DNA of 64,000 bases, from the NCBI RefSeq assembly GCF_000832305.1, contig NZ_CP010537.1, forward strand, positions 1,116,001 through 1,180,000, in the 5' to 3' direction. This DNA comes from Cupriavidus basilensis. GTDB taxonomy: Bacteria > Pseudomonadota > Gammaproteobacteria > Burkholderiales > Burkholderiaceae. The position numbers and the translations under genes are program-made. Numbering within the stretch: position 1 is the stretch's first letter; each line of letters opens with the position of its first letter. Shown here piece after piece: positions 1 to 64,000 of the stretch. Below the pieces are notes generated by a model. It was not told the DNA's origin, did not search any database, and saw only the letters and a program-made list of their open reading frames with translations.

Positions 1-453
1 CGGCGCGGCCAGCGAGGCGCGGATGGCCTGCAAGTCCGTGGCGCTTTCCAGCGCCATGCCGGTGCCTTTCAGGGTGGCCACCATGCCCAGGAACGTACCC
101 AGCATGCCAAGCAACACCAGCAAGCCCACCAGATACGGCGTGAGTGACGGCCCCGGCAAGCCCACGCGCTCACCTTCAATGCGCAGGCGCGCCGCATTGC
201 GCAGGCTCGCAGGCAATAGCGCCAGCCAGGCATCCAGGCTGGCCGGCGGCTCGGACAGGCCATCTATGGCCTGCGCCAGGGTGGACGTGGCCTGGTGATA
301 GCGCCGCAGTTCGAGCGCGCCTGCCACGTAGCAGGCGCCAATCAGCATGGTGACAGCCAGCGCCAGGGTGTTCGAGCCGGCGTAGCCGACACCGATCCAG
401 CACACCGCGGCCAGGCCGGCCAGAAAAACAGCGAAATTAAGATATCTGGACAT
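1..453 (-). CDS. DUF802-type membrane protein (N-terminal part; cut by window edge)
   Basis: The gene starts with ATG at 453 on the minus strand and runs open off the left edge, so only the first 151 codons are visible. Two hydrophobic segments open the protein (about residues 5-45). A further strong one near residues 107-128 contains the motif LGMLGTFLGM, which resembles the conserved transmembrane motif of MotA/TolQ/ExbB-type proton-channel subunits. It lies 9 bp downstream of the DUF3348 gene, probably in one operon. From memory, DUF802 and DUF3348 genes are neighbours in Cupriavidus, Ralstonia and Burkholderia, often with an OmpA-like gene. The family name rests on this context and remembered similarity; function is unknown. 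Confidence 0.6.
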   Translation of the reverse strand, partial: MSRYLNFAVFLAGLAAVCWIGVGYAGSNTLALAVTMLIGACYVAGALELRRYHQATSTLAQAIDGLSEPPASLDAWLALLPASLRNAARLRIEGERVGLPGPSLTPYLVGLLVLLGMLGTFLGMVATLKGTGMALESATDLQAIRASLAAP

Positions 454-462
454 GGCGTCCTG

Positions 463-1206
463 TTAGCTGGAGCGAAGGGCGGCAAGCAGCCCCTCGACCG
501 GTTGAAAACGAATATCCAGTTCGGCAAGCAGTACGCTGCGCATATCCCTGCGGAACACGTCCAGCCATGCGCCGGACGTGACCGCCGCGGGCTCGCCCGA
601 GGCCTGGGCGTCGGCCAGCGCTACCTGCTCGGCCTGGCGCAAGCGTGCGAAGTGACCTTCCAGCAATGCCGGCACGCCACCAAGCAGGCTGCGCTCGCGC
701 GCACCCAGTGCCCCCTCCATGACGGCGTCCACCGCTGCGAGCTGCGACAGGGCGGGTGTCCTGGCGGCCAGCATCGCCCGCAGGCGGCCGCGCAAGCTGC
801 CGATATCGGTCTCCATCGCCTGCTGCATCGCGAAATAACGCTGACGATAAGTCGCGTAATCGACCGCTGCATCCATGGAATCTCCCTGGGCAGGCGCTTG
901 CGGTTGCCCGCGCCGCTTGGCGGAGGCAACAGCGCTATCGCCTGCGATGGCATTGGCCAGCGCGGTTCGCACGCGGTCGCACGCCAGCGCCTCGGCGCTG
1001 CCGAGGGCGCGCGCGCCGGGGGCTACCGACGGCGGGTTGCCGTTCAGGGCCGTGGACAGCCCGATGGCATCGGCCCAGCCGAGCCACTGGCTCAGTCGGT
1101 CCGAGAGCGATTGTCTGGGTTCGGGAACATCGACGTCCGCAAGGCGCGCAAGCAAGCGAATGAGCGTCGGGCCGCTGCAACCTGTGTGCTGTGGAGCTTG
1201 CACCAT
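463..1206 (-). CDS. DUF3348 family protein
   Basis: About 247 residues from the ATG at 1206. The frame is open further upstream to 1299, but the extension is basic and unlike the rest, so I prefer the start that gives MVQAPQHTG; no clear ribosome binding site decides it. The middle is Ala/Arg-rich and helical, with blocks such as DYATYRQRYFAMQQAMETDI and a C-terminal LLAELDIRFQPVEGLL. There is no signal peptide or membrane segment, so a cytosolic protein is expected. It is followed 9 bp later by the DUF802-like membrane gene, consistent with the conserved pair in Burkholderiaceae. No biochemical role is known to me. Confidence 0.65.
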   Translation of the reverse strand: MVQAPQHTGCSGPTLIRLLARLADVDVPEPRQSLSDRLSQWLGWADAIGLSTALNGNPPSVAPGARALGSAEALACDRVRTALANAIAGDSAVASAKRRGQPQAPAQGDSMDAAVDYATYRQRYFAMQQAMETDIGSLRGRLRAMLAARTPALSQLAAVDAVMEGALGARERSLLGGVPALLEGHFARLRQAEQVALADAQASGEPAAVTSGAWLDVFRRDMRSVLLAELDIRFQPVEGLLAALRSS

Positions 1207-1505
1207 ACCGGCTGAATCAAAAACCCTGCAGTTTACACGCCGGCGAGGGGTGGACCTACCGCATTTCGCTTTGAATTGCGAATACCCACGCAGAGTCACA
1301 TCGGAATCACATGCCGCGAGATTTTGCGGCCGGAACAGAGATGGAAACTTTCGCGATTAAGGGGTTGCCGAGCAGGGTCGATTAGTCCATAATGCAGTCC
1401 ATTGATTCGGCGGGAACTCAAAAAATTCCTTAAAAATCAATGGGTTAGAGTGATTTTTGGTGGTAAGGATAAAGCAGTAAGGTAGTAAAGCAACGCGTAA
1501 TCGTT

Positions 1506-1580
<75 letters not shown>

Positions 1581-1735
1581 TGTCTTTTCCCCATGTCCCC
1601 ATGGTTCGCGTTCTTCGCGCGGGCTCATCAAGCTAGCTGGCGCCGACAAGCTGTCCCTCCCGGCCCACGCCACTTTCGCCAATGCGGAATCCCCGCACCG
1701 GCTGCCTGCAAGTTTCACATTTCACGTTTCAGGTT

Positions 1736-2557
1736 TCAGCTTCCCCCGAACATAAAGCTCGACACGGTGATGCCGCCGGCGAAGTCGTCTTCGTGGTAGA
1801 CGCGCGTGGCAATGTCGTCTTCGGCCGCGCCCACGGCTACCATCAATGGCAACAAGTGCTCTTCTCGCGGATGGGCCTGCCGGGCGGCGGGCGCGCTTTC
1901 CCAGCCCGTTAGCGCGGCAGTGCGCTGCGCTGGGGTGGTTGTCGTCAGCGCTTGCTGGAGCCAGGCATCGAATGCGGCCGATGGCGCTTTCCCGGCTGGG
2001 CCGAATGCGCGCAGGTTGTGATAGCTCAGCCCGCTGCCCACGATGAGGATGCCTTCGTGGCGCAGCGGCGCCAGCGCGCGACCGAGTGCCAGATGCGTTT
2101 GCGGATCGAGCCCGCGCTTGAGCGAGAGCTGCACGGTCGGCATAGCGGCGTCGGGATAGATGGCGGCCATCGGCGCAAACATGCCATGGTCGAAGCCGCG
2201 CAGCGGATCGAGCCGCGCGGCCAGGCCGGCGTCCTCGAGCAAGCCTTGCACGCGCGCGGCGAGCTGCGGTGCGCCCGGTGCCGCGTACTGAATCTGGTAG
2301 GTGTAATCCGGGAAGCCGTAGTAGTCATAGATCATGGGCGGCTTCGGGTTGGCCATGACCGTGAATTCCGGCTCTTCCCAGTGCGCTGAAATCATCAGGA
2401 CGGCCTTGGGTGCAATGCCTGTGCGTTGCACCAGCTGGGGCATCTGCTGCAGCGCGGCCTTGAGCTTGTCGTAGCGGCCGCCCATCTGGTCTTCCATCCA
2501 GGGCCAGGGCCCGCCGCCATGCGAGATGAAGAATGTGGGGAGTGCAGGCGTTGTCAT
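1736..2557 (-). CDS. DODA/LigB-type extradiol ring-cleavage dioxygenase family
   Basis: 273 residues from the ATG at 2557; the open frame upstream overlaps the IclR gene and is not coding. The N-terminus PTFFISHGGGPWPW carries the conserved metal-binding His (about residue 13). Further His residues appear in MISAHWEEPEF, GFDHGMFAPM and REEHLLPLMV. This is the signature of class III extradiol dioxygenases of the 4,5-DOPA dioxygenase (YgiD/DODA) type, at the normal length. It follows the IclR gene by 25 bp and a flavin monooxygenase gene further upstream, so an aromatic hydroxylation plus ring-cleavage operon is plausible. The ring substrate cannot be told from sequence, and YgiD-like proteins can have other roles. 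Confidence 0.88.
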   Translation of the reverse strand: MTTPALPTFFISHGGGPWPWMEDQMGGRYDKLKAALQQMPQLVQRTGIAPKAVLMISAHWEEPEFTVMANPKPPMIYDYYGFPDYTYQIQYAAPGAPQLAARVQGLLEDAGLAARLDPLRGFDHGMFAPMAAIYPDAAMPTVQLSLKRGLDPQTHLALGRALAPLRHEGILIVGSGLSYHNLRAFGPAGKAPSAAFDAWLQQALTTTTPAQRTAALTGWESAPAARQAHPREEHLLPLMVAVGAAEDDIATRVYHEDDFAGGITVSSFMFGGS

Positions 2558-2582
2558 CCGGGCGTCTCCTGTTGACGTGGTG

Positions 2583-3440
2583 TCAGTGTGGGTGGCGCTG
2601 CCCGGCGGCGTAGCCGAGCAGGCCGGACAAATCGCGCGCGGCGCGCTTGACCTCGCGCTCCACGCGTTCGCGAAGATCAGGGGCGCGCTCGAAACGGATG
2701 TCCGGGCCGGCCACGCTGATGGCAGCCACGGTGGCGCCGCTGGCGTCGAACACGGGCGCCGCGCAAGAGTCGATGCCGGGCTCGAACGCCGAGAAGCTCC
2801 AGGCGCAGCCCCGCTCGCGGTCGGCGGCGAGGATGTCGCCCAGGCGGGCATACGTGGCCGGGCTTTGCCCGGTGACGGTCGTCAGCGGTTCCTCGCCGAG
2901 CCTCTCGCGCAGCGTGTCTTCCGGCAGGCCGGCAATCAGCATGCGGCCGGGCGTGGTGAGGTGCGCCGGCACCCGGCTGCCAACCTGGATATTGCTGACC
3001 AGCGAGGTCTGCGGCATATCGCGCAGCAGGTAGAGCACGTCGCCGCCATCCAGCACGCCGAGATAGGCGGAGAGCTGCAGCGATTCGCTCAGGGCAGCCA
3101 GCACGCGCCGCGCAAAGACGGTGAGATCCTTGCCTGCCAGCACCTTTGCGCCCAGCTTGAGCAGAGCGAAGCCTGCCTGGTGGCCGCCCTGCGGCAGCCG
3201 CTCCACCATGCCTTCGTGCTCCAGCGTGGCGAGCAGGCGCATCACGGTGACGCGGTTCACGTCGATGCGCCGGCCGACTTCGCTCAGGTTGGCGGTGGAG
3301 CCGCCTTCCGCGATAAAGCGCAGCAGCCGCATGGCGCGGATCACCGGGCTGACCAGTTGCGTCTTGTCTTCGTCGCCGCCGGGATCGGCGGCATCGCTTG
3401 CGTCGGGCACGGGCTGGTTCAGCCTGGGGTTCTTGCTCAT
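2583..3440 (-). CDS. IclR family transcriptional regulator
   Basis: 285 residues. A disordered acidic N-terminus (about 1-28) is followed by a winged helix-turn-helix (about 30-95: AMRLLRFIAEGGSTANLSEV, then VNRVTVMRLLATLEHEGMVE). The C-terminal IclR effector domain includes SLQLSAYLGVLDGGDVLYLL and the typical RERGCAWSFSAFEPGIDSCA segment. It sits between the FAD monooxygenase gene (48 bp upstream) and the dioxygenase gene (25 bp downstream), all on the minus strand. It probably controls this operon from the inverted repeat near 4709-4727. Effector unknown. Confidence 0.92.
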   Translation of the reverse strand: MSKNPRLNQPVPDASDAADPGGDEDKTQLVSPVIRAMRLLRFIAEGGSTANLSEVGRRIDVNRVTVMRLLATLEHEGMVERLPQGGHQAGFALLKLGAKVLAGKDLTVFARRVLAALSESLQLSAYLGVLDGGDVLYLLRDMPQTSLVSNIQVGSRVPAHLTTPGRMLIAGLPEDTLRERLGEEPLTTVTGQSPATYARLGDILAADRERGCAWSFSAFEPGIDSCAAPVFDASGATVAAISVAGPDIRFERAPDLRERVEREVKRAARDLSGLLGYAAGQRHPH

Positions 3441-3488
3441 CGGTTCCGTGGAAGGGTGGGCGGCGAGGTCAGCCTGCGGACTTGGTGC

Positions 3489-4619
3489 TTAGCCGAGGGC
3501 TACCTGCCAAGCGTTGTAATCGTACACCCAGTCCGCGTTGCCGCCCTCCTTGAGCCAGGCGTTGCTGCGCGAGCCGATCTGGATGCGGCTGGTGCGCTCA
3601 AAGCGCGCAGCCCGGTAGCGTGCGAGCGCGCCGGGGATGTCGTCGCCATTGGCTTCGGCCAGGCACCGCGCCAGTACCACGCCATCCTCGATGGCCATGC
3701 CGGCGCCTTGCGCCATGAAGGGCATCATCGGGTGGCAGGCGTCGCCCATCAGCGCAACGTTGCCGGCCGACCAGGCAGGCAGCGGGTCGCGCACGTAGAG
3801 GGCGGAGATCAGTACGTCGTCGCAGGCATCAAGCAGCGCACGCGCTTCGGCATGGAAGCCAGCGTAGGCTGCGCGCACGTCTTCCACGCGGCCCGGCGTG
3901 GTCCAGGATTCGTTGCGCCAGGCTTCCTGCGCCACCGTGGCGAAGATAAAGATCTCGCGCCCGCGGTTGAGGGGGAAGGTGACGATCTGCGAGGTCGCCT
4001 CCGGGCCCCACCACTTGGTGAAGGCCTGCAGGTTCGGCACGCCGGCAAGGCGCTCGGCGGGCACCACCGCGCGGTAAGCCACCACGCCGGTGAAGACCGG
4101 ATGCTCGGGCCCGAACAGCGCGGTGCGCACGGCCGAGTGGATGCCGTCGGCACCGATCAGCACATCCACGTCTTCCTGCGTGCCATCGGCGAAATGCAGC
4201 GTGGCACCGGCGGCATGCCGCTCGATCTGCGTCGCCTTCTTGCCAAGCTTGACGCAGGCCGCCGGCAGGGCGGCTTCGAGCGCGGTCATCAGGTCGCCGC
4301 GGTGCATGGTGAGTTGCGGCGCGCCGTAGCGGATCTGCGCCTCGTCGGACATGGTCAGCCGCGAAGTCTCCTCGCCGGTGTTCCACACCCGGCTGATGCG
4401 GTGGCTGGGCCGCGCGGCGGTCTCGCGCAATGCCTCGCCCACGCCCAGCCCATCCAGCGCGCGCACGGCATTGGGCGTGAGGTTGATGTCCGCGCCGACC
4501 CGCGCGAAGCGCGAGGCTTGCTCGAACACCACCACGTCCTTGCCGAGCTTACGCAGCGCAATCGCCACAGCGAGTCCGCCGATGCCGGCGCCGTTGATGC
4601 CAATCTTTTGTGAAGCCAT
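3489..4619 (-). CDS. FAD-dependent aromatic-ring monooxygenase (salicylate hydroxylase / NicC-like)
   Basis: 376 residues. N-terminal Rossmann motif GINGAGIGGLAVAIALRKLG (variant GxGxxG, residues 8-27), the central DVDVLIGADGIHSAVR motif of class A flavin monooxygenases, and the second FAD motif NVALMGDACHPMMPFMAQGA. Class A enzymes hydroxylate phenolic or N-heteroaromatic acids with NAD(P)H and O2. Segments such as FTKWWGPE and AQGAGMAIEDGVVLARCL recall 6-hydroxynicotinate 3-monooxygenase and salicylate 1-monooxygenase; the exact substrate is unresolved. It is the first gene of a three-gene operon with IclR and a LigB-type dioxygenase, with a candidate operator about 90-110 bp upstream. Confidence 0.88.
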   Translation of the reverse strand: MASQKIGINGAGIGGLAVAIALRKLGKDVVVFEQASRFARVGADINLTPNAVRALDGLGVGEALRETAARPSHRISRVWNTGEETSRLTMSDEAQIRYGAPQLTMHRGDLMTALEAALPAACVKLGKKATQIERHAAGATLHFADGTQEDVDVLIGADGIHSAVRTALFGPEHPVFTGVVAYRAVVPAERLAGVPNLQAFTKWWGPEATSQIVTFPLNRGREIFIFATVAQEAWRNESWTTPGRVEDVRAAYAGFHAEARALLDACDDVLISALYVRDPLPAWSAGNVALMGDACHPMMPFMAQGAGMAIEDGVVLARCLAEANGDDIPGALARYRAARFERTSRIQIGSRSNAWLKEGGNADWVYDYNAWQVALG

Positions 4620-4708
4620 GGTGCTTGTTCCTCTGGAGTCGCCTTGGTGTGGGCCCGGGTGTGCGCCTCGCTGCTCAGCGGCTGCGCTTGCCGGCGTGTA
4701 TGTTCAAA

Positions 4709-4727
4709 TATGAACGTAGTGTTCATA
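4709..4727. promoter_or_regulatory. Inverted repeat upstream of the FAD monooxygenase operon (candidate IclR operator)
   Basis: TATGAAC-GTAGT-GTTCATA is a perfect 7-bp inverted repeat with a 5-bp spacer. The left arm is shared with a second pair, GTTCA-AATA-TGAAC, at 4702-4715, so three GTTCA half-sites are staggered here. It lies about 90 bp before the minus-strand start at 4619. IclR proteins commonly bind short palindromes at this distance; assignment to the neighbouring IclR gene is inference. Confidence 0.5.
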
Positions 4728-5192
4728 AAAGAATATAAAGGCGAGATGGGGATGTCAATCCGAGGGTTTACGCGGGGGAGCGAGAAAAGAGGCCGCATTG
4801 GGGCCTCAGGGGGGATGTGGAGCAGGGACGCCAGGATGGGTGTTGAATACAGGATCGTCGTTGACCTGCCGTCAGACGTCAGAAGGCAGAAGACATCGCC
4901 GAGAAGATTCTCGGCCGTGCGGGAGGCAGGGCAGGCAAGAAGAGTTCCTCCGGTTTTGATTTCAGGTCGCCAGCGCTTCCAGGCGGAGATGGAAAGCGTG
5001 CTGCCCCGGCAGCGCCTGTTCAGCCAGTATGGTCTGGCGAGTCCGGTGCTGGCAAAAAAGCAGTCGTTGGCGCTGCAGGCGAGCAGTCCGTCCTGAGCGC
5101 GCAAAGCGCGCCAGGAAAGGCGCGAAACGAGAGAGAAACCGGCTTGAGTCGAATCATCTCTCTCGCATGACGAAAACCCAGGTCATTGTGGC
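4728..5192. other. Long non-coding interval 5' of the monooxygenase operon
   Basis: Open plus-strand frames here (for example 4644-5096) lack coding character and overlap the operator, so I see no supported gene. The stretch is less GC-rich near 4730-4760. The interval separates two minus-strand transcription units and ends at a stem-loop. Confidence 0.5.
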
Positions 5193-5220
5193 CGGACTAC
5201 GCGCGTTCACGCGTAGTCCG
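5193..5220. terminator. Strong stem-loop downstream of the VOC gene
   Basis: CGGACTACGCG pairs perfectly with CGCGTAGTCCG around a 6-nt loop (CGTTCA). It is about 75 bp past the VOC gene stop in the minus direction. There is no T-run on either side, so it is not a canonical intrinsic terminator. It may be a pause or processing site, or a remnant repeat end. Confidence 0.4.
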
Positions 5221-5294
5221 ACGACTGTCTGCTCGCTGCCGGAAGGCCGCCCATCCGGGCAGGACAGGCGAGACCCCATGGCACGGGATTCTAT

Positions 5295-5675
5295 TTACAT
5301 AGCCTCGAAGCAGTAAGTGCAGATCTTGTTCCCATCGGGGTCTCGCACGTAGGCCGCGTATGACGTCGGGGTAAAGTTTCGCGGACCAGGTTGTCCTTCG
5401 TCCTTGGCCCCGAGCTTGAGGGCGGCCTGATGGAATTCATGAACCGCGGCACGGGTCGGCGCGGCAAAGCTGACGGTGCCGCCGTTGGCGTATGTCGACG
5501 GTAGCCCATTGCCGGGCTTTGTGACCATGAATTCAGGACCCTCGATACCCCAGAGCGAGGCCGTATCCATGCTCATGACTCGCTTGATTCCGAGTGTCCC
5601 CAGTACCTCATCGTAGAAGGCGCGTGCGCGGTCCAGATCGTTGGTCCCAACTACAACGTGCGTAAAAATGGTCAT
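5295..5675 (-). CDS. VOC (glyoxalase/bleomycin-resistance) superfamily protein
   Basis: 126 residues from the ATG at 5675. The first half HVVVGTNDLDRARAFYDEVL and the C-terminal AAYVRDPDGNKICTYCFEAM are typical of a single-unit VOC fold; metal ligands would be the N-terminal His and a C-terminal acidic residue. It lies 101 bp downstream of the formaldehyde dehydrogenase gene on the same strand. A role in glutathione-adduct or aldehyde chemistry is possible from that neighbour, but VOC proteins are too diverse to name the reaction. The long upstream open frame that reads through the dehydrogenase region is not part of this gene. Confidence 0.85.
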   Translation of the reverse strand: MTIFTHVVVGTNDLDRARAFYDEVLGTLGIKRVMSMDTASLWGIEGPEFMVTKPGNGLPSTYANGGTVSFAAPTRAAVHEFHQAALKLGAKDEGQPGPRNFTPTSYAAYVRDPDGNKICTYCFEAM

Positions 5676-5776
5676 TTCCAATGCTTCCGTGGTTGTCAAA
5701 AAGAAGAGTTGTATCTGGCGAGCCTGGACTGCGGCACACCCTATTGCTTCAAAGATCGCTCCCGCATGGCGGGCAT

Positions 5777-6883
<1,107 letters not shown>

Positions 6884-6964
6884 TGTCACTAATTTCAGTT
6901 GGACGGACCGGATCTGGCGGACCGAAGTGGTTTGCTGAAGGAATTCGAGTTCGCACTCAAGTGG

Positions 6965-7780
6965 TCAGCGAATGGCGACGCGATGCATTCGGCGCGGTTC
7001 GGGGTGGTAGTCGTTGACCGCGTAGTGCTGCGTGGCAAGGTTGTCCCATACGGCAACCGAGCCTTTTCTCCATCGGAACCGAACCTGCCATTCGGGAACT
7101 TTCGCCAGGCCGCTAAGAAAGGAAATCAACGCACGGCTCTCGTCATTCGTGACGTCGCGAATATGGGTTGTATAGAGCGAATTCACGAAAGCCACCGGTT
7201 TTCCGGTCACGGGATGGTCAAGAACCACCGGCTGCTCCAGAGGCGCATATTTCTCGCGAGCCGCCTTGTACAGCCCACCCGTTGCATCCCGCTTCCTGAG
7301 GTTGTCTGTCAGTGCCGGGGCCTCCCAGTTGTGGACCGCGCGCAGATCGCGCAAGTACATTTGCATGTTCGGAGCCAGCGACTCGAAAGCGGAGGTCATG
7401 CTGGCCCACATGGTGTCACCGCCGGTCTCGGGCACATCCACGGCGTACAGGCATGCACCAGCAGGCGGCGACTCTTGCCAGGTCAGGTCCGCATGCCAGA
7501 TGTCCGTTCCTGTCCGTGTTCCTTGACTGACAAGAAGCTCGACATACGGATTCTCGGGATGCGCGGGAAATGTCGATGAAACCGCTTCCACGCGCCCGAA
7601 GATCTTGGCGAATCGAACCTGCGCTTCAGGCGTCAACTCCTGATCGCGAAAGAAGATCACCTGGCGTTCTGCGAGAACGGCGCGCAGGTCATCGGCACAA
7701 CTGTTGACTTGATCGGCGTCGGCCAGATTGATTCCATGAATCTCGGACCCGATCGCCGGTGTCAGATTGTCGATTTTCAT
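6965..7780 (-). CDS. TauD/TfdA family Fe(II)/2-oxoglutarate-dependent dioxygenase
   Basis: 271 residues, normal family length. The iron-binding HxD is seen in TDIWHADLTWQ (His96, Asp98) and the distal His in RRMHRVAIR (about His266). The N-terminus GSEIHGINLADAD and VIFFRDQELTPEAQVRFAKI are standard for the family. Members hydroxylate next to a heteroatom and can cleave sulfonates, ether-linked aryloxy acids or N/O-methyl groups. It is preceded by a 373-bp gap holding a strong operator shared with the porin and MFS genes, and followed by the formaldehyde dehydrogenase and VOC genes. Substrate is not identifiable from sequence. Confidence 0.9.
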   Translation of the reverse strand: MKIDNLTPAIGSEIHGINLADADQVNSCADDLRAVLAERQVIFFRDQELTPEAQVRFAKIFGRVEAVSSTFPAHPENPYVELLVSQGTRTGTDIWHADLTWQESPPAGACLYAVDVPETGGDTMWASMTSAFESLAPNMQMYLRDLRAVHNWEAPALTDNLRKRDATGGLYKAAREKYAPLEQPVVLDHPVTGKPVAFVNSLYTTHIRDVTNDESRALISFLSGLAKVPEWQVRFRWRKGSVAVWDNLATQHYAVNDYHPEPRRMHRVAIR

Positions 7781-7954
7781 ATGATGTCTCTTCCTTTTGA
7801 TTTAGACGAAGTCCGTGCTGTATGTCGATGATCCGGCGAGCTGGAAAGCGCCAGTCGCGCGACGCGCTGCCAGGACCAAGCGTGGGGCGCAACTTGCGTG
7901 CCGGCTCCTCAGCACTTGTGCCCGACCGGCAATCCGTCTGCGGGCAAACGACTG

Positions 7955-7992
7955 ACTGAGTTTAATTGCCATATGTGGCAATTAAACTCAGT
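7955..7992. promoter_or_regulatory. Operator 1: extended perfect inverted repeat upstream of the TauD-family gene
   Basis: Arms of 17 bp (ACTGAGTTTAATTGCCA and its exact complement) flank a 4-bp spacer TATG. The inner core TTGCCA-TATG-TGGCAA recurs at 13003-13026 and 14673-14696. It is about 175 bp before the dioxygenase start, in the gap between that gene and the TetR gene. The length suggests two overlapping half-site pairs or a cruciform. Likely target of the adjacent TetR protein (inference). Confidence 0.75.
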
Positions 7993-8153
7993 TTAGTGCG
8001 TAACGGGAAGTTCCGTCAAGAGATATTGATTGAGGGGGAGGGGGCTGAGCGGGTTCAGCGAGGTGCTCAACGCGCCAACCGCGGAAGTGGCAAGTGCGCG
8101 AGCGTGCTGAGCGGCAATCCAGGCGCCTTGGCGTGCAGCGTAGCTTTCCAGGC

Positions 8154-8855
8154 TTATGGCTTTGTGCGCTCGGGCTGTTGATCGATCGCGTCCGCGAGCA
8201 TGCGCGAGACGAACTGGAGATAGGCATCTACTTGCTGCTCGCATTCCTCCCCGGTCCCGAAGAGATGATGGAGCAGCGGTTGCGCGCTCGGAATGAATGC
8301 AGACACACTCAGTATCACCAGGTGAAGGAATCGGGCATCGACCTTCGCCCCCTGCGCATCCTCGAGAATCATGTCGGTCAGTTCCAAGCCGCGCTTGGTG
8401 ATGCGCTGCAGCGCGCTTCCCGCAGGGTTCTCTTCGGTAGCGTCCTCCCCGTAGTAGATCTCGCCAAGCGCCAAGCGCTCGAAATACGGATGCTCGCGCA
8501 TGAATTCCAGGCGTAGCAGAAGGCGCTGGTGTACTCGCTCACGCACCGAGCCTTGCATACGCATCACGACTTCCATGCGATCCTGCAATTGCCCCATCAG
8601 GCATTCCGTCACCTCGCGAAGCAAACCGTGGAGATCGCCAAAATAGTAGCGAACCAGCGTTCTGGCCACCCCGGCCTTCGCCGCCACCTCAAGCACCGTG
8701 AGTTGTTCTGGCGCCCTTATCTTCAGCAATTCCACAGTGCTCTGAATGATTGCCTGCTTGCCGACCGTGTCTTCACCTGTTGGTCGCCCGCTGACACGAC
8801 GGCGCGCTTTGTCGGCAGTGGACACGGTACGCTTCAGTGGAATTTTCGTTGCCAT
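8154..8855 (-). CDS. TetR family transcriptional regulator
   Basis: 233 residues from the ATG at 8855 (MATKIPLKRTV). The open frame runs further upstream to 9014, but that part has no homologous feel, so the shorter start is chosen. The TetR helix-turn-helix is at about residues 28-75: QAIIQSTVELLKIRAPEQLT, VLEVAAKAGVARTLVRYYFG. The C-terminal ligand domain is helical and poorly conserved. The gene lies inside the minus-strand cluster between the molybdenum hydroxylase and the TauD gene, and is the best candidate to bind the operator found three times nearby. A partial match, TTGCCATATTGC, overlaps its own start codon but lacks the second arm. Confidence 0.9.
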   Translation of the reverse strand: MATKIPLKRTVSTADKARRRVSGRPTGEDTVGKQAIIQSTVELLKIRAPEQLTVLEVAAKAGVARTLVRYYFGDLHGLLREVTECLMGQLQDRMEVVMRMQGSVRERVHQRLLLRLEFMREHPYFERLALGEIYYGEDATEENPAGSALQRITKRGLELTDMILEDAQGAKVDARFLHLVILSVSAFIPSAQPLLHHLFGTGEECEQQVDAYLQFVSRMLADAIDQQPERTKP

Positions 8856-9172
8856 ATTGCTGGATGTGATCGCGAATCGAGGACGGGCACGGAGGCCAGA
8901 ATACACGGCGTAGCGAGCCTGGATGCCGGATGGGCGTACCTTGCCGGATTCCGGTGCATCGGTGCACGTGTTGGCGTGCAGGAGCGCTCGCGCGCCAAGG
9001 CATTCTATCAACACCGCGACGTGAAGTCTTCATTACTCCGCCCGCGCCGGACGCGCGGGCTCAACGCGGCATGCCTTGCCGGCCCGCCCAGCGAATGCAA
9101 TGGCGGTAAGATCGATGGGGGGGCGGCGCTCATACCGGCTACGTCCCGTAGCCGGCAGCCATACGCGTGGCC
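8856..9172. other. Intergenic region between molybdenum hydroxylase and TetR genes
   Basis: No gene, clear terminator or full copy of the shared operator is visible. It presumably carries the TetR promoter and the end of the hydroxylase transcript. Confidence 0.4.
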
Positions 9173-11419
9173 TCAGACAGACTGAGGCAGGGGCATGGAC
9201 CGGAATCGCGTCCCTGTCGCATGGAACATGGCACTCGCTACGGCCGGCGCCGTCGGTCCGAGCACAACCTCGCCACAGCCCTGGGGCGGCCTGTCACTTT
9301 CAAGAATGGTAACTTCCACGTTCGGCATCTCCGCCAATTGCAGCAGCGGATAGTCGTGGAAGCTACTTTGCCGGATGGCTCCTTTGTCAAAGGTGAGCTC
9401 GCTTTTGAACGTATTGGTCAGCGCAAAGCCAATCCCGCCCTCCATATTGGCCTTGATCAGCCCCGGGTTGACCGCGCGCCCCGCATCGACTCCGCAGACG
9501 GCTCGCTTCAGCTTGACTCGCCCCTGCACGACCTCAAGCTCGATGACCAAAGCGACGTAGGTCTGAAAGCCCTCTCCCCGCCCCGTGTAGACATTGAATG
9601 CCATCCCGCGAAAAACTCCCGGGCCCGCCTCGCGTTCCCATTGCGCGGCCTTCGCTGTCGCATCCAGCACCCTAAGCGCCAGTGGCTGCTCGGCAAGCAG
9701 TTTTCGTCGATATTGGTAATCGTCAGCGCCCGCCGCATGAGCAAGCTCGCTGACGAAGCTCTCCAGGAAAAACACACTTGACGTACTGCCGACACTGCGC
9801 AGGAAGCTCAGCGGAATGGGTTGCTTGACATCGACCGCATCGACGAGGAGATGCGGCACACGATAGATCAGGTCGTATATCGACTCGACCATGGTCTCAT
9901 CCCATCCACCGACCGCGGCCATCTTGTCCTGCTTGATCACACCGTACAGGGACTGGCCGGAAATCCTCGCATGCAAGGCAAGCGGCATCCCGCCATCACC
10001 CAGCACTGCACGAAAGCGGCCTGCGGCACCGGGCCGATAGTATGAGTGCCGCGTGTCATCCTCCCTCGAGCGGATAACCTTGACGGGCTTGCCGACAGCC
10101 TTTGAGGCGGCTGCCGCATGCAACGCGAAGTCAGGCAGGTATTTCCGGCCAAAGCTGCCGCCGAGATAGACTGTGTGGACGGTCACCTTGTCCGGGGGCA
10201 GTCCAAATGCCTTCCCCAGTTCCCCGCGAAGAAAATCCTGTCCCTGGAAGGGACCCCAGGCCTCGATCTCCCCTTCGCGGACATCGACGGTGGCGACGAC
10301 CGGTTCCATGGTGGCATGCGCGACATATGGCGTGTGGTAGTCGGCGGAAACAACGACACGCTTGCCCGGTCCGTTCAGGATTTCTTCCGGGTTTCCGATC
10401 CTTCTCGCCACGGGAGCATCCTTGCTATCAAGCCCCTCGACGAATTGCTTGCGGATCAGGTCGCTCGATGTATTTCGTGCCGCACCGGCGTCGAACTCGA
10501 TATCCAGCGCATCCAGGGCCTGCTTGGCAGTCCAATAGGAATTGGCAACAACGATTACCGTGTTGCGCGTGGGCACCGGCCACAGTGACGTGACCACGAT
10601 GGCCTTCACGCCTTCGCGCTTGCGAATCTCGGCTTCGTTGCGAATGCGCACGATGCTACCCGTCACGCTAGGCGCCATGCGCACCGCGCCGATCAGCATG
10701 CCCGGCACCTCGACATCCATCCCGAAGACCGCACTACCGTCCACTTTCGGCGGTGTGTCTACACGACGGAGGTTCTTGCCGATCAGCGAATGCTCCGAGG
10801 GCACCTTCATCCTCGGATGTGGATTGATGCGCAGTTTGATGGCATCCGCAACCACCTCGCCATAGCCGATGCTGCGCCCGGTTGCGGGGTGAATCACACG
10901 CCCCGTTCGGGTCGTGCATTGGGACGAGCGGACCCCCAGCCGCTGCGCACCCGCGCGCAGCAGCACATCCCGGGCTTGCGCGCCGGCGAGGCGCATTCGC
11001 TCAAAGAAGTAGGTCATGGACATGGAAGCGCCGGTGTATTGCTGCAGCGGCTCGTCCCCGGCATCGTTCCGATATGCGTCTCGCGCAGTGACGAATTTGA
11101 CCGAGATGTTCTCCCAGTCTGCATCCATCTCGTCCGCGAGCACTTGCGGCAATCCTGTATAGATGCCCTGGCCGAACTCACACTGCGACACGCCGATGAT
11201 GGTATGGCCGGATGGCTCGATCCAGATCCAGTCGCTGACCTCGACCTCCGCGGCGGGCGTCCCGGAGTGCTTCTCGGACAATGAGTACACGACCGGTATG
11301 GCCAGGCTTCCTGCCGCGGGGATCGCGAGAAGTGCCACGGCGCTTTTCAGCAAGCGGCGGCGTTGTGGTGACTTCACATCCGAGCTTTCGTTGCTGTCAT
11401 TTCTTTGAAGCGGCGTCAT
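9173..11419 (-). CDS. Molybdopterin-binding large subunit of a xanthine-oxidase-family hydroxylase (IorB-like)
   Basis: 748 residues. A twin-arginine-type N-terminus ([20 protein letters not shown], about residues 19-38) suggests Tat export or membrane anchoring. The body matches the isoquinoline 1-oxidoreductase beta-subunit type: [73 protein letters not shown] and a C-terminal [19 protein letters not shown]. Such enzymes hydroxylate N-heteroaromatic rings or aldehydes using water, passing electrons through a separate 2Fe-2S subunit, whose gene overlaps this one by 23 bp. No cytochrome c domain or separate cytochrome subunit is visible, so the electron acceptor is open. Substrate unknown; N-heterocyclic or aldehyde compounds are the usual range. 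Confidence 0.9.
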
Positions 11420-11843
11420 GGATGGCCTCCCGAATTCGGTGATAAGTCGCGCATCGACACAGGTTCGTCATTGCCTGGTCGATCTGTTCATCTGTAGGTT
11501 TCGGATAGTTTTTCAACAGTGCGGCAGCGGACATGATCATCCCTGACTGACAATAGCCGCACTGCGGTACATCCTTCTCGATCCATGCCAGCTGGATCGG
11601 ATGAGATCGGTTCTTCGACAGTCCTTCAATCGACGTTACGGTTCTGCCGGTAACGTGCTTTACTGGGACCGAGCACGAGCGTACCGGCACGCCATCGAGG
11701 TGTACTGTGCATGCGCCGCACATACCAATACCGCAACCAAACTTCGTGCCCGTCAGCTTGAACTGTTCGCGGATCACCCACAGCAACGGGGTCTCGACGT
11801 CACCGTCGAACGTGACTTGCCTGCCATTGAGGTTGAACTTCAC
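11397..11843 (-). CDS. 2Fe-2S subunit of the molybdenum hydroxylase (IorA/NicA-like)
   Basis: 148 residues from a GTG at 11843 preceded by GGAGGTG, which gives [10 protein letters not shown]; a longer frame to 11948 overlaps the porin gene and is rejected. The N-terminal plant-ferredoxin-like cluster ligands are in [15 protein letters not shown] (Cys38, 43, 46) and RSCSV (Cys58). The C-terminal helical cluster has CGYC (Cys96, 99) and [10 protein letters not shown] (Cys130, 132). All eight Cys are present, so both clusters should form. The stop overlaps the start of the large subunit, indicating translational coupling. It transfers electrons from the molybdenum centre to an unidentified acceptor. 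Confidence 0.95.
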
Positions 11844-11883
11844 CAAACACCTCCACCAAATTTGCGCGCCATCGCAGGCACTT

Positions 11884-12963
11884 TCAGAATGAAGTATGAA
11901 TACCGGCACTAACCACTGACTGGTTACGTCCGGAGGAGATACCCACAACGTTCATTGCCGCGACGCCATCGACCGCATGTTGGTACGTCCACAGCGCGTA
12001 CAACTGCGTGCGCTTCGATAGGTAATACATGCTGCCAAGATTGAGTTGATGCCACTTTGTCCTCTCGAATTTGCTGAACGAGTAACCAATATTGACGGCT
12101 GTTGCAGGAGTCGCTTGCCAGCTCAATCCAAGGTCGGCAGCATTCATCGTGCCCTGGGACATCCCCACTCTTAGTGTCGAGCGCGAATACAGCGCATTGA
12201 CGGAAATCGGCAGGGTCTCCAATCGATAACCGCCACCAATCCCTCCCGCCTTGAATGAATCGATCGGAAGGGCTCTGCCGGCGGCAAGGCCTTGACCCAT
12301 GGCCTGCGCGATTCCGGTTGTGCCATTGATATCAAACGCGCGCCCATTGGCGTCGGTGTATGCAATTGCAAGGTTCAGTCTCGCGCCTGCATACGTGCCC
12401 GCAAAGCTATACGTGCGGTTTGCGCTTCTGTCTCCCGGTACCTCGCCGAGGCCATACATTGCACTGGCCTGCATGCCGCCAAAGACTGGTGTGCGATAGG
12501 TAATCGCATTGTCTACCGGGAACTGACTCGAAAGCCCATCCAGGTTGCCGGGGTGGTACAGATAGAAATTGAACAACTGGTAGCCGTTGCTCCACTGCCC
12601 AAGCTTGTCTGCCGTGAAGTCGACTTGCCTGCCGAGCTTGACGATCCCCAGTTTGCCTTCGAGCCCAATCCATGAAGCACGGTTGAATAGCTTCCCCGCT
12701 GCGATCATCGAACCACTGTCGGTGAGGAAGCCGTTTTCCAACTGGAACAGTGCCTTCATTCCTCCACCGAGGTCCTCTGTTCCGCGGATCCCAAAAAGGT
12801 CTGGCTGGGAGATTCCGGCATCCATGCGCACTGAGCCGTGGCCTTGGATATTGCTGATCCATGGGACGGATTCATCCATGCTTCCATACAGGGTTAGTTG
12901 ACCCTGTGCGAGCGCCGCGTTCACACAACCGAACGTCAGCGCCAAGATAACTCTGAGTTTCAT
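11884..12963 (-). CDS. Gram-negative trimeric porin (Burkholderiales type)
   Basis: 359 residues with a signal peptide ending near ALAQG (residues 1-20). The mature N-terminus [19 protein letters not shown], the [20 protein letters not shown] and [20 protein letters not shown] blocks, and the aromatic C-terminus ([10 protein letters not shown]) are typical of porins related to OmpC/Omp32. It probably allows entry of the cluster substrate across the outer membrane. It is 40 bp upstream of the 2Fe-2S gene, with its own copy of the shared operator 40-63 bp before its start. Confidence 0.95.
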
Positions 12964-13002
12964 TCGATAGCCTTATGTGGAGAATTCGGTCTTCCTTGAG
13001 TC

Positions 13003-13026
13003 GTAATTGCCACAAATGGAAATTAC
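13003..13026. promoter_or_regulatory. Operator 2 upstream of the porin gene
   Basis: GTAATTGCCA-CAAA-TGGAAATTAC has 10-bp arms with one mismatch and matches the core at 7955-7992 and 14673-14696. It lies 40 bp before the porin start, where a repressor would cover the promoter. Confidence 0.7.
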
Positions 13027-13044
13027 TGTCAAAAAAATGCAAGA

Positions 13045-14532
13045 TCAGGGCGTTTGTGGAACCGAGGACGCTTCTTCTAGTGTTCGACCGCTTGTCTCTT
13101 CCCCGAAGAGCCCCACCGCCAACGCCGCGGCAAATGCGACTCCGGCGATTGCGCCAAAAGATGTGTTGAGCGTACCCCTGGCAACGAACCAGCCGATCAT
13201 CGAGGGGCAGACAATGGAAGCAAAGCGCAACATCGCGCTCGACACGCCAACACCCATGGTGCGGATCTGAGTCGGATAGAGCTCTGGCGTATAGACGTAA
13301 CAACCGATAAATGCGGCGGCCGAGAAACCGAATGCCGTGGAAATGCAGAGGGCTGTGGATGCAGCGGTCATCGGCGCGAAAACGATGGGGGCAAGCATCG
13401 CCACGCCCGTGCATAGCCATGTCATGGTCATCCACAACCGACGCCCGAAGCGGTCAATCGCGATAGCGCAGGCCGCAGAGCCGATGATTCCTGCAAGAGA
13501 CGTATATGTTCCAAACTTGAGCGCGGTCGCCAGGTCAACGTGAAACTCTTGCCGATAAATGGTGGGCATCCAGGCGGTAACCCCCGCCGTTACAAAACCG
13601 CCGGCGAACCAAAGGGTGAACAGCACAAGAGTGCGTCGCAGCAAGGGCGGACGGAACAGGCTCTGCCACGAGACTCCGGTTCCCCGCCGTACCGCACTTG
13701 CGTTCGGTTGCGCGGGGATGCCGGGCAGGCTGGGAACATCGACCGTCCGGCAGGATTTCCGGAAGCGATCAAGAGCGGCATCCGCTTCCTGGAAACGTCC
13801 CTTTGACGCTAGCCACCGGGGGGATTCAGGGAGGAAACGGCGCATGCACAGCGCGATCAATGCGGGCAACGCACCGATGAAGAACATGGCCTGCCAGCCC
13901 AGATTCGGGACGGCCCACATGCCGGCCAGGCTGGCAGTAAACAGTCCGATCGGGAAGATCAGTTCATAGAAGAGGACGAAGCGGCCGCGATGGCCGGCCT
14001 TTGCCAACTCATTGATGTAAGTCGCTGCAACTGGCAATTCGCCCCCGAGCCCGAGACCCTGAATGAATCGATAAACCATGAAGCTCACCGGTCCACCCGC
14101 AAAGCCGCATGCCAGACTGCCAAGTGCGAAGATGGCTACCGACAGGCTGGCACAGCGAAGCCGTCCAATCTTGTCCGCGAGATAGGAGAAGCCCAGCGAC
14201 CCGAGAAGCTGACCTAGATATCCAATGGATATGATGTAGCCGACCTGCTCAAGGGACAGGGACCACACCTTGATCAGCACGGGCATCGCGGCAGCAATAG
14301 CGAGCACATCGAAGCCGTCGAAGAAGGTCGCGCTCCCGACAATGACACGCGCGAGCCGGTGCAGCGGCGTGAGTGGCATGGCCTCCACCTGCGCCACGAT
14401 GCGCCCCTCGTTGTCGGCGTTGGCATCGCCAGGTCGCACGCCTGTCGCATCAGGGATAGTACCGTTGGATGCCCGGCAATCAGGGGATAGCCCCAGATCG
14501 CCTTTCGTGATTTTCGTTCCCGATATGTTCAT
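13045..14532 (-). CDS. MFS transporter, aromatic acid:H+ symporter (AAHS)-like
   Basis: 495 residues from the ATG at 14532 (MNISGTKITKG). The frame is open up to 14709, but that would place the start inside the shared operator. After a polar N-terminus of about 55 residues come 12 predicted membrane segments. The AAHS-like motif ATFFDGFDVLAIAAAMPVLI is in helix 1 and the MFS motif A appears as YLADKIGRLRCAS in the loop between helices 2 and 3; FLPESPRWL follows helix 6. AAHS carriers import benzoate-like and heteroaromatic acids. It is the first gene of the minus-strand catabolic cluster, 81 bp before the porin gene. Confidence 0.9.
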   Translation of the reverse strand: MNISGTKITKGDLGLSPDCRASNGTIPDATGVRPGDANADNEGRIVAQVEAMPLTPLHRLARVIVGSATFFDGFDVLAIAAAMPVLIKVWSLSLEQVGYIISIGYLGQLLGSLGFSYLADKIGRLRCASLSVAIFALGSLACGFAGGPVSFMVYRFIQGLGLGGELPVAATYINELAKAGHRGRFVLFYELIFPIGLFTASLAGMWAVPNLGWQAMFFIGALPALIALCMRRFLPESPRWLASKGRFQEADAALDRFRKSCRTVDVPSLPGIPAQPNASAVRRGTGVSWQSLFRPPLLRRTLVLFTLWFAGGFVTAGVTAWMPTIYRQEFHVDLATALKFGTYTSLAGIIGSAACAIAIDRFGRRLWMTMTWLCTGVAMLAPIVFAPMTAASTALCISTAFGFSAAAFIGCYVYTPELYPTQIRTMGVGVSSAMLRFASIVCPSMIGWFVARGTLNTSFGAIAGVAFAAALAVGLFGEETSGRTLEEASSVPQTP

Positions 14533-14672
14533 AACTATCCCAACAGAATCAAAGTTAAACCGTCTGACAACACCAGGGCACTTGCCAGCTATGCCCGACT
14601 CAAATGCGCTCGGATGTGAGCCTTCGTCGACCTGCTGGCACCTCGCAATGCTGCCGATTTCAGCGCGCGCGC

Positions 14673-14696
14673 TTAATTGCCATATGTGGCAATAAT
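14673..14696. promoter_or_regulatory. Operator 3 upstream of the MFS gene
   Basis: TTAATTGCCA-TATG-TGGCAATAAT repeats the core and the same TATG spacer as the site at 7955-7992. It lies about 140 bp before the MFS start and marks the right edge of the regulon; immediately beyond it begins IS110 remnant DNA. Confidence 0.7.
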
Positions 14697-14756
14697 AGGT
14701 GTTGGGCATTGACTTTATCTGTAGGGGTTTTCCTCTACGGGGTATTGGAATGGAAG

Positions 14757-14856
14757 GGACTTCCCCGTCGCAAAGTTGCGGTGGAAGCCGCCGGTTGGCA
14801 CCGAAGCGCCATGATGGCGTGTCTAAACTGCATCACAACCAACGAAGGGGAAGTCC
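14757..14856 (+). mobile_element. Probable left-end non-coding part of an IS110-family remnant
   Basis: GGACTTCCCC at 14757-14766 and its perfect complement GGGGAAGTCC at 14847-14856 bracket the stretch just before the transposase start. IS110 elements keep a structured non-coding end that encodes the bridge RNA; whether any of that survives here cannot be judged by eye. Confidence 0.4.
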
Positions 14857-15000
14857 ATGGCTATCGCTACCGTTGGAATCGATCTCGCCAAGAGGGTGCT
14901 GCCATTCATGGCGTCGACGCGGCCGGCAAGGTGGTGCTGGTCAAGCCGAAGGTCGCGCGCGAAGCGACTCATGCAACTGCGAGGGAGCGGCCCCACGAAC
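14857..15000 (+). pseudogene. IS110-family transposase, N-terminal remnant with frameshift
   Basis: The start MAIATVGIDLAK is the DEDD-domain opening of IS110-family transposases. After about 14 codons the homologous reading continues in another frame as HGVDAAGKVVLVKPKVAR, so an indel has broken the gene. Beyond about 15000 no recognisable transposase remains, against a normal length of some 340 residues. The remnant lies between the shared-operator MFS gene and the XRE gene and marks an old insertion at the cluster border. Confidence 0.75.
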
Positions 15001-15062
15001 TCTCGCGCCGATGCCCGGCTTGTTCGTGCGGTTGGGCCTCCCGAGCCGACTGGTGTTGACGC

Positions 15063-15314
15063 TTAGAGCTTGGCAACACCCATCAACTCCGCGACCGCAA
15101 CGTCAAGCGCAGTCGCAATTCTCAAAAGATGCATCATTCCCAGGTTTTGTCCTCCCCGCTCCACCGAACTCATATAGGAGCGGTCGATGCCGGCCCGATG
15201 GGCAAGCTCTTCCTGGGAAAGGTCACGCCGAAGGCGGACCTCTCTGATCGCGGATCCCAACTGAACAAGAGGGGGGGGGGCGGCACCACCGTGCCTTGGG
15301 GAAGCTATTGGCAT
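15063..15314 (-). CDS. XRE-family helix-turn-helix regulator with poly-C tract in its 5' end
   Basis: 83 residues from the ATG at 15314, one base after the stop of the YdcF-family gene. The HTH spans about residues 18-75: LGSAIREVRLRRDLSQEELA then HRAGIDRSYMSSVERGGQN, a standard Cro/CI-type domain, with no effector domain. Codons 11-15 contain a run of ten C on the coding strand (G on the plus strand, 15271-15280) encoding Ala-Pro-Pro-Pro. A one-base slip there would shift the frame before the HTH, and no in-frame Met precedes the HTH core. This could be a slippage switch or an assembly error. Confidence 0.8.
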   Translation of the reverse strand: MPIASPRHGGAAPPPLVQLGSAIREVRLRRDLSQEELAHRAGIDRSYMSSVERGGQNLGMMHLLRIATALDVAVAELMGVAKL

Positions 15315-15315
15315 T

Positions 15316-16164
15316 TCAGAATTCACGCAATACCCAGCCACTGATGAACGCAAAGTACTCACGCAGCCAGGCGTTGTAGCGCAAGTAAAGCGGCGTTGGC
15401 GCTCCTGCGCCAGACACGGCCTGGAACCCGGCCTTACGCGCGATCCGCTTTGCGCGCACCAGATGAAAATCACTGGTCACCAGCACCAGCGGGTCTGCGG
15501 CGCTCACGCCCTGTTGCGCAAGCAACCGGTGGCTGAAGAGCAGGTTTTCCTCCGTGCTGGTGCTGCGGTCTTCCCGGATCAGGCGCTCCGGTGCCAGGCC
15601 GTGCGCGATCAGGTAGTCCGCCATGATGTCCGCCTCACTGCACTGCAGCCCGAAATCCTGGCCGCCACTCACCACGACTCGCGCCGCTGGCCATTGCCGC
15701 GCCAGCGCCAGCCCTTTGTCCAGCCGTGCGGCCAGGGTGGGCGACGCGGCGCAGCGCGGCGTGCCGGAACCCAGTATGAGGATGGTGTTTGCCGCCGGTC
15801 CGGTTGCCGGGAAGTTCGCGTTGCTGGCGCTGATGAAATAGAAGAACATCCCGAGCGTCACCAGCCATGCGGCAAATGCGGTGCGGCCCAGCGCCCAGAT
15901 CCATCGGCGCCGTGGGCTGGCCGCGCGCCATCGCACGACCTGCTCCCAGCGCCATGACAGCGCGAGAAAGGCCGCGCCGATCGCCAGAGGGAGGACGACT
16001 CCGAAGTTGAACAGCCCCATCAGCATCAGGGCGATGGCATCGGCCACCAGCAGTGCGCCAAGCAGGGCAAGGCAGGCGCGCCGCCAGAATGCGCCAGTCT
16101 TCAAGTCATGCATTGTCGTTCGGACCCAAATTGGCGCAGTGCCGGCGTTCGGCCCACGCATCAT
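15316..16164 (-). CDS. YdcF family (DUF218/ElyC-like) membrane protein
   Basis: 282 residues if the ATG at 16164 is used, which overlaps the exonuclease stop as ATGA; an internal Met at 16113 would also fit. Three hydrophobic segments (about residues 30-52, 53-70, 90-112) precede a DUF218 domain with NTILILGSGTP, RVVVSGGQDFG, DRSTSTEENLLFSHRLL and LVTSDFHLVRAKRIARKAGF. Family members such as ElyC and SanA act in envelope or peptidoglycan-precursor homeostasis; no catalytic function is firmly assigned. Probably cotranscribed with the flanking exonuclease and XRE genes. Confidence 0.88.
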   Translation of the reverse strand: MMRGPNAGTAPIWVRTTMHDLKTGAFWRRACLALLGALLVADAIALMLMGLFNFGVVLPLAIGAAFLALSWRWEQVVRWRAASPRRRWIWALGRTAFAAWLVTLGMFFYFISASNANFPATGPAANTILILGSGTPRCAASPTLAARLDKGLALARQWPAARVVVSGGQDFGLQCSEADIMADYLIAHGLAPERLIREDRSTSTEENLLFSHRLLAQQGVSAADPLVLVTSDFHLVRAKRIARKAGFQAVSGAGAPTPLYLRYNAWLREYFAFISGWVLREF

Positions 16165-16781
16165 TGCGCCTGGCTCTCACCCAGAGAGCGCAGGAGAGCC
16201 GGCACCTTGGCGCCGCTGGTGGCCTGCACGCGGGTGATGAGGTCGTAATCCACCCGGCGCATGCCGTAGGTCTCGGCGATATCGTGTTGCAGACGGTGCC
16301 AGAGGTGGCAGGTCATCTGCGCGTCGGCCATGGCCCGGTGGGCGCGTCCGGCCTTCGGCAGGCGCAGCATATCCACCAGCGTTGACAACCTGTGGTTCTG
16401 CGCATGCGGGTAGACGCGCCGCGAAACGAGCATCGTGCAGGCGAAGGCCTGATCGGCCGGCATGCCCAGCAGCGAGAGCTCGGCTTGCCAGAACCTGCGG
16501 TCGAACCCCGCGTTGTGGGCCACCACGGGATGCTTGCCGACGAACTGGGCCACCTCCCGCATCACCTTTGACGCGGCGGGTGCCGACGCGATCATGTCGT
16601 TGGTGATGCCGGTGAGGCGCACGACGTCCGAGGGAATGCGTCTGCCCGCGTTCATCAGGCTTTGATACTGGTCGACGATTTCGCCGCCGCGCAGCAGCAC
16701 GACTGCGATTTCCGTGGCCCGGTCGCCTTGACGCGGTGACAGTCCTGTCGTTTCAAAATCCAGAACCGCAACGGTCTGCAT
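16161..16781 (-). CDS. 3'-5' exonuclease, DnaQ/PolC-type
   Basis: 206 residues from the ATG at 16781. Exo I motif VLDFETTGLSP, Exo II VVAHNAGFDRRFW and Exo III HRAMADAQMT give the DEDDh metal-binding residues. It contains only the proofreading-like nuclease domain, similar to stand-alone DNA polymerase III epsilon-like proteins. It overlaps the YdcF gene by 4 bp and follows the MpaB-like gene by 55 bp. Likely acts in DNA repair or nucleotide turnover. Confidence 0.92.
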   Translation of the reverse strand: MQTVAVLDFETTGLSPRQGDRATEIAVVLLRGGEIVDQYQSLMNAGRRIPSDVVRLTGITNDMIASAPAASKVMREVAQFVGKHPVVAHNAGFDRRFWQAELSLLGMPADQAFACTMLVSRRVYPHAQNHRLSTLVDMLRLPKAGRAHRAMADAQMTCHLWHRLQHDIAETYGMRRVDYDLITRVQATSGAKVPALLRSLGESQAQ

Positions 16782-16836
16782 GATGTTCTTTTCCTGTTTC
16801 CTGTTGTTGGTGAATCGCCCGCCCCGGCGTGGCCGG

Positions 16837-17787
16837 TCAGGACGGCTGCATCGCCCGCCGCCGCGCGCGCGCCGCCAGGCCGCTGCCCAAGGCCCAGCGC
16901 AATGTGGGCGCCAGCACGCGCATCCCGGCCAGCGAGACCGGACGGCGGATCGCGGTGCTGCCATGCAGCCCGAGTTCGCGCTGCGCCCAGCGCGGCAATA
17001 GCGCAATGCCAGCGTCTCCCATGACCCGCACCGCCGGCACCAGCAGCGGGCTGGCCACCGGCATGGCCATGACCAACCGCACCACTTCGCGGGTGCGCTC
17101 GCTCACCACCAGCTGAGGGCGCATGCGCTCCAGGTAGCCGGCGATGGCGTCGGCGCTGCGTGGCACGCCGGTGGCGCCCAGGCGCTCGGCGATCTGTGCC
17201 ACCTCCGCGTAGTAGCGGTCCTGCTCGGTGACCGAGAGCGGGCCGACGTAGCGCAGGTAGGCGGTGAGAAAGCTCGACACCTCGGCCACATGCACCCAGG
17301 TCAGCAACGCCGGATCGTCGGCCGCGTAGGGGCGGCCATCTGGCGCCGTGCCCTTGATCGCCGCGTGGATGCGCCTGACCCGGTCAATCAGCGCTAGCGC
17401 ATCGGCGCGGTTGCCGTAGGTGGTGCCGGCGATGAACTGCGCGGTGCGGCCGAGGCGGCCCTGCATATCGGTACGGAAGGTGGAATGATCCCACACTCCC
17501 GCCAGCGCCAGCGGATGCATGGTCTGCATCAGCAGGGCGCTGACGCCGCCGGCCAGCATCGCGGGGAAATCCGCGTGCACGCGCCAGCAGACCGCGTCCG
17601 GCCCGAACAGGCCGGGATCTCCGGGCGGGTTGTCGTAGTCGAGGCTGAGGCCGGAGTTGCTGCGGGTCAGGCCCCGCACCTGTGCGCCGGCACGGGCGCG
17701 CAGGCGGTCGAGCAGCCGCCGGGGGAGGGGGGCGGCCTGGGGCGTGGAGGGTGGGGTGCCGGGTTGTTGGCCTTGCGAGCCGCTCAT
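16837..17787 (-). CDS. Oxygenase MpaB family protein (DUF2236)
   Basis: 316 residues from MSGSQGQQPG at 17787; a start 17 codons earlier is also open. The DUF2236 pattern is seen in CWRVHADFPAMLAGGVSALL, MQTMHPLALAGVWDHSTFRT, and LLTWVHVAEVSSFLTAYLRY, whose His and acidic residues would bind haem or iron by family analogy (MpaB, Lcp). The C-terminus is Ala/Arg-rich. It is 67 bp downstream of the quinol oxidase subunit II gene. Substrate unknown. Confidence 0.88.
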   Translation of the reverse strand: MSGSQGQQPGTPPSTPQAAPLPRRLLDRLRARAGAQVRGLTRSNSGLSLDYDNPPGDPGLFGPDAVCWRVHADFPAMLAGGVSALLMQTMHPLALAGVWDHSTFRTDMQGRLGRTAQFIAGTTYGNRADALALIDRVRRIHAAIKGTAPDGRPYAADDPALLTWVHVAEVSSFLTAYLRYVGPLSVTEQDRYYAEVAQIAERLGATGVPRSADAIAGYLERMRPQLVVSERTREVVRLVMAMPVASPLLVPAVRVMGDAGIALLPRWAQRELGLHGSTAIRRPVSLAGMRVLAPTLRWALGSGLAARARRRAMQPS

Positions 17788-17854
17788 AGGTGCCAGGTGT
17801 GCGTGATATGCGAGGTTGATCGACCGCCGCTCAGTCAATGCTCAGTAGCTATGC

Positions 17855-18877
17855 TCAGTAGTAATGCAGGTCGGTCGCCTTCCCCCAGAATACACGGTAG
17901 GCATACACCGTGTAACCCAGGATGGTCGGCAGCACCACTGCCGCGCCTACCAGGATCACCCCCAGCGACTCCGGCGCGCTCGCAGCTTGCCAGATATCGA
18001 TCCTGTCCACCACCAGGTACGGGAAAATGCTGTAGGCCAGGCCGTTGAACGCCATCAGGAAGATCACCGCCGTGCCGGCGAAGGGCACCCAGCACCAGCG
18101 GTCGTTGCCGCGGTCGTGCATGGCCGGCAGGCGCCGCAGCAGGCGGTCGATGAGGATGAACAGCGCCACCGTGACCAGCGGGATCGGCGCCAGCAGGATG
18201 ATGTTGGGCAGCGAGAACCATTTGTCGAAGATGCGCTGGCTCACCATCGGCGTGACCAGCGAGATCGCCGCCACGCCAATGCCTGTCAGCCAAAGGCTGC
18301 GGCGTGCCCAGTACATGGCGCGCCGCTGCAGGCTGCCGCTGGTCTTCATGATCAGCCAGCCCGCGCCCAGCAGGCAGTAGCCCGCCACCAGGCACAGGCC
18401 CACCACTACCGCAAAGGCCAGGTCGAGCCAGCCGTGCTGGAATCCCGTGATATACAGGCCGAGCATCAGGCCCTGCGAGAACGCGGCCAGCAGCGAGCCG
18501 GCGTAGAACGCGCGGTTCCACCACGGCTTGTGGTGCGCGCGTGCCTTCACGCGGAAGTCGAACGCCACGCCGCGCAGGATCAGCCCTGCCAGCATCAGCG
18601 CCACCGGCAGGTAGAGCTGGGTCAGGATCACGCCGTGCGCAATGGGAAAGGCCACCAGCAGCAGGCCCACGCCCAGCACCAGCCAGGTCTCGTTGGCATC
18701 CCAGAACGGGCCGATGGAGGCGATCATGGTGTCCTTGTCGGCATCGTCCGCGCGGCGCAGCAGCACGCCCACGCCCAGGTCGTAGCCGTCCAGGATCACG
18801 TAGACCAGCATGGAGATGCCCATCAGGGCCAGGAACACCAGCGGCATCCAGCCGGCGGGTTGGGTCAGGTCGGTCAT
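17855..18877 (-). CDS. cioB: Cytochrome bd-type (cyanide-insensitive) quinol oxidase subunit II
   Basis: 340 residues, about eight to nine membrane segments. The start region MPLVFLALMGISMLVYVILD-GYDLGVG and IGPFWDANETWLVLGVGLLL are hallmark CydB/CioB motifs. It starts in a 4-bp ATGA overlap with the subunit I gene. The pair forms the inner-membrane quinol oxidase that reduces O2 to water without proton pumping. The bd versus CIO assignment comes from the short Q loop in subunit I. Confidence 0.93.
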   Translation of the reverse strand: MTDLTQPAGWMPLVFLALMGISMLVYVILDGYDLGVGVLLRRADDADKDTMIASIGPFWDANETWLVLGVGLLLVAFPIAHGVILTQLYLPVALMLAGLILRGVAFDFRVKARAHHKPWWNRAFYAGSLLAAFSQGLMLGLYITGFQHGWLDLAFAVVVGLCLVAGYCLLGAGWLIMKTSGSLQRRAMYWARRSLWLTGIGVAAISLVTPMVSQRIFDKWFSLPNIILLAPIPLVTVALFILIDRLLRRLPAMHDRGNDRWCWVPFAGTAVIFLMAFNGLAYSIFPYLVVDRIDIWQAASAPESLGVILVGAAVVLPTILGYTVYAYRVFWGKATDLHYY

Positions 18878-20253
18878 TCTGCGCTCCGCGGTTCGCCGGG
18901 CAACACGGCTTGAGGGGGGGCGGTCCGCGGGCTGTCCACCTTCGGGTCGGTCCCGGCCTTGCGTGCCAGGTGGAACACCACCGAGACATAGGCCGCGATC
19001 AGCGCCAGGTAGAGTGCCAGGTACATCGCCAGCGTGGAGGCGATCATCGCCGCCGGCACCTTGGACGCGGCCTGCGCTGTGGTCAGCACGCCGTACACCA
19101 GGTAAGGCTGGCGGCCGATCTCGGTCACGTACCAGCCAGCCACCAGGGCCACCCAGCCGGAGAAGGTCATGGCAATCAGTACGCGCGCCATCCACGGCGC
19201 AGGCTGGCCGCCACGGCGCAACTGCCACGCCGCCGCCCATGATGCCGCCAGCATCAGCAGGCCCACGCCCACCATGATCCGAAAGGCGAAGAACAGCGGC
19301 GCCACCGGCGGGTGCTTGTCGCCAAAGGCATCGATGCCCTTGATCTCGCCATCCATGTGATGCGTCAGGTAGAGCGAGGCCAGCTTTGGAATGGCGATCT
19401 CGAAATCATTGCTTTGCGTGCTTGCGTTGGGCACGCCGAACAACACGGCGGGCGCGCCCTTCTCCGTCTTCCAGATCCCCTCCATCGCAGCGATCTTGGC
19501 CGGCTGGTGGTGCAGCGTATTCAGGCCATGCAGGTCGCCCGCCACGATCTGCAGCGGGATCAGCACCGCGGCAATGGTCACGCCGGTGCGCAGCGACGAC
19601 AGCACCTCCGGCGCGCGGTCGCCACGCAGCCAGCGATAGGCCGAGATGCCCGCCAGCAGGAACGCCACGGTCAGCCCCGACGCCAGCAGCATATGCACGA
19701 AGCGGTACGGGAACGATGGGTTGAAGATCACCGCCAGCCAGCTCGTCACATGCACGCGGCCATCGATGATCTCGAAGCCCGCCGGGGTTTGCATCCACGA
19801 ATTCAGCGCCAGGATCCAGAACGCCGACAACGTGGTGCCGCCCGCCACCAGCAAGGTGGCGATGGTATGCGTGCGGTTGCTCACGCGGCGCATGCCGAAC
19901 AGCATGATGCCGAGGAGGGTCGCCTCCAGGAAGAACGCGGTGAGCACCTCGTAGGCCAGCAACGGGCCGGCCACGTTGCCCACGGTCTCCATATAGCCCG
20001 GCCAGTTGGTGCCAAACTGGAAACTCATGGTGATGCCGCTGACCACGCCCAGCGCAAAGGTCAGCGCAAAGATTTTCACCCAGAAACGGTACGCTGCCAT
20101 CCAGCGTTCATCGCCGGTCTTATTGAAGCGCAGCTTGAAAAACAGCAACACCCAGCCCAGCGAGATGCTGATGGTGGGAAACAAGATGTGGAACGTGATG
20201 TTGGCGGCAAACTGCACGCGCGCAAGCACCACCGGGTCGAGCGACGAGAACAT
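18874..20253 (-). CDS. cioA: Cytochrome bd-type (cyanide-insensitive) quinol oxidase subunit I
   Basis: 459 residues. N-terminal SSLDPVVLARVQFAANITFH carries the haem b595 His. ALGVVSGITMSFQFGTNWPG, FFLEATLLGIMLFGMRRV, and GWYVTEIGRQPYLVYGVLTT (quinol site and GRQPW-like motif, here GRQPY) define CydA/CioA. The loop between helices 6 and 7 is short, as in CIO-type oxidases. It is 4 bp behind the GbsR-type regulator gene and overlaps cioB, so the three form one operon. Confidence 0.94.
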   Translation of the reverse strand: MFSSLDPVVLARVQFAANITFHILFPTISISLGWVLLFFKLRFNKTGDERWMAAYRFWVKIFALTFALGVVSGITMSFQFGTNWPGYMETVGNVAGPLLAYEVLTAFFLEATLLGIMLFGMRRVSNRTHTIATLLVAGGTTLSAFWILALNSWMQTPAGFEIIDGRVHVTSWLAVIFNPSFPYRFVHMLLASGLTVAFLLAGISAYRWLRGDRAPEVLSSLRTGVTIAAVLIPLQIVAGDLHGLNTLHHQPAKIAAMEGIWKTEKGAPAVLFGVPNASTQSNDFEIAIPKLASLYLTHHMDGEIKGIDAFGDKHPPVAPLFFAFRIMVGVGLLMLAASWAAAWQLRRGGQPAPWMARVLIAMTFSGWVALVAGWYVTEIGRQPYLVYGVLTTAQAASKVPAAMIASTLAMYLALYLALIAAYVSVVFHLARKAGTDPKVDSPRTAPPQAVLPGEPRSAE

Positions 20254-20257
20254 GCAA

Positions 20258-20875
20258 CTACTCCTTCCGGGTGCGGGTCGTCCTGGCTTTCACGGCACTG
20301 GCGGGGGGTGTGCCGGCGCGGGCTTTTCCGCCGATGGCAAGGCTGAGCTTGTCCTTCACGTCCAGCAGCTTGTTGACCTTGGAGCCGAGCTTCATCAGCT
20401 TCTCCAGCGTGGCCACATCCAGCTTCTGGATTTCGCCGAACCAGCTCGTCACCAGCAGGATCAGCCCATACATCTCCTTCATCCGCTCCTGCGCATGGCG
20501 ATCGCCCGGATCGCTCACGGCCTCCAGCTGGACCTCGCGCAGCATGGACAACGTGGGGTCGATCTCGCGCCGGCGGCGTTCCTCGGCCAGGGTGCGGAAA
20601 ATCGCCCAGACATCGTCAGGTGCCGAGAAATACTCTCGGCGGTCGCCCGGCTGGTGAGACAGCTTGACCAGGTTCCACGACTCCAGCTCCTTCAGCCCGA
20701 TGCTGACATTGGAGCGCGAGAAGCCCAGCGCCTCGGCGATTTCGTCGGCGTTGAGCGGGCGGGAGGCGGTAAACAGCAGGGCATAGATTTGCCCAACCGT
20801 GCGGTTGATGCCCCAGCGGCTGCCCATTTCACCGAAGTGAAGCACGAAGCGCTGGATCAGGGGCGACAGATGCAT
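20258..20875 (-). CDS. GbsR/MarR-type transcriptional regulator of the cio operon
   Basis: 205 residues. A MarR-like winged helix (about 20-85) reads GQIYALLFTASRPLNADEIA then ALGFSRSNVSIGLKELESWN, followed by a GbsR-type helical C-terminus and a basic tail. It is the first gene of the operon with cioAB (4-bp spacing), suggesting local control of this oxidase, perhaps autoregulated. Effector unknown. Confidence 0.9.
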   Translation of the reverse strand: MHLSPLIQRFVLHFGEMGSRWGINRTVGQIYALLFTASRPLNADEIAEALGFSRSNVSIGLKELESWNLVKLSHQPGDRREYFSAPDDVWAIFRTLAEERRRREIDPTLSMLREVQLEAVSDPGDRHAQERMKEMYGLILLVTSWFGEIQKLDVATLEKLMKLGSKVNKLLDVKDKLSLAIGGKARAGTPPASAVKARTTRTRKE

Positions 20876-21270
20876 CTTGTTTGTTTTGAATTTTTAGGAA
20901 GTTGTGAAAGTTTAGTATGAAAAGGCGGGCTGTGCTGCGGTGCGGGGTGCGGCAACGGGTCGCTGCTGTCCGGCCTCGGTTGTCACCTCCCAAAGTTGTT
21001 GGGTACACCGAAGCTGCGAAGGCAAGGGGTTGCCTATTGGGATGGCGCTTTGTGACTGGAGGTCATGTTGATGAGATCTGCGCCAGCCTCCTGGCAGAGA
21101 GGTGGCAAGGCCCGTGAGCGGTGGACATCCTGAGGGGCACTGGGCGCGAAGGTCAGGGCTGCCGCAAGCGCCCATGACACGGTTCGGTCGACAGGCGTCT
21201 ACAAAGTCCCCCCAACTATCGTGGCTCAAGCCATCCGTGCTCGCCTTGCTTCTAACAACTGAAAACGCTT
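20876..21270. other. Non-coding interval between the GbsR gene and the aceA control region
   Basis: Divergent gap with no supported gene. Short open frames (20917-21117, 21102-21374) lack homology and coding bias. It presumably holds the promoter of the GbsR-cioAB operon. Confidence 0.5.
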
Positions 21271-21406
21271 TTCACATTGCGGGATTCGCGCCGAGTTTCC
21301 CCAGGATTTCGTTTTCGTTTCTCGAAAACACGTTCCACATTGCGAAATTCAATCGCTATCTCATTGAAAAATAAGGATAAACCAACTCTTATGTCTTATA
21401 TAAGAC
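21271..21406 (+). promoter_or_regulatory. aceA control region with two direct repeats and two palindromes
   Basis: TTCACATTGCGGGATTC (21271-21287) and TCCACATTGCGAAATTC (21334-21350) are direct repeats 63 bp apart. Between them lies the perfect inverted repeat GTTTTCG-TTTCT-CGAAAAC (21311-21329). Further on is a perfect 14-bp palindrome GTCTTATATAAGAC (21393-21406), about 107 bp before the aceA start. These look like sites for at least two regulators; the proteins are not identified. Confidence 0.55.
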
Positions 21407-21512
21407 TTCACCGCAGTGCACCAGAAGCGCCATACAATGATTCCACGCTGCTTGCTTCGATATCCGTAGCGGCACACGCACCCCTTTCTTCAAACGCGCT
21501 TAGGAATTTCAC

Positions 21513-23093
21513 ATGGCCCAGTATCAAGACGACATCAAGGCAGTTGCTGGTTTGAAAGAGAACCACGGCAGCGCATGGAATGCCATCAACCCCGAGTATG
21601 CCGCCCGCATGCGTGCCCAGAACAAGTTCAAGACGGGCCTGGACATCGCCAAGTACACCGCCAAGATCATGCGCGCCGACATGGCCGCCTACGATGCCGA
21701 CTCGTCCAAGTACACCCAGTCGCTGGGTTGCTGGCACGGCTTCATCGGCCAGCAGAAGATGATCTCCATCAAGAAGCACTTCAACAGCACCGAGCGCCGC
21801 TACCTTTACCTGTCCGGCTGGATGGTGGCCGCGCTGCGCTCCGAGTTCGGCCCGCTGCCGGACCAGTCGATGCACGAAAAGACCTCCGTCAGCGCGCTGA
21901 TCCGCGAGCTGTACACCTTCCTGCGCCAGGCCGACGCCCGTGAACTGGGTGGCCTGTTCCGCGAACTGGATGCTGCCCAAGGACCCGCCAAGGCCGCCAT
22001 CCAGGAAAAAATCGACAACCACGTCACCCACGTTGTGCCCATCATCGCGGACATCGACGCGGGCTTCGGCAACGCCGAGGCAACGTACCTGCTGGCCAAG
22101 CAGTTCATCGAAGCGGGCGCATGCTGCATTCAGATCGAAAACCAGGTGTCCGACGAGAAGCAGTGCGGCCACCAGGATGGCAAGGTCACCGTGCCGCACG
22201 AGGACTTCCTGGCCAAGATCCGCGCTATCCGCTACGCCTTCCTGGAGCTCGGCGTGGACGACGGCGTCATTGTGGCCCGTACCGACTCGCTGGGCGCTGG
22301 CCTGACCAAGCAGATCGCCGTGACCAACACGACGGGTGACCTGGGCGATCAATACAATTCCTTCCTCGATTGCGAAGAATTGTCGGCCGACGAACTGGGC
22401 AATGGCGACGTCATCATCAAGCGCGACGGCAAGCTGCTGCGCCCTAAGCGCCTGCCTAGCAACCTGTTCCAGTTCCGCGCCGGCACGGGCGAAGCGCGCT
22501 GCGTGCTGGATTGCGTCACCGCACTGCAAAACGGCGCTGACCTGCTGTGGATCGAGACCGAAAAGCCGCATATCGCCCAGATCGGCGGCATGGTCAGCGA
22601 GATTCGCAAAGTCATCCCGAACGCCAAGCTGGTGTACAACAACAGCCCATCGTTCAACTGGACCCTGAATTTCCGCCAGCAGGTGTATGACGCGATGAAG
22701 GCCGCAGGCAAGGATGTGTCGGCATACGAGCGCACCCAACTGATGAACGTGGAATACGATCAGACCGAACTGGCGAAGCTCGCCGACGAAAAGATCCGGA
22801 CCTTCCAGGCCGACTCGTCGCGCGAAGCAGGTATCTTCCACCATCTGATCACGCTGCCGACCTACCACACCGCCGCGCTGTCGACCGACAACCTGGCCAA
22901 GGAATACTTCGGCGACCAGGGCATGCTGGGCTATGTGGCTGGCGTGCAGCGCAAGGAAATCCGTCAGGGCATCGCCTGTGTCAAGCACCAGAACATGTCC
23001 GGCTCGGATATCGGCGACGACCACAAGGAGTATTTCAGCGGCGAAGCAGCTCTGAAAGCGGCAGGTAAAGACAACACCATGAATCAGTTCTGA
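21513..23093 (+). CDS. aceA: Isocitrate lyase
   Basis: 526 residues, the longer Pseudomonas/Burkholderia type. The active-site loop reads [11 protein letters not shown] (about residues 213-223; KKCGH in many homologues, here KQCGH, with the catalytic Cys and His kept). [20 protein letters not shown] and [13 protein letters not shown] hold metal and substrate residues. It splits isocitrate into glyoxylate and succinate for growth on acetate, fatty acids or aromatics that yield acetyl-CoA. No malate synthase gene is nearby. The leader is unusually rich in repeats, and an intrinsic terminator follows the stop. Confidence 0.96.
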
Positions 23094-23118
23094 TAGCAGT
23101 AATACGCTTCAAACACAG

Positions 23119-23152
23119 CGCCAACCCAGAACGGGTTGGCGTTTTTCTTTTT
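23119..23152 (+). terminator. Intrinsic terminator of aceA
   Basis: CGCCAACCC-AGAAC-GGGTTGGCG forms a perfect 9-bp stem with a 5-nt loop, followed directly by TTTTTCTTTTT. It starts 25 bp after the aceA stop. A group IIC-like intron fragment begins at the very next base. Confidence 0.92.
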
Positions 23153-23426
<274 letters not shown>

Positions 23427-23503
23427 AATGCCTTGCGTCAGATCGCGGGCGATGGTCGAGACGTCGAGCTTCGGCATGGTGCTAGGGTAAACCCATGGTT
23501 GCG

Positions 23504-23545
23504 AATATGTTTGAACATATTATAGTTTTATATGTTCGAACATAT
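23504..23545. promoter_or_regulatory. Two tandem palindromes upstream of the lyase-symporter operon
   Basis: AATATGTT-TG-AACATATT (23504-23521) and ATATGTTCGAACATAT (23530-23545) are near-identical palindromes with centres 25 bp apart. They end 42 bp before the lyase start and probably overlap the promoter, giving a double operator. No regulator gene is adjacent, so the protein must be encoded elsewhere. The AT-rich sequence contrasts strongly with its surroundings. Confidence 0.75.
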
Positions 23546-23587
23546 TGGAACGTGTTCGCGAAACCAGCAATTACCTCAGAGGCCGAT

Positions 23588-24958
23588 ATGTCCACTTTCT
23601 CCGTCCCCATGGCTAGCACCGTCGTTGATTCGATTTTGTTCCGCGATGCCTTTGGCACCGCCAGGATGCGCGAGATCTTCTCCGACCGGGCGCTGATCCA
23701 GCGTTACATCGACGCCGAGATCGCGCTGGCGAAGGCCGAAGCGCGCGTCGGCGTGATCCCGGCCGAGGCGGCGGAAGTGATTGCGCGCGAGTCGCGCATC
23801 GAGCGCATCGACTTTGACCATATGCGTGAGGAGACGGACATCGTCGGGTACCCGATCCTGCCGCTGGTGCATCAGCTTGTGGGCATGTGCGGCGATGCCG
23901 GCCGCTATGTGCACTGGGGCGCGACCACGCAGGACATCATGGACACCGCGGTGGCACTGCAGGTGCGCGACGCGCTAGACAGCATCGATACCGATATCCG
24001 CGAACTGCGCGCCATCCTGGCAGACCTGGCGGTCAAGCATCGTGACACGCCCATGGCCGGCCGCACCCACCTGCAGCAGGCGCTGCCGGTCACTTTTGGC
24101 TACAAGGTAGCCATCTGGCTCGCCATGTTCGACCGCCACCAGCAGCGTCTGGCGGAATTGCGCCCGCGGGTGGCCGTGGTGGAGTTTGCCGGTGCGGCGG
24201 GCACCCTGGCCTCGCTGGGCGACAAGGGCTTCGCGGTGCAGCAGGCGATGGCCGGGGAACTTGGGCTGGGCGTGCCGGCAACCACCTGGCATGTGGCACG
24301 TGACGGCTTTGCCGAGGCGGTGAACCTGCTCGCACTGATCACAGGTTCCCTTGGCAAGATCGCGCTCGACATCATGATCATGGCGTCGACCGAGTTCGCC
24401 GAGGTCTACGAGCCGTTCGTCAAAGGCCGTGGCGCCTCCAGCACCATGCCGCAAAAGCGCAATCCGATCTCCAGCGAACTGATGCTGGCCGCCTCGAAGG
24501 CAGTGCGCCAGCACGCGGGCCTGATGGTCGATGCCATGGTGCAGGACTTCGAGCGCGCCACCGGCCCCTGGCATGCGGAATGGATCGCCATTCCCGAGAG
24601 CTTCATCTTTTCCTCCGGCGCCCTGCACCAGGCGAAGTTCGCGCTTGGCGGCCTCGTCGTCGATACCGAACGCATGAAGCACAACCTCGGCATCACCCGA
24701 GGCCTGATCGTGGCCGAAGCGGTGATGATGGGCATGGCCCCATTCACCGGCCGCCAGCAGGCGCACGACATCGTCTACGACGCCTGCCGCACCGTGAACG
24801 AGAAGGGCGGCACGCTGGCCGAGGCGCTGATGGCACTGCCTGAGGTCACGCAACACTTCGATCGTGCGGCGATCGACCGTTTGACCGATCCGGCCAACTA
24901 TCTTGGCCTGGCTCCGCAGATGGTGGACCGCGCCGTCGCTTTGTCGAGCGGCGTGTAA
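23588..24958 (+). CDS. Fumarase/aspartase-superfamily lyase (3-carboxymuconate cycloisomerase / adenylosuccinate-lyase-like)
   Basis: 456 residues from the ATG at 23588; the frame opens at 23495, but that would include the palindromes. Superfamily signatures: GATTQDIMDTA (His-containing region C1), GRTHLQQALPVTFGYKVAIW (C2), and the signature loop GRGASSTMPQKRNPISSELM with the catalytic Ser. The N-terminus DSILFRDAFGTARMREIFSD resembles PcaB-like proteins. Members eliminate a leaving group to give fumarate or cyclise carboxymuconate. No other pca gene is present, and a dicarboxylate symporter follows 23 bp later, so an import-and-eliminate function on an unusual C4-linked compound is as likely. 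Confidence 0.88.
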   Translation: MSTFSVPMASTVVDSILFRDAFGTARMREIFSDRALIQRYIDAEIALAKAEARVGVIPAEAAEVIARESRIERIDFDHMREETDIVGYPILPLVHQLVGMCGDAGRYVHWGATTQDIMDTAVALQVRDALDSIDTDIRELRAILADLAVKHRDTPMAGRTHLQQALPVTFGYKVAIWLAMFDRHQQRLAELRPRVAVVEFAGAAGTLASLGDKGFAVQQAMAGELGLGVPATTWHVARDGFAEAVNLLALITGSLGKIALDIMIMASTEFAEVYEPFVKGRGASSTMPQKRNPISSELMLAASKAVRQHAGLMVDAMVQDFERATGPWHAEWIAIPESFIFSSGALHQAKFALGGLVVDTERMKHNLGITRGLIVAEAVMMGMAPFTGRQQAHDIVYDACRTVNEKGGTLAEALMALPEVTQHFDRAAIDRLTDPANYLGLAPQMVDRAVALSSGV

Positions 24959-24981
24959 GAAGCAGCATCGAGGAGACAGCT

Positions 24982-26388
24982 ATGGAAAACCACTCATCCG
25001 GCGCAGACGCGCTGATCTCGTCCCCGAGAAAATTACCCTGGTATCGCAAGCTGGGTATGCAAGTGCTGGTGTCGCTGGTGCTTGGCATCGCGGTGGGCTT
25101 CATCTTCCCGAAGTTCGCCTCGCAGCTCAAGCTGCTCGGCGACATGTTCCTCTCACTGATCAAGGCGGGCGTGGCGCCGCTGGTGTTTCTCACCATTGTC
25201 CACGGCATTGCGTCGGCGGGCGATGTGAAGAGTGCCGGCCGCGTTGGCTGGCGCTCCATCTTCTACTTCGAAGTGCTCTCGACCATTGCCCTGGTCGTGG
25301 GCATGCTGGCGGGTAACCTGTTGCAGATCGGCAAGGGCATGACCACGGTAGCCACCGGCGCCGCCCCGCCCGTGGTGGCCAAGGCCGGGCCGCACGGCTT
25401 CCTGGAGTTCATGGCCCACATCGTGCCAGACAACTTTGTGGGGGCGTTTGCCAAGGGCGAGCTGCTGCAGGTGGTGGTGCTTGCGGTGATGGTCGGCATC
25501 GGCATCCTCGCCATTCCGGAAGGCCGGCGCGAGAAGATCAACGAGGGCCTCGGCCAGATCTCCGAGGTACTGTTCTCCTTTATCAACCTGGTGATGAAAC
25601 TGGCGCCGATCGGCACGTTCGGCGCAGTAGCCTATTCGGTCGGCAGCAACGGCACCGCCGTGCTGATCGCGTTGGCACAACTCGTGTTCAGCTTCTACGC
25701 GGTGGTGGCGGCTTTTATCGTGGTGGTTCTGGGCCTGGTGGCACGGCTGGCAGGCTTCAGTCTCTGGCGTTTCCTGCGCTACATCAAAGACGAGATCCTT
25801 ATCGTGCTCGGCACCGCATCGTCGGAAAGTGCGCTGCCCCGCCTGCTGATCAAGCTGGAGCGATTAGGTTGCGCGAAGCAGACCGTGGGCCTGGTGCTGC
25901 CAACCGGCTACGCATTCAACCTCGATGGCACCTCGCTCTTCATGGCCATGGGCGTGATGTTCATCGCGCATGCCTACGGCGTGCCGCTGTCGCTGGATCA
26001 GCAGATTGGCATCCTGTTGCTGATGCTCCTGACTTCCAAGGGCGCGGCGACCGTCTCCGGCGGCTCCTTCGTGGTCTTCGCTGCAACGGTGACTTCGACC
26101 GGGATGCTGCCGGTCGAAGGACTGGCCGTTATTTTTGGCGTCTACCGCTTCCTGTCGATGGCGATCTCCACCTGCAATACGATCGGCAACAGCGTCGCGA
26201 CCGTGGTCATCGCCAAGTGGTCCGGCACCTTTGACCACGAGATTGCGCAGCGGCATCTATATCCCGAGCGCTTTCCTGAAACGGCCAACGCCGATGCCGC
26301 GCTCGACGATGGCAACCTTTTGCCCGAGGACTCCGGGCAAGGCAATCCACACACTGCCGGTATCCCGCTCTCGAAATCCGGAGTGTGA
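24982..26388 (+). CDS. Dicarboxylate/amino acid:cation symporter (DAACS family)
   Basis: 468 residues with eight membrane helices and re-entrant loops. The serine-rich motif LGTASSESALPRLLIKLERL, GYAFNLDGTSLFMAMGVMFI, and LLTSKGAATVSGGSFVVFAA are the substrate- and Na+/H+-binding elements of GltP/DctA-like carriers. The gene lies 23 bp behind the lyase gene in the same operon and probably imports its acidic substrate. A polar C-terminal tail of about 45 residues is longer than needed for the fold. Confidence 0.93.
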   Translation: MENHSSGADALISSPRKLPWYRKLGMQVLVSLVLGIAVGFIFPKFASQLKLLGDMFLSLIKAGVAPLVFLTIVHGIASAGDVKSAGRVGWRSIFYFEVLSTIALVVGMLAGNLLQIGKGMTTVATGAAPPVVAKAGPHGFLEFMAHIVPDNFVGAFAKGELLQVVVLAVMVGIGILAIPEGRREKINEGLGQISEVLFSFINLVMKLAPIGTFGAVAYSVGSNGTAVLIALAQLVFSFYAVVAAFIVVVLGLVARLAGFSLWRFLRYIKDEILIVLGTASSESALPRLLIKLERLGCAKQTVGLVLPTGYAFNLDGTSLFMAMGVMFIAHAYGVPLSLDQQIGILLLMLLTSKGAATVSGGSFVVFAATVTSTGMLPVEGLAVIFGVYRFLSMAISTCNTIGNSVATVVIAKWSGTFDHEIAQRHLYPERFPETANADAALDDGNLLPEDSGQGNPHTAGIPLSKSGV

Positions 26389-26412
26389 TCGGTCCATCCC
26401 GCCATGGAAGCG

Positions 26413-26451
26413 AAGGCGCCAATTCAAGCGCATTGGTTCAAGTGGCGCCTT
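26413..26451. terminator. Candidate terminator between convergent symporter and MFS genes
   Basis: AAGGCGCCA (26413-26421) and TGGCGCCTT (26443-26451) are perfect 9-bp arms around a 21-nt loop. The structure overlaps the 3' end of the MFS gene. There is no T-run, so termination strength is uncertain. Confidence 0.45.
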
Positions 26452-27835
26452 GCCGCCCGTCCTTGCCAGCGGCTGGACGTTCCGCACGAATGCCAGACCA
26501 GCACATCACGGCACCCACCAGCAGCAGTGCTGCCGCGAAGCCGAGCGAGAGGTGCATGCCGCGCATGAAGGCTTGCGGGGCAGTGTCGTGCACCAGATAG
26601 CCGAACCCTGCCACGCCGAGCATGCCGCCTACCTGCCGCGCCGAGTTGAGGACGCCGGAGGCGATGCCCGCACGGGAGCCATCCACGGCTGAAAGCGTGA
26701 CATTGGTCATGGTCGGCACCATCAGCGCAATGCCGCTGGCGGCCAGCAGCATCGGCGGAGCGAGCTGCCAGTAGGGGCCATCGATGCGCACCGGCAACAG
26801 CATCAGGTAGCCCAGGGCGGCCAGGAGCAATCCCAGCACCATCAAGTACCTCGCGCCCATCCGCGTGATCAGGCGGCCGGCGAGCACGTTGACTGCCATC
26901 AGCACCGCCGTCATCGGGAGGAACGCCAGCCCGGTCTGCTGTGGCGACAGTCCCTGCTGAAGCTGGAAGAACAGGCTGAAGACAAAGATCTGGCCATAGT
27001 AGGCAAAATTCACGATCACACCGGCAAGCGACGCCACCCTGAACGCCGGGATGCGCAGTAGCGCCAGCGGCAGCATCGGCGCGGCACTGCGGGATTCGAT
27101 GCGGATGAAGGCGGCCGCCGATGCCAAGGCCAGCCACAGCCCCGCCTGCACCCAGGCGTGTCCCCAGCCGAGACGGCTGGCTTCGGTGACCGATGCGGTG
27201 AGTGCGGCCAGCGCCAGTATGGCTGCGCCTTGCCCGGGCCAATCCAGGCCGCGGTGGTGTCCGCTGCCATCGGCGGCGACATGGCGCAACGTCAGATACA
27301 GGCCAATCAGGCCCAGCGGCAGGTTGATCAGGAAGATGCTGCGCCAGCCGAAGTGGGTCACCAGCAGGCCGCCCAGCACCGGCCCGGCCGCCAGCGAGAT
27401 GCCGCCGATCGCACCCCACCAGCCCACTGCGCGGCTGCGTTGTTCGCGATCGGGAAAGGCCCGCTGAAGCATCGACAGCGAGTTCGGCACCAGCAGCGCC
27501 GCACCAATGCCCTGGCCCAGCCGGGCCATCACCAGCATCGCCAGGCTGCCCGCCGCGCCGCACGCCACCGACGTTAGCGTGAATAGCGCGAGCCCCATCA
27601 GGAACACACGCCTGGCGCCCAAGCGATCTCCGATCGCTCCGCTGGTCAGTAGCAACGCCGCGAACACCAGCGTGTAGGCGTTGATCACCCATTGCAGTCC
27701 TGCCACATCGGTGGCGAATCCTTGCCGCAAGGTATCAAGGGCGACGTTGACGACGCTGACATCCAGCAGGACGACGACGAAGCCGAGCGCAGCGGCCAGC
27801 AGGGTGGCCCGTTGTGCATTGGTGGTGGTGGGCAT
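26438..27835 (-). CDS. MFS multidrug-efflux transporter, DHA2 (EmrB/QacA) family
   Basis: 465 residues from the ATG at 27835; about 14 membrane segments. The DHA2 motif LLDVSVVNVALDTLRQGF in helix 1, motif A GAIGDRLGARRVFLMGL, and motif C GAIGGISLAAGPVLGGLL are clear. It exports hydrophobic drugs by H+ antiport. It is divergent from a LysR gene 97 bp away that may control it. Confidence 0.92.
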   Translation of the reverse strand: MPTTTNAQRATLLAAALGFVVVLLDVSVVNVALDTLRQGFATDVAGLQWVINAYTLVFAALLLTSGAIGDRLGARRVFLMGLALFTLTSVACGAAGSLAMLVMARLGQGIGAALLVPNSLSMLQRAFPDREQRSRAVGWWGAIGGISLAAGPVLGGLLVTHFGWRSIFLINLPLGLIGLYLTLRHVAADGSGHHRGLDWPGQGAAILALAALTASVTEASRLGWGHAWVQAGLWLALASAAAFIRIESRSAAPMLPLALLRIPAFRVASLAGVIVNFAYYGQIFVFSLFFQLQQGLSPQQTGLAFLPMTAVLMAVNVLAGRLITRMGARYLMVLGLLLAALGYLMLLPVRIDGPYWQLAPPMLLAASGIALMVPTMTNVTLSAVDGSRAGIASGVLNSARQVGGMLGVAGFGYLVHDTAPQAFMRGMHLSLGFAAALLLVGAVMCWSGIRAERPAAGKDGRQGAT

Positions 27836-27932
27836 GACATGGATTCCAACGATAGGATCCCCGGATGCTAGGTTGCAGACGTGTCTGCGTAAATTCCCTA
27901 AAATCTCCACCGAACCTGGAGAAAACGCACAG

Positions 27933-28808
27933 ATGCTCGATTGGGAAAATCTTCGTCACTTCCTGGCGGTCGCCCGCACCGGCACGTTGTCCGGCGCAGC
28001 GCGCGATTTGCAGGTGGATCACGCCACGGTAAGCCGCCGGCTGGCCGCGCTCGAAGCCGGGCTGCAAGCGCCTCTGGTTGAACGCTTGCCGCGCTCGTGC
28101 CGCCTGACGCCGCTTGGGGTGTCGGTCTTCGAGCAAGCCAAGACGATGGAAGCTGCCGCGTTCGCAATCGAGCGGCAGACGCGTGCCAGCCACGAGCCCG
28201 TGAGCGGCAAGGTGTCGCTCAGTGCGCCACCGGTACTGACCACGCATCTGCTGGCCGGCCGGCTGGCGGATTTCCGCGCGGCTTATCCGGGTATCCGGCT
28301 CAGCGTGTCGGCGCAGGCCCGCGCGGTGTCGCTGACACGCCGCGAGGCGGACGTAGCGCTACGCCTGGTTCGGCCCAGCGAGTCGAGCAGTGTGGTGCGC
28401 AAGTTGGGGCAGATGCCATTTGCCTTGTACGCAAGCCTCGACTATCCGGCATTGCGCAATCCCCGCGACTGGACCTTTATTGCCTACGATGCGCAGTTCG
28501 CCGACATGCCGCAGCAGCGCTGGCTGCTGGAGCTGGCGGGGCCGCGGCCTGTGGGCTGCGAACTCAGCGATATCAGCAGCCATTTCGCCGCTGCCCGTGC
28601 GGGGGCGGGCGTGGCAGGCCTGCCTTGCTTCCTGGGGGATGCCGATGCGGGCCTGGTACGGCTGGAGCACGAGGGCGCTGCATTCTCGCGCGACATCTGG
28701 CTGGTGGTGCACAGGGACCTGCGGCGCTCGGCCCCCGTGCGCGCGGTGATGGACTTTCTTAGCGAGGTAGTGGCCGGGCACGGCGCATTTGGATCCGCTT
28801 CGGAGTAG
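27933..28808 (+). CDS. LysR family transcriptional regulator
   Basis: 291 residues from the ATG at 27933, just behind a GGAGAAAA sequence. The N-terminal HTH reads MLDWENLRHFLAVARTGTLS then ARDLQVDHATVSRRLAALEA. The C-terminal periplasmic-binding-like effector domain follows (about 90-285). It belongs to the VDHATVSRR subgroup often found beside transporters. The divergent DHA2 efflux gene is the obvious target. Confidence 0.93.
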   Translation: MLDWENLRHFLAVARTGTLSGAARDLQVDHATVSRRLAALEAGLQAPLVERLPRSCRLTPLGVSVFEQAKTMEAAAFAIERQTRASHEPVSGKVSLSAPPVLTTHLLAGRLADFRAAYPGIRLSVSAQARAVSLTRREADVALRLVRPSESSSVVRKLGQMPFALYASLDYPALRNPRDWTFIAYDAQFADMPQQRWLLELAGPRPVGCELSDISSHFAAARAGAGVAGLPCFLGDADAGLVRLEHEGAAFSRDIWLVVHRDLRRSAPVRAVMDFLSEVVAGHGAFGSASE

Positions 28809-28905
28809 GCACGTGGTAGGCACATGGACTCTCAAACGGCAGCTTGGGGCCGGCTTGATCCATGACGAGCAGGCGGCGGCTCATCCTCTGCCACAAACGG
28901 CAGGA

Positions 28906-29103
28906 TTATTTCCCGGGTTCTCCGACATAGTTCAGGGGCACCCATTCATATTTGTTTCCCGCTCTTCGAATGTGCCCCAAGCCGGGGAAGGCGATGTGGG
29001 CCGCACCTACCGTGTAATGTGCTTGTCTGCCGCAGGTAAAGCGCGCATTGCACTGCACAAAAAATTTGCCGGATTTCAAGATACGCGCCATAAAAAATGA
29101 CAT
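28906..29103 (-). CDS. Possible small hypothetical protein (65 aa)
   Basis: A short frame with balanced composition, a Cys-containing N-terminal half and ending KYEWVPLNYVGEPGK. It fills most of the gap between the LysR gene and the fatty-acid hydroxylase gene. No domain recognised and no good ribosome binding site; the real start could be the Met at 29091. The rest of this 396-bp gap shows nothing else. Confidence 0.25.
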   Translation of the reverse strand: MSFFMARILKSGKFFVQCNARFTCGRQAHYTVGAAHIAFPGLGHIRRAGNKYEWVPLNYVGEPGK

Positions 29104-29204
29104 TTTTTGCCATAATAACGACCGCTTCTGACCAGTCTCTGACCCGTTCCGGCAAGGGGTAGGTCAATCGTTTGTCGGCCGTAAGGCACTTTTTTGAATG
29201 GCGC

Positions 29205-30329
29205 ATGGAAGAACAAATCACCGTCTACGCTTTCCCGGTATTCCTGCTATTGATGCTGGTGGAGCTGGGCTACGGCCTGTTCGTCGGTCGCAATACCTAT
29301 CGCCTAAGTGATGCGCTCAGCAACCTGAGTCAAGGCTTGCTAAGCCAGCTGGTGGCCAGCGTCAGCCAGCTCTTCCAGATCGGCCTGTATATCTTGACGT
29401 GGCGCCGGGTGGCGCTGTTTCCCCATGCCGGCCTGTGGGGCAGTGTCTGGGGCTGGTTGCTGGCGATCGTGATGTTCGATTTCTGCGACTACTGGCTACA
29501 TCGGGCCGGGCATGAAAGCGCGGTGTTCTGGGCCGCCCATGCCGTGCATCACCAGAGCCAGGATTTCAATCTGTCCACCGCGCTGCGGCAGGAGAGCACC
29601 GTTGCCTTCCTGGGATGGCCGTTTTACTTGCCGATGGCGCTGGCTGGAGTTGCACCGCAGCAGTTTGCGCTGGCCGGCCTCGTCGTGCTGCTATACCAGT
29701 TCTGGATTCACACCGAGCACATCGGCAAGCTGGGCTGGTTTGACCGGGTGTTTTCCTCGCCGTCCAACCATCGTGTGCATCATGCGGTCAACGACCAGTA
29801 CCTGGACAAGAACTACGGCGGGATGCTGATCATCTGGGACCGGCTGTTCGGCACGTTTGCCGAGGAAGCAGAGAAGCCGGTGTATGGTACCCGCACCCCG
29901 CTCAACAGCTGGAGTCTGCTAGGGGCGGTGGCTTCCGGCTATGTGCCCCTGTGGCAGATGGCGCGCCGTGCGCCACGCTGGCAGGACAAGATCAAGGTGT
30001 GGTTCAAGGCGCCGGGCTGGCTGCCGCCCGGCGTGAGCGATGATAGTGCGCCCTTTGACTTGGAGCGTGCACGCCAGCGCTTCGATCCACCGCTGGTGGC
30101 CGGTGCCGCGCCAGTGGCTCTGCTGCAGTTCGCTCTGCTGATGGCGGCCGGTGCCGGCTATCTGTGGCAAAGCGATGCGATGGGCAGCGGCCTGCTGTGG
30201 GGGCTGGCACTGCTGCTGGTCACCGGTCTGGCTGGTCTGGGCGGCCTGCTGCAGGGGAGGTTGCGGCCACGCAGCCTGCTGGGGCTGGATGTGCTGCTGT
30301 TGCTGCTGGCCGGATTGCTGCTGCGCTGA
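29205..30329 (+). CDS. Sterol desaturase / fatty acid hydroxylase family membrane protein
   Basis: 374 residues from the ATG at 29205 (MEEQITVYAF); an earlier TTG at 29172 is less likely. Several membrane helices carry the di-iron His boxes: DYWLHRAGH (HxxxH), WAAHAVHHQSQ (HxxHH) and SNHRVHHAVN. After about residue 285 come two or three extra hydrophobic helices. Enzymes of this family hydroxylate or desaturate lipids using O2. No lipid gene is adjacent, so the substrate is open. Confidence 0.9.
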   Translation: MEEQITVYAFPVFLLLMLVELGYGLFVGRNTYRLSDALSNLSQGLLSQLVASVSQLFQIGLYILTWRRVALFPHAGLWGSVWGWLLAIVMFDFCDYWLHRAGHESAVFWAAHAVHHQSQDFNLSTALRQESTVAFLGWPFYLPMALAGVAPQQFALAGLVVLLYQFWIHTEHIGKLGWFDRVFSSPSNHRVHHAVNDQYLDKNYGGMLIIWDRLFGTFAEEAEKPVYGTRTPLNSWSLLGAVASGYVPLWQMARRAPRWQDKIKVWFKAPGWLPPGVSDDSAPFDLERARQRFDPPLVAGAAPVALLQFALLMAAGAGYLWQSDAMGSGLLWGLALLLVTGLAGLGGLLQGRLRPRSLLGLDVLLLLLAGLLLR

Positions 30330-30352
30330 CTGGCAACCAGTCGCCGATTCGC

Positions 30353-30400
30353 CAAGTGGCCAAGTGGCCAAGTGGCCAAGCGGCCAAGCGGCCAAGCGGC
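30353..30400. repeat. Six tandem copies of an 8-bp unit
   Basis: Three CCAAGTGG followed by three CCAAGCGG, then a degraded CAAAACGG. It starts 24 bp past the stop of the fatty-acid hydroxylase gene. No inverted symmetry or spacer, so it is a simple variable-number repeat. Confidence 0.9.
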
Positions 30401-30457
30401 AAAACGGCTGGGCAGCCCATGGCTCTGCCTATAAGCATCTTGCCGCATGCGGCGGGC

Positions 30458-30649
30458 TCAGGCCCCGCAGGCTGATTTCATGAAATGCCGCAGCAGCGTG
30501 CGTTCGCGCTCCAATAGCGACAGCATATGTTCAAGCCCGGCAATGTGGTCAAACAACGGTGGCGCGATCACCACCATGGCGTCCTTGCCCGCGCCGGCCA
30601 GCTCTTCCAGCGGCACGCACGTGCAGCGCCGCCATCGATAGGCGATCAT
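30458..30649 (-). CDS. Small hypothetical protein downstream of the ParB-like gene
   Basis: 63 residues from MIAYRWRRCT at 30649 (the frame opens at 30682). The sequence has good coding character: PLEELAGAGKDAMVVIAPPL then FDHIAGLEHMLSLLERERTL. It is 105 bp behind the ParB-like gene on the same strand. No domain recognised. Confidence 0.45.
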   Translation of the reverse strand: MIAYRWRRCTCVPLEELAGAGKDAMVVIAPPLFDHIAGLEHMLSLLERERTLLRHFMKSACGA

Positions 30650-30754
30650 CACGGGCCTCGGTTCAGGCGAGCAGCACCACATCGGCGCGCTCTCGACCTG
30701 CGCAGGTAGTGCTTGAGCCAGGACGCATGCACCCGCTCACCCGATAAGAGTGCC

Positions 30755-31579
30755 TCACGCAGTCGCCAGCCCGCCGCGGGCCTCTGCGAGTGCAACCGTC
30801 AGGTGCTGCACCTTCTTTTTCAGCTGATCGCGCTCTTCTGTGAGCTGTGCCACCAGTTGCGTCAGGCGATGAATTGCCAGTTGATCGGGGGTGGCGTCGC
30901 TGGGTGGGGGCACCGGCTCAGGCTTGGGTGGCACGCGGGCCTCGCGCACCTGTCTCGCCACCTGGCGCAGTTCCTTCTTGCCCCCGGCAACCGCCGCTAC
31001 CTGCTTCTCGCCAGGCAAGGAGGCTACGGCAGCCGCAGCATTGATGGAAATCACGCCCGCCTTTACCGCGCTGACCAATTCGGGCGCAGCGGTCTTCTGG
31101 ATCTTTTCGATCTGGCCAAGTGTCGCACTGCTCACCCGCGCTGTGCGCGCGACGGCCTCGCGAGTCAACACGGCATCGGTCCCGGATTGCAGGGCGACTT
31201 CAGCCCCGGCAGGCTTTGCAGGACCCGGCTGGGCTTGGGCTTGTGCTTGTGCCAGACGCGCGGATACGATTTCCTTCTTCCGCAATGCGAGTACACCGCG
31301 CTGGAAATCCGATACGCTGCGCCGCCCGAGGTGATTGTCGATCATCCACAGGTGCACGTCCTCCATGGACTGGAACGTCTGGTTTTGCACCGTATTGAAC
31401 GGGACGCCGTGCTTCTGGCAGATGCTGTAGCGGTTGTGTCCGTCCACCAGGAGATCGCCCCACAACACCAGTGCATCGCGGCACCCTTCGGAGAGCAAGC
31501 TGCGTTCTAGTGCCGCGTATTCGTCTTCTGTCAGTGGATCGATATAGGCACGGAGGTCTTCGTTGATAGTGATCGTCAT
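30755..31579 (-). CDS. ParB N-terminal domain-like protein (plasmid replication/partition-related)
   Basis: 274 residues. The first 90 residues show a ParB/Srx-type fold: IDPLTEDEYAALERSLLSEG, then LVDGHNRYSICQKHGV. A KorB-like HTH may follow (about 130-190). The Gln/Ala and Pro-rich linkers are low complexity and the C-terminus (QLVAQLTEERDQLKKKVQHL) is a predicted coiled coil. There is no ParA gene or parS-like cluster nearby, so this orphan is more likely a regulator than a segregation protein. Confidence 0.75.
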   Translation of the reverse strand: MTITINEDLRAYIDPLTEDEYAALERSLLSEGCRDALVLWGDLLVDGHNRYSICQKHGVPFNTVQNQTFQSMEDVHLWMIDNHLGRRSVSDFQRGVLALRKKEIVSARLAQAQAQAQPGPAKPAGAEVALQSGTDAVLTREAVARTARVSSATLGQIEKIQKTAAPELVSAVKAGVISINAAAAVASLPGEKQVAAVAGGKKELRQVARQVREARVPPKPEPVPPPSDATPDQLAIHRLTQLVAQLTEERDQLKKKVQHLTVALAEARGGLATA

Positions 31580-32056
31580 GGGTCAAGCGGAAAAGGTAGG
31601 GCGGTAGTGTACACACTGCTAGCCATTCCAAGACGTGTATGCCGCGCCGAGTGCTACCTGCCAGGCGACAGCCGACCTGCCGGCTGGGCGGTGGCTAACG
31701 GCCAGTACAATGTGCGCAAAATGCCATGTGCGTAAATCGCCACACTCGAAAATCGGCCGCCGTATCGTCGAGCCCGAGCAGGAAGTCAGCCAGATGTCGG
31801 ATCAGCACGCTCATGCTCAACTGGTTCGGAGCCAAATCGCGTATGCTTCGCCCTGTCTCGCCCGGGCGCAGGAAGGTCTTGCGTCCGTAGTTTCCCTATG
31901 CATGCCTCTGCGGTGGGGTTGCCGATTGCCACTGCCATGCCGAGGCTTGCGGGGTTCAATGCCAGCTAGAACGGGCACACTGACATGACCGCACTTCCTG
32001 ACAGCATCCCGACCGGTCAACGACCAAGGTCTATCCTGTACCTCTACGGCTGACCA
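31580..32056. other. Non-coding interval before the diguanylate cyclase gene
   Basis: 477 bp between divergent genes. Open frames such as 31635-31988 have poor coding character. No repeat, operator-like palindrome or RNA is evident. Confidence 0.5.
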
Positions 32057-33199
32057 ATGCTGAACCTGGACCTGCGCTCCATGTCGGTGATGACGGGGAT
32101 GATCAATATCGCCCTGGGCATCGTCCTGCTGGCCTTTCGCCGCGCCTATCCCGCCTCTATCAAGGGGTTGCTACCCTGGGCGCTGGCACCGCTGCTTTGC
32201 GCGCTTTCCACCGCCTTCTATGCGATGGACGGGCAGTGGCCGGCCGTGCTCGTCGCACTTGGCGGCAACGCGCTGCTGCTATCGGGCTGCGCACTGTTCT
32301 ACTTCGGCAGCCAGCGCTTCTACGGGGTGCCCTGCACCTGGAAATGCTGGCTCGCCCTGGGCATTGGCTGCCTGGCTGGCATCACGTGGTTCCTGCTGGT
32401 CCAACCCGACTACCGGATCCGCGTGTTGCTGCTGACCGCGGTGCTAGCTGCGATATGCCTGACCCATGCGCGGCTGACCTGGGAGCACGGCCGGGGATTT
32501 GCGCCGCGTTTCATGGCAGGTGTCCTCGCTTTCCAGGGGCTGGCCTTGCTGATGCGGGCTGCGACGACGATTTTCCAGGATGCCGCCGATACTTCGCGGT
32601 TTGCCCCTTCGGCTATGCAGGCCGCGTACATTGCGGCGTATTGTTTCGCGTCGCTCTTCGTCTGCCTTGGACTGCTCCTGACTGTGAGCGAGCGGTTACG
32701 CGCGCAGTTCGAGTACCTGGCGCAACGCGACGACCTGACGGGAATCTTGAGCCGCCGCGCTGTGCTGCACGCAGGTAGCAATGCACTGAGGAACCGGCGC
32801 GGCGGCCAGCCACTGTCGTTGCTGCTGATGGATATCGACCACTTCAAGCGCATCAACGACCAGCACGGACACCTGGTCGGTGACCGCGTGCTGGCGCATT
32901 TCGCACAAATCGTAGGGCGGGCGCTGCGCCACACGGACCATCTCGGCCGTTTTGGCGGCGAAGAGTTTGTCGTGCTGCTGCCGCATACCGGCATGGAGAC
33001 CGCGCTTGTCATGGCCGAGCGCGTGCGCCAGGCAGTCGAGCAGCAATCGGCCGTCGCGGGGCAGCCCGCCTGCACGGCAAGCCTGGGGTTGGCCAGCATC
33101 GAAGCCGGGGAAGCGACCCTTGACGAATTGCTGGCACGGGCCGATTCGGCGCTATATCGCGCCAAGGCTGAAGGACGCAATCGTGTTGAGGCAGGCTAA
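32057..33199 (+). CDS. Membrane-bound diguanylate cyclase (GGDEF)
   Basis: 380 residues. Six to seven hydrophobic helices (about 1-215) form an uncharacterised membrane sensor. The GGDEF domain follows with LAQRDDLTGILSRRAVL, LLLMDIDHFKRINDQHGHLV and the active-site motif RFGGEEFVVLL. The inhibitory I-site is intact as RHTD five residues before GGEEF, so product feedback is expected. It makes cyclic di-GMP at the inner membrane. The gene stands alone. Confidence 0.93.
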   Translation: MLNLDLRSMSVMTGMINIALGIVLLAFRRAYPASIKGLLPWALAPLLCALSTAFYAMDGQWPAVLVALGGNALLLSGCALFYFGSQRFYGVPCTWKCWLALGIGCLAGITWFLLVQPDYRIRVLLLTAVLAAICLTHARLTWEHGRGFAPRFMAGVLAFQGLALLMRAATTIFQDAADTSRFAPSAMQAAYIAAYCFASLFVCLGLLLTVSERLRAQFEYLAQRDDLTGILSRRAVLHAGSNALRNRRGGQPLSLLLMDIDHFKRINDQHGHLVGDRVLAHFAQIVGRALRHTDHLGRFGGEEFVVLLPHTGMETALVMAERVRQAVEQQSAVAGQPACTASLGLASIEAGEATLDELLARADSALYRAKAEGRNRVEAG

Positions 33200-33446
33200 G
33201 CCGTGACTCCCTCGGTTCTGTGGGTGCCCCGTCTGCTTGGGCGGTGGCGCTGACGGATGAAAGACCGGGCGATATCCCAGGCTGGCGATGGGGCGGGCCT
33301 GCAATGACATGGAAGACAAACCGGGCGCCAGCATGCGATCATCGATACCCTCGGATTTCACGTAAAACCACGTGCCATGCCGGTGGCAGACAGGGGTGTT
33401 CGCTCTGCTGCCAATCCCCAACGCCAGCGAAGGAAGACGCGCGCTC

Positions 33447-34538
33447 ATGACGCAACAAACCACTTTCAGCCTCGAACCCAACCCGAACGCGCTCGACGCG
33501 GCCACGCGGGATGCACTGATGCGCGACCCCGCGTTCGGCCGCGTCTTCACCGACCATATGGTGACGATCACCTGGCGCGAAGGACAGGGGTGGCAGGACG
33601 CCAAGGTTACCGCCCGCAAGCCGTTCTCGATCGATCCGGCGTGCTCGGTACTGCACTATGGCCAGGAGATCTTCGAGGGCATGAAGGCCTATCGCGGCGC
33701 GGATGGCGCCGTGACGCTGTTCCGCCCGCTCGAGAACGCGCGCCGTTTCCAGGCGTCGGCCAAGCGCATGGCCATGCCGGCGTTGCCCGAATCGCTCTTT
33801 CTGGAAGCGATCGAGCAACTGGTGCGGATCGACCAGGCCTGGGTGCCGCACGGCTCGGGCAGCCTCTACCTGCGTCCTTTCATGTTTGCAAACGAGGTGT
33901 TCCTCGGCATCAAGCCCGCCTCCGAATTCATTTTCTGCGTGATCGCCTGCCCGGTGGGCCCGTACTTCAAGGGCGGCGACAAGGCCGTCTCCGTCTGGGT
34001 ATCCGAGAACTACACGCGCGCCGCGCCCGGCGGCACCGGCGAGGCGAAGTGCGGCGGCAACTATGCCGGCAGCCTGGTCGCGCAGAACGAGGCCACCGCG
34101 AACGGATGCGACCAGGTGGTCTTCCTGGATGCCGCCGAGCACCGCTGGGTGGAGGAACTCGGTGGCATGAACATCTTCTTCGTGATGGACGACGGCACCC
34201 TGGTCACGCCGCCTCTTAGCGGCTCGATTCTTCCTGGCATCACGCGGGCTTCGGTGATCGAGCTGGCCAGGGAGATGGGCATGGTGGTGGAAGAGCGCCG
34301 GTATTCGTACCCCGAGTGGGAGGCGGATGCCAAAAGCGGACGCCTGGCCGAGGCCTTTGTCTGCGGAACGGCGGCGACGCTGGTGGCCATAGGCGAAGTG
34401 CGGTCCGCGCGCACGCGCTTCGCGATCGGGAACGGCACCGCCGGCAACACCGTCAAGGTGCTGAGGGACCGGCTGGTGGAGATTCAGCGCAACCAGGCCG
34501 CAGGTCCTGCCGGCTGGGTCCATCACGTCGCTCTGTAA
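33447..34538 (+). CDS. ilvE: Branched-chain amino acid aminotransferase
   Basis: 363 residues from the ATG at 33447, preceded by GAAGGAAG. The fold-type IV PLP motif is in GEAKCGGNYAGSLVAQNEAT (Schiff-base Lys in AKCGGNYA), with LHYGQEIFEGMKAYRG, LYLRPFMFANEVFLG, and EELGGMNIFFVMDDG. This longer form is of the BCAT type used for Leu/Ile/Val synthesis or breakdown. It stands alone, convergent with an IclR gene. Confidence 0.94.
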   Translation: MTQQTTFSLEPNPNALDAATRDALMRDPAFGRVFTDHMVTITWREGQGWQDAKVTARKPFSIDPACSVLHYGQEIFEGMKAYRGADGAVTLFRPLENARRFQASAKRMAMPALPESLFLEAIEQLVRIDQAWVPHGSGSLYLRPFMFANEVFLGIKPASEFIFCVIACPVGPYFKGGDKAVSVWVSENYTRAAPGGTGEAKCGGNYAGSLVAQNEATANGCDQVVFLDAAEHRWVEELGGMNIFFVMDDGTLVTPPLSGSILPGITRASVIELAREMGMVVEERRYSYPEWEADAKSGRLAEAFVCGTAATLVAIGEVRSARTRFAIGNGTAGNTVKVLRDRLVEIQRNQAAGPAGWVHHVAL

Positions 34539-34590
34539 GGGTGCCTTGCGGCGCGCTTGCCGAGACGCTTACGTTCGGGCTTGCCTGATC

Positions 34591-34609
34591 TGCCGCCTGG
34601 CAAGCGGCA
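34591..34609. terminator. Weak stem-loop between ilvE and the IclR gene
   Basis: TGCCGC-CTGGCAA-GCGGCA, a 6-bp stem in the convergent gap, without a T-run. Confidence 0.35.
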
Positions 34610-34686
34610 GGCCAGACCGGAAGCCATCGCACAGTCTGGATGCTAACCTCGCTGCGCCATGCCGGCCCCGCGCCAGCCGGCGGCCG

Positions 34687-35595
34687 TCATGCTGGCTCCG
34701 CGCTGTCCTCCATCCCGCATGACGCGCTGATCTTCTCGATCAGACCCAGCAGGAGCGGTGCATAGCGCGCCACATCACGCGGCTTTTCGCTGGGCTTGTG
34801 CGGGAAACTGATATTGAGTCCGTACCACTGGTGGTCCGGCCCGCGGAACGCCGCGCCCACGGCGGTCAGGTGACCCGGCTGGTAATTGGCGCTGCAATAG
34901 CCTTGTGCCTGGGCTTGGGCAATGCCACGCGACAGTTCCTCGTGCAAGGCCGGCCATTCGCCGCCGGCCTTCTCCTCGATCCGTGCGAGGAACTGGTCGC
35001 GCACGCCGGCCGGCACCGCAGCCAGCCACGCCATGCCGATCGAGGTCAATTCCATGGGAACGCGCGTGCCGGGCGCTACGCGCCGGGTGCGCGATACGCT
35101 GTCGCGGCTGTGGCGCACCGCGGCCAGGTAGACCATGGCGGTCTGGTCGGGCACGGCCAGGCCGACATTGACCTTTTCCGCTTCGGCGATCTTGCGCATC
35201 AGCGGTAGCGCGATATCGGGCACCGCGGTGGCGTGGTGGAAGGCGTCCGCCAGGCTCACCACCACGGCCGCCAGCCGATAGGCGCGCTCGGTGGCGTCGT
35301 AGCGCAGGAAGCCGCTGTCCACCAGCGAGCGCGTGAGGCGGCTGACGGTCGGGCGCGGCAGGCCGGTGCGCGCTGCCAGGTCCGCATTGGTCAGGCTGGA
35401 AGAGCCGACGCGGAACGCGCGCAGCAGCATCAGGCCACGTTCGAGCGACTGACTGCCTTCGGTCTGCCGCGTGAACCGGCCGGTACTGTGCGTGAGTTCG
35501 CGGCTCGAAGGCGGTTTGGCGCGCGAGTCCGGGTGGGAGCCGAGGCCGGAAGCGGGGTTGGAAGCGGGGTCGGAACAGGGGTGCGGATCAGGCAT
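34687..35595 (-). CDS. IclR family transcriptional regulator
   Basis: 302 residues from the ATG at 35595; the longer open frame crosses the operator and the divergent gene. A Pro/Ser-rich N-terminus with repeated DPASNPASG-like units (about 1-45) precedes the IclR winged helix SLERGLMLLRAFRVGSSSLT then RTGLPRPTVSRLTRSLVDSG. The effector domain is complete. It is divergent from the enoyl-CoA hydratase operon with a 133-bp gap containing a perfect inverted repeat, so it very probably controls that operon and itself. Confidence 0.92.
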   Translation of the reverse strand: MPDPHPCSDPASNPASGLGSHPDSRAKPPSSRELTHSTGRFTRQTEGSQSLERGLMLLRAFRVGSSSLTNADLAARTGLPRPTVSRLTRSLVDSGFLRYDATERAYRLAAVVVSLADAFHHATAVPDIALPLMRKIAEAEKVNVGLAVPDQTAMVYLAAVRHSRDSVSRTRRVAPGTRVPMELTSIGMAWLAAVPAGVRDQFLARIEEKAGGEWPALHEELSRGIAQAQAQGYCSANYQPGHLTAVGAAFRGPDHQWYGLNISFPHKPSEKPRDVARYAPLLLGLIEKISASCGMEDSAEPA

Positions 35596-35641
35596 GTGGT
35601 TGGCCGCAGGCCCGCCAATCCAGCATCGGGGCGCTGCAAGT

Positions 35642-35660
35642 AATTTCGGTATCCGAAATT
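35642..35660. promoter_or_regulatory. Operator between the IclR gene and the enoyl-CoA hydratase operon
   Basis: AATTTCGG-TAT-CCGAAATT is a perfect 8-bp inverted repeat with a 3-bp spacer, 69 bp before the hydratase start and 47 bp before the IclR start. Size and position fit an IclR-family operator. Confidence 0.75.
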
Positions 35661-35728
35661 GTAGTGTAGCGCGGGGATCCGCATCGGCGAATACTGGGTG
35701 CCTTTCCACCCTCCCGGAGCCCTTCGCC

Positions 35729-36505
35729 ATGACCTCGGCATCCACCCCCGAAATCGTCCTGACGCGCGACCAGCATGTTGCGCAGATCGAGATATCCCGC
35801 CCGCCCCATAACTTTGTCGACGCCGATGTCATGCGCCGGCTGGCTGAAACGCTGCTGCAACTCGACGAGGACGATAGCTGTCGCGCCGTTGTGCTGTCGT
35901 CTGGCGTGGGCGCCTTCTGCGCCGGGGCCGATTTCAGCGGCGCCGGCCAGGGCAGTGTCTCGCGCGACCCATCGGCCTTCTACGCACAGGCCATGAAGCT
36001 CTACCGCAACCGCAAGCCCATCGTGGCGGCGGTTGCGGGTGCCGCGATCGGCGCGGGGCTGGGACTGGCGCTGGTGGCGGATTTCCGCATCACATGCCGC
36101 GAAGCGCGCTTCAGCGCCAGCTTCAACAGGCTCGGCTTCCATCCCGGTTTTGGGATGAGCGTGACGCTGCCGCGCCTGGTCGGCGAGCAGCAGGCTGCGC
36201 TGCTGTTGTACACGGGCAGGCGCATCGACGGCGAAGAAGCGGTGCGCATCGGGCTGGCCGACGAACTGGTGGCGCAGGCCGAGGTGCGTGCCCGCGCGCT
36301 GGCGCTCGCGCACGATATCGCGGCCTCGGCGCCACTGGCCGTGGAAAGCACACGCGAGACGCTGCGCCTGGGGCTGGCCGACCGCATCGTGGCGGCCAAC
36401 CAGCGTGAACTGGCCATCCAGCGCGTGCAGTTCGCCACCGCGGATTTCCGCGAAGGCGTGGCGGCGATGGCCGAGCGCCGCGTGCCCGTCTTCCAGCGCC
36501 GCTGA
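35729..36505 (+). CDS. Enoyl-CoA hydratase/isomerase (crotonase) family protein
   Basis: 258 residues from the ATG at 35729. Oxyanion-hole motifs are SSGVGAFCAGADFSGAGQ and KPIVAAVAGAAIGAGLGLAL. The N-terminal RPPHNFVDADVMRRLAETLL is standard for the crotonase fold. It is first in an operon with a class III CoA-transferase (9-bp gap), an acyl-CoA dehydrogenase and a Bug receptor, so it hydrates a CoA-activated unsaturated acid in a dedicated pathway. Substrate unknown. Confidence 0.92.
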   Translation: MTSASTPEIVLTRDQHVAQIEISRPPHNFVDADVMRRLAETLLQLDEDDSCRAVVLSSGVGAFCAGADFSGAGQGSVSRDPSAFYAQAMKLYRNRKPIVAAVAGAAIGAGLGLALVADFRITCREARFSASFNRLGFHPGFGMSVTLPRLVGEQQAALLLYTGRRIDGEEAVRIGLADELVAQAEVRARALALAHDIAASAPLAVESTRETLRLGLADRIVAANQRELAIQRVQFATADFREGVAAMAERRVPVFQRR

Positions 36506-36514
36506 GGGGGCCGC

Positions 36515-37723
36515 ATGCCACATCAGAAACCCGTCTGCGCGGGCCCGCTTGAGGGAATTCGCGTACTCGACCTGACTTCGGTGGTGCTGGGCCCCCTGGC
36601 CACGCAATCTCTGGCCGACCTGGGCGCGGACGTCATCAAGATCGAAGGGCCGGAGGGCGACCTCATGCGCGCCAACGGCGTATCGCGCAACGCCGGCATG
36701 AGTTCGATCTACCTGGCGCTCAACCGCAACAAGCGCTCGGTGGTGCTGGACCTGAAGACACCTGCAGGCGCGGCTGCGCTGCGCCGCCTGATCGCCGGCG
36801 CCGATGTGCTGATCCACAACATGCGCGTGGCCGCCATCGAGCGGCTGGGCTTTGGCTACGGCGCGGTGGCAGCGTTGAACCCGCGCATCGTCTACTGCGT
36901 GGCCACCGGCTTTGGCCAGGACGGCCCGCACCGCGACAAGCCGGCCTTCGACGACATCATCCAGGCCGCTTGCGGGCTGGTGTCGCTGGGCTGCGTCGCC
37001 GGCGGCCGGCCCGAGTACGTGCCTAGCCTGATCGCCGACAAGACCACCGGGATGGCGCTGGCCAACGCGGTGATGGCCGCGCTGCTGCACCGCGAGCGCC
37101 ACGGCAGCGGGCAAGCGGTGGAAGTACCGATGCTGGAAACCATGGCCAGCTTCGTGATGGCCGAGCACCTGGCGGGGTTGACCTTCGAGCCCGCCACCGG
37201 CGCGGCCGGCTATGCGCGCCTGCTGCAGGGCGGGCGGCGGCCGGCGCAGACTGCGGACGGCTGGATCTGCGCGCTACCGTACACGGACCGCCACTGGAAG
37301 GCCTTTTTCCACGCCGTGGGCCGCGATGACCTGGGTGACAAGTACAACATCGCCAGCCGCGCGCAGCGCAACGCCCATATCCGCGCGCTTTACCAGCACC
37401 TCGCGGAAATCACGCCGACCCGTACCACAAAGGCGTGGATGGCGCTGTTCGAGACGCTGGATATCCCCGCCACGCCGATCTATGCGCCGGACGAATTGCC
37501 GACGCATCCGCACCTGGAGGCGGTCGGGCTGTTCCAGCAGACCGAGCATCCCACCGAGGGCCCGTTGCGCGAGATGCGGCCCACGGCGCGCTTCTCCGCC
37601 ACGCCGCTGTCGCTGCGCCGGCACGCGCCCACGCTGGGCGAGCACACCGATGAAGTGCTGCGCGAAGCCGGACTAGCCCCTGAAGACATCGCCCGGGTGA
37701 CGGGCGGCCGGGACGCCGCCTGA
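36515..37723 (+). CDS. CaiB/BaiF class III CoA-transferase
   Basis: 402 residues. PLEGIRVLDLTSVVLGPLAT then DLGADVIKIEGPEGDLMR open the fold; KPAFDDIIQAACGLVSLGCV carries the probable catalytic Asp; GSGQAVEVPMLETMASFVMA is conserved in the family. It transfers CoA between a donor such as succinyl-CoA and a free acid, probably activating the substrate of this operon. Confidence 0.93.
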   Translation: MPHQKPVCAGPLEGIRVLDLTSVVLGPLATQSLADLGADVIKIEGPEGDLMRANGVSRNAGMSSIYLALNRNKRSVVLDLKTPAGAAALRRLIAGADVLIHNMRVAAIERLGFGYGAVAALNPRIVYCVATGFGQDGPHRDKPAFDDIIQAACGLVSLGCVAGGRPEYVPSLIADKTTGMALANAVMAALLHRERHGSGQAVEVPMLETMASFVMAEHLAGLTFEPATGAAGYARLLQGGRRPAQTADGWICALPYTDRHWKAFFHAVGRDDLGDKYNIASRAQRNAHIRALYQHLAEITPTRTTKAWMALFETLDIPATPIYAPDELPTHPHLEAVGLFQQTEHPTEGPLREMRPTARFSATPLSLRRHAPTLGEHTDEVLREAGLAPEDIARVTGGRDAA

Positions 37724-37754
37724 AGCGGCACGCAAACAATCAAGGAGATATTGC

Positions 37755-38921
37755 ATGAACTTCGTACTGGAAGACGAGCACCAGATGCTCAAGGATCTGG
37801 TGGCGCGCTTTGTGCGTGAGCAGTTGATCCCGCTCGAAGCGGGCGTGCTGGCCCGCGAGGCAGAGGGCGGCCAGCTTACGCTGTTGCCGCAGGAGCAGGA
37901 CAAGCTGGACGGACTCTCGCGTGAGCTGGGCCTGTGGGGCCTGGATGCGCCGGCCGAGATGGGCGGCGCCGACTTGCCAGTGGTGGCCATGGTCGGCGTC
38001 AACGAGGAGCTGGGCAAGACCGTCACCCCCTACGACCTGCCGCCCGATTCGCCGAACCTGCGCATGCTGCTCAAGACCGCCGACGCGGCCCAGCGAGCGC
38101 GCTACCTGGAACCGTACGCGCGCGGCGAGACCATCTCCGCCATCGCCATTTCCGAGCCCGGTGCCGGCGGCGACCCGGCCATGATGACCACCCGTGCCGA
38201 ACGCGACGGCGACGACTGGGTGCTCAACGGCCGCAAGATCTGGATCAGCCGCGCTGCCCGCGCCGACTGGACCATCGTGATGGCCGTGACCGACAAGGCG
38301 CGCGGCGCCCGCGGCGGCATCTCCGCGTTTCTGGTCGACCGTGGCACGCCCGGCTTCAAGGTGGAACGGCGCATCCCCATGATCGGCGGCGCCTCCACCT
38401 ACGAGGTGGTGCTGGAGGACTGCCGCGTTGCGCACACGCAGCTGCTCGGCGTGCAAGGCCAGGGCTTCGCGCCGATGCAGGCACGGCTTTCCAGCCGGCG
38501 CGTGCAGATGGCGGCCTGGTGCATTGGCCGCGCCCAGCGCGCGCTGGACATGCTGTGCGAGTACGCGCCGCAGCGCCGGACCTTCGGCGCCGCGCTGGCG
38601 GACCGGCAGGCAATCCAGTGGTGGGTGGCCGATGCCGCCACCCGCATCCACGCCTGTCGCCTGATGACTTACGAGGCCGCGGCACGCATTGACGCCGGCG
38701 ACGAGGCGCGTACCCAGGTCTCGATGATCAAGGTATTCGCCACCGAGATGGCCTGGGACGTGATCGACCATGCCATGCAGGCCTTTGGCGCGATGGGCAT
38801 GACCAAGGAAATGCCGTTGCAGCAGATGGCCAACGAGACGCGGTTGATGCGCATCTACGAAGGCCCGTCCGAAGTGCACCGATGGGTTATCGCGCGGGAT
38901 CTGCTTGGCCTCAAGCGTTAG
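37755..38921 (+). CDS. Acyl-CoA dehydrogenase
   Basis: 388 residues with an AAGGAGA ribosome binding site 9 bp upstream. ISAIAISEPGAGGDPAMMTT and WVLNGRKIWISRAARADWTI are FAD-binding elements; the C-terminus MQAFGAMGMTKEMPLQQMAN then RIYEGPSEVHRWVIARDLLG is the family signature. It desaturates the CoA thioester, feeding the enoyl-CoA hydratase. Third gene of the IclR-controlled operon. Confidence 0.94.
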   Translation: MNFVLEDEHQMLKDLVARFVREQLIPLEAGVLAREAEGGQLTLLPQEQDKLDGLSRELGLWGLDAPAEMGGADLPVVAMVGVNEELGKTVTPYDLPPDSPNLRMLLKTADAAQRARYLEPYARGETISAIAISEPGAGGDPAMMTTRAERDGDDWVLNGRKIWISRAARADWTIVMAVTDKARGARGGISAFLVDRGTPGFKVERRIPMIGGASTYEVVLEDCRVAHTQLLGVQGQGFAPMQARLSSRRVQMAAWCIGRAQRALDMLCEYAPQRRTFGAALADRQAIQWWVADAATRIHACRLMTYEAAARIDAGDEARTQVSMIKVFATEMAWDVIDHAMQAFGAMGMTKEMPLQQMANETRLMRIYEGPSEVHRWVIARDLLGLKR

Positions 38922-39012
38922 CCCGCCGCCAAAGCGAATCACTGAACCACGGAATCACAGACGCACCCGCACTGGCGGAACCCACTGCCAGGCGCAAGAC
39001 CAAGGAGACAAC

Positions 39013-40014
39013 ATGACCCGAACCGTGAACGGTTCCCGGCGCCGCTTCGCCATCCTGGGCGGCACCGCCGTCGCAGCGAGCCTGGCAGGCGCGCCGTTCG
39101 TCGCGCTGGCGCAGCCGCAGGCATTTCCCACCCGGCCGATCCGCTTTATCGTGCCGTTCCCGTCAGGCAGCGGTACCGACATGACCGCCCGCATGTTCGC
39201 CAAGAAGATCGGCGAGCTGACGGGGCAGGGCGTGGTGGTGGAGAACAAGCCGGGTGGCAACGGCTTTATCGGCGTGCAGACGCTGCTCAGCGCGCCGGCC
39301 GACGGATACACGGTGTTTATCGGCAGCAACTCCACGCTGTCCACCAATGCCGCCACCTTCCGCAAGCTGCCTTACGATCCGCTGACCGACTTCACGCCCA
39401 TCACGCTGCTGTCGCGTGGGCCATGCCTGATCATCGTACCGGCCAGCTCGCCGTACCACACGCTCAGGGCGCTGGTGGAGGACGCGCGCAAGCGGCCCGG
39501 CGCGCTCAACTACGGCACCGGCTCGGTGTCGTACACCCTGTACAGCGAATGGCTGAACGAGCAAAGCCGCATGAAGACCACCGGCGTGCCCTACAAGGGC
39601 GCGGGCGACGCGATCAACGGCGTGATGGCCGCCAACGTGGACTTCGCCGTGGTGGATGCCAGCGGCGCGATTGAGCTGGTCAAGGGCGGCAAGGTGCGCG
39701 CGCTGGCTTACACCGCGCCCCAGCGCTCGCCGCTACTGCCGGGCGTGCCGAGCGCGGCCGAAGCCGGCGTGCCGGACTTCCTGGCCTATAACTGGGTGGC
39801 AGCGGCGGTCTCCGCCAGGACACCTGCGCCCATTGCGCAACGCCTTGGCGAACTGTTCGCCCAAGCCGGCGCCGCCGATGACGTCAAGGAGTACTACCAG
39901 CGCCAGTCCACCTCGCTGATCCTGTCCACGCCGGCAGAACTTCGCGACTACCAGAAGGACGAGATCGCGCGCTGGAAGCGGCTGGCGGCGATCGCGAAGA
40001 TCGAGCTGCAGTAA
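39013..40014 (+). CDS. Bug family tripartite tricarboxylate transporter substrate-binding protein
   Basis: 333 residues from the ATG at 39013 behind AAGGAGA. A Tat-like or Sec signal (SRRRFAILGGTAVAASLAGA, ending near ALAQP) exports it to the periplasm. FPTRPIRFIVPFPSGSGTDM and VENKPGGNGFIGVQTLLSAP are diagnostic of Bug proteins. Large Bug families are typical of Cupriavidus and Bordetella. No TctA/TctB genes are present, so it may work with a remote permease or as a sensor. It closes the CoA-pathway operon and probably binds its carboxylate substrate. Confidence 0.93.
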   Translation: MTRTVNGSRRRFAILGGTAVAASLAGAPFVALAQPQAFPTRPIRFIVPFPSGSGTDMTARMFAKKIGELTGQGVVVENKPGGNGFIGVQTLLSAPADGYTVFIGSNSTLSTNAATFRKLPYDPLTDFTPITLLSRGPCLIIVPASSPYHTLRALVEDARKRPGALNYGTGSVSYTLYSEWLNEQSRMKTTGVPYKGAGDAINGVMAANVDFAVVDASGAIELVKGGKVRALAYTAPQRSPLLPGVPSAAEAGVPDFLAYNWVAAAVSARTPAPIAQRLGELFAQAGAADDVKEYYQRQSTSLILSTPAELRDYQKDEIARWKRLAAIAKIELQ

Positions 40015-40406
40015 AGAGTGCGCGGAGACGATGGCGGACACCAGATCCGTTGTCATTGGGTCGCCACCAGAAAGCCGGCGCACGCCGGCAGCCCCCCCTC
40101 GCAGAAGTTCGCATTGCGCTCGGTGGCCATGGCCACCACGCAGCCGCCGCAGCCGCCGCAGCCGATATCGCGGCGGCTGTGCGCTCGCCAAGGCTGCGAG
40201 TCTCGCGTGGCCCGATGTCCGTGGGGCATCGCCAGGTTCTTCGAAATATCAATCAATAAAATTGAACAAGTTATCCGACGAATTCATCACATCGTCGGCC
40301 GGCGCTGCCATAAAGTTCAACCCATGGACGGATCGACGCCAAAGACGACGTTCTAAATAATTCAACCAAATCGCCAGTTCGCCAAATAGCCAAAGAGAGA
40401 GAAATC
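40015..40406. other. Non-coding interval before the cysteine hydrolase gene
   Basis: 392 bp with overlapping short open frames but none supported. It contains a run of CCGCCGCAG-like triplets at about 40142-40166 and an AT-rich stretch near 40245-40275 that could hold a promoter. Confidence 0.45.
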
Positions 40407-41093
40407 ATGACCAACGCCAAGCTCGAAGTCCTGACCCCGCAAAACAGCCAGCTGATTTTCATCGACCACCAGCCGCAGATGGCCTTCGGCGTGCAGTCGA
40501 TGGACCGCCAGGCGATGAAGAACAACGCGGTGGGTTTGGCCAAGGCAGCCAGGATCTTCAATATCCCCACCACCATCACCACGGTGGAGAGCGAGTCTTT
40601 CTCCGGCTATACCTACCCCGAGCTGCTTGACGTATTCCCCGGCCAGCAGACGCTGGAGCGCACCTCGATGAACTCGTGGGACGACCAGAAGGTGCGCGAC
40701 GCGCTGGCCGCCAACGGCCGCAAGAAGATCATCGTGGCCGGCCTGTGGACCGAGGTCTGCAACACCACCTTCGCGCTGTCCGCAATGCACGACAGCGACT
40801 ACGAGATCTACATGGTGGCCGACGCCTCCGGCGGCACCAGCAAGGAAGCGCACGACTACGCCATGCAGCGCATGGTGCAGGCCGGCGTGGTGCCGGTAAC
40901 CTGGCAGCAGGTGCTGCTCGAATGGCAGCGCGACTGGGCGCGCCGCGACAGCTATGACGCCGTGATGAAGCTGGTCAAGGAACACTCGGGCGCCTACGGC
41001 ATGGGCGTGGACTATGCCTACACCATGGTGCACAAGGCCGCGCAGCGCACCGCCACGCCGCACGAGTCGATCGCCCCGGTTCCGGCCCGCTGA
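40407..41093 (+). CDS. Cysteine hydrolase family protein (isochorismatase-like, YcaC type)
   Basis: 228 residues, ribosome binding site AGAGAGA. The catalytic Asp is in LIFIDHQPQMAFGV, Lys in NGRKKIIVAGLWTEVCN and the nucleophilic Cys in TEVCNTTFAL. It is longer than YcaC and ends in a polar tail. Members hydrolyse amides or are of unknown specificity. It sits alone between the Bug operon and the glycine riboswitch. Confidence 0.88.
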   Translation: MTNAKLEVLTPQNSQLIFIDHQPQMAFGVQSMDRQAMKNNAVGLAKAARIFNIPTTITTVESESFSGYTYPELLDVFPGQQTLERTSMNSWDDQKVRDALAANGRKKIIVAGLWTEVCNTTFALSAMHDSDYEIYMVADASGGTSKEAHDYAMQRMVQAGVVPVTWQQVLLEWQRDWARRDSYDAVMKLVKEHSGAYGMGVDYAYTMVHKAAQRTATPHESIAPVPAR

Positions 41094-41200
41094 GATTCGC
41101 GCCCTGAACCCGCAGGAAACTTCCCCAGGCAGTCAGACTAGTGCTACAGTTCCAAGCCATGCCGCCTGGTACTGCCGGGCGGCATCATGCAAAGTTGATA

Positions 41201-41400
41201 TCGGGAGAGACTGCCTGGCCAAGCGCCGGGCGGCGCCGAAGGAGCAACCGCCCCGGAAACTCTCAGGCAAAAGGACCGGTATCACGTTTGAACTCTGAAG
41301 AACCCCGGCGCTCGTCAGCCGGCGGTACCGAAGGAGCAAGCGATCCCCGCCACCCCCAAAGTGGCGTATCGTGAATCTCTCAGGTCAAGGACAGAGGGGG
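41201..41400 (+). ncRNA. Tandem glycine riboswitch
   Basis: Aptamer 1 (about 41201-41279) has GGGAGAGAC, GCGCCGAAGGAGCAACC and GGAAACTCTCAGGCAAAAGG. Aptamer 2 (about 41288-41400) repeats the pattern with GAACTCTGAAGA, TACCGAAGGAGCAAGC and AATCTCTCAGGTCAAGGACA. This tandem layout with a short linker is the standard glycine-sensing architecture. It is followed by an imperfect long hairpin (41396-41432) with no T-run, about 25 bp before the dadA-like start; that hairpin may act in translation control. Confidence 0.95.
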
Positions 41401-41456
41401 CGTCTTTTGCGCATGCCGCGCAAGAGGCCCCCATCCGACGTCCTGGAACCATAGAG

Positions 41457-42725
41457 ATGAAGACAATTGCCGTTATCGGTGGTGGCATCACCGGCGTGAC
41501 CACTGCCTACGCGCTCGCCAAACGCGGTTTCTCGGTCACCCTGCTCGAAAAACACCGCTATGCCGCCATGGAAACCTCGTTCGCCAACGGCGGCCAGCTT
41601 TCCGCTTCCAACGCTGAAGTCTGGACCCACTGGTCCACCATCCTCAAGGGCATCAAGTGGATGCTCAAGAGCGATGCGCCGCTGCTGGTCAACCCGCGCC
41701 CGAGCTGGCACAAGCTGTCCTGGTTCGCCGAGTTCATCGCCGCCATTCCCCACTACCGCAAGAACACCATCGAGACCACGCGCCTGGCGATTGCCGCGCG
41801 TGACCACCTGTTCTCCTGGGCGGCGGCCGAAGGCATCGATTTCGACCTGAAGAAGGAGGGCATCCTCCATATCTATCGCGACAAGGCGGGCTTCGAGCAT
41901 GCGGGCAGGGTGTCGAAGCTGCTGGCCGAGGGCGGCCTTGCGCGCCACGCCGTCACGCCGGAAGAAATGCGCGCCATCGAGCCGACCCTGGCCGGGCAGT
42001 ACTACGGTGGCTATTTCACCCAGAGCGACTCCACCGGCGACATCCACAAGTTCACCAGCGGCATGGCCGCGGCCATCGACCGCCTGGGCGTGCGTTGCCT
42101 GTACAACCAGGATGTCCAGTCGGTCAGCACCGATGGCCGGCAGGTCACCATCGTCAGCGGCGACGGCCGGCAGGCCGAATCGCGCGTGTTCGACGGCGTG
42201 GTCGTCTGTGCCGGCACTGCCAGCCGGGCGCTGGCGGCCAGCCTTGGCGATCGCGTCAACATCTATCCGGTCAAGGGCTATTCGATCACCGTCAACCTGA
42301 ACGACGCGCAAAGCCAGGCGGCCGCGCCCGTCGTGAGCCTGCTTGACGACGAGACCAAGCTGGTCACCAGCCGCCTGGGCGTTGACCGCTTCCGCGTGGC
42401 GGGCACGGCGGAGTTCAACGGCTATAACCGCGACATCCGCGCCGACCGTATCCGTCCGCTGGTGGAGTGGGTCAACCAGTGCTTCCCCGGTGTCAGCACG
42501 CGCAGCGTGGTGCCCTGGGCCGGCCTGCGGCCGATGATGCCTACCATGCTGCCGCGCGTGGGCCGGGGCCGTGCGTCCTGCGTGTTCTACAACACCGGCC
42601 ACGGCCACCTGGGATGGACGCTGTCGGCGGTCACCGCGGACATGATCGGCGATGTGGTGCAGCAAGCCATGGGCGCCAGGCGTGCGCATGGCGTGCAGGA
42701 ACCGGTGGCGCTGGTGACCCCGTAA
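41457..42725 (+). CDS. dadA: D-amino acid dehydrogenase (DadA-like), under a glycine riboswitch
   Basis: 422 residues from the ATG at 41457. N-terminal FAD-binding IAVIGGGITGVTTAYALAKR, then TSFANGGQLSASNAEVWTHW, typical of DadA. The C-terminus WAGLRPMMPTMLPRVGRGRA and NTGHGHLGWTLSAVTADMIG completes the DAO fold. It oxidises D-amino acids (or glycine-like substrates) to 2-oxo acids and ammonia at the membrane, passing electrons to quinone. Its leader is a tandem glycine riboswitch, so glycine rather than D-alanine is the likely inducer or effector. The paralogue usually beside alr is not implied. Confidence 0.9.
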   Translation: MKTIAVIGGGITGVTTAYALAKRGFSVTLLEKHRYAAMETSFANGGQLSASNAEVWTHWSTILKGIKWMLKSDAPLLVNPRPSWHKLSWFAEFIAAIPHYRKNTIETTRLAIAARDHLFSWAAAEGIDFDLKKEGILHIYRDKAGFEHAGRVSKLLAEGGLARHAVTPEEMRAIEPTLAGQYYGGYFTQSDSTGDIHKFTSGMAAAIDRLGVRCLYNQDVQSVSTDGRQVTIVSGDGRQAESRVFDGVVVCAGTASRALAASLGDRVNIYPVKGYSITVNLNDAQSQAAAPVVSLLDDETKLVTSRLGVDRFRVAGTAEFNGYNRDIRADRIRPLVEWVNQCFPGVSTRSVVPWAGLRPMMPTMLPRVGRGRASCVFYNTGHGHLGWTLSAVTADMIGDVVQQAMGARRAHGVQEPVALVTP

Positions 42726-42742
42726 GGGGCCGGCAGGGCGCG

Positions 42743-45169
42743 TTACGCGCCAAGCGCGGCCATATTCTCCACCCGCAAGGTCTGCGGGACCGACAGCGAG
42801 ATATCGGCCGCGCGCAGCCGCTTCAGTATCTCGAACAGCAGGTCGCTCTTGGTCGCGGTGGCGATTCGCGGGCTGCCTACGTAGCCCGTCACGCTAAGCG
42901 TGATCCCGTTCGGCGCCAGCTGGCTGAACGTGACGGATGGCGCGGGCTTGTCGAGGATCGCCTCATTTTCCCGATAGGAGTCGAGCAGCAGTTCGCGCAC
43001 CTGTTCAGGATCGATGTTCAACGGGAAGGTGAGCAGCAGCGTGGCGACGCCTTGCGTGCTGTTGCTCATCGTCACGTTGCGCAGGTTCTGCGAGATCAGC
43101 TGCGAGTTGGGCACGATCACGGTCGAGCGGTCGCCCAGCAGGATCTCTGTTGCGCGCACGTTGATGCGCTTGATGTCGCCTTCCACGCCGCCGATGCTCA
43201 CCATGTCGCCGACCTTCACCGGGCGCTCGGTCAGCAGGATGAGCCCAGACACGAAATTCTTGACGATCTCCTGCAGGCCGAAGCCGATGCCCACGGACAG
43301 CGCGCTGACGATCCAGGCCAGGTTTTCCCATCTGACGCCCAGCAGCGACAGCGTCAGCAACACGATCAGCACATAGCCGATGTTGCTGAACAGCGTGATG
43401 AGCGATGCGCGCAGGCCCGCTTCCATGCAGACCTTCGGCAGTAGTTCCGCGTCCAGCCAGCGCCGCACCGAGCGCAGCAGGCAGGTGCCGACCGAGAGCG
43501 CGATGACCGCGTTCAGGATGCGCTCGGGCATGATGTTGAGGCTGCGCAGCCGCTCGCCGCCGAGCATCGTCAGCAGGCTGTTGAGCAGGTCGCTCGGCGT
43601 GGTGCCGAAGCCGCCGGTCAGCAGCGCGATGACGGCCACCAGGAGCAACAGGCTGGTGCCGATCCCCGAGAGCACCGTCGACGCCTGCGCGAGATGGCTG
43701 TCCCCGAGTCCGAACAACTGCTTGATGACCTTGCCGCTTGGATGGTGCGCGCTGAACACGCTTTCGCAGACGTCGCGGGTCAGTTGCGTCAACAGGTACA
43801 GGCTGCACAGGACGATGTCGATCCAGACAAGCTCGTAGGTCAGGAAGCGCGCGAACGTGATGTAGCCGATCAGCAGCGCCATCAGCGAGGCGACGACCGT
43901 CACCGTTACGCCGGCGTGGATCAGGCCGGCGAAGGTGGAGCGCGCTTCAGGCCGCTCGCCCGCCGCGGCGAGCTTCGTGCGCACACGGTTGGCGCGCAGC
44001 AGCGCCGCGCCGATTGTCAGTACCACCACAAGCGATACCAGGCCGCGGCCTAGCAAGGTCACCTGCAGGCTTGTGTCCGCGGTCCGGTTGAGTTGCTCGA
44101 GCGTGCCGGCGATCAGCAGCAGGCCCGCGAGGACACTTGGGAAAGGACGCATCGCCAGCGCGACCTTGTCGGCGAGCGCCGGCACGCGCCATGAGGGATG
44201 GTGCGTGCACAGCAATGCCCGTCCCAGGCCCGCGATCAGCGCGCTCGTCAGCGTCAGCTTGCCGAGTTCGCTGATCAGGTCCTGCACCTGAGCTGGCAGT
44301 TCGCCCGGCGGGACGAAAGCAAAACACACAACCTGCACCGCGATGGCGGTCGCCGCAACCGTCGCGAGTACCGTGGCAAGCGCGAGCGCGCTGCGCCGCA
44401 GCCGGCTCTCGGGCAAGCGCGTCAGGCAGAACCATGCCAGCGCCCGCTCGATCAGCCGTCGGCCGATGGTCCAGACGCCGATCGCAAGCAGCAGAAGCAG
44501 GGCGGTGACCGTCTGCCGCCCGGGCTGCCAGGCCATGCCCCACAACGGGGTGACTTGCCCCATGAACGCGCTCAGCCGCTGCTGGTCCTCCTGGCTCGGC
44601 GCGAACAACGGCTCCCAGAATGCCGTGCCGAGAATGCTGGCCGACCGCAGCGCGAGCTGGTTCTTCAAGCGGCTGCGCTGCAGCTTGGCGATCTGCTCGC
44701 TCAGGTTGGTGACATTGCCCTTGACCTCGGCCGCTTGCTTCAGTCCGCTGTCCAGTTGGGCCTTGCGCGCGTTCAGGTCCGCCCGCTGCTGTGCGACAGC
44801 AGCCGCCTCTGGCGTGGTGCCGGCGGCGGGCGGCGGCCCGAGCACGTCGAGCTGTGCCTGCAACTGCGCGCGCTGGGGCGTGAGCGCCGCGCTCAGCTTG
44901 TCGACGTCGCTTGCCAACTGGTGGATGGCGTCATCCAGCCCTTCGAGCTGCGTGCCGCTGGTGGGCGACGACGCCAGTTGCTTGATGCGGTCCTGCTCTG
45001 TCTGGAGCCGTTTGAGCTCGGCAACGGCATCCGCGCGCGATGGCGGCCGGGTGGCGGGCGCGTCTGCATTCAAGGTGGTGTCGGCGGTTGCGGCCGGGAG
45101 CGCGGTGGGGATCAGGTGCAATAGCGCAACCAGCACAAGGCTCAGCACGAGCCTGGGGAGTTTGCTCAT
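42743..45169 (-). CDS. MscS-family mechanosensitive channel with DUF3772 domain
   Basis: 808 residues from the ATG at 45169; earlier in-frame starts are possible. A signal peptide (LVLSLVLVALLHLIPTALPA) is followed by a periplasmic coiled-coil DUF3772 region (about 50-190), then about ten membrane helices. The MscS pore and beta domain at the end include SALSVGIGFGLQEIVKNFVS, GLILLTERPVKVGDMVSIGG and VIVPNSQLISQNLRN. It is a large osmotic-safety or solute-release channel of the inner membrane. Transcribed alone. Confidence 0.93.
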   Translation of the reverse strand: MSKLPRLVLSLVLVALLHLIPTALPAATADTTLNADAPATRPPSRADAVAELKRLQTEQDRIKQLASSPTSGTQLEGLDDAIHQLASDVDKLSAALTPQRAQLQAQLDVLGPPPAAGTTPEAAAVAQQRADLNARKAQLDSGLKQAAEVKGNVTNLSEQIAKLQRSRLKNQLALRSASILGTAFWEPLFAPSQEDQQRLSAFMGQVTPLWGMAWQPGRQTVTALLLLLAIGVWTIGRRLIERALAWFCLTRLPESRLRRSALALATVLATVAATAIAVQVVCFAFVPPGELPAQVQDLISELGKLTLTSALIAGLGRALLCTHHPSWRVPALADKVALAMRPFPSVLAGLLLIAGTLEQLNRTADTSLQVTLLGRGLVSLVVVLTIGAALLRANRVRTKLAAAGERPEARSTFAGLIHAGVTVTVVASLMALLIGYITFARFLTYELVWIDIVLCSLYLLTQLTRDVCESVFSAHHPSGKVIKQLFGLGDSHLAQASTVLSGIGTSLLLLVAVIALLTGGFGTTPSDLLNSLLTMLGGERLRSLNIMPERILNAVIALSVGTCLLRSVRRWLDAELLPKVCMEAGLRASLITLFSNIGYVLIVLLTLSLLGVRWENLAWIVSALSVGIGFGLQEIVKNFVSGLILLTERPVKVGDMVSIGGVEGDIKRINVRATEILLGDRSTVIVPNSQLISQNLRNVTMSNSTQGVATLLLTFPLNIDPEQVRELLLDSYRENEAILDKPAPSVTFSQLAPNGITLSVTGYVGSPRIATATKSDLLFEILKRLRAADISLSVPQTLRVENMAALGA

Positions 45170-45605
45170 GGAAAGAGAAATATCTTTGCTGATCGGCTTG
45201 CCGGGCCGGCAATCGCGCAGGTTCGCGTGAATTGCCATGGCTCGTCGGACGGTCGATGGCCGGCGGGCGACGATCAGGATGTTGGGCGGACGCGCGGCGA
45301 TCGGCATGGGAGCCGATCGGAGCGCCGGGGGAGCGATCTTGCCGGCGCGTGCTCTATAGTCAGTCGGACTACTGGCGATGGCGCGTGATTGGCACGCCGC
45401 TTGATACGGGAGAATTGCCTGAAAGAGCCTGAATTATACAGAAGGCATCGCGCCCTTGGTTTTCAGCAGGCAACAGGCGCTTGCGTCACTCGACCTGTGC
45501 CATCCAAGGTTTCACGCGGGCTGCCTGCAAGCTCTGCTATTCTTGGTCAGCCGGTGCTGCCACGGCGTGGGTTTTCATGGCGGTGGTTTATTCCCGTCTG
45601 AGATC
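45170..45605. other. Divergent non-coding interval between MscS and AraC genes
   Basis: 436 bp; the upstream extensions of both neighbouring frames run into it but are not supported. No clear repeat or palindrome was noticed. Confidence 0.45.
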
Positions 45606-46523
45606 ATGCCTGTCAACGCCAAAGCCTCCTTCCCGCACGCAGCTCCTGTATCGATCGACGCATTCGGGTGCGCCGCGGAAAAGCTCTCCAAGGATCAGAA
45701 GCTCACCGGCAGCGAGATCCATTTTTTCCGCAAGAGCTCGCCCGGCGAGAAGGCGAGCCAGGTTATCACTTCGGCGTCGCATCGCGGCTTTCTGGTGGGG
45801 ATTTCGCTGTGCACGGGCCATCGCCGCCGGGTGTTTCATGAGCGCCGCGCGAGCACCCACGAATTTGAAAATAACTCCATCTATATCCGGAATTTCCTTG
45901 AAGACTATAAAGCCGATTTTTATGGTTTTTTCGACTTCATCCTGCTGGAGATTTCCCGCACCTTTATCGAGCGCACCAGCGCGGAACTAGGCCGCTCGCG
46001 CATCCTGGGGCTGCGCAGCGCGGCGGGAGAGCAAGACCAGGTGCTGGCGCATCTCGCCCAGGCGGCGGCGCCGGCACTGAGCCAGCCCGGGATGGCCAGC
46101 AAGCTGTTCGTCGATCAGCTGGGCTTCACGATCGGGACCTATCTCGTCGAGCGCTATGGGAATGGCTCCGTCGCGACGCCCAAGACAAACCGGTTGCTGT
46201 CGCAACGCAGCGTGGAGATGGCCAAGGAAATGCTGATCGCCAAGATCGATGGCGATCTGTCCATTGCCGACGTCGCCGACGCCTGCAACCTGTCGCGTAG
46301 CCATTTCACCCGTGCCTTTCGGGATACGACTGGCCAGACACCCCATCAGTGGCTGGCGGCCCAGCGCCTGGAGCGCGCCCGCGGGCTCCTGCGCGAAACC
46401 GGACTCTGCCTGGCGGAAGTGGCAATGGCTTGCGGCTTCTCCGATCAAAGCCATTTCACCCGCGTGTTCTCGCAAGCGGTCGGCGTCTCTCCCGGCAACT
46501 GGCGCCGCAGGGTTCACGCCTGA
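45606..46523 (+). CDS. AraC family transcriptional regulator
   Basis: 305 residues from the ATG at 45606 (MPVNAKASFP). The N-terminal half is an uncharacterised effector or dimerisation domain; the C-terminal double HTH is clear: LSIADVADACNLSRSHFTRA, TTGQTPHQWLAAQRLERARG, ACGFSDQSHFTRVFSQAVGV. The MFS gene starts 163 bp later on the same strand and may be a target. Confidence 0.93.
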   Translation: MPVNAKASFPHAAPVSIDAFGCAAEKLSKDQKLTGSEIHFFRKSSPGEKASQVITSASHRGFLVGISLCTGHRRRVFHERRASTHEFENNSIYIRNFLEDYKADFYGFFDFILLEISRTFIERTSAELGRSRILGLRSAAGEQDQVLAHLAQAAAPALSQPGMASKLFVDQLGFTIGTYLVERYGNGSVATPKTNRLLSQRSVEMAKEMLIAKIDGDLSIADVADACNLSRSHFTRAFRDTTGQTPHQWLAAQRLERARGLLRETGLCLAEVAMACGFSDQSHFTRVFSQAVGVSPGNWRRRVHA

Positions 46524-46686
46524 CGCGCCGGGCGCAAGGCTGGTGCGCCGATGCCGATGCCGATGCCGAGGCACAAGACCATTGTCCCTTGGTATAGGTA
46601 GACGGCGCCCGCTGTGCTCCACACAATGCGGCTGTGCCACTGTTGGCATTGCCACCTTCAGTGCCTGAGCAACTTGCGACCAAGCC

Positions 46687-48318
46687 ATGAATGACTCTCA
46701 AGCCGGCTCAGCCGGCACGCCCGCCGCGCAGCGCGGCAGCGCCGGTGCAGCCGGCTCGCCGTGGAGCCCGCTGCGGTACAGCACTTTCCGGATGCTGTGG
46801 ATCGCCACGGTGGCGTCCAATGTGGGTACCTGGATGAACGACGTAGGCGCCAGCTGGCTGATGACGTCGCTCGACCCCGATCCCCTGATGGTCGCCCTGG
46901 TGCAGGCTGCGGGCAGCCTGCCGATGTTCCTGTTCGCCCTGCCGTCCGGGGTGCTGGCCGATATCGTCGACCGGCGCAAGTACCTGATCTTCGCGCAGCT
47001 TTGGACGCTGGCGGTGGCGACCACGCTGGGCGTGCTTGCGCTCACCGGCCTGGTCAACGCCCATGTGCTGCTGCTGGCTGCATTTTTGCTGAGCACCGGC
47101 GCGGCGATGAGCTCGCCGCCGTTCCAGGCCATCGTGCCGGACCTGGTCGACAAGGCGGACTTGCCGCCGGCCATTGCGCTGAACTCCCTGGGGATCAATA
47201 TCAGCCGTGCGATCGGCCCTGCGCTGGGTGGCTTGATCCTGTCGTTCTCCGGGCCCGCGGTGGTCTTTCTGCTCAACGCGCTGTCGGTGCTGGGCGTGAC
47301 GCTGGTGCTGTACCGGTGGAAGGCCGAGCCCGCCCGGCGGAACCTGCCGCCCGAGCATTTCCTTTCGGCGGTGCGTGCCGGCCTGCGGTATGTGGAGGCC
47401 GCGCCGCTGCTGCGGGTCGTGCTGGTCAGGGCGGTCGCGTTCTTTCTCTTCGGCAGTGCCGGCTGGGCGCTGCTGCCGCTGGTGGCCCGGCGGGAACTGG
47501 GCCTCGGCCCGGGCGGATATGGCTTGCTGCTGGCCAGCATCGGCCTGGGCGCCGTCGGCGGCGCGCTTGTGCTCCCCAAGCTGCGCGGCCGGGTCAGCGC
47601 CGATCGCATGGTGGTGCTGGCAAGCCTGCTGTTCGCGCTGAGCTTGCTCGCGCTGGCCTATGTGCGGCATTTCTGGCTGCTGGCAGCCGCACTGCTGTTT
47701 GCCGGGCTGGCCTGGATCGCGGTACTGTCCACGCTCAATGTGGCCGCCCAGCGCAGCGCCGCGGGCTGGGTCAAGGCACGCGCGCTGGCGGCCTACCTGA
47801 CCGTGTTCTTCGGCGCCATGACCGCGGGGAGCGCGCTATGGGGCAAGACCGCCGCGCTGCTGGGCATTCCCGCCGCCCTGATGCTAGCGGCAGCCGGGCT
47901 GGCCCTGGCTTGCACCGCTGCGCTGCGGTGGCGCCTGGGCATCTCGCCGGAGCTGGACCTGGCGCCTTCAGGCTTTCTGCACCCGGGTGAACTGGACGTG
48001 GCCCACGACCGTGGGCCAGTGATGATCTGCGTGGAATACGAGGTCGCGCCCGAGGATGCGGCAGCGTTTGGCAAGGCCGTGCAGGAGATGCGCCGGATTC
48101 GCCGCCGCGGCGGTGCGCTGTCCTGGGGGGTCTACGAAGACCTGGCCGCGCCCGGGCGCTTCATCGAGACCTTCCTGGTGGAGTCGTGGCTGGAGCATCT
48201 GCGCCAGCACGAGCGCCACACCATGAACGACAAACTGATCCAGACGCGCGTGCATAGCTTTCACCGCGGTGCCGCGCCGCCCGTCGTGCGCCACCTGGCA
48301 GCACCCGATGGCAGCTGA
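46687..48318 (+). CDS. MFS transporter (EntS/MFS_3 type) with C-terminal ABM-like domain
   Basis: 543 residues. The MFS body (about 25-425) opens YSTFRMLWIATVASNVGTWM and includes LPSGVLADIVDRRKYLIFAQ. After helix 12 a soluble extension of about 110 residues, with PVMICVEYEVAPEDAAAFGK then FIETFLVESWLEHLRQHERH, has the look of an antibiotic-biosynthesis-monooxygenase-like ferredoxin fold. This layout is recurrent in proteobacterial MFS_3 proteins. Cargo unknown. Confidence 0.9.
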   Translation: MNDSQAGSAGTPAAQRGSAGAAGSPWSPLRYSTFRMLWIATVASNVGTWMNDVGASWLMTSLDPDPLMVALVQAAGSLPMFLFALPSGVLADIVDRRKYLIFAQLWTLAVATTLGVLALTGLVNAHVLLLAAFLLSTGAAMSSPPFQAIVPDLVDKADLPPAIALNSLGINISRAIGPALGGLILSFSGPAVVFLLNALSVLGVTLVLYRWKAEPARRNLPPEHFLSAVRAGLRYVEAAPLLRVVLVRAVAFFLFGSAGWALLPLVARRELGLGPGGYGLLLASIGLGAVGGALVLPKLRGRVSADRMVVLASLLFALSLLALAYVRHFWLLAAALLFAGLAWIAVLSTLNVAAQRSAAGWVKARALAAYLTVFFGAMTAGSALWGKTAALLGIPAALMLAAAGLALACTAALRWRLGISPELDLAPSGFLHPGELDVAHDRGPVMICVEYEVAPEDAAAFGKAVQEMRRIRRRGGALSWGVYEDLAAPGRFIETFLVESWLEHLRQHERHTMNDKLIQTRVHSFHRGAAPPVVRHLAAPDGS

Positions 48319-48334
48319 CCACACCTGCGCCGGA

Positions 48335-49537
48335 TCAGGGCGGGGTGGCGTCCAGGCGCGGCAGCAGTTGCCTGGACAGTTCCAGGATCAGCAGGATCAC
48401 GAGCGCGCCGCTGATGGCGAACAAGGCCGGGATGCCGGCCGTGTCCACCAGGCGCGCCGCTAGCAGCACGCCAAGGCCCTGGCCGGCGAACAGGCAGAAC
48501 GCAAACAAGGCGACGGCGTTCGCGCGTTGCGAAGGTGCCATCTGCGTGGCGGCGGTCTGCATCGCATTCAGGACGATGTAGTAGCCACAGCCCGCGCACA
48601 GGCAACCCGCGGCAATCCAGAGCCAGTGTTGCCCAAGTGCGATGCAGGCCATCCCCACGCCAAGCAGCGCGGCCGCCAGCCTGGCCAGGCGCCGCCGTCC
48701 CACGCTGCGAATCAGCGCCGGCGCGAAGCCGGCGTACAGCAGCCCGCCTATGCCGTGCATCGACGTGATGGCGCCGGCCGCCGCCAGGGACAAGGCAAAG
48801 TGGAGCTTGAGGTAGGTCGGCACAAAGGCGAACACGCTCGGGCAGAGCAAGCCCAGCAGCAAGGTCATGCACAGTACCCGGCGCACCCATGCGGATTTCA
48901 GCAGGGTTGCGGGTCCTGGCCGCGGGCCGGGTGCCCCGCGCCGCCAATCGCCGGCCGTTTCATCGCGGCGTGCCAGGCTGGCCAGGATCGCGGCCACGCA
49001 GGCGAAACCGGCGGCCAGCAGCACGAAGGCGGCACGCCAGCCCAGCGTATCGGCGACGAGTCCGGATACCCATTGGCCGGTCATCAGTCCGCAGATGGTG
49101 GCCACCGAGTAGCGCGCGAGCAGGCTCTGCCGCGAGACCAGTGGTTCGGTATCGCCGAGGCGCGCCAGGCAGATCGGAATGACGCCAGCCGCCGCCGCGC
49201 CGGCGATCGCGCGCACTACCACCAGCCATTCGAAGCCAGGCGCCAGCGACTGGCTGAAATTGGCAACGGCGCAGGCCAGCAAGGCAGCCGCGATGACACG
49301 CAGCTTGCCGTAGCGTTCGGCCAGGGGCCCGTAGATCAGCTGGAATGCGGCATAGGCAAGCATGAAGCTTGTCACCGCCACACCGGTCTTTCCCGCGGAG
49401 ATCCCGAAGTCGCGTGACAAGGCCGGCAGCAGGGTGTCGGCGGCCCGGATGGAGGCCGCGGCAAAAAAGCCGCTCAGGCCCAGGGCAAGCCGCTCGTGGC
49501 GCATGCCGAGTGCCAGGGGCACCGCGATTTCGGGCAT
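48335..49537 (-). CDS. MFS transporter
   Basis: 400 residues from the ATG at 49537; 12 helices. YGPLAERYGKLRVIAAALLA is motif A, and YSVATICGLMTGQWVSGLVA resembles motif C. It lies 5 bp behind the receiver-domain gene on the minus strand and is convergent with the preceding MFS gene. Cargo cannot be predicted. Confidence 0.9.
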   Translation of the reverse strand: MPEIAVPLALGMRHERLALGLSGFFAAASIRAADTLLPALSRDFGISAGKTGVAVTSFMLAYAAFQLIYGPLAERYGKLRVIAAALLACAVANFSQSLAPGFEWLVVVRAIAGAAAAGVIPICLARLGDTEPLVSRQSLLARYSVATICGLMTGQWVSGLVADTLGWRAAFVLLAAGFACVAAILASLARRDETAGDWRRGAPGPRPGPATLLKSAWVRRVLCMTLLLGLLCPSVFAFVPTYLKLHFALSLAAAGAITSMHGIGGLLYAGFAPALIRSVGRRRLARLAAALLGVGMACIALGQHWLWIAAGCLCAGCGYYIVLNAMQTAATQMAPSQRANAVALFAFCLFAGQGLGVLLAARLVDTAGIPALFAISGALVILLILELSRQLLPRLDATPP

Positions 49538-49542
49538 CGTCT

Positions 49543-49941
49543 TCAGTCCCCTGGCTGCGGCCCGGACTTCGCGCTTCGCGCCAGCACGTTCCCGATGCAA
49601 CGGATGATGTCGGCTTCCATGAACGGCTTGCCGAGAAAGCAGGCAGCGCCGATCGCCTCGGCGCGTTGCCGGTAGCATTCCTCGGGAAAGGCCGTCATGA
49701 AGATCACCGGCGTGGAAAACCCGCGTGCGCGAAGGTGTTCGCACAGCGCGAAGCCGTTCATCGCGGGCATCTGCACGTCGGCAACCAGGCAGGAAATGCC
49801 ATCGATGGTGTTTGACTGCAGCAGATCGTTCCCGCTCGCATAGAGTTCGACGCTCATGCTGAAGGAGCGCAGCAGGCTTCCCAGGGCTTGTCGGACAGCA
49901 GCATCGTCGTCGACGATGGCGATCACCGGGGTAGCTATCAC
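49543..49941 (-). CDS. Single-domain response regulator (receiver only)
   Basis: 132 residues. Acidic pocket VIAIVDDDAAVRQALGSLLR, phospho-acceptor Asp in CLVADVQMPAMNGFALC, Thr in PVIFMTAFPEE and Lys in CFLGKPFMEADI, all present. There is no output domain, so it may act through protein contact or as a phosphate sink. It is divergent from the large sensor kinase gene 359 bp away, which also has a FixJ-type regulator downstream; the three probably form one signalling system. Confidence 0.92.
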   Translation of the reverse strand: MIATPVIAIVDDDAAVRQALGSLLRSFSMSVELYASGNDLLQSNTIDGISCLVADVQMPAMNGFALCEHLRARGFSTPVIFMTAFPEECYRQRAEAIGAACFLGKPFMEADIIRCIGNVLARSAKSGPQPGD

Positions 49942-50300
49942 ACGGTGTTCCTCCTTTTGTCATGAGCGGTGACGAAGCGGTCGGAGGCCCCCATCGCTTG
50001 CATCGAGGATATCGTGCTGCCACGTTCTCTGGAATCATACGGTGGTATTGCCGGCCACGGTCAGGGATTCCCCCCGGGCGCGCGGGCAAGAGCGGTCCGG
50101 CCGCGCCGTGCGCCCCGTGCCCACGCGCTCTCGGGTCCGGCCAGGCCCGCCCGGGCCAGGCCTGGCGTGGCAGGGGGTAACACCAAAGTATGAGACGGCG
50201 ACACCGGCGGGCGCATCCTCTGCCGCTGATTGCCCCTGTCGGGCGGAATATACTCCGAGCTTCCGAGCTTCCCGGCTTTCATGATGCAGTCCCAGGTTCG

Positions 50301-53300
50301 ATGAATTCGTTGCGCAACTACAAGCTCGAATATTTGCTGGACGGCGAGATCGCGCTGCTTCGCGGGACTGCCGCCGGATGCCCGCCCGTGCTGCTTTCGC
50401 TCGCCGGCCCGGCTGCCAGCGTGGCTGGTGTGCAGCGCCGGCGCCTCGAGCACGAATTCACCTTGCGGGACCTGCTGCGATCCGATTGGGCAGTGGTTCC
50501 GGTGGCGTTGATCCGCTATGACCGCAGGCCGGCCCTGCTCGCGGCCGACGAGGGCGGCTCGCCGCTGGCCCCGTTGCCTGGCGAGCCGTTTGCGCTGGAT
50601 GCCTTCCTGGAAATCGCGATCGCCGTGTCCGCCGCGATCGCGGCCATGCACGAATCCGGCATCGTCCACCGCGACATCAAGCCTGCGCATCTCCTGGTCG
50701 CACCGAACCGGGAACGGGCCTGGATTACCGGGTTCGGCATCGCCACCGTCGCCTCGTCTGGCACCTTGCCCGGCACCTTGCCCGGCGCGCAAGCCCCGAT
50801 GCTGGCGGGAACCCTGGCCTACATGGCGCCCGAGCAGGCCGCCAGGGGAGAGTCGGCGGTCGACGCACGGGCGGACCTCTACGCGCTGGGCGTGATCCTG
50901 TATCAGATGCTCACGGGTGTCCTGCCGCTCGAAGCCAGCGAGCCGGTAGGCTGGGTGCACAGCCATTTCGCAAGACTGCCGGTGGCGCCGTCCGAGCGCA
51001 ACGACGCCGTTGCGCCAGTGTTGTCGGCCATGGTGATGCGGTTGCTGGCCAAGGCGCCCGCGGAACGCTACCCCAGCGCGAGCGCGCTTGCCGGCGAACT
51101 GCGGCGGTGCCAGCAGGCGTGGCGCAACCACGGCAGCCTGGATGAGGTCGCAAGCGCCCCATTGCCTGACTTGCCGGATAGCCAGGGCGATGCGCCGGGT
51201 TTGCTTGCCGAGGGCCTGCAGCGGCTGCCGCCGGAAACAGGCGCCTTGCTGATGGCCCTGTCTTGCCTGGGCAGCACGGTGCCGGCGGCAACCGCGGCTC
51301 AGGCGTTGGATGTCAGCGAAGCACGGCTTGGCGGCCTGCTGGCGCAAGCCGTGGCCGGGGGCTACATCGTGGTCGGCGATGCCTGCTATCGCTTCGCCCA
51401 CGAACGGGTCCAGGAGGCAGCCTATGCCTTGATTCCTGTTGCCGATCGCCCGGCCTTGCACCTGCGGTTTGGCCGCCGGTTGGCGCACGGTGACAATGGT
51501 GACGGCGGCGTCTTCTGCGCGGTTGACCAGTTCAACCGCGCAGCCGGCATCCACCTCGATGACGGCGAGCGGCTCCAGGTTGCCCAACTGAGCCTGGAGG
51601 CCGCGCTTCGCGCGATGAAGACAACCGCCTACGACACCGCCAGTGCTTGTTTTTCCGCCGGCGAGCGATGGCTGCCAGACGGGGCATGGGAGACCCATCA
51701 CGCGTTGGCGCTGGCGTTGGCGATGGGCCGCGCCGAGTGCGAATTCGTTGACGGCCGGCTTGGCGCCGCCGCGGCCAGTTTGCTGGACCTGAGCGCCAGG
51801 ACGCGGACACCCGCCGACCTGGCGGCGGTCACGCGGCTGCAAGTGGCGGTGCATACGGCGCTTGACCAGTCCGACCACGCCGTCAGGCTGGGGCTGGGGT
51901 TCGTCCGCACGATGGGCCTGGACTTCCGGCCCGACGCGCCGGGGCAGGTGGAGGAGGAGTACCAGCGCTTGCTTGCGTTGCTGGGCGATCGGCCGGTCGA
52001 GTCGCTGGCCAGCTTGCCGCGCATGCATAGCCCGGTGTGGCGCGCCACGCTCAGCGTCCTGGCCGAGGTGATGTCGCCCGCGTCGTTCATGGACCGGAAC
52101 CTGCGCGACCTGATACCGCTCTGGATGGCGCTCATCAGCCTGGAGCATGGCAACGACGAAGCCTCCTGCATTGCGTACGTTCACCTTGGCATGACGATCG
52201 GGCCGCGTTGTGGCGACTACGGGCTGGGTTATCGCCTGGGCCAGGCCGGCCTGGCGCTGGTCGCGCAGGAGGGCATGGGCCGCTTTCGCGCCAAGGTCCA
52301 TATGTGCTTTGGGGCGTTGCTGCTGCCGTGGACCCAGCCCATCCGCGGCGGGCGCGAACTGATCGAGCGCAGTTTCGAAGAAGGCCGGCAGACGGGGGAT
52401 TTCAATTTCGCTGCCTATAGCCGCAACCAGCTGGTGACCCATCTGCTCGGTTGCGCGGAGCCGCTGGCCAGCGTGGAGGCGCAGATCGAGACTGGCCTGG
52501 CTTTCGCCCGCTCTCTCGGCCTGGGGCGGGTCGTCGATATCCTGAGCGCGCAGGCCAGGTATGTGGCGGTGCTGCGGGGCAGGGCCGCAGGCTGGATGGC
52601 GCGGGAGGCCGGCGAGCCGGGGCTGCTGGAAGCCGAGGCAAGACTGCAGGCCGATCCCCGCCTCGCCGTCGCCGCCTGCTGCTACTGGATTCGCAAGCTG
52701 CAGGCCTGTTTCGCCGCGGACGACTATCGGGGGGCGCTGGACGCGGCCCGCAAGGCGGAGCCGCTGCTATGGACCGCCCCGTATTTCCTGGAGATCGCGG
52801 ACTATCATTTTTTCGCGGCGCTCACGTTGGCGCGGGCGCCGGTATTCCCGGGCCACGCACCAGGCCACACATCCGGCCACGTGCCTGGCGGCGCGCACGC
52901 GGCGGCGTTCAAACGCCATCACGACCAGCTGAGCGCCTGGGCACGGGAGAATCCCGCCAACTTCGGCGCGCGCGCGGGCATCCTGTCGGCCGAAGCCTCG
53001 CGCATGGCGCGAGATCCCTTGCAGGCCATGCGGCAGTACGAGCAGGCGGCCCGACAGGCGCGAGAGCGGGACCTGGTGCATGACGAGGCCCTGGCCTACG
53101 ATCTGTGCGCGCGCTGCTGTTTCGAACAGGGCCTGGCGGCGCCGGCAATGGCTTACTTGCGCAAGGCCCGCGATGCCTATGGCAGTTGGGGCGCCGAGGG
53201 CCTGGTGCGCAAGCTGGAGGCGCGCGCGCGCGCCCATGACGGCACGGATCTGGACACGGGCCGCACGGCCATCGAACGGACCGACGCGGCGGCCCTTCAG

Positions 53301-54614
53301 CCCGCTACCTATATCGGCCCTGCCTCCCAGCTGGACCTCGACACCGCCATCAGGGCGACGCAGGCGCTGGCCGGCGAGATACAGCTCGACCGCCTGATCA
53401 ACACGCTGCTGACGACCACCCTTGAGCAGGCGGCCGCACAGAGAGCATTGCTGTTTCTCTGGCAGGACGGTGCACTGCGCCTGGCCGCGCAAGCCCGGAC
53501 CGAGCAATCCGGCATTGTGGTCGACCTGGACCCGGCCGGCGCCGTGCCCTATCCCCGCGCCATCATCGACGCGGCGCTCACGACCCGCGCGGATTTCGTC
53601 CTCGACAATGCCAGGACGCATGCGAAGTTCGGGCAGGATGCGGACGTCCAGGCGCGCAGCGTGCGCTCGGTGGCGTGCCTGGCGCTGGCCAAGCAGGCCG
53701 CGCCGATCGGCGTGCTCTACCTGGAGAATAATCTGGCGGATGGGCTGTTTACCGGCCGGAGAATCAACCTGCTGGCCATGCTGGCCTCCCAGGCAGCCAT
53801 CTCCCTGGAGAATGCCAGGCTCTATGAAGAGTTGCTGCGCCAGAACCAGGAGCGCCAGCGGGCACAAGCCGAACTGGCGCACGTCTCCCGGGTCACCACG
53901 CTTGGCGAGCTGGCGGCGTCGATTGCGCACGAGGTCAATCAGCCGCTGACCGGTATCGTCACGTATGGCGGCGCGTGCCTGCGCTGGATCAACCGTCCCG
54001 AACCCGATCTCGATGAAGCGCGTCATGCGGTGGAGAACATGATCGCGGAAGGACTGCGCGCAAGCGAGGTGATCCGGCGCATCCGGGCGCTCGCGCGCAA
54101 GGGGGAGTCTCGTCGCTTGCCGTTGCAATTGAGCGACCTTGTGGCCGAGACCGTGGCCATGGTCAAGCACCAGGCCGAGGCTCAAGCCATCGTCATTGCC
54201 CAGGACTGCGCGGCCGGGCTGCCGCAAGTGCTCGGCGACCGCATCCAGTTGCAGCAGGTGATCATCAACCTGCTCGTCAATGCCATCCAGGCAATGTCAT
54301 GCCGCCGTCCGGGGCGCCGTCACCTTCGGGTCACCACCGCGGCGCCCGCCGACGGCCAGGTACTGTTGCGGGTGGAGGATACCGGCCCGGGTATCGACGC
54401 GGGAAAGCTGGACAAGCTGTTCGAGGCGTTCTACACCACGCGCGAGCAAGGGCTGGGCATGGGCCTGTCGATCTGCCGATCGATCGTCGAAGCGCATGGT
54501 GGCTCCATATGGGCCGAGTCTCCCGTGCGTGCCGAGGCGCAAAGCGGCCAGCATCCGGCAGGCCCCGGCGCGGCCTTCTCCTTTACCCTGCCGGTGCCGC
54601 AACCACAGCCGTGA
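50301..54614 (+). CDS. Giant sensor: Ser/Thr kinase-like - TPR-like - GAF - histidine kinase fusion, lacking the P-loop ATPase
   Basis: 1437 residues from MNSLRNYKLE at 50301. A Ser/Thr kinase-like domain (about 1-270) has SGIVHRDIKPAHLLVA, but TGFGIA in place of DFG, and AGTLAYMAPEQAARGE. A helical repeat region follows (about 300-960), then a GAF domain (about 1017-1185), HisKA with SIAHEVNQPLTGIVTYGG, and HATPase with NLLVNAIQAM, VEDTGPGID and QGLGMGLSI. Relatives carry a STAND/AAA ATPase after the kinase; here only its C-terminal part (ETGALLMALSCLGSTVPAAT) remains and no Walker A is seen. Low-complexity repeats such as GHAPGHTSGHVPG occur. Probably phosphorylates the flanking response regulators. 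Confidence 0.88.
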   Translation: MNSLRNYKLEYLLDGEIALLRGTAAGCPPVLLSLAGPAASVAGVQRRRLEHEFTLRDLLRSDWAVVPVALIRYDRRPALLAADEGGSPLAPLPGEPFALDAFLEIAIAVSAAIAAMHESGIVHRDIKPAHLLVAPNRERAWITGFGIATVASSGTLPGTLPGAQAPMLAGTLAYMAPEQAARGESAVDARADLYALGVILYQMLTGVLPLEASEPVGWVHSHFARLPVAPSERNDAVAPVLSAMVMRLLAKAPAERYPSASALAGELRRCQQAWRNHGSLDEVASAPLPDLPDSQGDAPGLLAEGLQRLPPETGALLMALSCLGSTVPAATAAQALDVSEARLGGLLAQAVAGGYIVVGDACYRFAHERVQEAAYALIPVADRPALHLRFGRRLAHGDNGDGGVFCAVDQFNRAAGIHLDDGERLQVAQLSLEAALRAMKTTAYDTASACFSAGERWLPDGAWETHHALALALAMGRAECEFVDGRLGAAAASLLDLSARTRTPADLAAVTRLQVAVHTALDQSDHAVRLGLGFVRTMGLDFRPDAPGQVEEEYQRLLALLGDRPVESLASLPRMHSPVWRATLSVLAEVMSPASFMDRNLRDLIPLWMALISLEHGNDEASCIAYVHLGMTIGPRCGDYGLGYRLGQAGLALVAQEGMGRFRAKVHMCFGALLLPWTQPIRGGRELIERSFEEGRQTGDFNFAAYSRNQLVTHLLGCAEPLASVEAQIETGLAFARSLGLGRVVDILSAQARYVAVLRGRAAGWMAREAGEPGLLEAEARLQADPRLAVAACCYWIRKLQACFAADDYRGALDAARKAEPLLWTAPYFLEIADYHFFAALTLARAPVFPGHAPGHTSGHVPGGAHAAAFKRHHDQLSAWARENPANFGARAGILSAEASRMARDPLQAMRQYEQAARQARERDLVHDEALAYDLCARCCFEQGLAAPAMAYLRKARDAYGSWGAEGLVRKLEARARAHDGTDLDTGRTAIERTDAAALQPATYIGPASQLDLDTAIRATQALAGEIQLDRLINTLLTTTLEQAAAQRALLFLWQDGALRLAAQARTEQSGIVVDLDPAGAVPYPRAIIDAALTTRADFVLDNARTHAKFGQDADVQARSVRSVACLALAKQAAPIGVLYLENNLADGLFTGRRINLLAMLASQAAISLENARLYEELLRQNQERQRAQAELAHVSRVTTLGELAASIAHEVNQPLTGIVTYGGACLRWINRPEPDLDEARHAVENMIAEGLRASEVIRRIRALARKGESRRLPLQLSDLVAETVAMVKHQAEAQAIVIAQDCAAGLPQVLGDRIQLQQVIINLLVNAIQAMSCRRPGRRHLRVTTAAPADGQVLLRVEDTGPGIDAGKLDKLFEAFYTTREQGLGMGLSICRSIVEAHGGSIWAESPVRAEAQSGQHPAGPGAAFSFTLPVPQPQP

Positions 54615-54640
54615 CCGCAGGCCTGGGCGGCGCCCTGGCG

Positions 54641-54662
54641 AGCGTCTATTGAGCGTCTATTG
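54641..54662. repeat. 11-bp tandem duplication after the kinase gene
   Basis: AGCGTCTATTG occurs twice in direct succession in the 305-bp gap before the response regulator gene. The remainder of the gap shows no gene; a promoter for the regulator is likely. Confidence 0.6.
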
Positions 54663-54919
54663 TCTTTTGGCATGGGTCAGCGGGTCCTTGGGCAAGCGCT
54701 GCCCTTAAAGTGATCGTTAGTAATCTTCGACTGTGAGGCACGCATTAACAAGCCACAGTAGACAAAAGCCGGCACAAATCGACAATACGCCGGCAGGGCA
54801 AAAGCGTAGAGTGCCCATGGGCAAGCCATGCGGCGACACCGCCCCGCACAGCCCGAAACAACGATTGACGTGGTCCGCGTTCGTGCTGGCGCCTTTGAAT
54901 CTGACTGGAGAAACTGACC

Positions 54920-55579
54920 GTGACAATTCAAAGTCTGGAGCCTGTCGAGACGATTGACCGGGACGAGGCGTTGGTGCTGGTCGTCGACGACGATGCGTCG
55001 CTGCGCGGTGCGCTGGGCACCCTGTTCCGCTCGGTCGGCATGCGTGCCGCGCTGTTCGGCTCGGCCGCGGAATTGCTTGAGTACCGGTTGCCGGAAGCGC
55101 CTTGCTGCCTGGTGCTCGATGTCAGGCTGCGCGGCCAGAGTGGACTGGACCTGCAGGCGCACCTGGGGCAATTGGGCATCCGTGTCCCGATCATCTTCAT
55201 GACGGGCTATGGCGATATTGCCATGACCGTGGCAGCGATGAAGGCTGGCGCGGAAGACTTCATGGCCAAGCCGTTTCGCGATCAGGACCTGCTCGATGCG
55301 GTATCGGCGGCACTCGAGAAGGACCGCCGGCGACGCGAAGGAATGCGCAAGGCCCAGGGGCTTCGCTGCAGTTTCGAGACACTGACGCCGCGCGAGTCGG
55401 AGGTGATGGGACTGGCCGCATCCGGGCTGATGAACAAGCAGATTGCCGGGCGCATCGGCATCAGCGAGGTGACGGTAAAGATCCACCGCGGGCAGGCCAT
55501 GCGCAAGATGAAAGCGCGCACGTTTGCCGATCTCGTGCTGATGGCCCAGCAACTTGGCGTGTGCCACGTCGCGTGCTAG
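54920..55579 (+). CDS. FixJ/NarL-type response regulator
   Basis: 219 residues from a GTG at 54920 preceded by GGAGAAACTGACC. The receiver has LVLVVDDDASLRGALGTLFR, Asp in CLVLDVRLRGQSGLDLQ, Thr in IIFMTGYGDIAM and Lys in DFMAKPFRDQ. A LuxR-type HTH closes the protein: LTPRESEVMGLAASGLMNKQ, ISEVTVKIHRGQAMRKMKAR. It is 305 bp downstream of the giant histidine kinase and is the probable DNA-binding output. The acyl-CoA dehydrogenase gene follows 121 bp later. Confidence 0.93.
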   Translation: MTIQSLEPVETIDRDEALVLVVDDDASLRGALGTLFRSVGMRAALFGSAAELLEYRLPEAPCCLVLDVRLRGQSGLDLQAHLGQLGIRVPIIFMTGYGDIAMTVAAMKAGAEDFMAKPFRDQDLLDAVSAALEKDRRRREGMRKAQGLRCSFETLTPRESEVMGLAASGLMNKQIAGRIGISEVTVKIHRGQAMRKMKARTFADLVLMAQQLGVCHVAC

Positions 55580-55700
55580 CCGCGCAGGGATAGCCACGCC
55601 GGCCTATCCACACACCTCGCGCCGGGACACCCGCCTCGCCTACAATGCATTGCGCATGGCTGCAACGGCCAAATCGGAAAACGAAGCAAGGCGAGGCAAG

Positions 55701-56861
55701 ATGATGGACTTCAGTTTGACGCCCGTTCAACGGGAGCTGCAGGCACGCACCCGCCAGTTCATTGCGGAGCAGGTCATGCCCATGGAGCGCGATCCCCGGC
55801 AAACGGCGCACGGCCCGACCGAGGATCTGCGCACGGACCTGGTGGACAAGGCAAGGGCGGCGGGCTTGCTGACACCCCACGCCAGCACGCAGGCCGGAGG
55901 CCTTGGGCTTTCGCACCGGGACAAGGCCATTGTCTTTGAAGAGGCGGGCTACTCGCCGCTGGGGCCGGTGGCGATGAACATCCACGCGCCGGACGAAGGC
56001 AATATCCACCTGATGGAACTGGTTGCCACGCCGGAGCAGAAGGCGCGCTGGCTGCATCCCCTGATCCTCGGGCACACGCGCTCGTGCTTTTGCATGACCG
56101 AGCCGGCGCCAGGCGCGGGGGCCGATCCGTCGATGCTGCAGACCACGGCGGTGCGCGATGGGGATCATTTCGTGATCACGGGCAGGAAGTGGTTTATCAC
56201 GGGCGCCACCGGCGCCACCTTTGCCATCATCATGGCGCGGATGGAAGACGGCACCGCCACCATGTTCCTCGCTGACATGAACCAGGCCGGTGTCGAGATC
56301 GAGCGGCAGATGGAGGCGCTCGATACGTGCTTCACGGGTGGGCATGCGGTGGTGCGTTTCGATGGCCTGCGCGTGCCCGAAAGCGATGTGCTCGGCAAGC
56401 TTGGCGAAGGATTCCGCTACGCGCAGCTGCGCCTGGCCCCGGCGCGGCTGACGCACTGCATGCGCTGGCTCGGGGCGGCCCGGCGCGCGCATGACATTGC
56501 GGCCAGCTATGCGCGCCAGCGCCTTGCGTTTGGCCGGACCCTGGTGGAGCATGAGGGCGTGGGGTTCATGCTGGCCGACAACGAAATGGATATGCACACC
56601 GCGCGCCTGACCATCTGGCACTGCGCCTGGGTGCTGGACCAGGGCGAGAAGGGGCGCGACGAGTCCAGCCTGGCCAAGGTGTATTGCTCGGAGGCGTTGT
56701 GGCGGGTGGTGGATCGTTCCGTGCAGGTGCTTGGCGGCAGCGGGGTGACGGACGAAACCATTGTTGCGCGCATCTTCCGCGACATGCGCGCCTTCCGGAT
56801 CTACGATGGCCCCTCGGAGGTGCATCGCTGGAGCATGGCCAAGCGGATTGCGCGGGGCTGA
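55701..56861 (+). CDS. Acyl-CoA dehydrogenase family protein
   Basis: 386 residues from ATGATG at 55701 (the second ATG is equally possible) behind GAGGCAAG. SCFCMTEPAPGAGADPSMLQ, FVITGRKWFITGATGATFAI, and the C-terminal VLGGSGVTDETIVARIFRDM then RIYDGPSEVHRWSMAKRIAR are family signatures. It oxidises an acyl-CoA with FAD. It is not followed by other beta-oxidation genes; the upstream two-component system may regulate it. Confidence 0.92.
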   Translation: MMDFSLTPVQRELQARTRQFIAEQVMPMERDPRQTAHGPTEDLRTDLVDKARAAGLLTPHASTQAGGLGLSHRDKAIVFEEAGYSPLGPVAMNIHAPDEGNIHLMELVATPEQKARWLHPLILGHTRSCFCMTEPAPGAGADPSMLQTTAVRDGDHFVITGRKWFITGATGATFAIIMARMEDGTATMFLADMNQAGVEIERQMEALDTCFTGGHAVVRFDGLRVPESDVLGKLGEGFRYAQLRLAPARLTHCMRWLGAARRAHDIAASYARQRLAFGRTLVEHEGVGFMLADNEMDMHTARLTIWHCAWVLDQGEKGRDESSLAKVYCSEALWRVVDRSVQVLGGSGVTDETIVARIFRDMRAFRIYDGPSEVHRWSMAKRIARG

Positions 56862-56955
56862 GCCGGTTTCAGCGCGCAGGGCCGCGCAGTGATGCATGTG
56901 ATTCAGTGATTCAGTGATGCAGTGATGTGTCTTCACCATAGGAGGTACGCACGCC

Positions 56956-57195
56956 ATGGACAATTCCTTCCACCATTTTTCCGAGTTGTTTGCGCAACTC
57001 GGCCTGCCCGCCGACGACCGGGCGATCCGTGAATTCCTGGCCGCGCATTCTCCCCTGGCCCCCGATGTCATGCTTGCGGACGCCCCGTTCTGGACGCCCG
57101 CGCAGGCCACGTTGCTGCGGGAGGAAATCCTGGGAGATGCTGACTGGGCGGAAGTGGTTGACCAGTTGAATGCCGCGCTGCGGCTGCCCGGGTAG
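56956..57195 (+). CDS. DUF2789 family small protein
   Basis: 79 residues with a strong ribosome binding site (AGGAGGT, 56940-56946). DNSFHHFSELFAQLGLPADD and PFWTPAQATLLREEILGDAD are typical of DUF2789, a small acidic cytosolic protein of unknown role in proteobacteria. Confidence 0.85.
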   Translation: MDNSFHHFSELFAQLGLPADDRAIREFLAAHSPLAPDVMLADAPFWTPAQATLLREEILGDADWAEVVDQLNAALRLPG

Positions 57196-57200
57196 CGCCT

Positions 57201-57248
57201 CGACGAAATTCGGCTTCGGCGAAATTCGGCCCCGGCGAAATTCGGCTC
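57201..57248. repeat. Three tandem 16-bp repeats
   Basis: CGACGAAATTCGGCTT, CGGCGAAATTCGGCCC and CGGCGAAATTCGGCTC follow each other just after the DUF2789 stop. Each holds the near-palindrome CGAAATTCG, so repeated small hairpins are possible in the transcript. Confidence 0.85.
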
Positions 57249-57355
57249 TGCTCCGCTCCAAATAGCGTACTTCTGCTCCTGTTCTGCATTGTTGCGGTGC
57301 GGCAACATCCCCTGGACGCGCGTCATTGTCGACGCCAGGGGAAACCGCCGCAGCC

Positions 57356-58057
57356 ATGAAGTACCAGTTATTTGTATTGGCCGGATGTCCGGCCTGCACC
57401 GCGCTTGAACTGTGCATGCGAGACGCCGGTCTCGCCTATGACCGCATCGTGCTGGCATCGCCGCGCCACGCTGCCGATGTGCTGCTTCTGCTTTCCGATT
57501 CCGATCCGCGTTGTCCGGCCTTGAGCATAGGCGAGCAAAGCGCAAGCGGCCTCGCGGCTTGCCTTGCGCTTCTCGGCCAGGCGCATCCCGAAGGTGTCCC
57601 GCTTGCACCGCCGGCATTCACCGCCGCGGGCAAGGAACTGATGGATGGTGTGCTTAGTGGCCGTGTGCTGACGGCCAGGAATGAGCGGGCGTTCCAGCTC
57701 GCGCTCGGTGCGTTGCGTGCTGCCGTCCAGGCATGGGGCGGTGCGATGCCGGCGGCGCTGCGCCGCATCGGCCTGTTCGTGCCTTACCTGGACCTGAGCA
57801 TCGCGGATGGTCTGTCGGGCGGGAAATTCAGGCTTGCTGGTGCGTTCGGCGCTGACGAAAGCGCGCTGGCCTCCATGGCCAATCGCTTGCCAGCCGGGTT
57901 TGAAGACGCCTATCTGGACCGCCTCAGAAGGGGCCGGAGCTGGGTCTATTGGGAAGGGGGCGCCAGCCTGCTTGGCGACCGGACCACGCGGTTTCAGAAT
58001 ATCCGCCACTGGCCCGCGGCCAGCCGCACGGCGGCCGCCGGCAGCCTGTTTTTCTGA
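57356..58057 (+). CDS. Glutaredoxin/thioredoxin-like N-terminal domain protein of unknown function
   Basis: 233 residues from the ATG at 57356. The first 35 residues YQLFVLAGCPACTALELCMR then AGLAYDRIVL look like a glutaredoxin-type CPxC active site with the following helix. The rest is alpha-helical without recognised domain and may resemble a glutathione S-transferase C-terminus. A stem-loop (CCCCTGG/CCAGGGG, 57309-57341) lies in the leader. Function unknown. Confidence 0.65.
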   Translation: MKYQLFVLAGCPACTALELCMRDAGLAYDRIVLASPRHAADVLLLLSDSDPRCPALSIGEQSASGLAACLALLGQAHPEGVPLAPPAFTAAGKELMDGVLSGRVLTARNERAFQLALGALRAAVQAWGGAMPAALRRIGLFVPYLDLSIADGLSGGKFRLAGAFGADESALASMANRLPAGFEDAYLDRLRRGRSWVYWEGGASLLGDRTTRFQNIRHWPAASRTAAAGSLFF

Positions 58058-58089
58058 TCTTTCTCAAGCACGCCGCCTGAAGGTGGCAA

Positions 58090-58120
58090 GTGGCCGGCCC
58101 CCGCCGAGGGAGCCGGCCAC
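58090..58120. terminator. Stem-loop between convergent genes (candidate bidirectional terminator)
   Basis: GTGGCCGGC and GCCGGCCAC form a perfect 9-bp stem with a 13-nt loop. It is in the 90-bp convergent gap between the glutaredoxin-like gene and cyoD. There is no T-run. Confidence 0.5.
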
Positions 58121-58147
58121 GCCATGGTGCCCTTGGTGACTGTGGTG

Positions 58148-58522
58148 CTAGTCGCGCAGACGCGCGCGTTCCGGCGACATATCCATCGGCATCATGTTGA
58201 CGTTCGCGTTATGCATGACCCACAGCGAGCCTGCCACGATGATGGCGATCAGCGTCCCGGTGCACACGAAGATCGCCGTGTTCATGCGCTGGTCCGCGGA
58301 CGTCCCGATATGCAGGAAGAACACCAGCTGCACCACCAGCTGCGCAACGCAAAGCAGCACGATGGCGGCAAGGCCCATGCCCTTGGGCACGAACCCGCCC
58401 ATCACCGCGCCGAACGACGCGAGGGTGAGCACCAGCGACAGCGCAAAGCCGATCGCATAGCCTTTCAGGCTGCCGTGCGCGGCGTGCGCCGCGGATCCTG
58501 TGTGGAGATGGGCGGTCTTCAT
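58148..58522 (-). CDS. cyoD: Cytochrome bo3 quinol oxidase subunit IV
   Basis: 124 residues, three membrane helices. GSLKGYAIGFALSLVLTLAS and QLVVQLVFFLHIGTSADQRM are standard CyoD blocks. Overlaps cyoC by 4 bp. It is the last gene of cyoABCD; no haem O synthase (cyoE) follows, so haem O must be made from another locus. Confidence 0.94.
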   Translation of the reverse strand: MKTAHLHTGSAAHAAHGSLKGYAIGFALSLVLTLASFGAVMGGFVPKGMGLAAIVLLCVAQLVVQLVFFLHIGTSADQRMNTAIFVCTGTLIAIIVAGSLWVMHNANVNMMPMDMSPERARLRD

Positions 58523-59121
58523 ACAAACTCTCGCAGATAGACAAAGGTGAACACGCAGATCCAGATCAGGTCCAGGAAGTGCCAGAACAGGCTGAGGCAG
58601 GCCAGGCGGCGCCGGGTCACGCCATCCAGGCCGAAGGACTTGACCTGGTGCATCATGACCAGGATCCACAGCAGGCCGCAACTCACGTGCAGGCCGTGGG
58701 TGCCCACCAGGGAGAAGTAGGCAGACAAGAACGCGCTGACGCCCGGCCCCGCGCCGGCATGCAGCAGCTCGGCAAACTCATACAGCTCCATGGCGATGAA
58801 GGCCGCGCCAAGCAGGAACGTGATGCCCAGCCACTGGATGACCTGGCGCTCCCGCCCGGGCTGCATGTTCAGCATGGCCACGCCGAAGGTGAAGCTGCTG
58901 ATCAGCAGCAGCATGGTTTCGCCGAGCACGAACGGCAGCTCGAACAGCTCCCGGCCGCTGGGGCCTCCCGCCGTATTGCCGGCGAGCACGCCGAAGGTGG
59001 CGAACAGCACGGCGAAGATCAGGCAGTCGCTCATCAGGTAGATCCAGAACCCCAGCGTGGTCTTGGATCCGTCGTCGTGCGCGACATGCTCGTGCGTATT
59101 GTGAATGACTGTGTAGCTCAT
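58519..59121 (-). CDS. cyoC: Cytochrome bo3 quinol oxidase subunit III
   Basis: 200 residues, five helices: TTLGFWIYLMSDCLIFAVLF, ELPFVLGETMLLLISSFTFG and GTHGLHVSCGLLWILVMMHQ. Starts 3 bp after cyoB stops and overlaps cyoD. Confidence 0.95.
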   Translation of the reverse strand: MSYTVIHNTHEHVAHDDGSKTTLGFWIYLMSDCLIFAVLFATFGVLAGNTAGGPSGRELFELPFVLGETMLLLISSFTFGVAMLNMQPGRERQVIQWLGITFLLGAAFIAMELYEFAELLHAGAGPGVSAFLSAYFSLVGTHGLHVSCGLLWILVMMHQVKSFGLDGVTRRRLACLSLFWHFLDLIWICVFTFVYLREFV

Positions 59122-59124
59122 GGG

Positions 59125-61101
59125 TCAAGCCGCCTTGCGTAGCTGCGCATAGCGCGCGTTTTCGATGCGTTCGACTTCGGCCGCCGGGACGTAGTAGTCC
59201 ACGTCGCGGTTGTAGGTCCGTGCGATGAAGGTGCCGATCACGCCCAGCAGGCCAAGGCCCGCGATTGCCCACATGTGCCAGACGAGCGCGAAACAGAGCA
59301 CCAGGCCAAACGCCGACACGATCACGCCCGCGCTGGTGTTCCTGGGCATATGGATGTCCTCGTAGTGGGCTGGCCGCACGTAGGCGCGCCTCGCCTCCTT
59401 GTCATCCCAGTGCTGTTCCAGCGAGGTGATGTGCGGCACATGGGCGAAGTTGTAGAAGGGGGCCGGCGATGCGGTGGCCCACTCCAGGCTGCGGCCATCC
59501 CACGGGTCGCCGGTGAGGTCGGGATTTTGCTTGCGGTCGCGCACGCTCACGGCCAGCTGGATGAGCAGGGCGACGATGCCGGCGCCGATGATCACGGCGC
59601 CGCACAGCGCCACGATCAGGTAGGGCTGCCAGTCGGCGTGCGTGTAGTGGTTCATCCGGCGGGTCATGCCCTTGAAGCCGAGCACGTAGAGCGGCATGAA
59701 GGCCAGGTAGAAGCCCACCAGCCAGCACCAGAACGAGATCTTGCCCCAGCGCTCGTTCAGGGTGAAGCCGAACACCTTGGGGAACCAGAAGCTCATGGCG
59801 GCCAGGCAGCCGAAGATGACGCCGCCAATGATCACGTTGTGGAAGTGCGCGACCAGGAACAGGCTGTTATGCAGCAAGAAGTCGGCGCCGGGCACGGCCA
59901 GCAGCACGCCGGTCATGCCACCGATGGCAAAGGTCACCATGAAGCCGATCGTCCACAGCGTGGACGAGTGGTAGCGGATGCGGCCGCGATACATCGTGAA
60001 CAGCCAGTTGAACAGCTTCACGCCCGTCGGGATCGAGATGATGGTCGTCATGATCCCGAAGAAGGCATTGACGTTCGCCCCGGAGCCCATCGTGAAGAAG
60101 TGGTGCAGCCAGACGAAGAACGACAGGATGCCGATGGACGAGGTGGCGTACACCATCGACTTGTAGCCGAACAGCGGCTTGCCGGAGAACGTGGAGATGA
60201 TCTCCGAGAACGCGCCGAAGCACGGCAGGATGAGGATGTAGACCTCCGGGTGGCCCCAGACCCAGATCAGGTTGACGTACATCATGGCGTTGCCGCCAAG
60301 CTCATTGGTAAAGAAGTGCATGCCCAGGTAGCGGTCGGCGGTGAGCAGCGCGAGCGTGGCGGTCAGCACCGGGAACACGGCAACGATCAGGATGTTGGTG
60401 ATCAGCGCGGTCCAGGTGAACACCGGCATCTTCATCAGCGTCAGGCCCGGGGCACGCATGCGCAGGATGGTGACGATGAAGTTGATCCCGGTGAGCGTGG
60501 TTCCCAGGCCCGATATCTGTAGTGACCATATGTAGTAGTCCACCCCCACCGTCGGGCTGTATCCCAGCTCGGACAACGGTGGATAGGCGACCCAGCCCGT
60601 GGCGGCAAAGTCGCCGACGAACATCGACATCATCACCAGCACCGCGCCCGCCGCCGCCAGCCAGAAGCTGAGCGAGTTGACGAACGGATAGGCCACGTCG
60701 CGCGCGCCGATCTGCAGCGGCACGATGACGTTCATCAAGCCGAGGATGAACGGCGTCGCCACGAAGAAGATCATGATCACGCCGTGGGCGGTGAAGATCT
60801 GGTCGTAGTGGTGTGGAGGCAGGTAGCCAGCCGCATCGCCGACAGCGATCGCCTGCTGCGCGCGCATCATGATGGCGTCGGCAAAACCGCGCAGCAGCAT
60901 GACCAGCGCCATGATGATGTACATCACGCCAATGCGCTTGTGGTCGACCGAGCAGATCCACTCGGTCCACAGGTACTTCCATTTGCCGAAGTAGGTGACG
61001 GCGCCGAGCAGCGCGACGCCGCCCAGAATGACGGCGGCCAGCGTACCCATGATGATGGGCTCATGGTACGGAATCGCCTCGAGGTTCAGTTTGCCGAACA
61101 T
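59125..61101 (-). CDS. cyoB: Cytochrome bo3 quinol oxidase subunit I
   Basis: 658 residues, about 15 helices. Haem and CuB ligands lie in [33 protein letters not shown] and [17 protein letters not shown], with the distal HFHNVIIGG. It is the catalytic proton-pumping subunit, reducing O2 with electrons from quinol. Confidence 0.97.
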
Positions 61102-61181
61102 GGATCAGTGCTCCGTGGCCGCGGCGCGGTGGCGTTGCGTGTGTTGCATGCAGTGCATGTGTTTCGGATTCATTGGCTTCA

Positions 61182-62210
61182 TCAGTTGGCCGCCAGCGGG
61201 GGGCTTTGGGCTGTGCATACGTCGCCAAGCGCGTTACCAAGCGCGTTGCCAAGCGCGTTTCCACGCGCATCGCCACGCATGTTGGCGCGCATATCGCTAT
61301 GCATGTACTTGTTGACGATGTTCTGGAACAGGCCGGGCGCAACGCCCGCGTAGACCGTCGCCGGCTCCTTGGTGCTCGGCAGCTCCAGCGTCTTGTAGGC
61401 CTTCTCGTCCAGCGTCAGCGGCGACTGCCTGGCCTGCCGTACCCACGCGTCGAACGCCTCGCGCGAGGTGGCCACGGTGTCGAAATGCATGTCGGAGAAG
61501 CCCGGGCCGCTGTAGGCCGCGGACATGCCCGCGTAGGTGCCAGGCGTGTCGGCGATCAGGTGCAGCTTGGTCTGCATGCCGGCCATGGCATAGACCATGC
61601 TGCCGAGCTGCGGGATGAACAGGGAGTTCATCATCGATTCCGCGGTGATGCTGAAATTGATCGGCGTATCGACCGGGATCGGCAGCCGGTTGACCGAGGC
61701 GATGCCGTAGTCCGGGTAGATGAACAGCCATTTCCAGTTCAGCGCCACGGCTTCGACGCGGATGGGCTTGACGGTCGACTCCAGCGGCTTGTAGGGGTCC
61801 AGCGAATGCGTGGTGTTCCAGATCAGCACCGCCAGGCCGGCCACGATCACGCACGGGATGGTCCAGATGACCACCTCGATCCGCGTGGAGTGCGCCCATT
61901 TGGGCGCATACGTTGCCTTGGTGTTGGAGGCGCGATAGCGCCAGCCGAAATACAGCGTCAGGAAAATGACGGGCACGACGACCAGCAGCATGATGAACAG
62001 CGAGACCAGGATCAGCGTCTTTTCCTGGTGCCCGATGTCGCCCTTCGGGGATAGCAGCTCCAGCTGGCAGCCACTGAGAAGGAGCATCGCTGCTCCACCG
62101 AGAAATAGCCCCGCATGGCGGAGCCCTCCCTTGCAAGCATTCAGCCAAGCGCTGGATTCTCGCCGGACAGCAGCGTCTGCCCCGGCAAATGAGTTACGCA
62201 TAAGACACAC
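61182..62210 (-). CDS. cyoA: Cytochrome bo3 quinol oxidase subunit II with tetrapeptide-repeat tail
   Basis: 342 residues from the ATG at 62210 (an ATG three codons later also fits). A lipoprotein signal with lipobox LLLSGC (about residues 42-47) and two helices precede the cupredoxin-like domain (NWKWLFIYPDYGIASVNRLP, MNSLFIPQLGSMVYAMAGMQ). The CuA ligands of cytochrome c oxidases are absent, as expected for a quinol oxidase. The last 35 residues carry repeated four-residue units of the type A-L-G-N, encoded by a degenerate 12-bp repeat. Upstream lies the divergent MocR gene. Confidence 0.95.
   Translation of the reverse strand: MCLMRNSFAGADAAVRRESSAWLNACKGGLRHAGLFLGGAAMLLLSGCQLELLSPKGDIGHQEKTLILVSLFIMLLVVVPVIFLTLYFGWRYRASNTKATYAPKWAHSTRIEVVIWTIPCVIVAGLAVLIWNTTHSLDPYKPLESTVKPIRVEAVALNWKWLFIYPDYGIASVNRLPIPVDTPINFSITAESMMNSLFIPQLGSMVYAMAGMQTKLHLIADTPGTYAGMSAAYSGPGFSDMHFDTVATSREAFDAWVRQARQSPLTLDEKAYKTLELPSTKEPATVYAGVAPGLFQNIVNKYMHSDMRANMRGDARGNALGNALGNALGDVCTAQSPPLAAN
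61220..61303. repeat. Seven degenerate 12-bp units inside the cyoA 3' end
   Basis: Units such as CGTCGCCAAGCG, CGTTACCAAGCG, CGTTGCCAAGCG and CGTTTCCACGCG, then three more diverged ones. In the cyoA frame they encode tetrapeptides (MRAN, MRGD, ARGN, ALGN, ALGN, ALGD), so the repeat keeps the reading frame at any copy number. Confidence 0.85.
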
Positions 62211-62329
62211 CTTAGTTATGCATCACATAACCGGCGCGCGCGTCGGGACTGCCTGCCACGGCACGCTGGAAACCATCGCGAGAGAGGGGATTCCGCCGGA
62301 CTGGCGGGAAACGCATACAAAGCGTTAAA

Positions 62330-62416
62330 TGTATGGATTTGTGTGATGCTGCGGCGCATGATAATGTAAGACAAAGGCCATACATAAAGCAAAATGCATC
62401 CCAGTAAATCCATACA
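62330..62416. promoter_or_regulatory. Repeated TGTATGG sites around the MocR gene start
   Basis: TGTATGGATTTG at 62330-62341, CCATACAT at 62378-62385 just before the start codon, and AAATCCATACA at 62406-62416 within the first codons are copies of one half-site in both orientations. MocR-type regulators bind such repeated half-sites, so autoregulation is likely. The cyoA promoter lies on the other side of the same 183-bp gap. Confidence 0.55.
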
Positions 62417-63797
62417 AGATGACGACGACGGTCCGGGCTGGGCCGCCGCCTTCGTGCGCGGCGAGGGCGCGCGCTACCGGCAGATCGTTGGCTTCATCGA
62501 GCGCGCGGTCGGGGACGGGCGCCTGAACCCCGGCGACCGCCTGCCGCCGCAGCGCGAGCTGGCCAGGCAGCTCGGGGTGGATCTCACCACGGTGACGCGC
62601 GCGTTCACCGAGGCCAAGCGGCGCAACCTGATCGAGGCGCGCGGGGCGCTGGGCACCTTCGTCGCCCCGCCCAAGGTCGAACTGGCGCAGATGGTTGACC
62701 TGAGCATGAACGTGCCGCCGCCGCCCGCCGGCGTGGACTTCCATGACTTGCTGCAGCGCGGCCTGTCGCAGGTGCTGCTGCGCACCGATGCGCACCTGCT
62801 CATGACCTACCAGCTTGGTGGCGGCAGCAGGGCGGACCGGGCCGCCGGCGCCATGTGGCTGAAGCCGGTGCTGGAGTCGGTCAGCCCGCAGCAGTTGATT
62901 GCCTGCCCCGGCGCCCAGGCCGCGCTGGCGGCGCTGATCCTCACGCTCACGCAGCCCGGCGACGCCATCCTCGCGGAGCCGCTGACCTATCCCGGCCTGC
63001 GCGCTGCGGCCGAGCAGCTCGGGCGCCGCGTGGTCACGGTGGCCACCGATGACGACGGCATGCGGCCCGATGCGCTGGAGCAAGCATTGCGCGAGCATGG
63101 CGCGCGCGCGATCTACCTCAACCCGACCATCCAGAACCCGACCACGCGGACCATGCCCGCGCACCGGCGCCGCGATGTCGCGCTGGCCGCGCAGCAGTGC
63201 GGCGCATGGATCATCGAGGACGATCCCTACTGGCTGCTCGGCAGCGACGCACCGCCGCCCGTGGCCCACTTCGCGCCGAGCCAGGTCTACTACGTTGCCA
63301 CGCTGTCGAAATGCCTGAGCCCGGGGCTGCGCACCGCCTATATCCGCCTGCCCGAAGCGCGCAGCCGGGCGGGCGTGCTGGCCGCGCTGCGCTCGTTCGC
63401 GTTGATGTCCACGCCGCTGTCGACAGCCCTGGCCACGCAGTGGATCCACGAAGGCTCCGCCGCGCAGCTGCTGGCCGGGATCCGCACGGAAGCCTTCGCG
63501 CGGCGCGAGCTCGCACGGCAGTTGCTGTTCAGCGCGGACCAGGCTCCACCCAGCGGCATACACGTCTGGCACACCTTGCCGAGCTACTGGACTTCGCTGG
63601 CGCTGACGCAGGCCGCGCGTGCGCAGGATCTGCGTGTTACCGCTTCCGATGCGTTCCATGCCGGCCCCACGCCGCCCAATGCGATCCGCATCTCGCTGGG
63701 CGGCGTCGAGACGCGCGCCCATCTTGCTGCCGCGTTGAAGAAGCTGGCTGAGTTGTTGGTGCGAAGGCCGCAGATGTCGCGGGAGATTGTGGTTTAG
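62394..63797 (+). CDS. MocR-type regulator (GntR HTH fused to aminotransferase-like domain)
   Basis: 467 residues. The GntR winged helix (about 22-92) reads VGDGRLNPGDRLPPQRELAR then LGVDLTTVTRAFTEAKRRNL. The fold-type I PLP domain follows with NPTIQNPTTRTMPAHRRRDV, IIEDDPYWLLG and the PLP Lys in YVATLSKCLSPGLRTAYIRL. Such proteins sense amino acids or vitamin B6 and control a neighbouring gene. The divergent cyo operon is the only adjacent transcription unit; no metabolic gene typical of a MocR target is next to it. Confidence 0.93.
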   Translation: MHPSKSIQDDDDGPGWAAAFVRGEGARYRQIVGFIERAVGDGRLNPGDRLPPQRELARQLGVDLTTVTRAFTEAKRRNLIEARGALGTFVAPPKVELAQMVDLSMNVPPPPAGVDFHDLLQRGLSQVLLRTDAHLLMTYQLGGGSRADRAAGAMWLKPVLESVSPQQLIACPGAQAALAALILTLTQPGDAILAEPLTYPGLRAAAEQLGRRVVTVATDDDGMRPDALEQALREHGARAIYLNPTIQNPTTRTMPAHRRRDVALAAQQCGAWIIEDDPYWLLGSDAPPPVAHFAPSQVYYVATLSKCLSPGLRTAYIRLPEARSRAGVLAALRSFALMSTPLSTALATQWIHEGSAAQLLAGIRTEAFARRELARQLLFSADQAPPSGIHVWHTLPSYWTSLALTQAARAQDLRVTASDAFHAGPTPPNAIRISLGGVETRAHLAAALKKLAELLVRRPQMSREIVV

Positions 63798-63829
63798 GGG
63801 CGGGGCGTTGGGGGGGCGGGCGACTGTCG

Positions 63830-64000
63830 CTAGTGCGGCGTTCCATTGGTCCAGATGAAGGGCTTGGAGTTGGCTTTGGTGTTGTGGTGAGCGATGTCCA
63901 TCGTTGATGGTGTCGACCAGCTTCGGCATGATGCCGAGGTGGGCGTGAAGGCATCGCGCTGCAGGGTTGGTCGCGGTTTCTTTTCGCGGCGTTGGCTTTT
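63830..64000 (-). pseudogene. Probable IS630-family transposase C-terminal remnant
   Basis: Reading the minus strand from the right edge, LGIMPKLVDTIND in one frame continues in another as DIAHHNTKANSKPFIWT before a stop. This resembles the C-terminal end of IS630-type transposases, which typically have an HN...KPFIWT segment. At least one frameshift and a shortened tail make it non-functional. The rest lies outside the window. Confidence 0.5.

Follow-up and report, generated by a model that had tools for sequence, protein, structure and literature searches.

A predicted TetR operator at three sites of a catabolic and uptake locus in Cupriavidus basilensis and its recurrence in related bacteria

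CymR, a TetR-type repressor of p-cymene and cumate catabolism, has operators before more than one catabolic and transport unit. QacR, which controls a multidrug pump, acts on qacA through a long inverted repeat overlapping the transcription start, and the operator of RutR (pyrimidine degradation) has CCA...TGG arms. For Streptomyces, the available text of a survey of TetR-family proteins describes repressors that control adjacent enzyme or transporter genes via short intergenic sites, with footprints of 15–48 bp (PMC3511530). We have analyzed a 64-kb stretch of Cupriavidus basilensis DNA (the window) in which an earlier note had proposed that three copies of one operator define a local TetR regulon. 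Our analysis indicates that the three palindromes are very probably the operators of the TetR protein encoded among them, which would act as the repressor of a local regulon serving the use of one compound. A literature search on this system or its operator gave nothing recognisable as this regulon among the papers listed.

The genes concerned are all read from the minus strand, the MFS gene coming first, followed by porin, iorA, iorB, tetR, tauD and frmA (Table 1). O3 precedes the MFS gene, O2 precedes porin-iorA-iorB, and O1 is found between tetR and tauD, with tauD-frmA behind it. As the earlier note had it, the tetR gene lies within the interval and the sites stand in front of transport or catabolic genes of the same strand (dioxygenase, porin, MFS); this pairing holds, but each site probably controls an operon instead of the single gene named there. 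The regulator has the TetR_N helix-turn-helix domain and an all-helical fold with a C-terminal ligand and dimer domain (AlphaFold model with the TetR fold, pLDDT 83), and the palindromic operator near the own gene, another trait of the family, is present as a prediction from the DNA. A nearly invariant RxxGRP stretch before the helix-turn-helix ends a low-confidence segment of the model, and our guess would be that this arm contacts the AATT flanks of the operator. FrmA exceeds the TIGR02818 equivalog cut-off. The domains and related solved structures of the IorA- and IorB-like proteins, named after isoquinoline 1-oxidoreductase IorAB, are those of a two-subunit Mo/[2Fe-2S] enzyme; the best solved relative of the IorB-like subunit is an aldehyde dehydrogenase large subunit (8gy3), and both subunits scored below the cut-offs of all NCBIfam models listed. 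At 14857–15060, where a transposase remnant had been suspected, Pfam gave nothing. Genes for an IclR regulator (2583–3440), a FAD monooxygenase and a DODA-type dioxygenase follow the regulon (1736–4619); none of the three had a match in the 20.7-kb stretches of Cupriavidus numazuensis and Cupriavidus pinatubonensis.

Table 1. Features of the tetR locus, in positions of the window
Feature	Position	Strand	Remarks
Predicted operator O1	7955..7992, core 7964–7983	-	38-bp perfect inverted repeat between tetR and tauD; core to tauD ATG 183 bp
Predicted operator O2	13005..13024	-	Upstream of porin-iorA-iorB; core to porin ATG 41 bp
Predicted operator O3	14675..14694	-	Upstream of MFS transporter; core to MFS ATG 142 bp; overlaps TATTAT -10-like hexamer
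Sigma-70-like promoter TTGACG-18-TAAACT	7990..8019	-	-10 overlaps left edge of O1
GGAAAACCCCTACAG block	14719..14733	-	Upstream of MFS promoter; identical in three Cupriavidus, surrounding DNA diverged
TetR-family regulator, 233 aa	8154..8855	-	Predicted DNA-binding repressor; PF00440 24.9 bits, cut-off 24
TauD/TfdA-family 2-oxoglutarate-dependent dioxygenase	6965..7780	-	PF02668 187 bits
frmA, S-(hydroxymethyl)glutathione dehydrogenase	5777..6883	-	Extra copy behind tauD; TIGR02818 630.5 bits, cut-off 543.95
IorB-like molybdopterin-binding subunit, molybdenum hydroxylase	9173..11419	-	PF02738, PF20256
IorA-like [2Fe-2S] subunit	11397..11843	-	PF01799, PF00111
Outer-membrane porin	11884..12963	-	PF13609 132 bits
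MFS transporter, nearest aromatic acid/H+ symporter subfamily	13045..14532	-	PF07690; TIGR00895 244 bits, below cut-off 419

The core, AATTGCCA-N4-TGGCAATT, has three matches within the tetR locus, all of them where the earlier note had placed them. O1 is an exact match inside a 17+4+17 perfect inverted repeat, and O2 (TGGAAATT) and O3 (TGGCAATA) have one mismatch each; the note had seen the first of these mismatches and overlooked the second. With up to 3 mismatches there were four matches in the window (the fourth, with 3 mismatches, at 37972) against 0.23 expected, a number that none of 100 shuffles reached. Over the whole genome (8,421,483 bases in 2 contigs), the only matches at up to 2 mismatches were O1–O3, and the reversed pattern used as a control had none. 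Assuming independent bases at 64% G+C, the expectation per genome from composition is ~0.0003 exact and ~0.02 one-mismatch matches, and the chance of three random matches inside one 6.7-kb span is ~2e-6. The whole-genome scan rules out chance or a genome-wide repeat, and it gave none of the many unrelated copies that the earlier note had named as evidence against its reading. The same scan found no core site directly upstream of tetR itself. A looser 14-letter pattern, ATTNCCANNNNTGGNAAT, has three exact matches in this genome, all at this locus, and 11 further one-mismatch matches elsewhere.

We have examined TetR orthologues of 55–79% identity in nine other genomes from at least four genera; protein database relatives of TetR numbered 35 among the matches listed (the window's own included), and the comparison of contexts covers ten genomes. 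All nine had one to three copies of the motif near catabolic or transport genes, the one of Ramlibacter being degenerate, and the flanking DNA and the first oxygenase varied among them. Counting the window's genome, a TetR of at least 55% identity goes together with one to three motif copies at its locus in 10/10 examined genomes, which lends support to the local regulon of the earlier note. From the sequence, number and position of the sites, and from their recurrence beside tetR in at least four genera, we infer binding, repression and induction by this TetR.

The closest loci are those of C. numazuensis (L004) and C. pinatubonensis HN-2 (L005), where the genes follow in the same order and each of the three positions has its site. 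Their proteins are 76–90% identical to those of the window, frmA aside, and the intergenic DNA is largely diverged around the kept cores. O2 and O3 are conserved in these two other Cupriavidus, and a site at the O1 position is found also in Paraburkholderia. The GGAAAACCCCTACAG block has one exact match in each of the three Cupriavidus genomes and is a possible activator site. In the window, the tauD leader (7781–7954) exceeds that of C. numazuensis and C. pinatubonensis by ~150 bp (183 vs 35 bp from core to ATG).

Other relatives keep the sites over rearranged gene contents. In Paraburkholderia antibiotica (L052; tetR 67% and tauD 80% identical) three sites are distributed among rearranged units: one precedes tauD, one an MFS-porin unit, at 283 bp from the ATG of the MFS gene, and the third has an AraC gene on one side and a flavin monooxygenase/flavin reductase pair on the other. 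This third site is the nearest to the flavin monooxygenase, at ~540 bp from the start of that gene, and may belong to the divergent AraC gene. No iorAB match was found in this 14.9-kb stretch; an SfnG/RutA-like flavin monooxygenase and a RutF-like reductase (L052, 6736–8424) occupy the place where other loci carry IorAB. Two genomes of one genus of another family (G527 and G993) have two sites each in front of porin-iorA-iorB-tauD-tctC. Three Pigmentiphaga genomes have one site, with ACC/GGT arms, between tetR and tauD, and in the two whose genes were listed a VanA-like Rieske gene comes first behind it (Rieske/TauD cluster). In Ramlibacter a degenerate site, with three mismatches to the degenerate core, precedes Rieske-tauD-tctC. 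The ~20-kb stretches of Pigmentiphaga and Ramlibacter had no iorAB match.

In a sample of the family, a site at up to 1 mismatch was present in 24 of 398 genomes and two or more in four (G000, G296, G341 and G344). Clustered sites were found only in G000, G296 and G341, the three Cupriavidus with the closest TetR; those of G344 are 480 kb apart. G320 (TetR 67% identical) is absent from this count because its sites have 2 mismatches to the pattern. TetR itself was detected in 6 of the 398 genomes (E ≤1e-30). TetR and TauD go together: in one family sample TetR was present in 2/369 (E ≤1e-30) and TauD in 2/329 (E ≤1e-90), the same two genomes. Neither TauD (at 1e-60) nor TetR (at 1e-20) had a match among 72,556 plasmid records; in a separate listing, a 56%-identical TauD is named as from a Sphingomonas plasmid. 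The looser pattern has 19 listed exact matches over ten genomes (G243 among them; the rows of Ramlibacter, the eleventh, set aside), and 16 of these fall in a TetR locus.

More distant TetR proteins were kept apart from the site count, namely those of L010–L014 (27–39% identity), G243 (40–41%) and G275 (34–36%), and G316 and G326 (24–28%) from the comparison altogether. No motif at up to 3 mismatches was found in L011–L014, and L010 (TetR 27%) had one 3-mismatch match ~1 kb from tetR. G275 had no site within 2 mismatches of the degenerate core. In G243, also a Cupriavidus, a palindrome of other sequence, AATTCCCAATAGTAGGAATT, stands between tetR and a Rieske oxygenase gene (L051, 7856–7875), likely the mark of a sister regulon with a shifted operator. 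The LVRYYF of the recognition helix is kept in 10 of 11 aligned TetR relatives, G243 having LIRYYF, and comparison of the helix variants (TLVRYYF/ALVRYYF) with those of the motif gave no clean covariation.

This distribution bears on whether the palindrome could be bound by a regulator encoded elsewhere, tetR being a mere neighbour. Binding by TetR is read here from sequence, and other regulator genes are near, the IclR gene in the window and the AraC gene in Paraburkholderia. But no IclR relative was found in the 20.7-kb stretches of C. numazuensis and C. pinatubonensis, although all three sites are kept there; across the ten loci, with partial gene annotation, the regulator gene identified every time is tetR; and the clustered sites of the family sample go with a close TetR. 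We consider an outside regulator improbable.

Aligned sites gave the refined consensus AATTnCCAYWWRTGGnAATT, with positions 2–4, 7, 8, 13–15, 17 and 19 invariant over 19 tabulated sites; a twentieth, from the third Pigmentiphaga genome and identical to two tabulated ones, was left out of the table. The spacer begins with Y and ends with R in 19/19, a post hoc refinement over sites of which 14 are distinct, so that the N4 of the earlier note is constrained. Instead of the 20-bp motif with a free centre that had been described, the operator appears longer and its centre less free. The tauD/Rieske site has outer symmetric arms: the window and one Pigmentiphaga share CTGA...TCAG, the tauD sites of C. 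numazuensis and C. pinatubonensis have CTGCC...GGCAG, and a further Pigmentiphaga, like Paraburkholderia, shows the left CTGA alone.

Only one promoter-like match, TTGACG-18-TAAACT, was found in 7700–14800. Shuffles average 2.4, and its weight therefore rests on the recurrence at the same offset in relatives. TTGAC(G/T) and TA(A/G/T)(A/C)CT, with the -10 ending ~6 bp before the core, recur at the TauD/Rieske sites of three Cupriavidus, two Pigmentiphaga and Paraburkholderia; in Ramlibacter TTGACA is kept and the -10 is poorer. With the promoter running up to the operator, transcription of tauD would start within O1, at a point that the repressor, when bound, would cover. The TATTAT hexamer overlaps the edge of the MFS-site core in the three Cupriavidus. 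No convincing -35/-10 pair was found for porin or MFS, the porin promoters being the less clear. Nothing terminator-like was called in the stretch from iorB to tetR, so that tetR may be read from the O2 promoter.

These positions suggest how the regulon could work. When the inducer is absent, TetR, as one dimer or as two where the site has its longer form, would occupy the transcription start in front of tauD-frmA, porin-iorA-iorB and the MFS gene and block initiation. It would be freed from the operators by a pathway substrate or intermediate, and release would switch on together entry through the outer membrane, uptake through the inner membrane, oxidation and formaldehyde disposal. If tetR is co-transcribed with porin-iorAB, as it may be, negative feedback would follow. 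TetR might also bind and activate, or have a dual role; AtrA, one TetR-family protein of the Streptomyces set in the available text of the survey, activated its neighbour (PMC3511530). At O1 and O3, however, the site overlaps the -10 or the expected start and should block RNA polymerase, and we give activation little credence. That the 38-bp repeat, with its perfect 17-bp arms between two same-strand genes, is an RNA hairpin (a terminator or a 5' UTR element) was rejected as highly improbable, since no terminator-like site was called there, O2 and O3 share the core of O1 and lack its long arms, and the sites lie upstream of genes in several genera, over likely promoters.

With a TetR repressor regulon as the preferred reading, the enzymes give some indication of what is degraded. 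Taurine can be discarded as the substrate of TauD: the protein scores 242.3 bits against the taurine dioxygenase equivalog PRK09553 (cut-off 313), and in the alignment with 1gqw His70 and Tyr73, which contact the taurine sulfonate, are replaced by Ser and Phe. The likeness to taurine dioxygenase is one of fold family, with the iron-binding HxD...H and the C-terminal arginines aligned. The frmA of the window has a second copy, 99.6% identical over the gene, at G000:C2:1782874–1783977. In C. pinatubonensis and C. numazuensis, too, tauD is followed by an additional frmA, together with frmB. This linked frmA is 98.8% and 97.5% identical, respectively, to another copy of its own genome and 89.5% and 88.8% to the linked copy of the window, a pattern to be expected from repeated duplication or gene conversion. 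In Paraburkholderia, the frmB close to tauD may be the ordinary copy. Among solved structures, the Rieske enzyme of Ramlibacter has dicamba O-demethylase (217 bits) second to a Rieske protein at 239. The flavin enzyme of Paraburkholderia has its nearest likenesses in dimethylsulfone monooxygenase and RutA, with scores far short of either cut-off. In opium poppy, according to the available text of one study, 2-oxoglutarate oxygenases O-demethylate and release formaldehyde (PMC4879150).

The extra frmA behind tauD and the demethylase-like substitutes hint at formaldehyde-releasing chemistry. A methylated substrate would agree with the frmA linkage, the Rieske and flavin likenesses and the poppy oxygenases; since the linkage to tauD was seen in Cupriavidus only, we rate this clearly below an even chance. 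That TauD itself acts on the methyl group, releasing formaldehyde, is a weaker suggestion than binding and repression by TetR. Put together, and as a tentative and rather doubtful reading, TetR and TauD might be the constant elements of a so far undescribed module that breaks down a methylated (hetero)aromatic compound, TauD being a bacterial 2-oxoglutarate-dependent demethylase and the dedicated FrmA removing the formaldehyde. For the first oxidation, a molybdenum hydroxylase, a dicamba-demethylase-like Rieske oxygenase and a flavin monooxygenase could replace one another, and gaining the common operator would be enough to bring each of them into the module. If TauD is a demethylase, a catabolic role would be added to proteins usually annotated as taurine dioxygenase. 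An uncharacterised TetR gains a concrete predicted operator, a list of predicted targets and a position relative to a promoter. The constancy of regulator, operator and TauD while the other enzymes change gives a handle on the pathway, and genes of equivalent function might be located through the operator in several genera.

Compared with the described systems, the targets here are catabolic and uptake genes in place of the pump of QacR, whose structures are among the fold matches of this TetR with tied ranks, indicating the same fold without special kinship. RutR, also among the tied matches, is 18% identical in the fold alignments and has other gene content; the RutA- and RutF-like enzymes of the Paraburkholderia regulon score well below the RutA and RutF cut-offs. 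With respect to CymR, the enzymes, operator and substrate are others. The Streptomyces survey, in its available text, deals with divergent neighbours, whereas the Cupriavidus tetR is co-directional with its predicted targets, and three separate units under one operator also set the locus apart from the local repressors described there (PMC3511530). Local TetR regulons are already well known from that work; the present locus, whose reading as such a regulon is well supported by the comparison of loci, stands out by an unusually clear predicted operator and apparently exchangeable enzymes.
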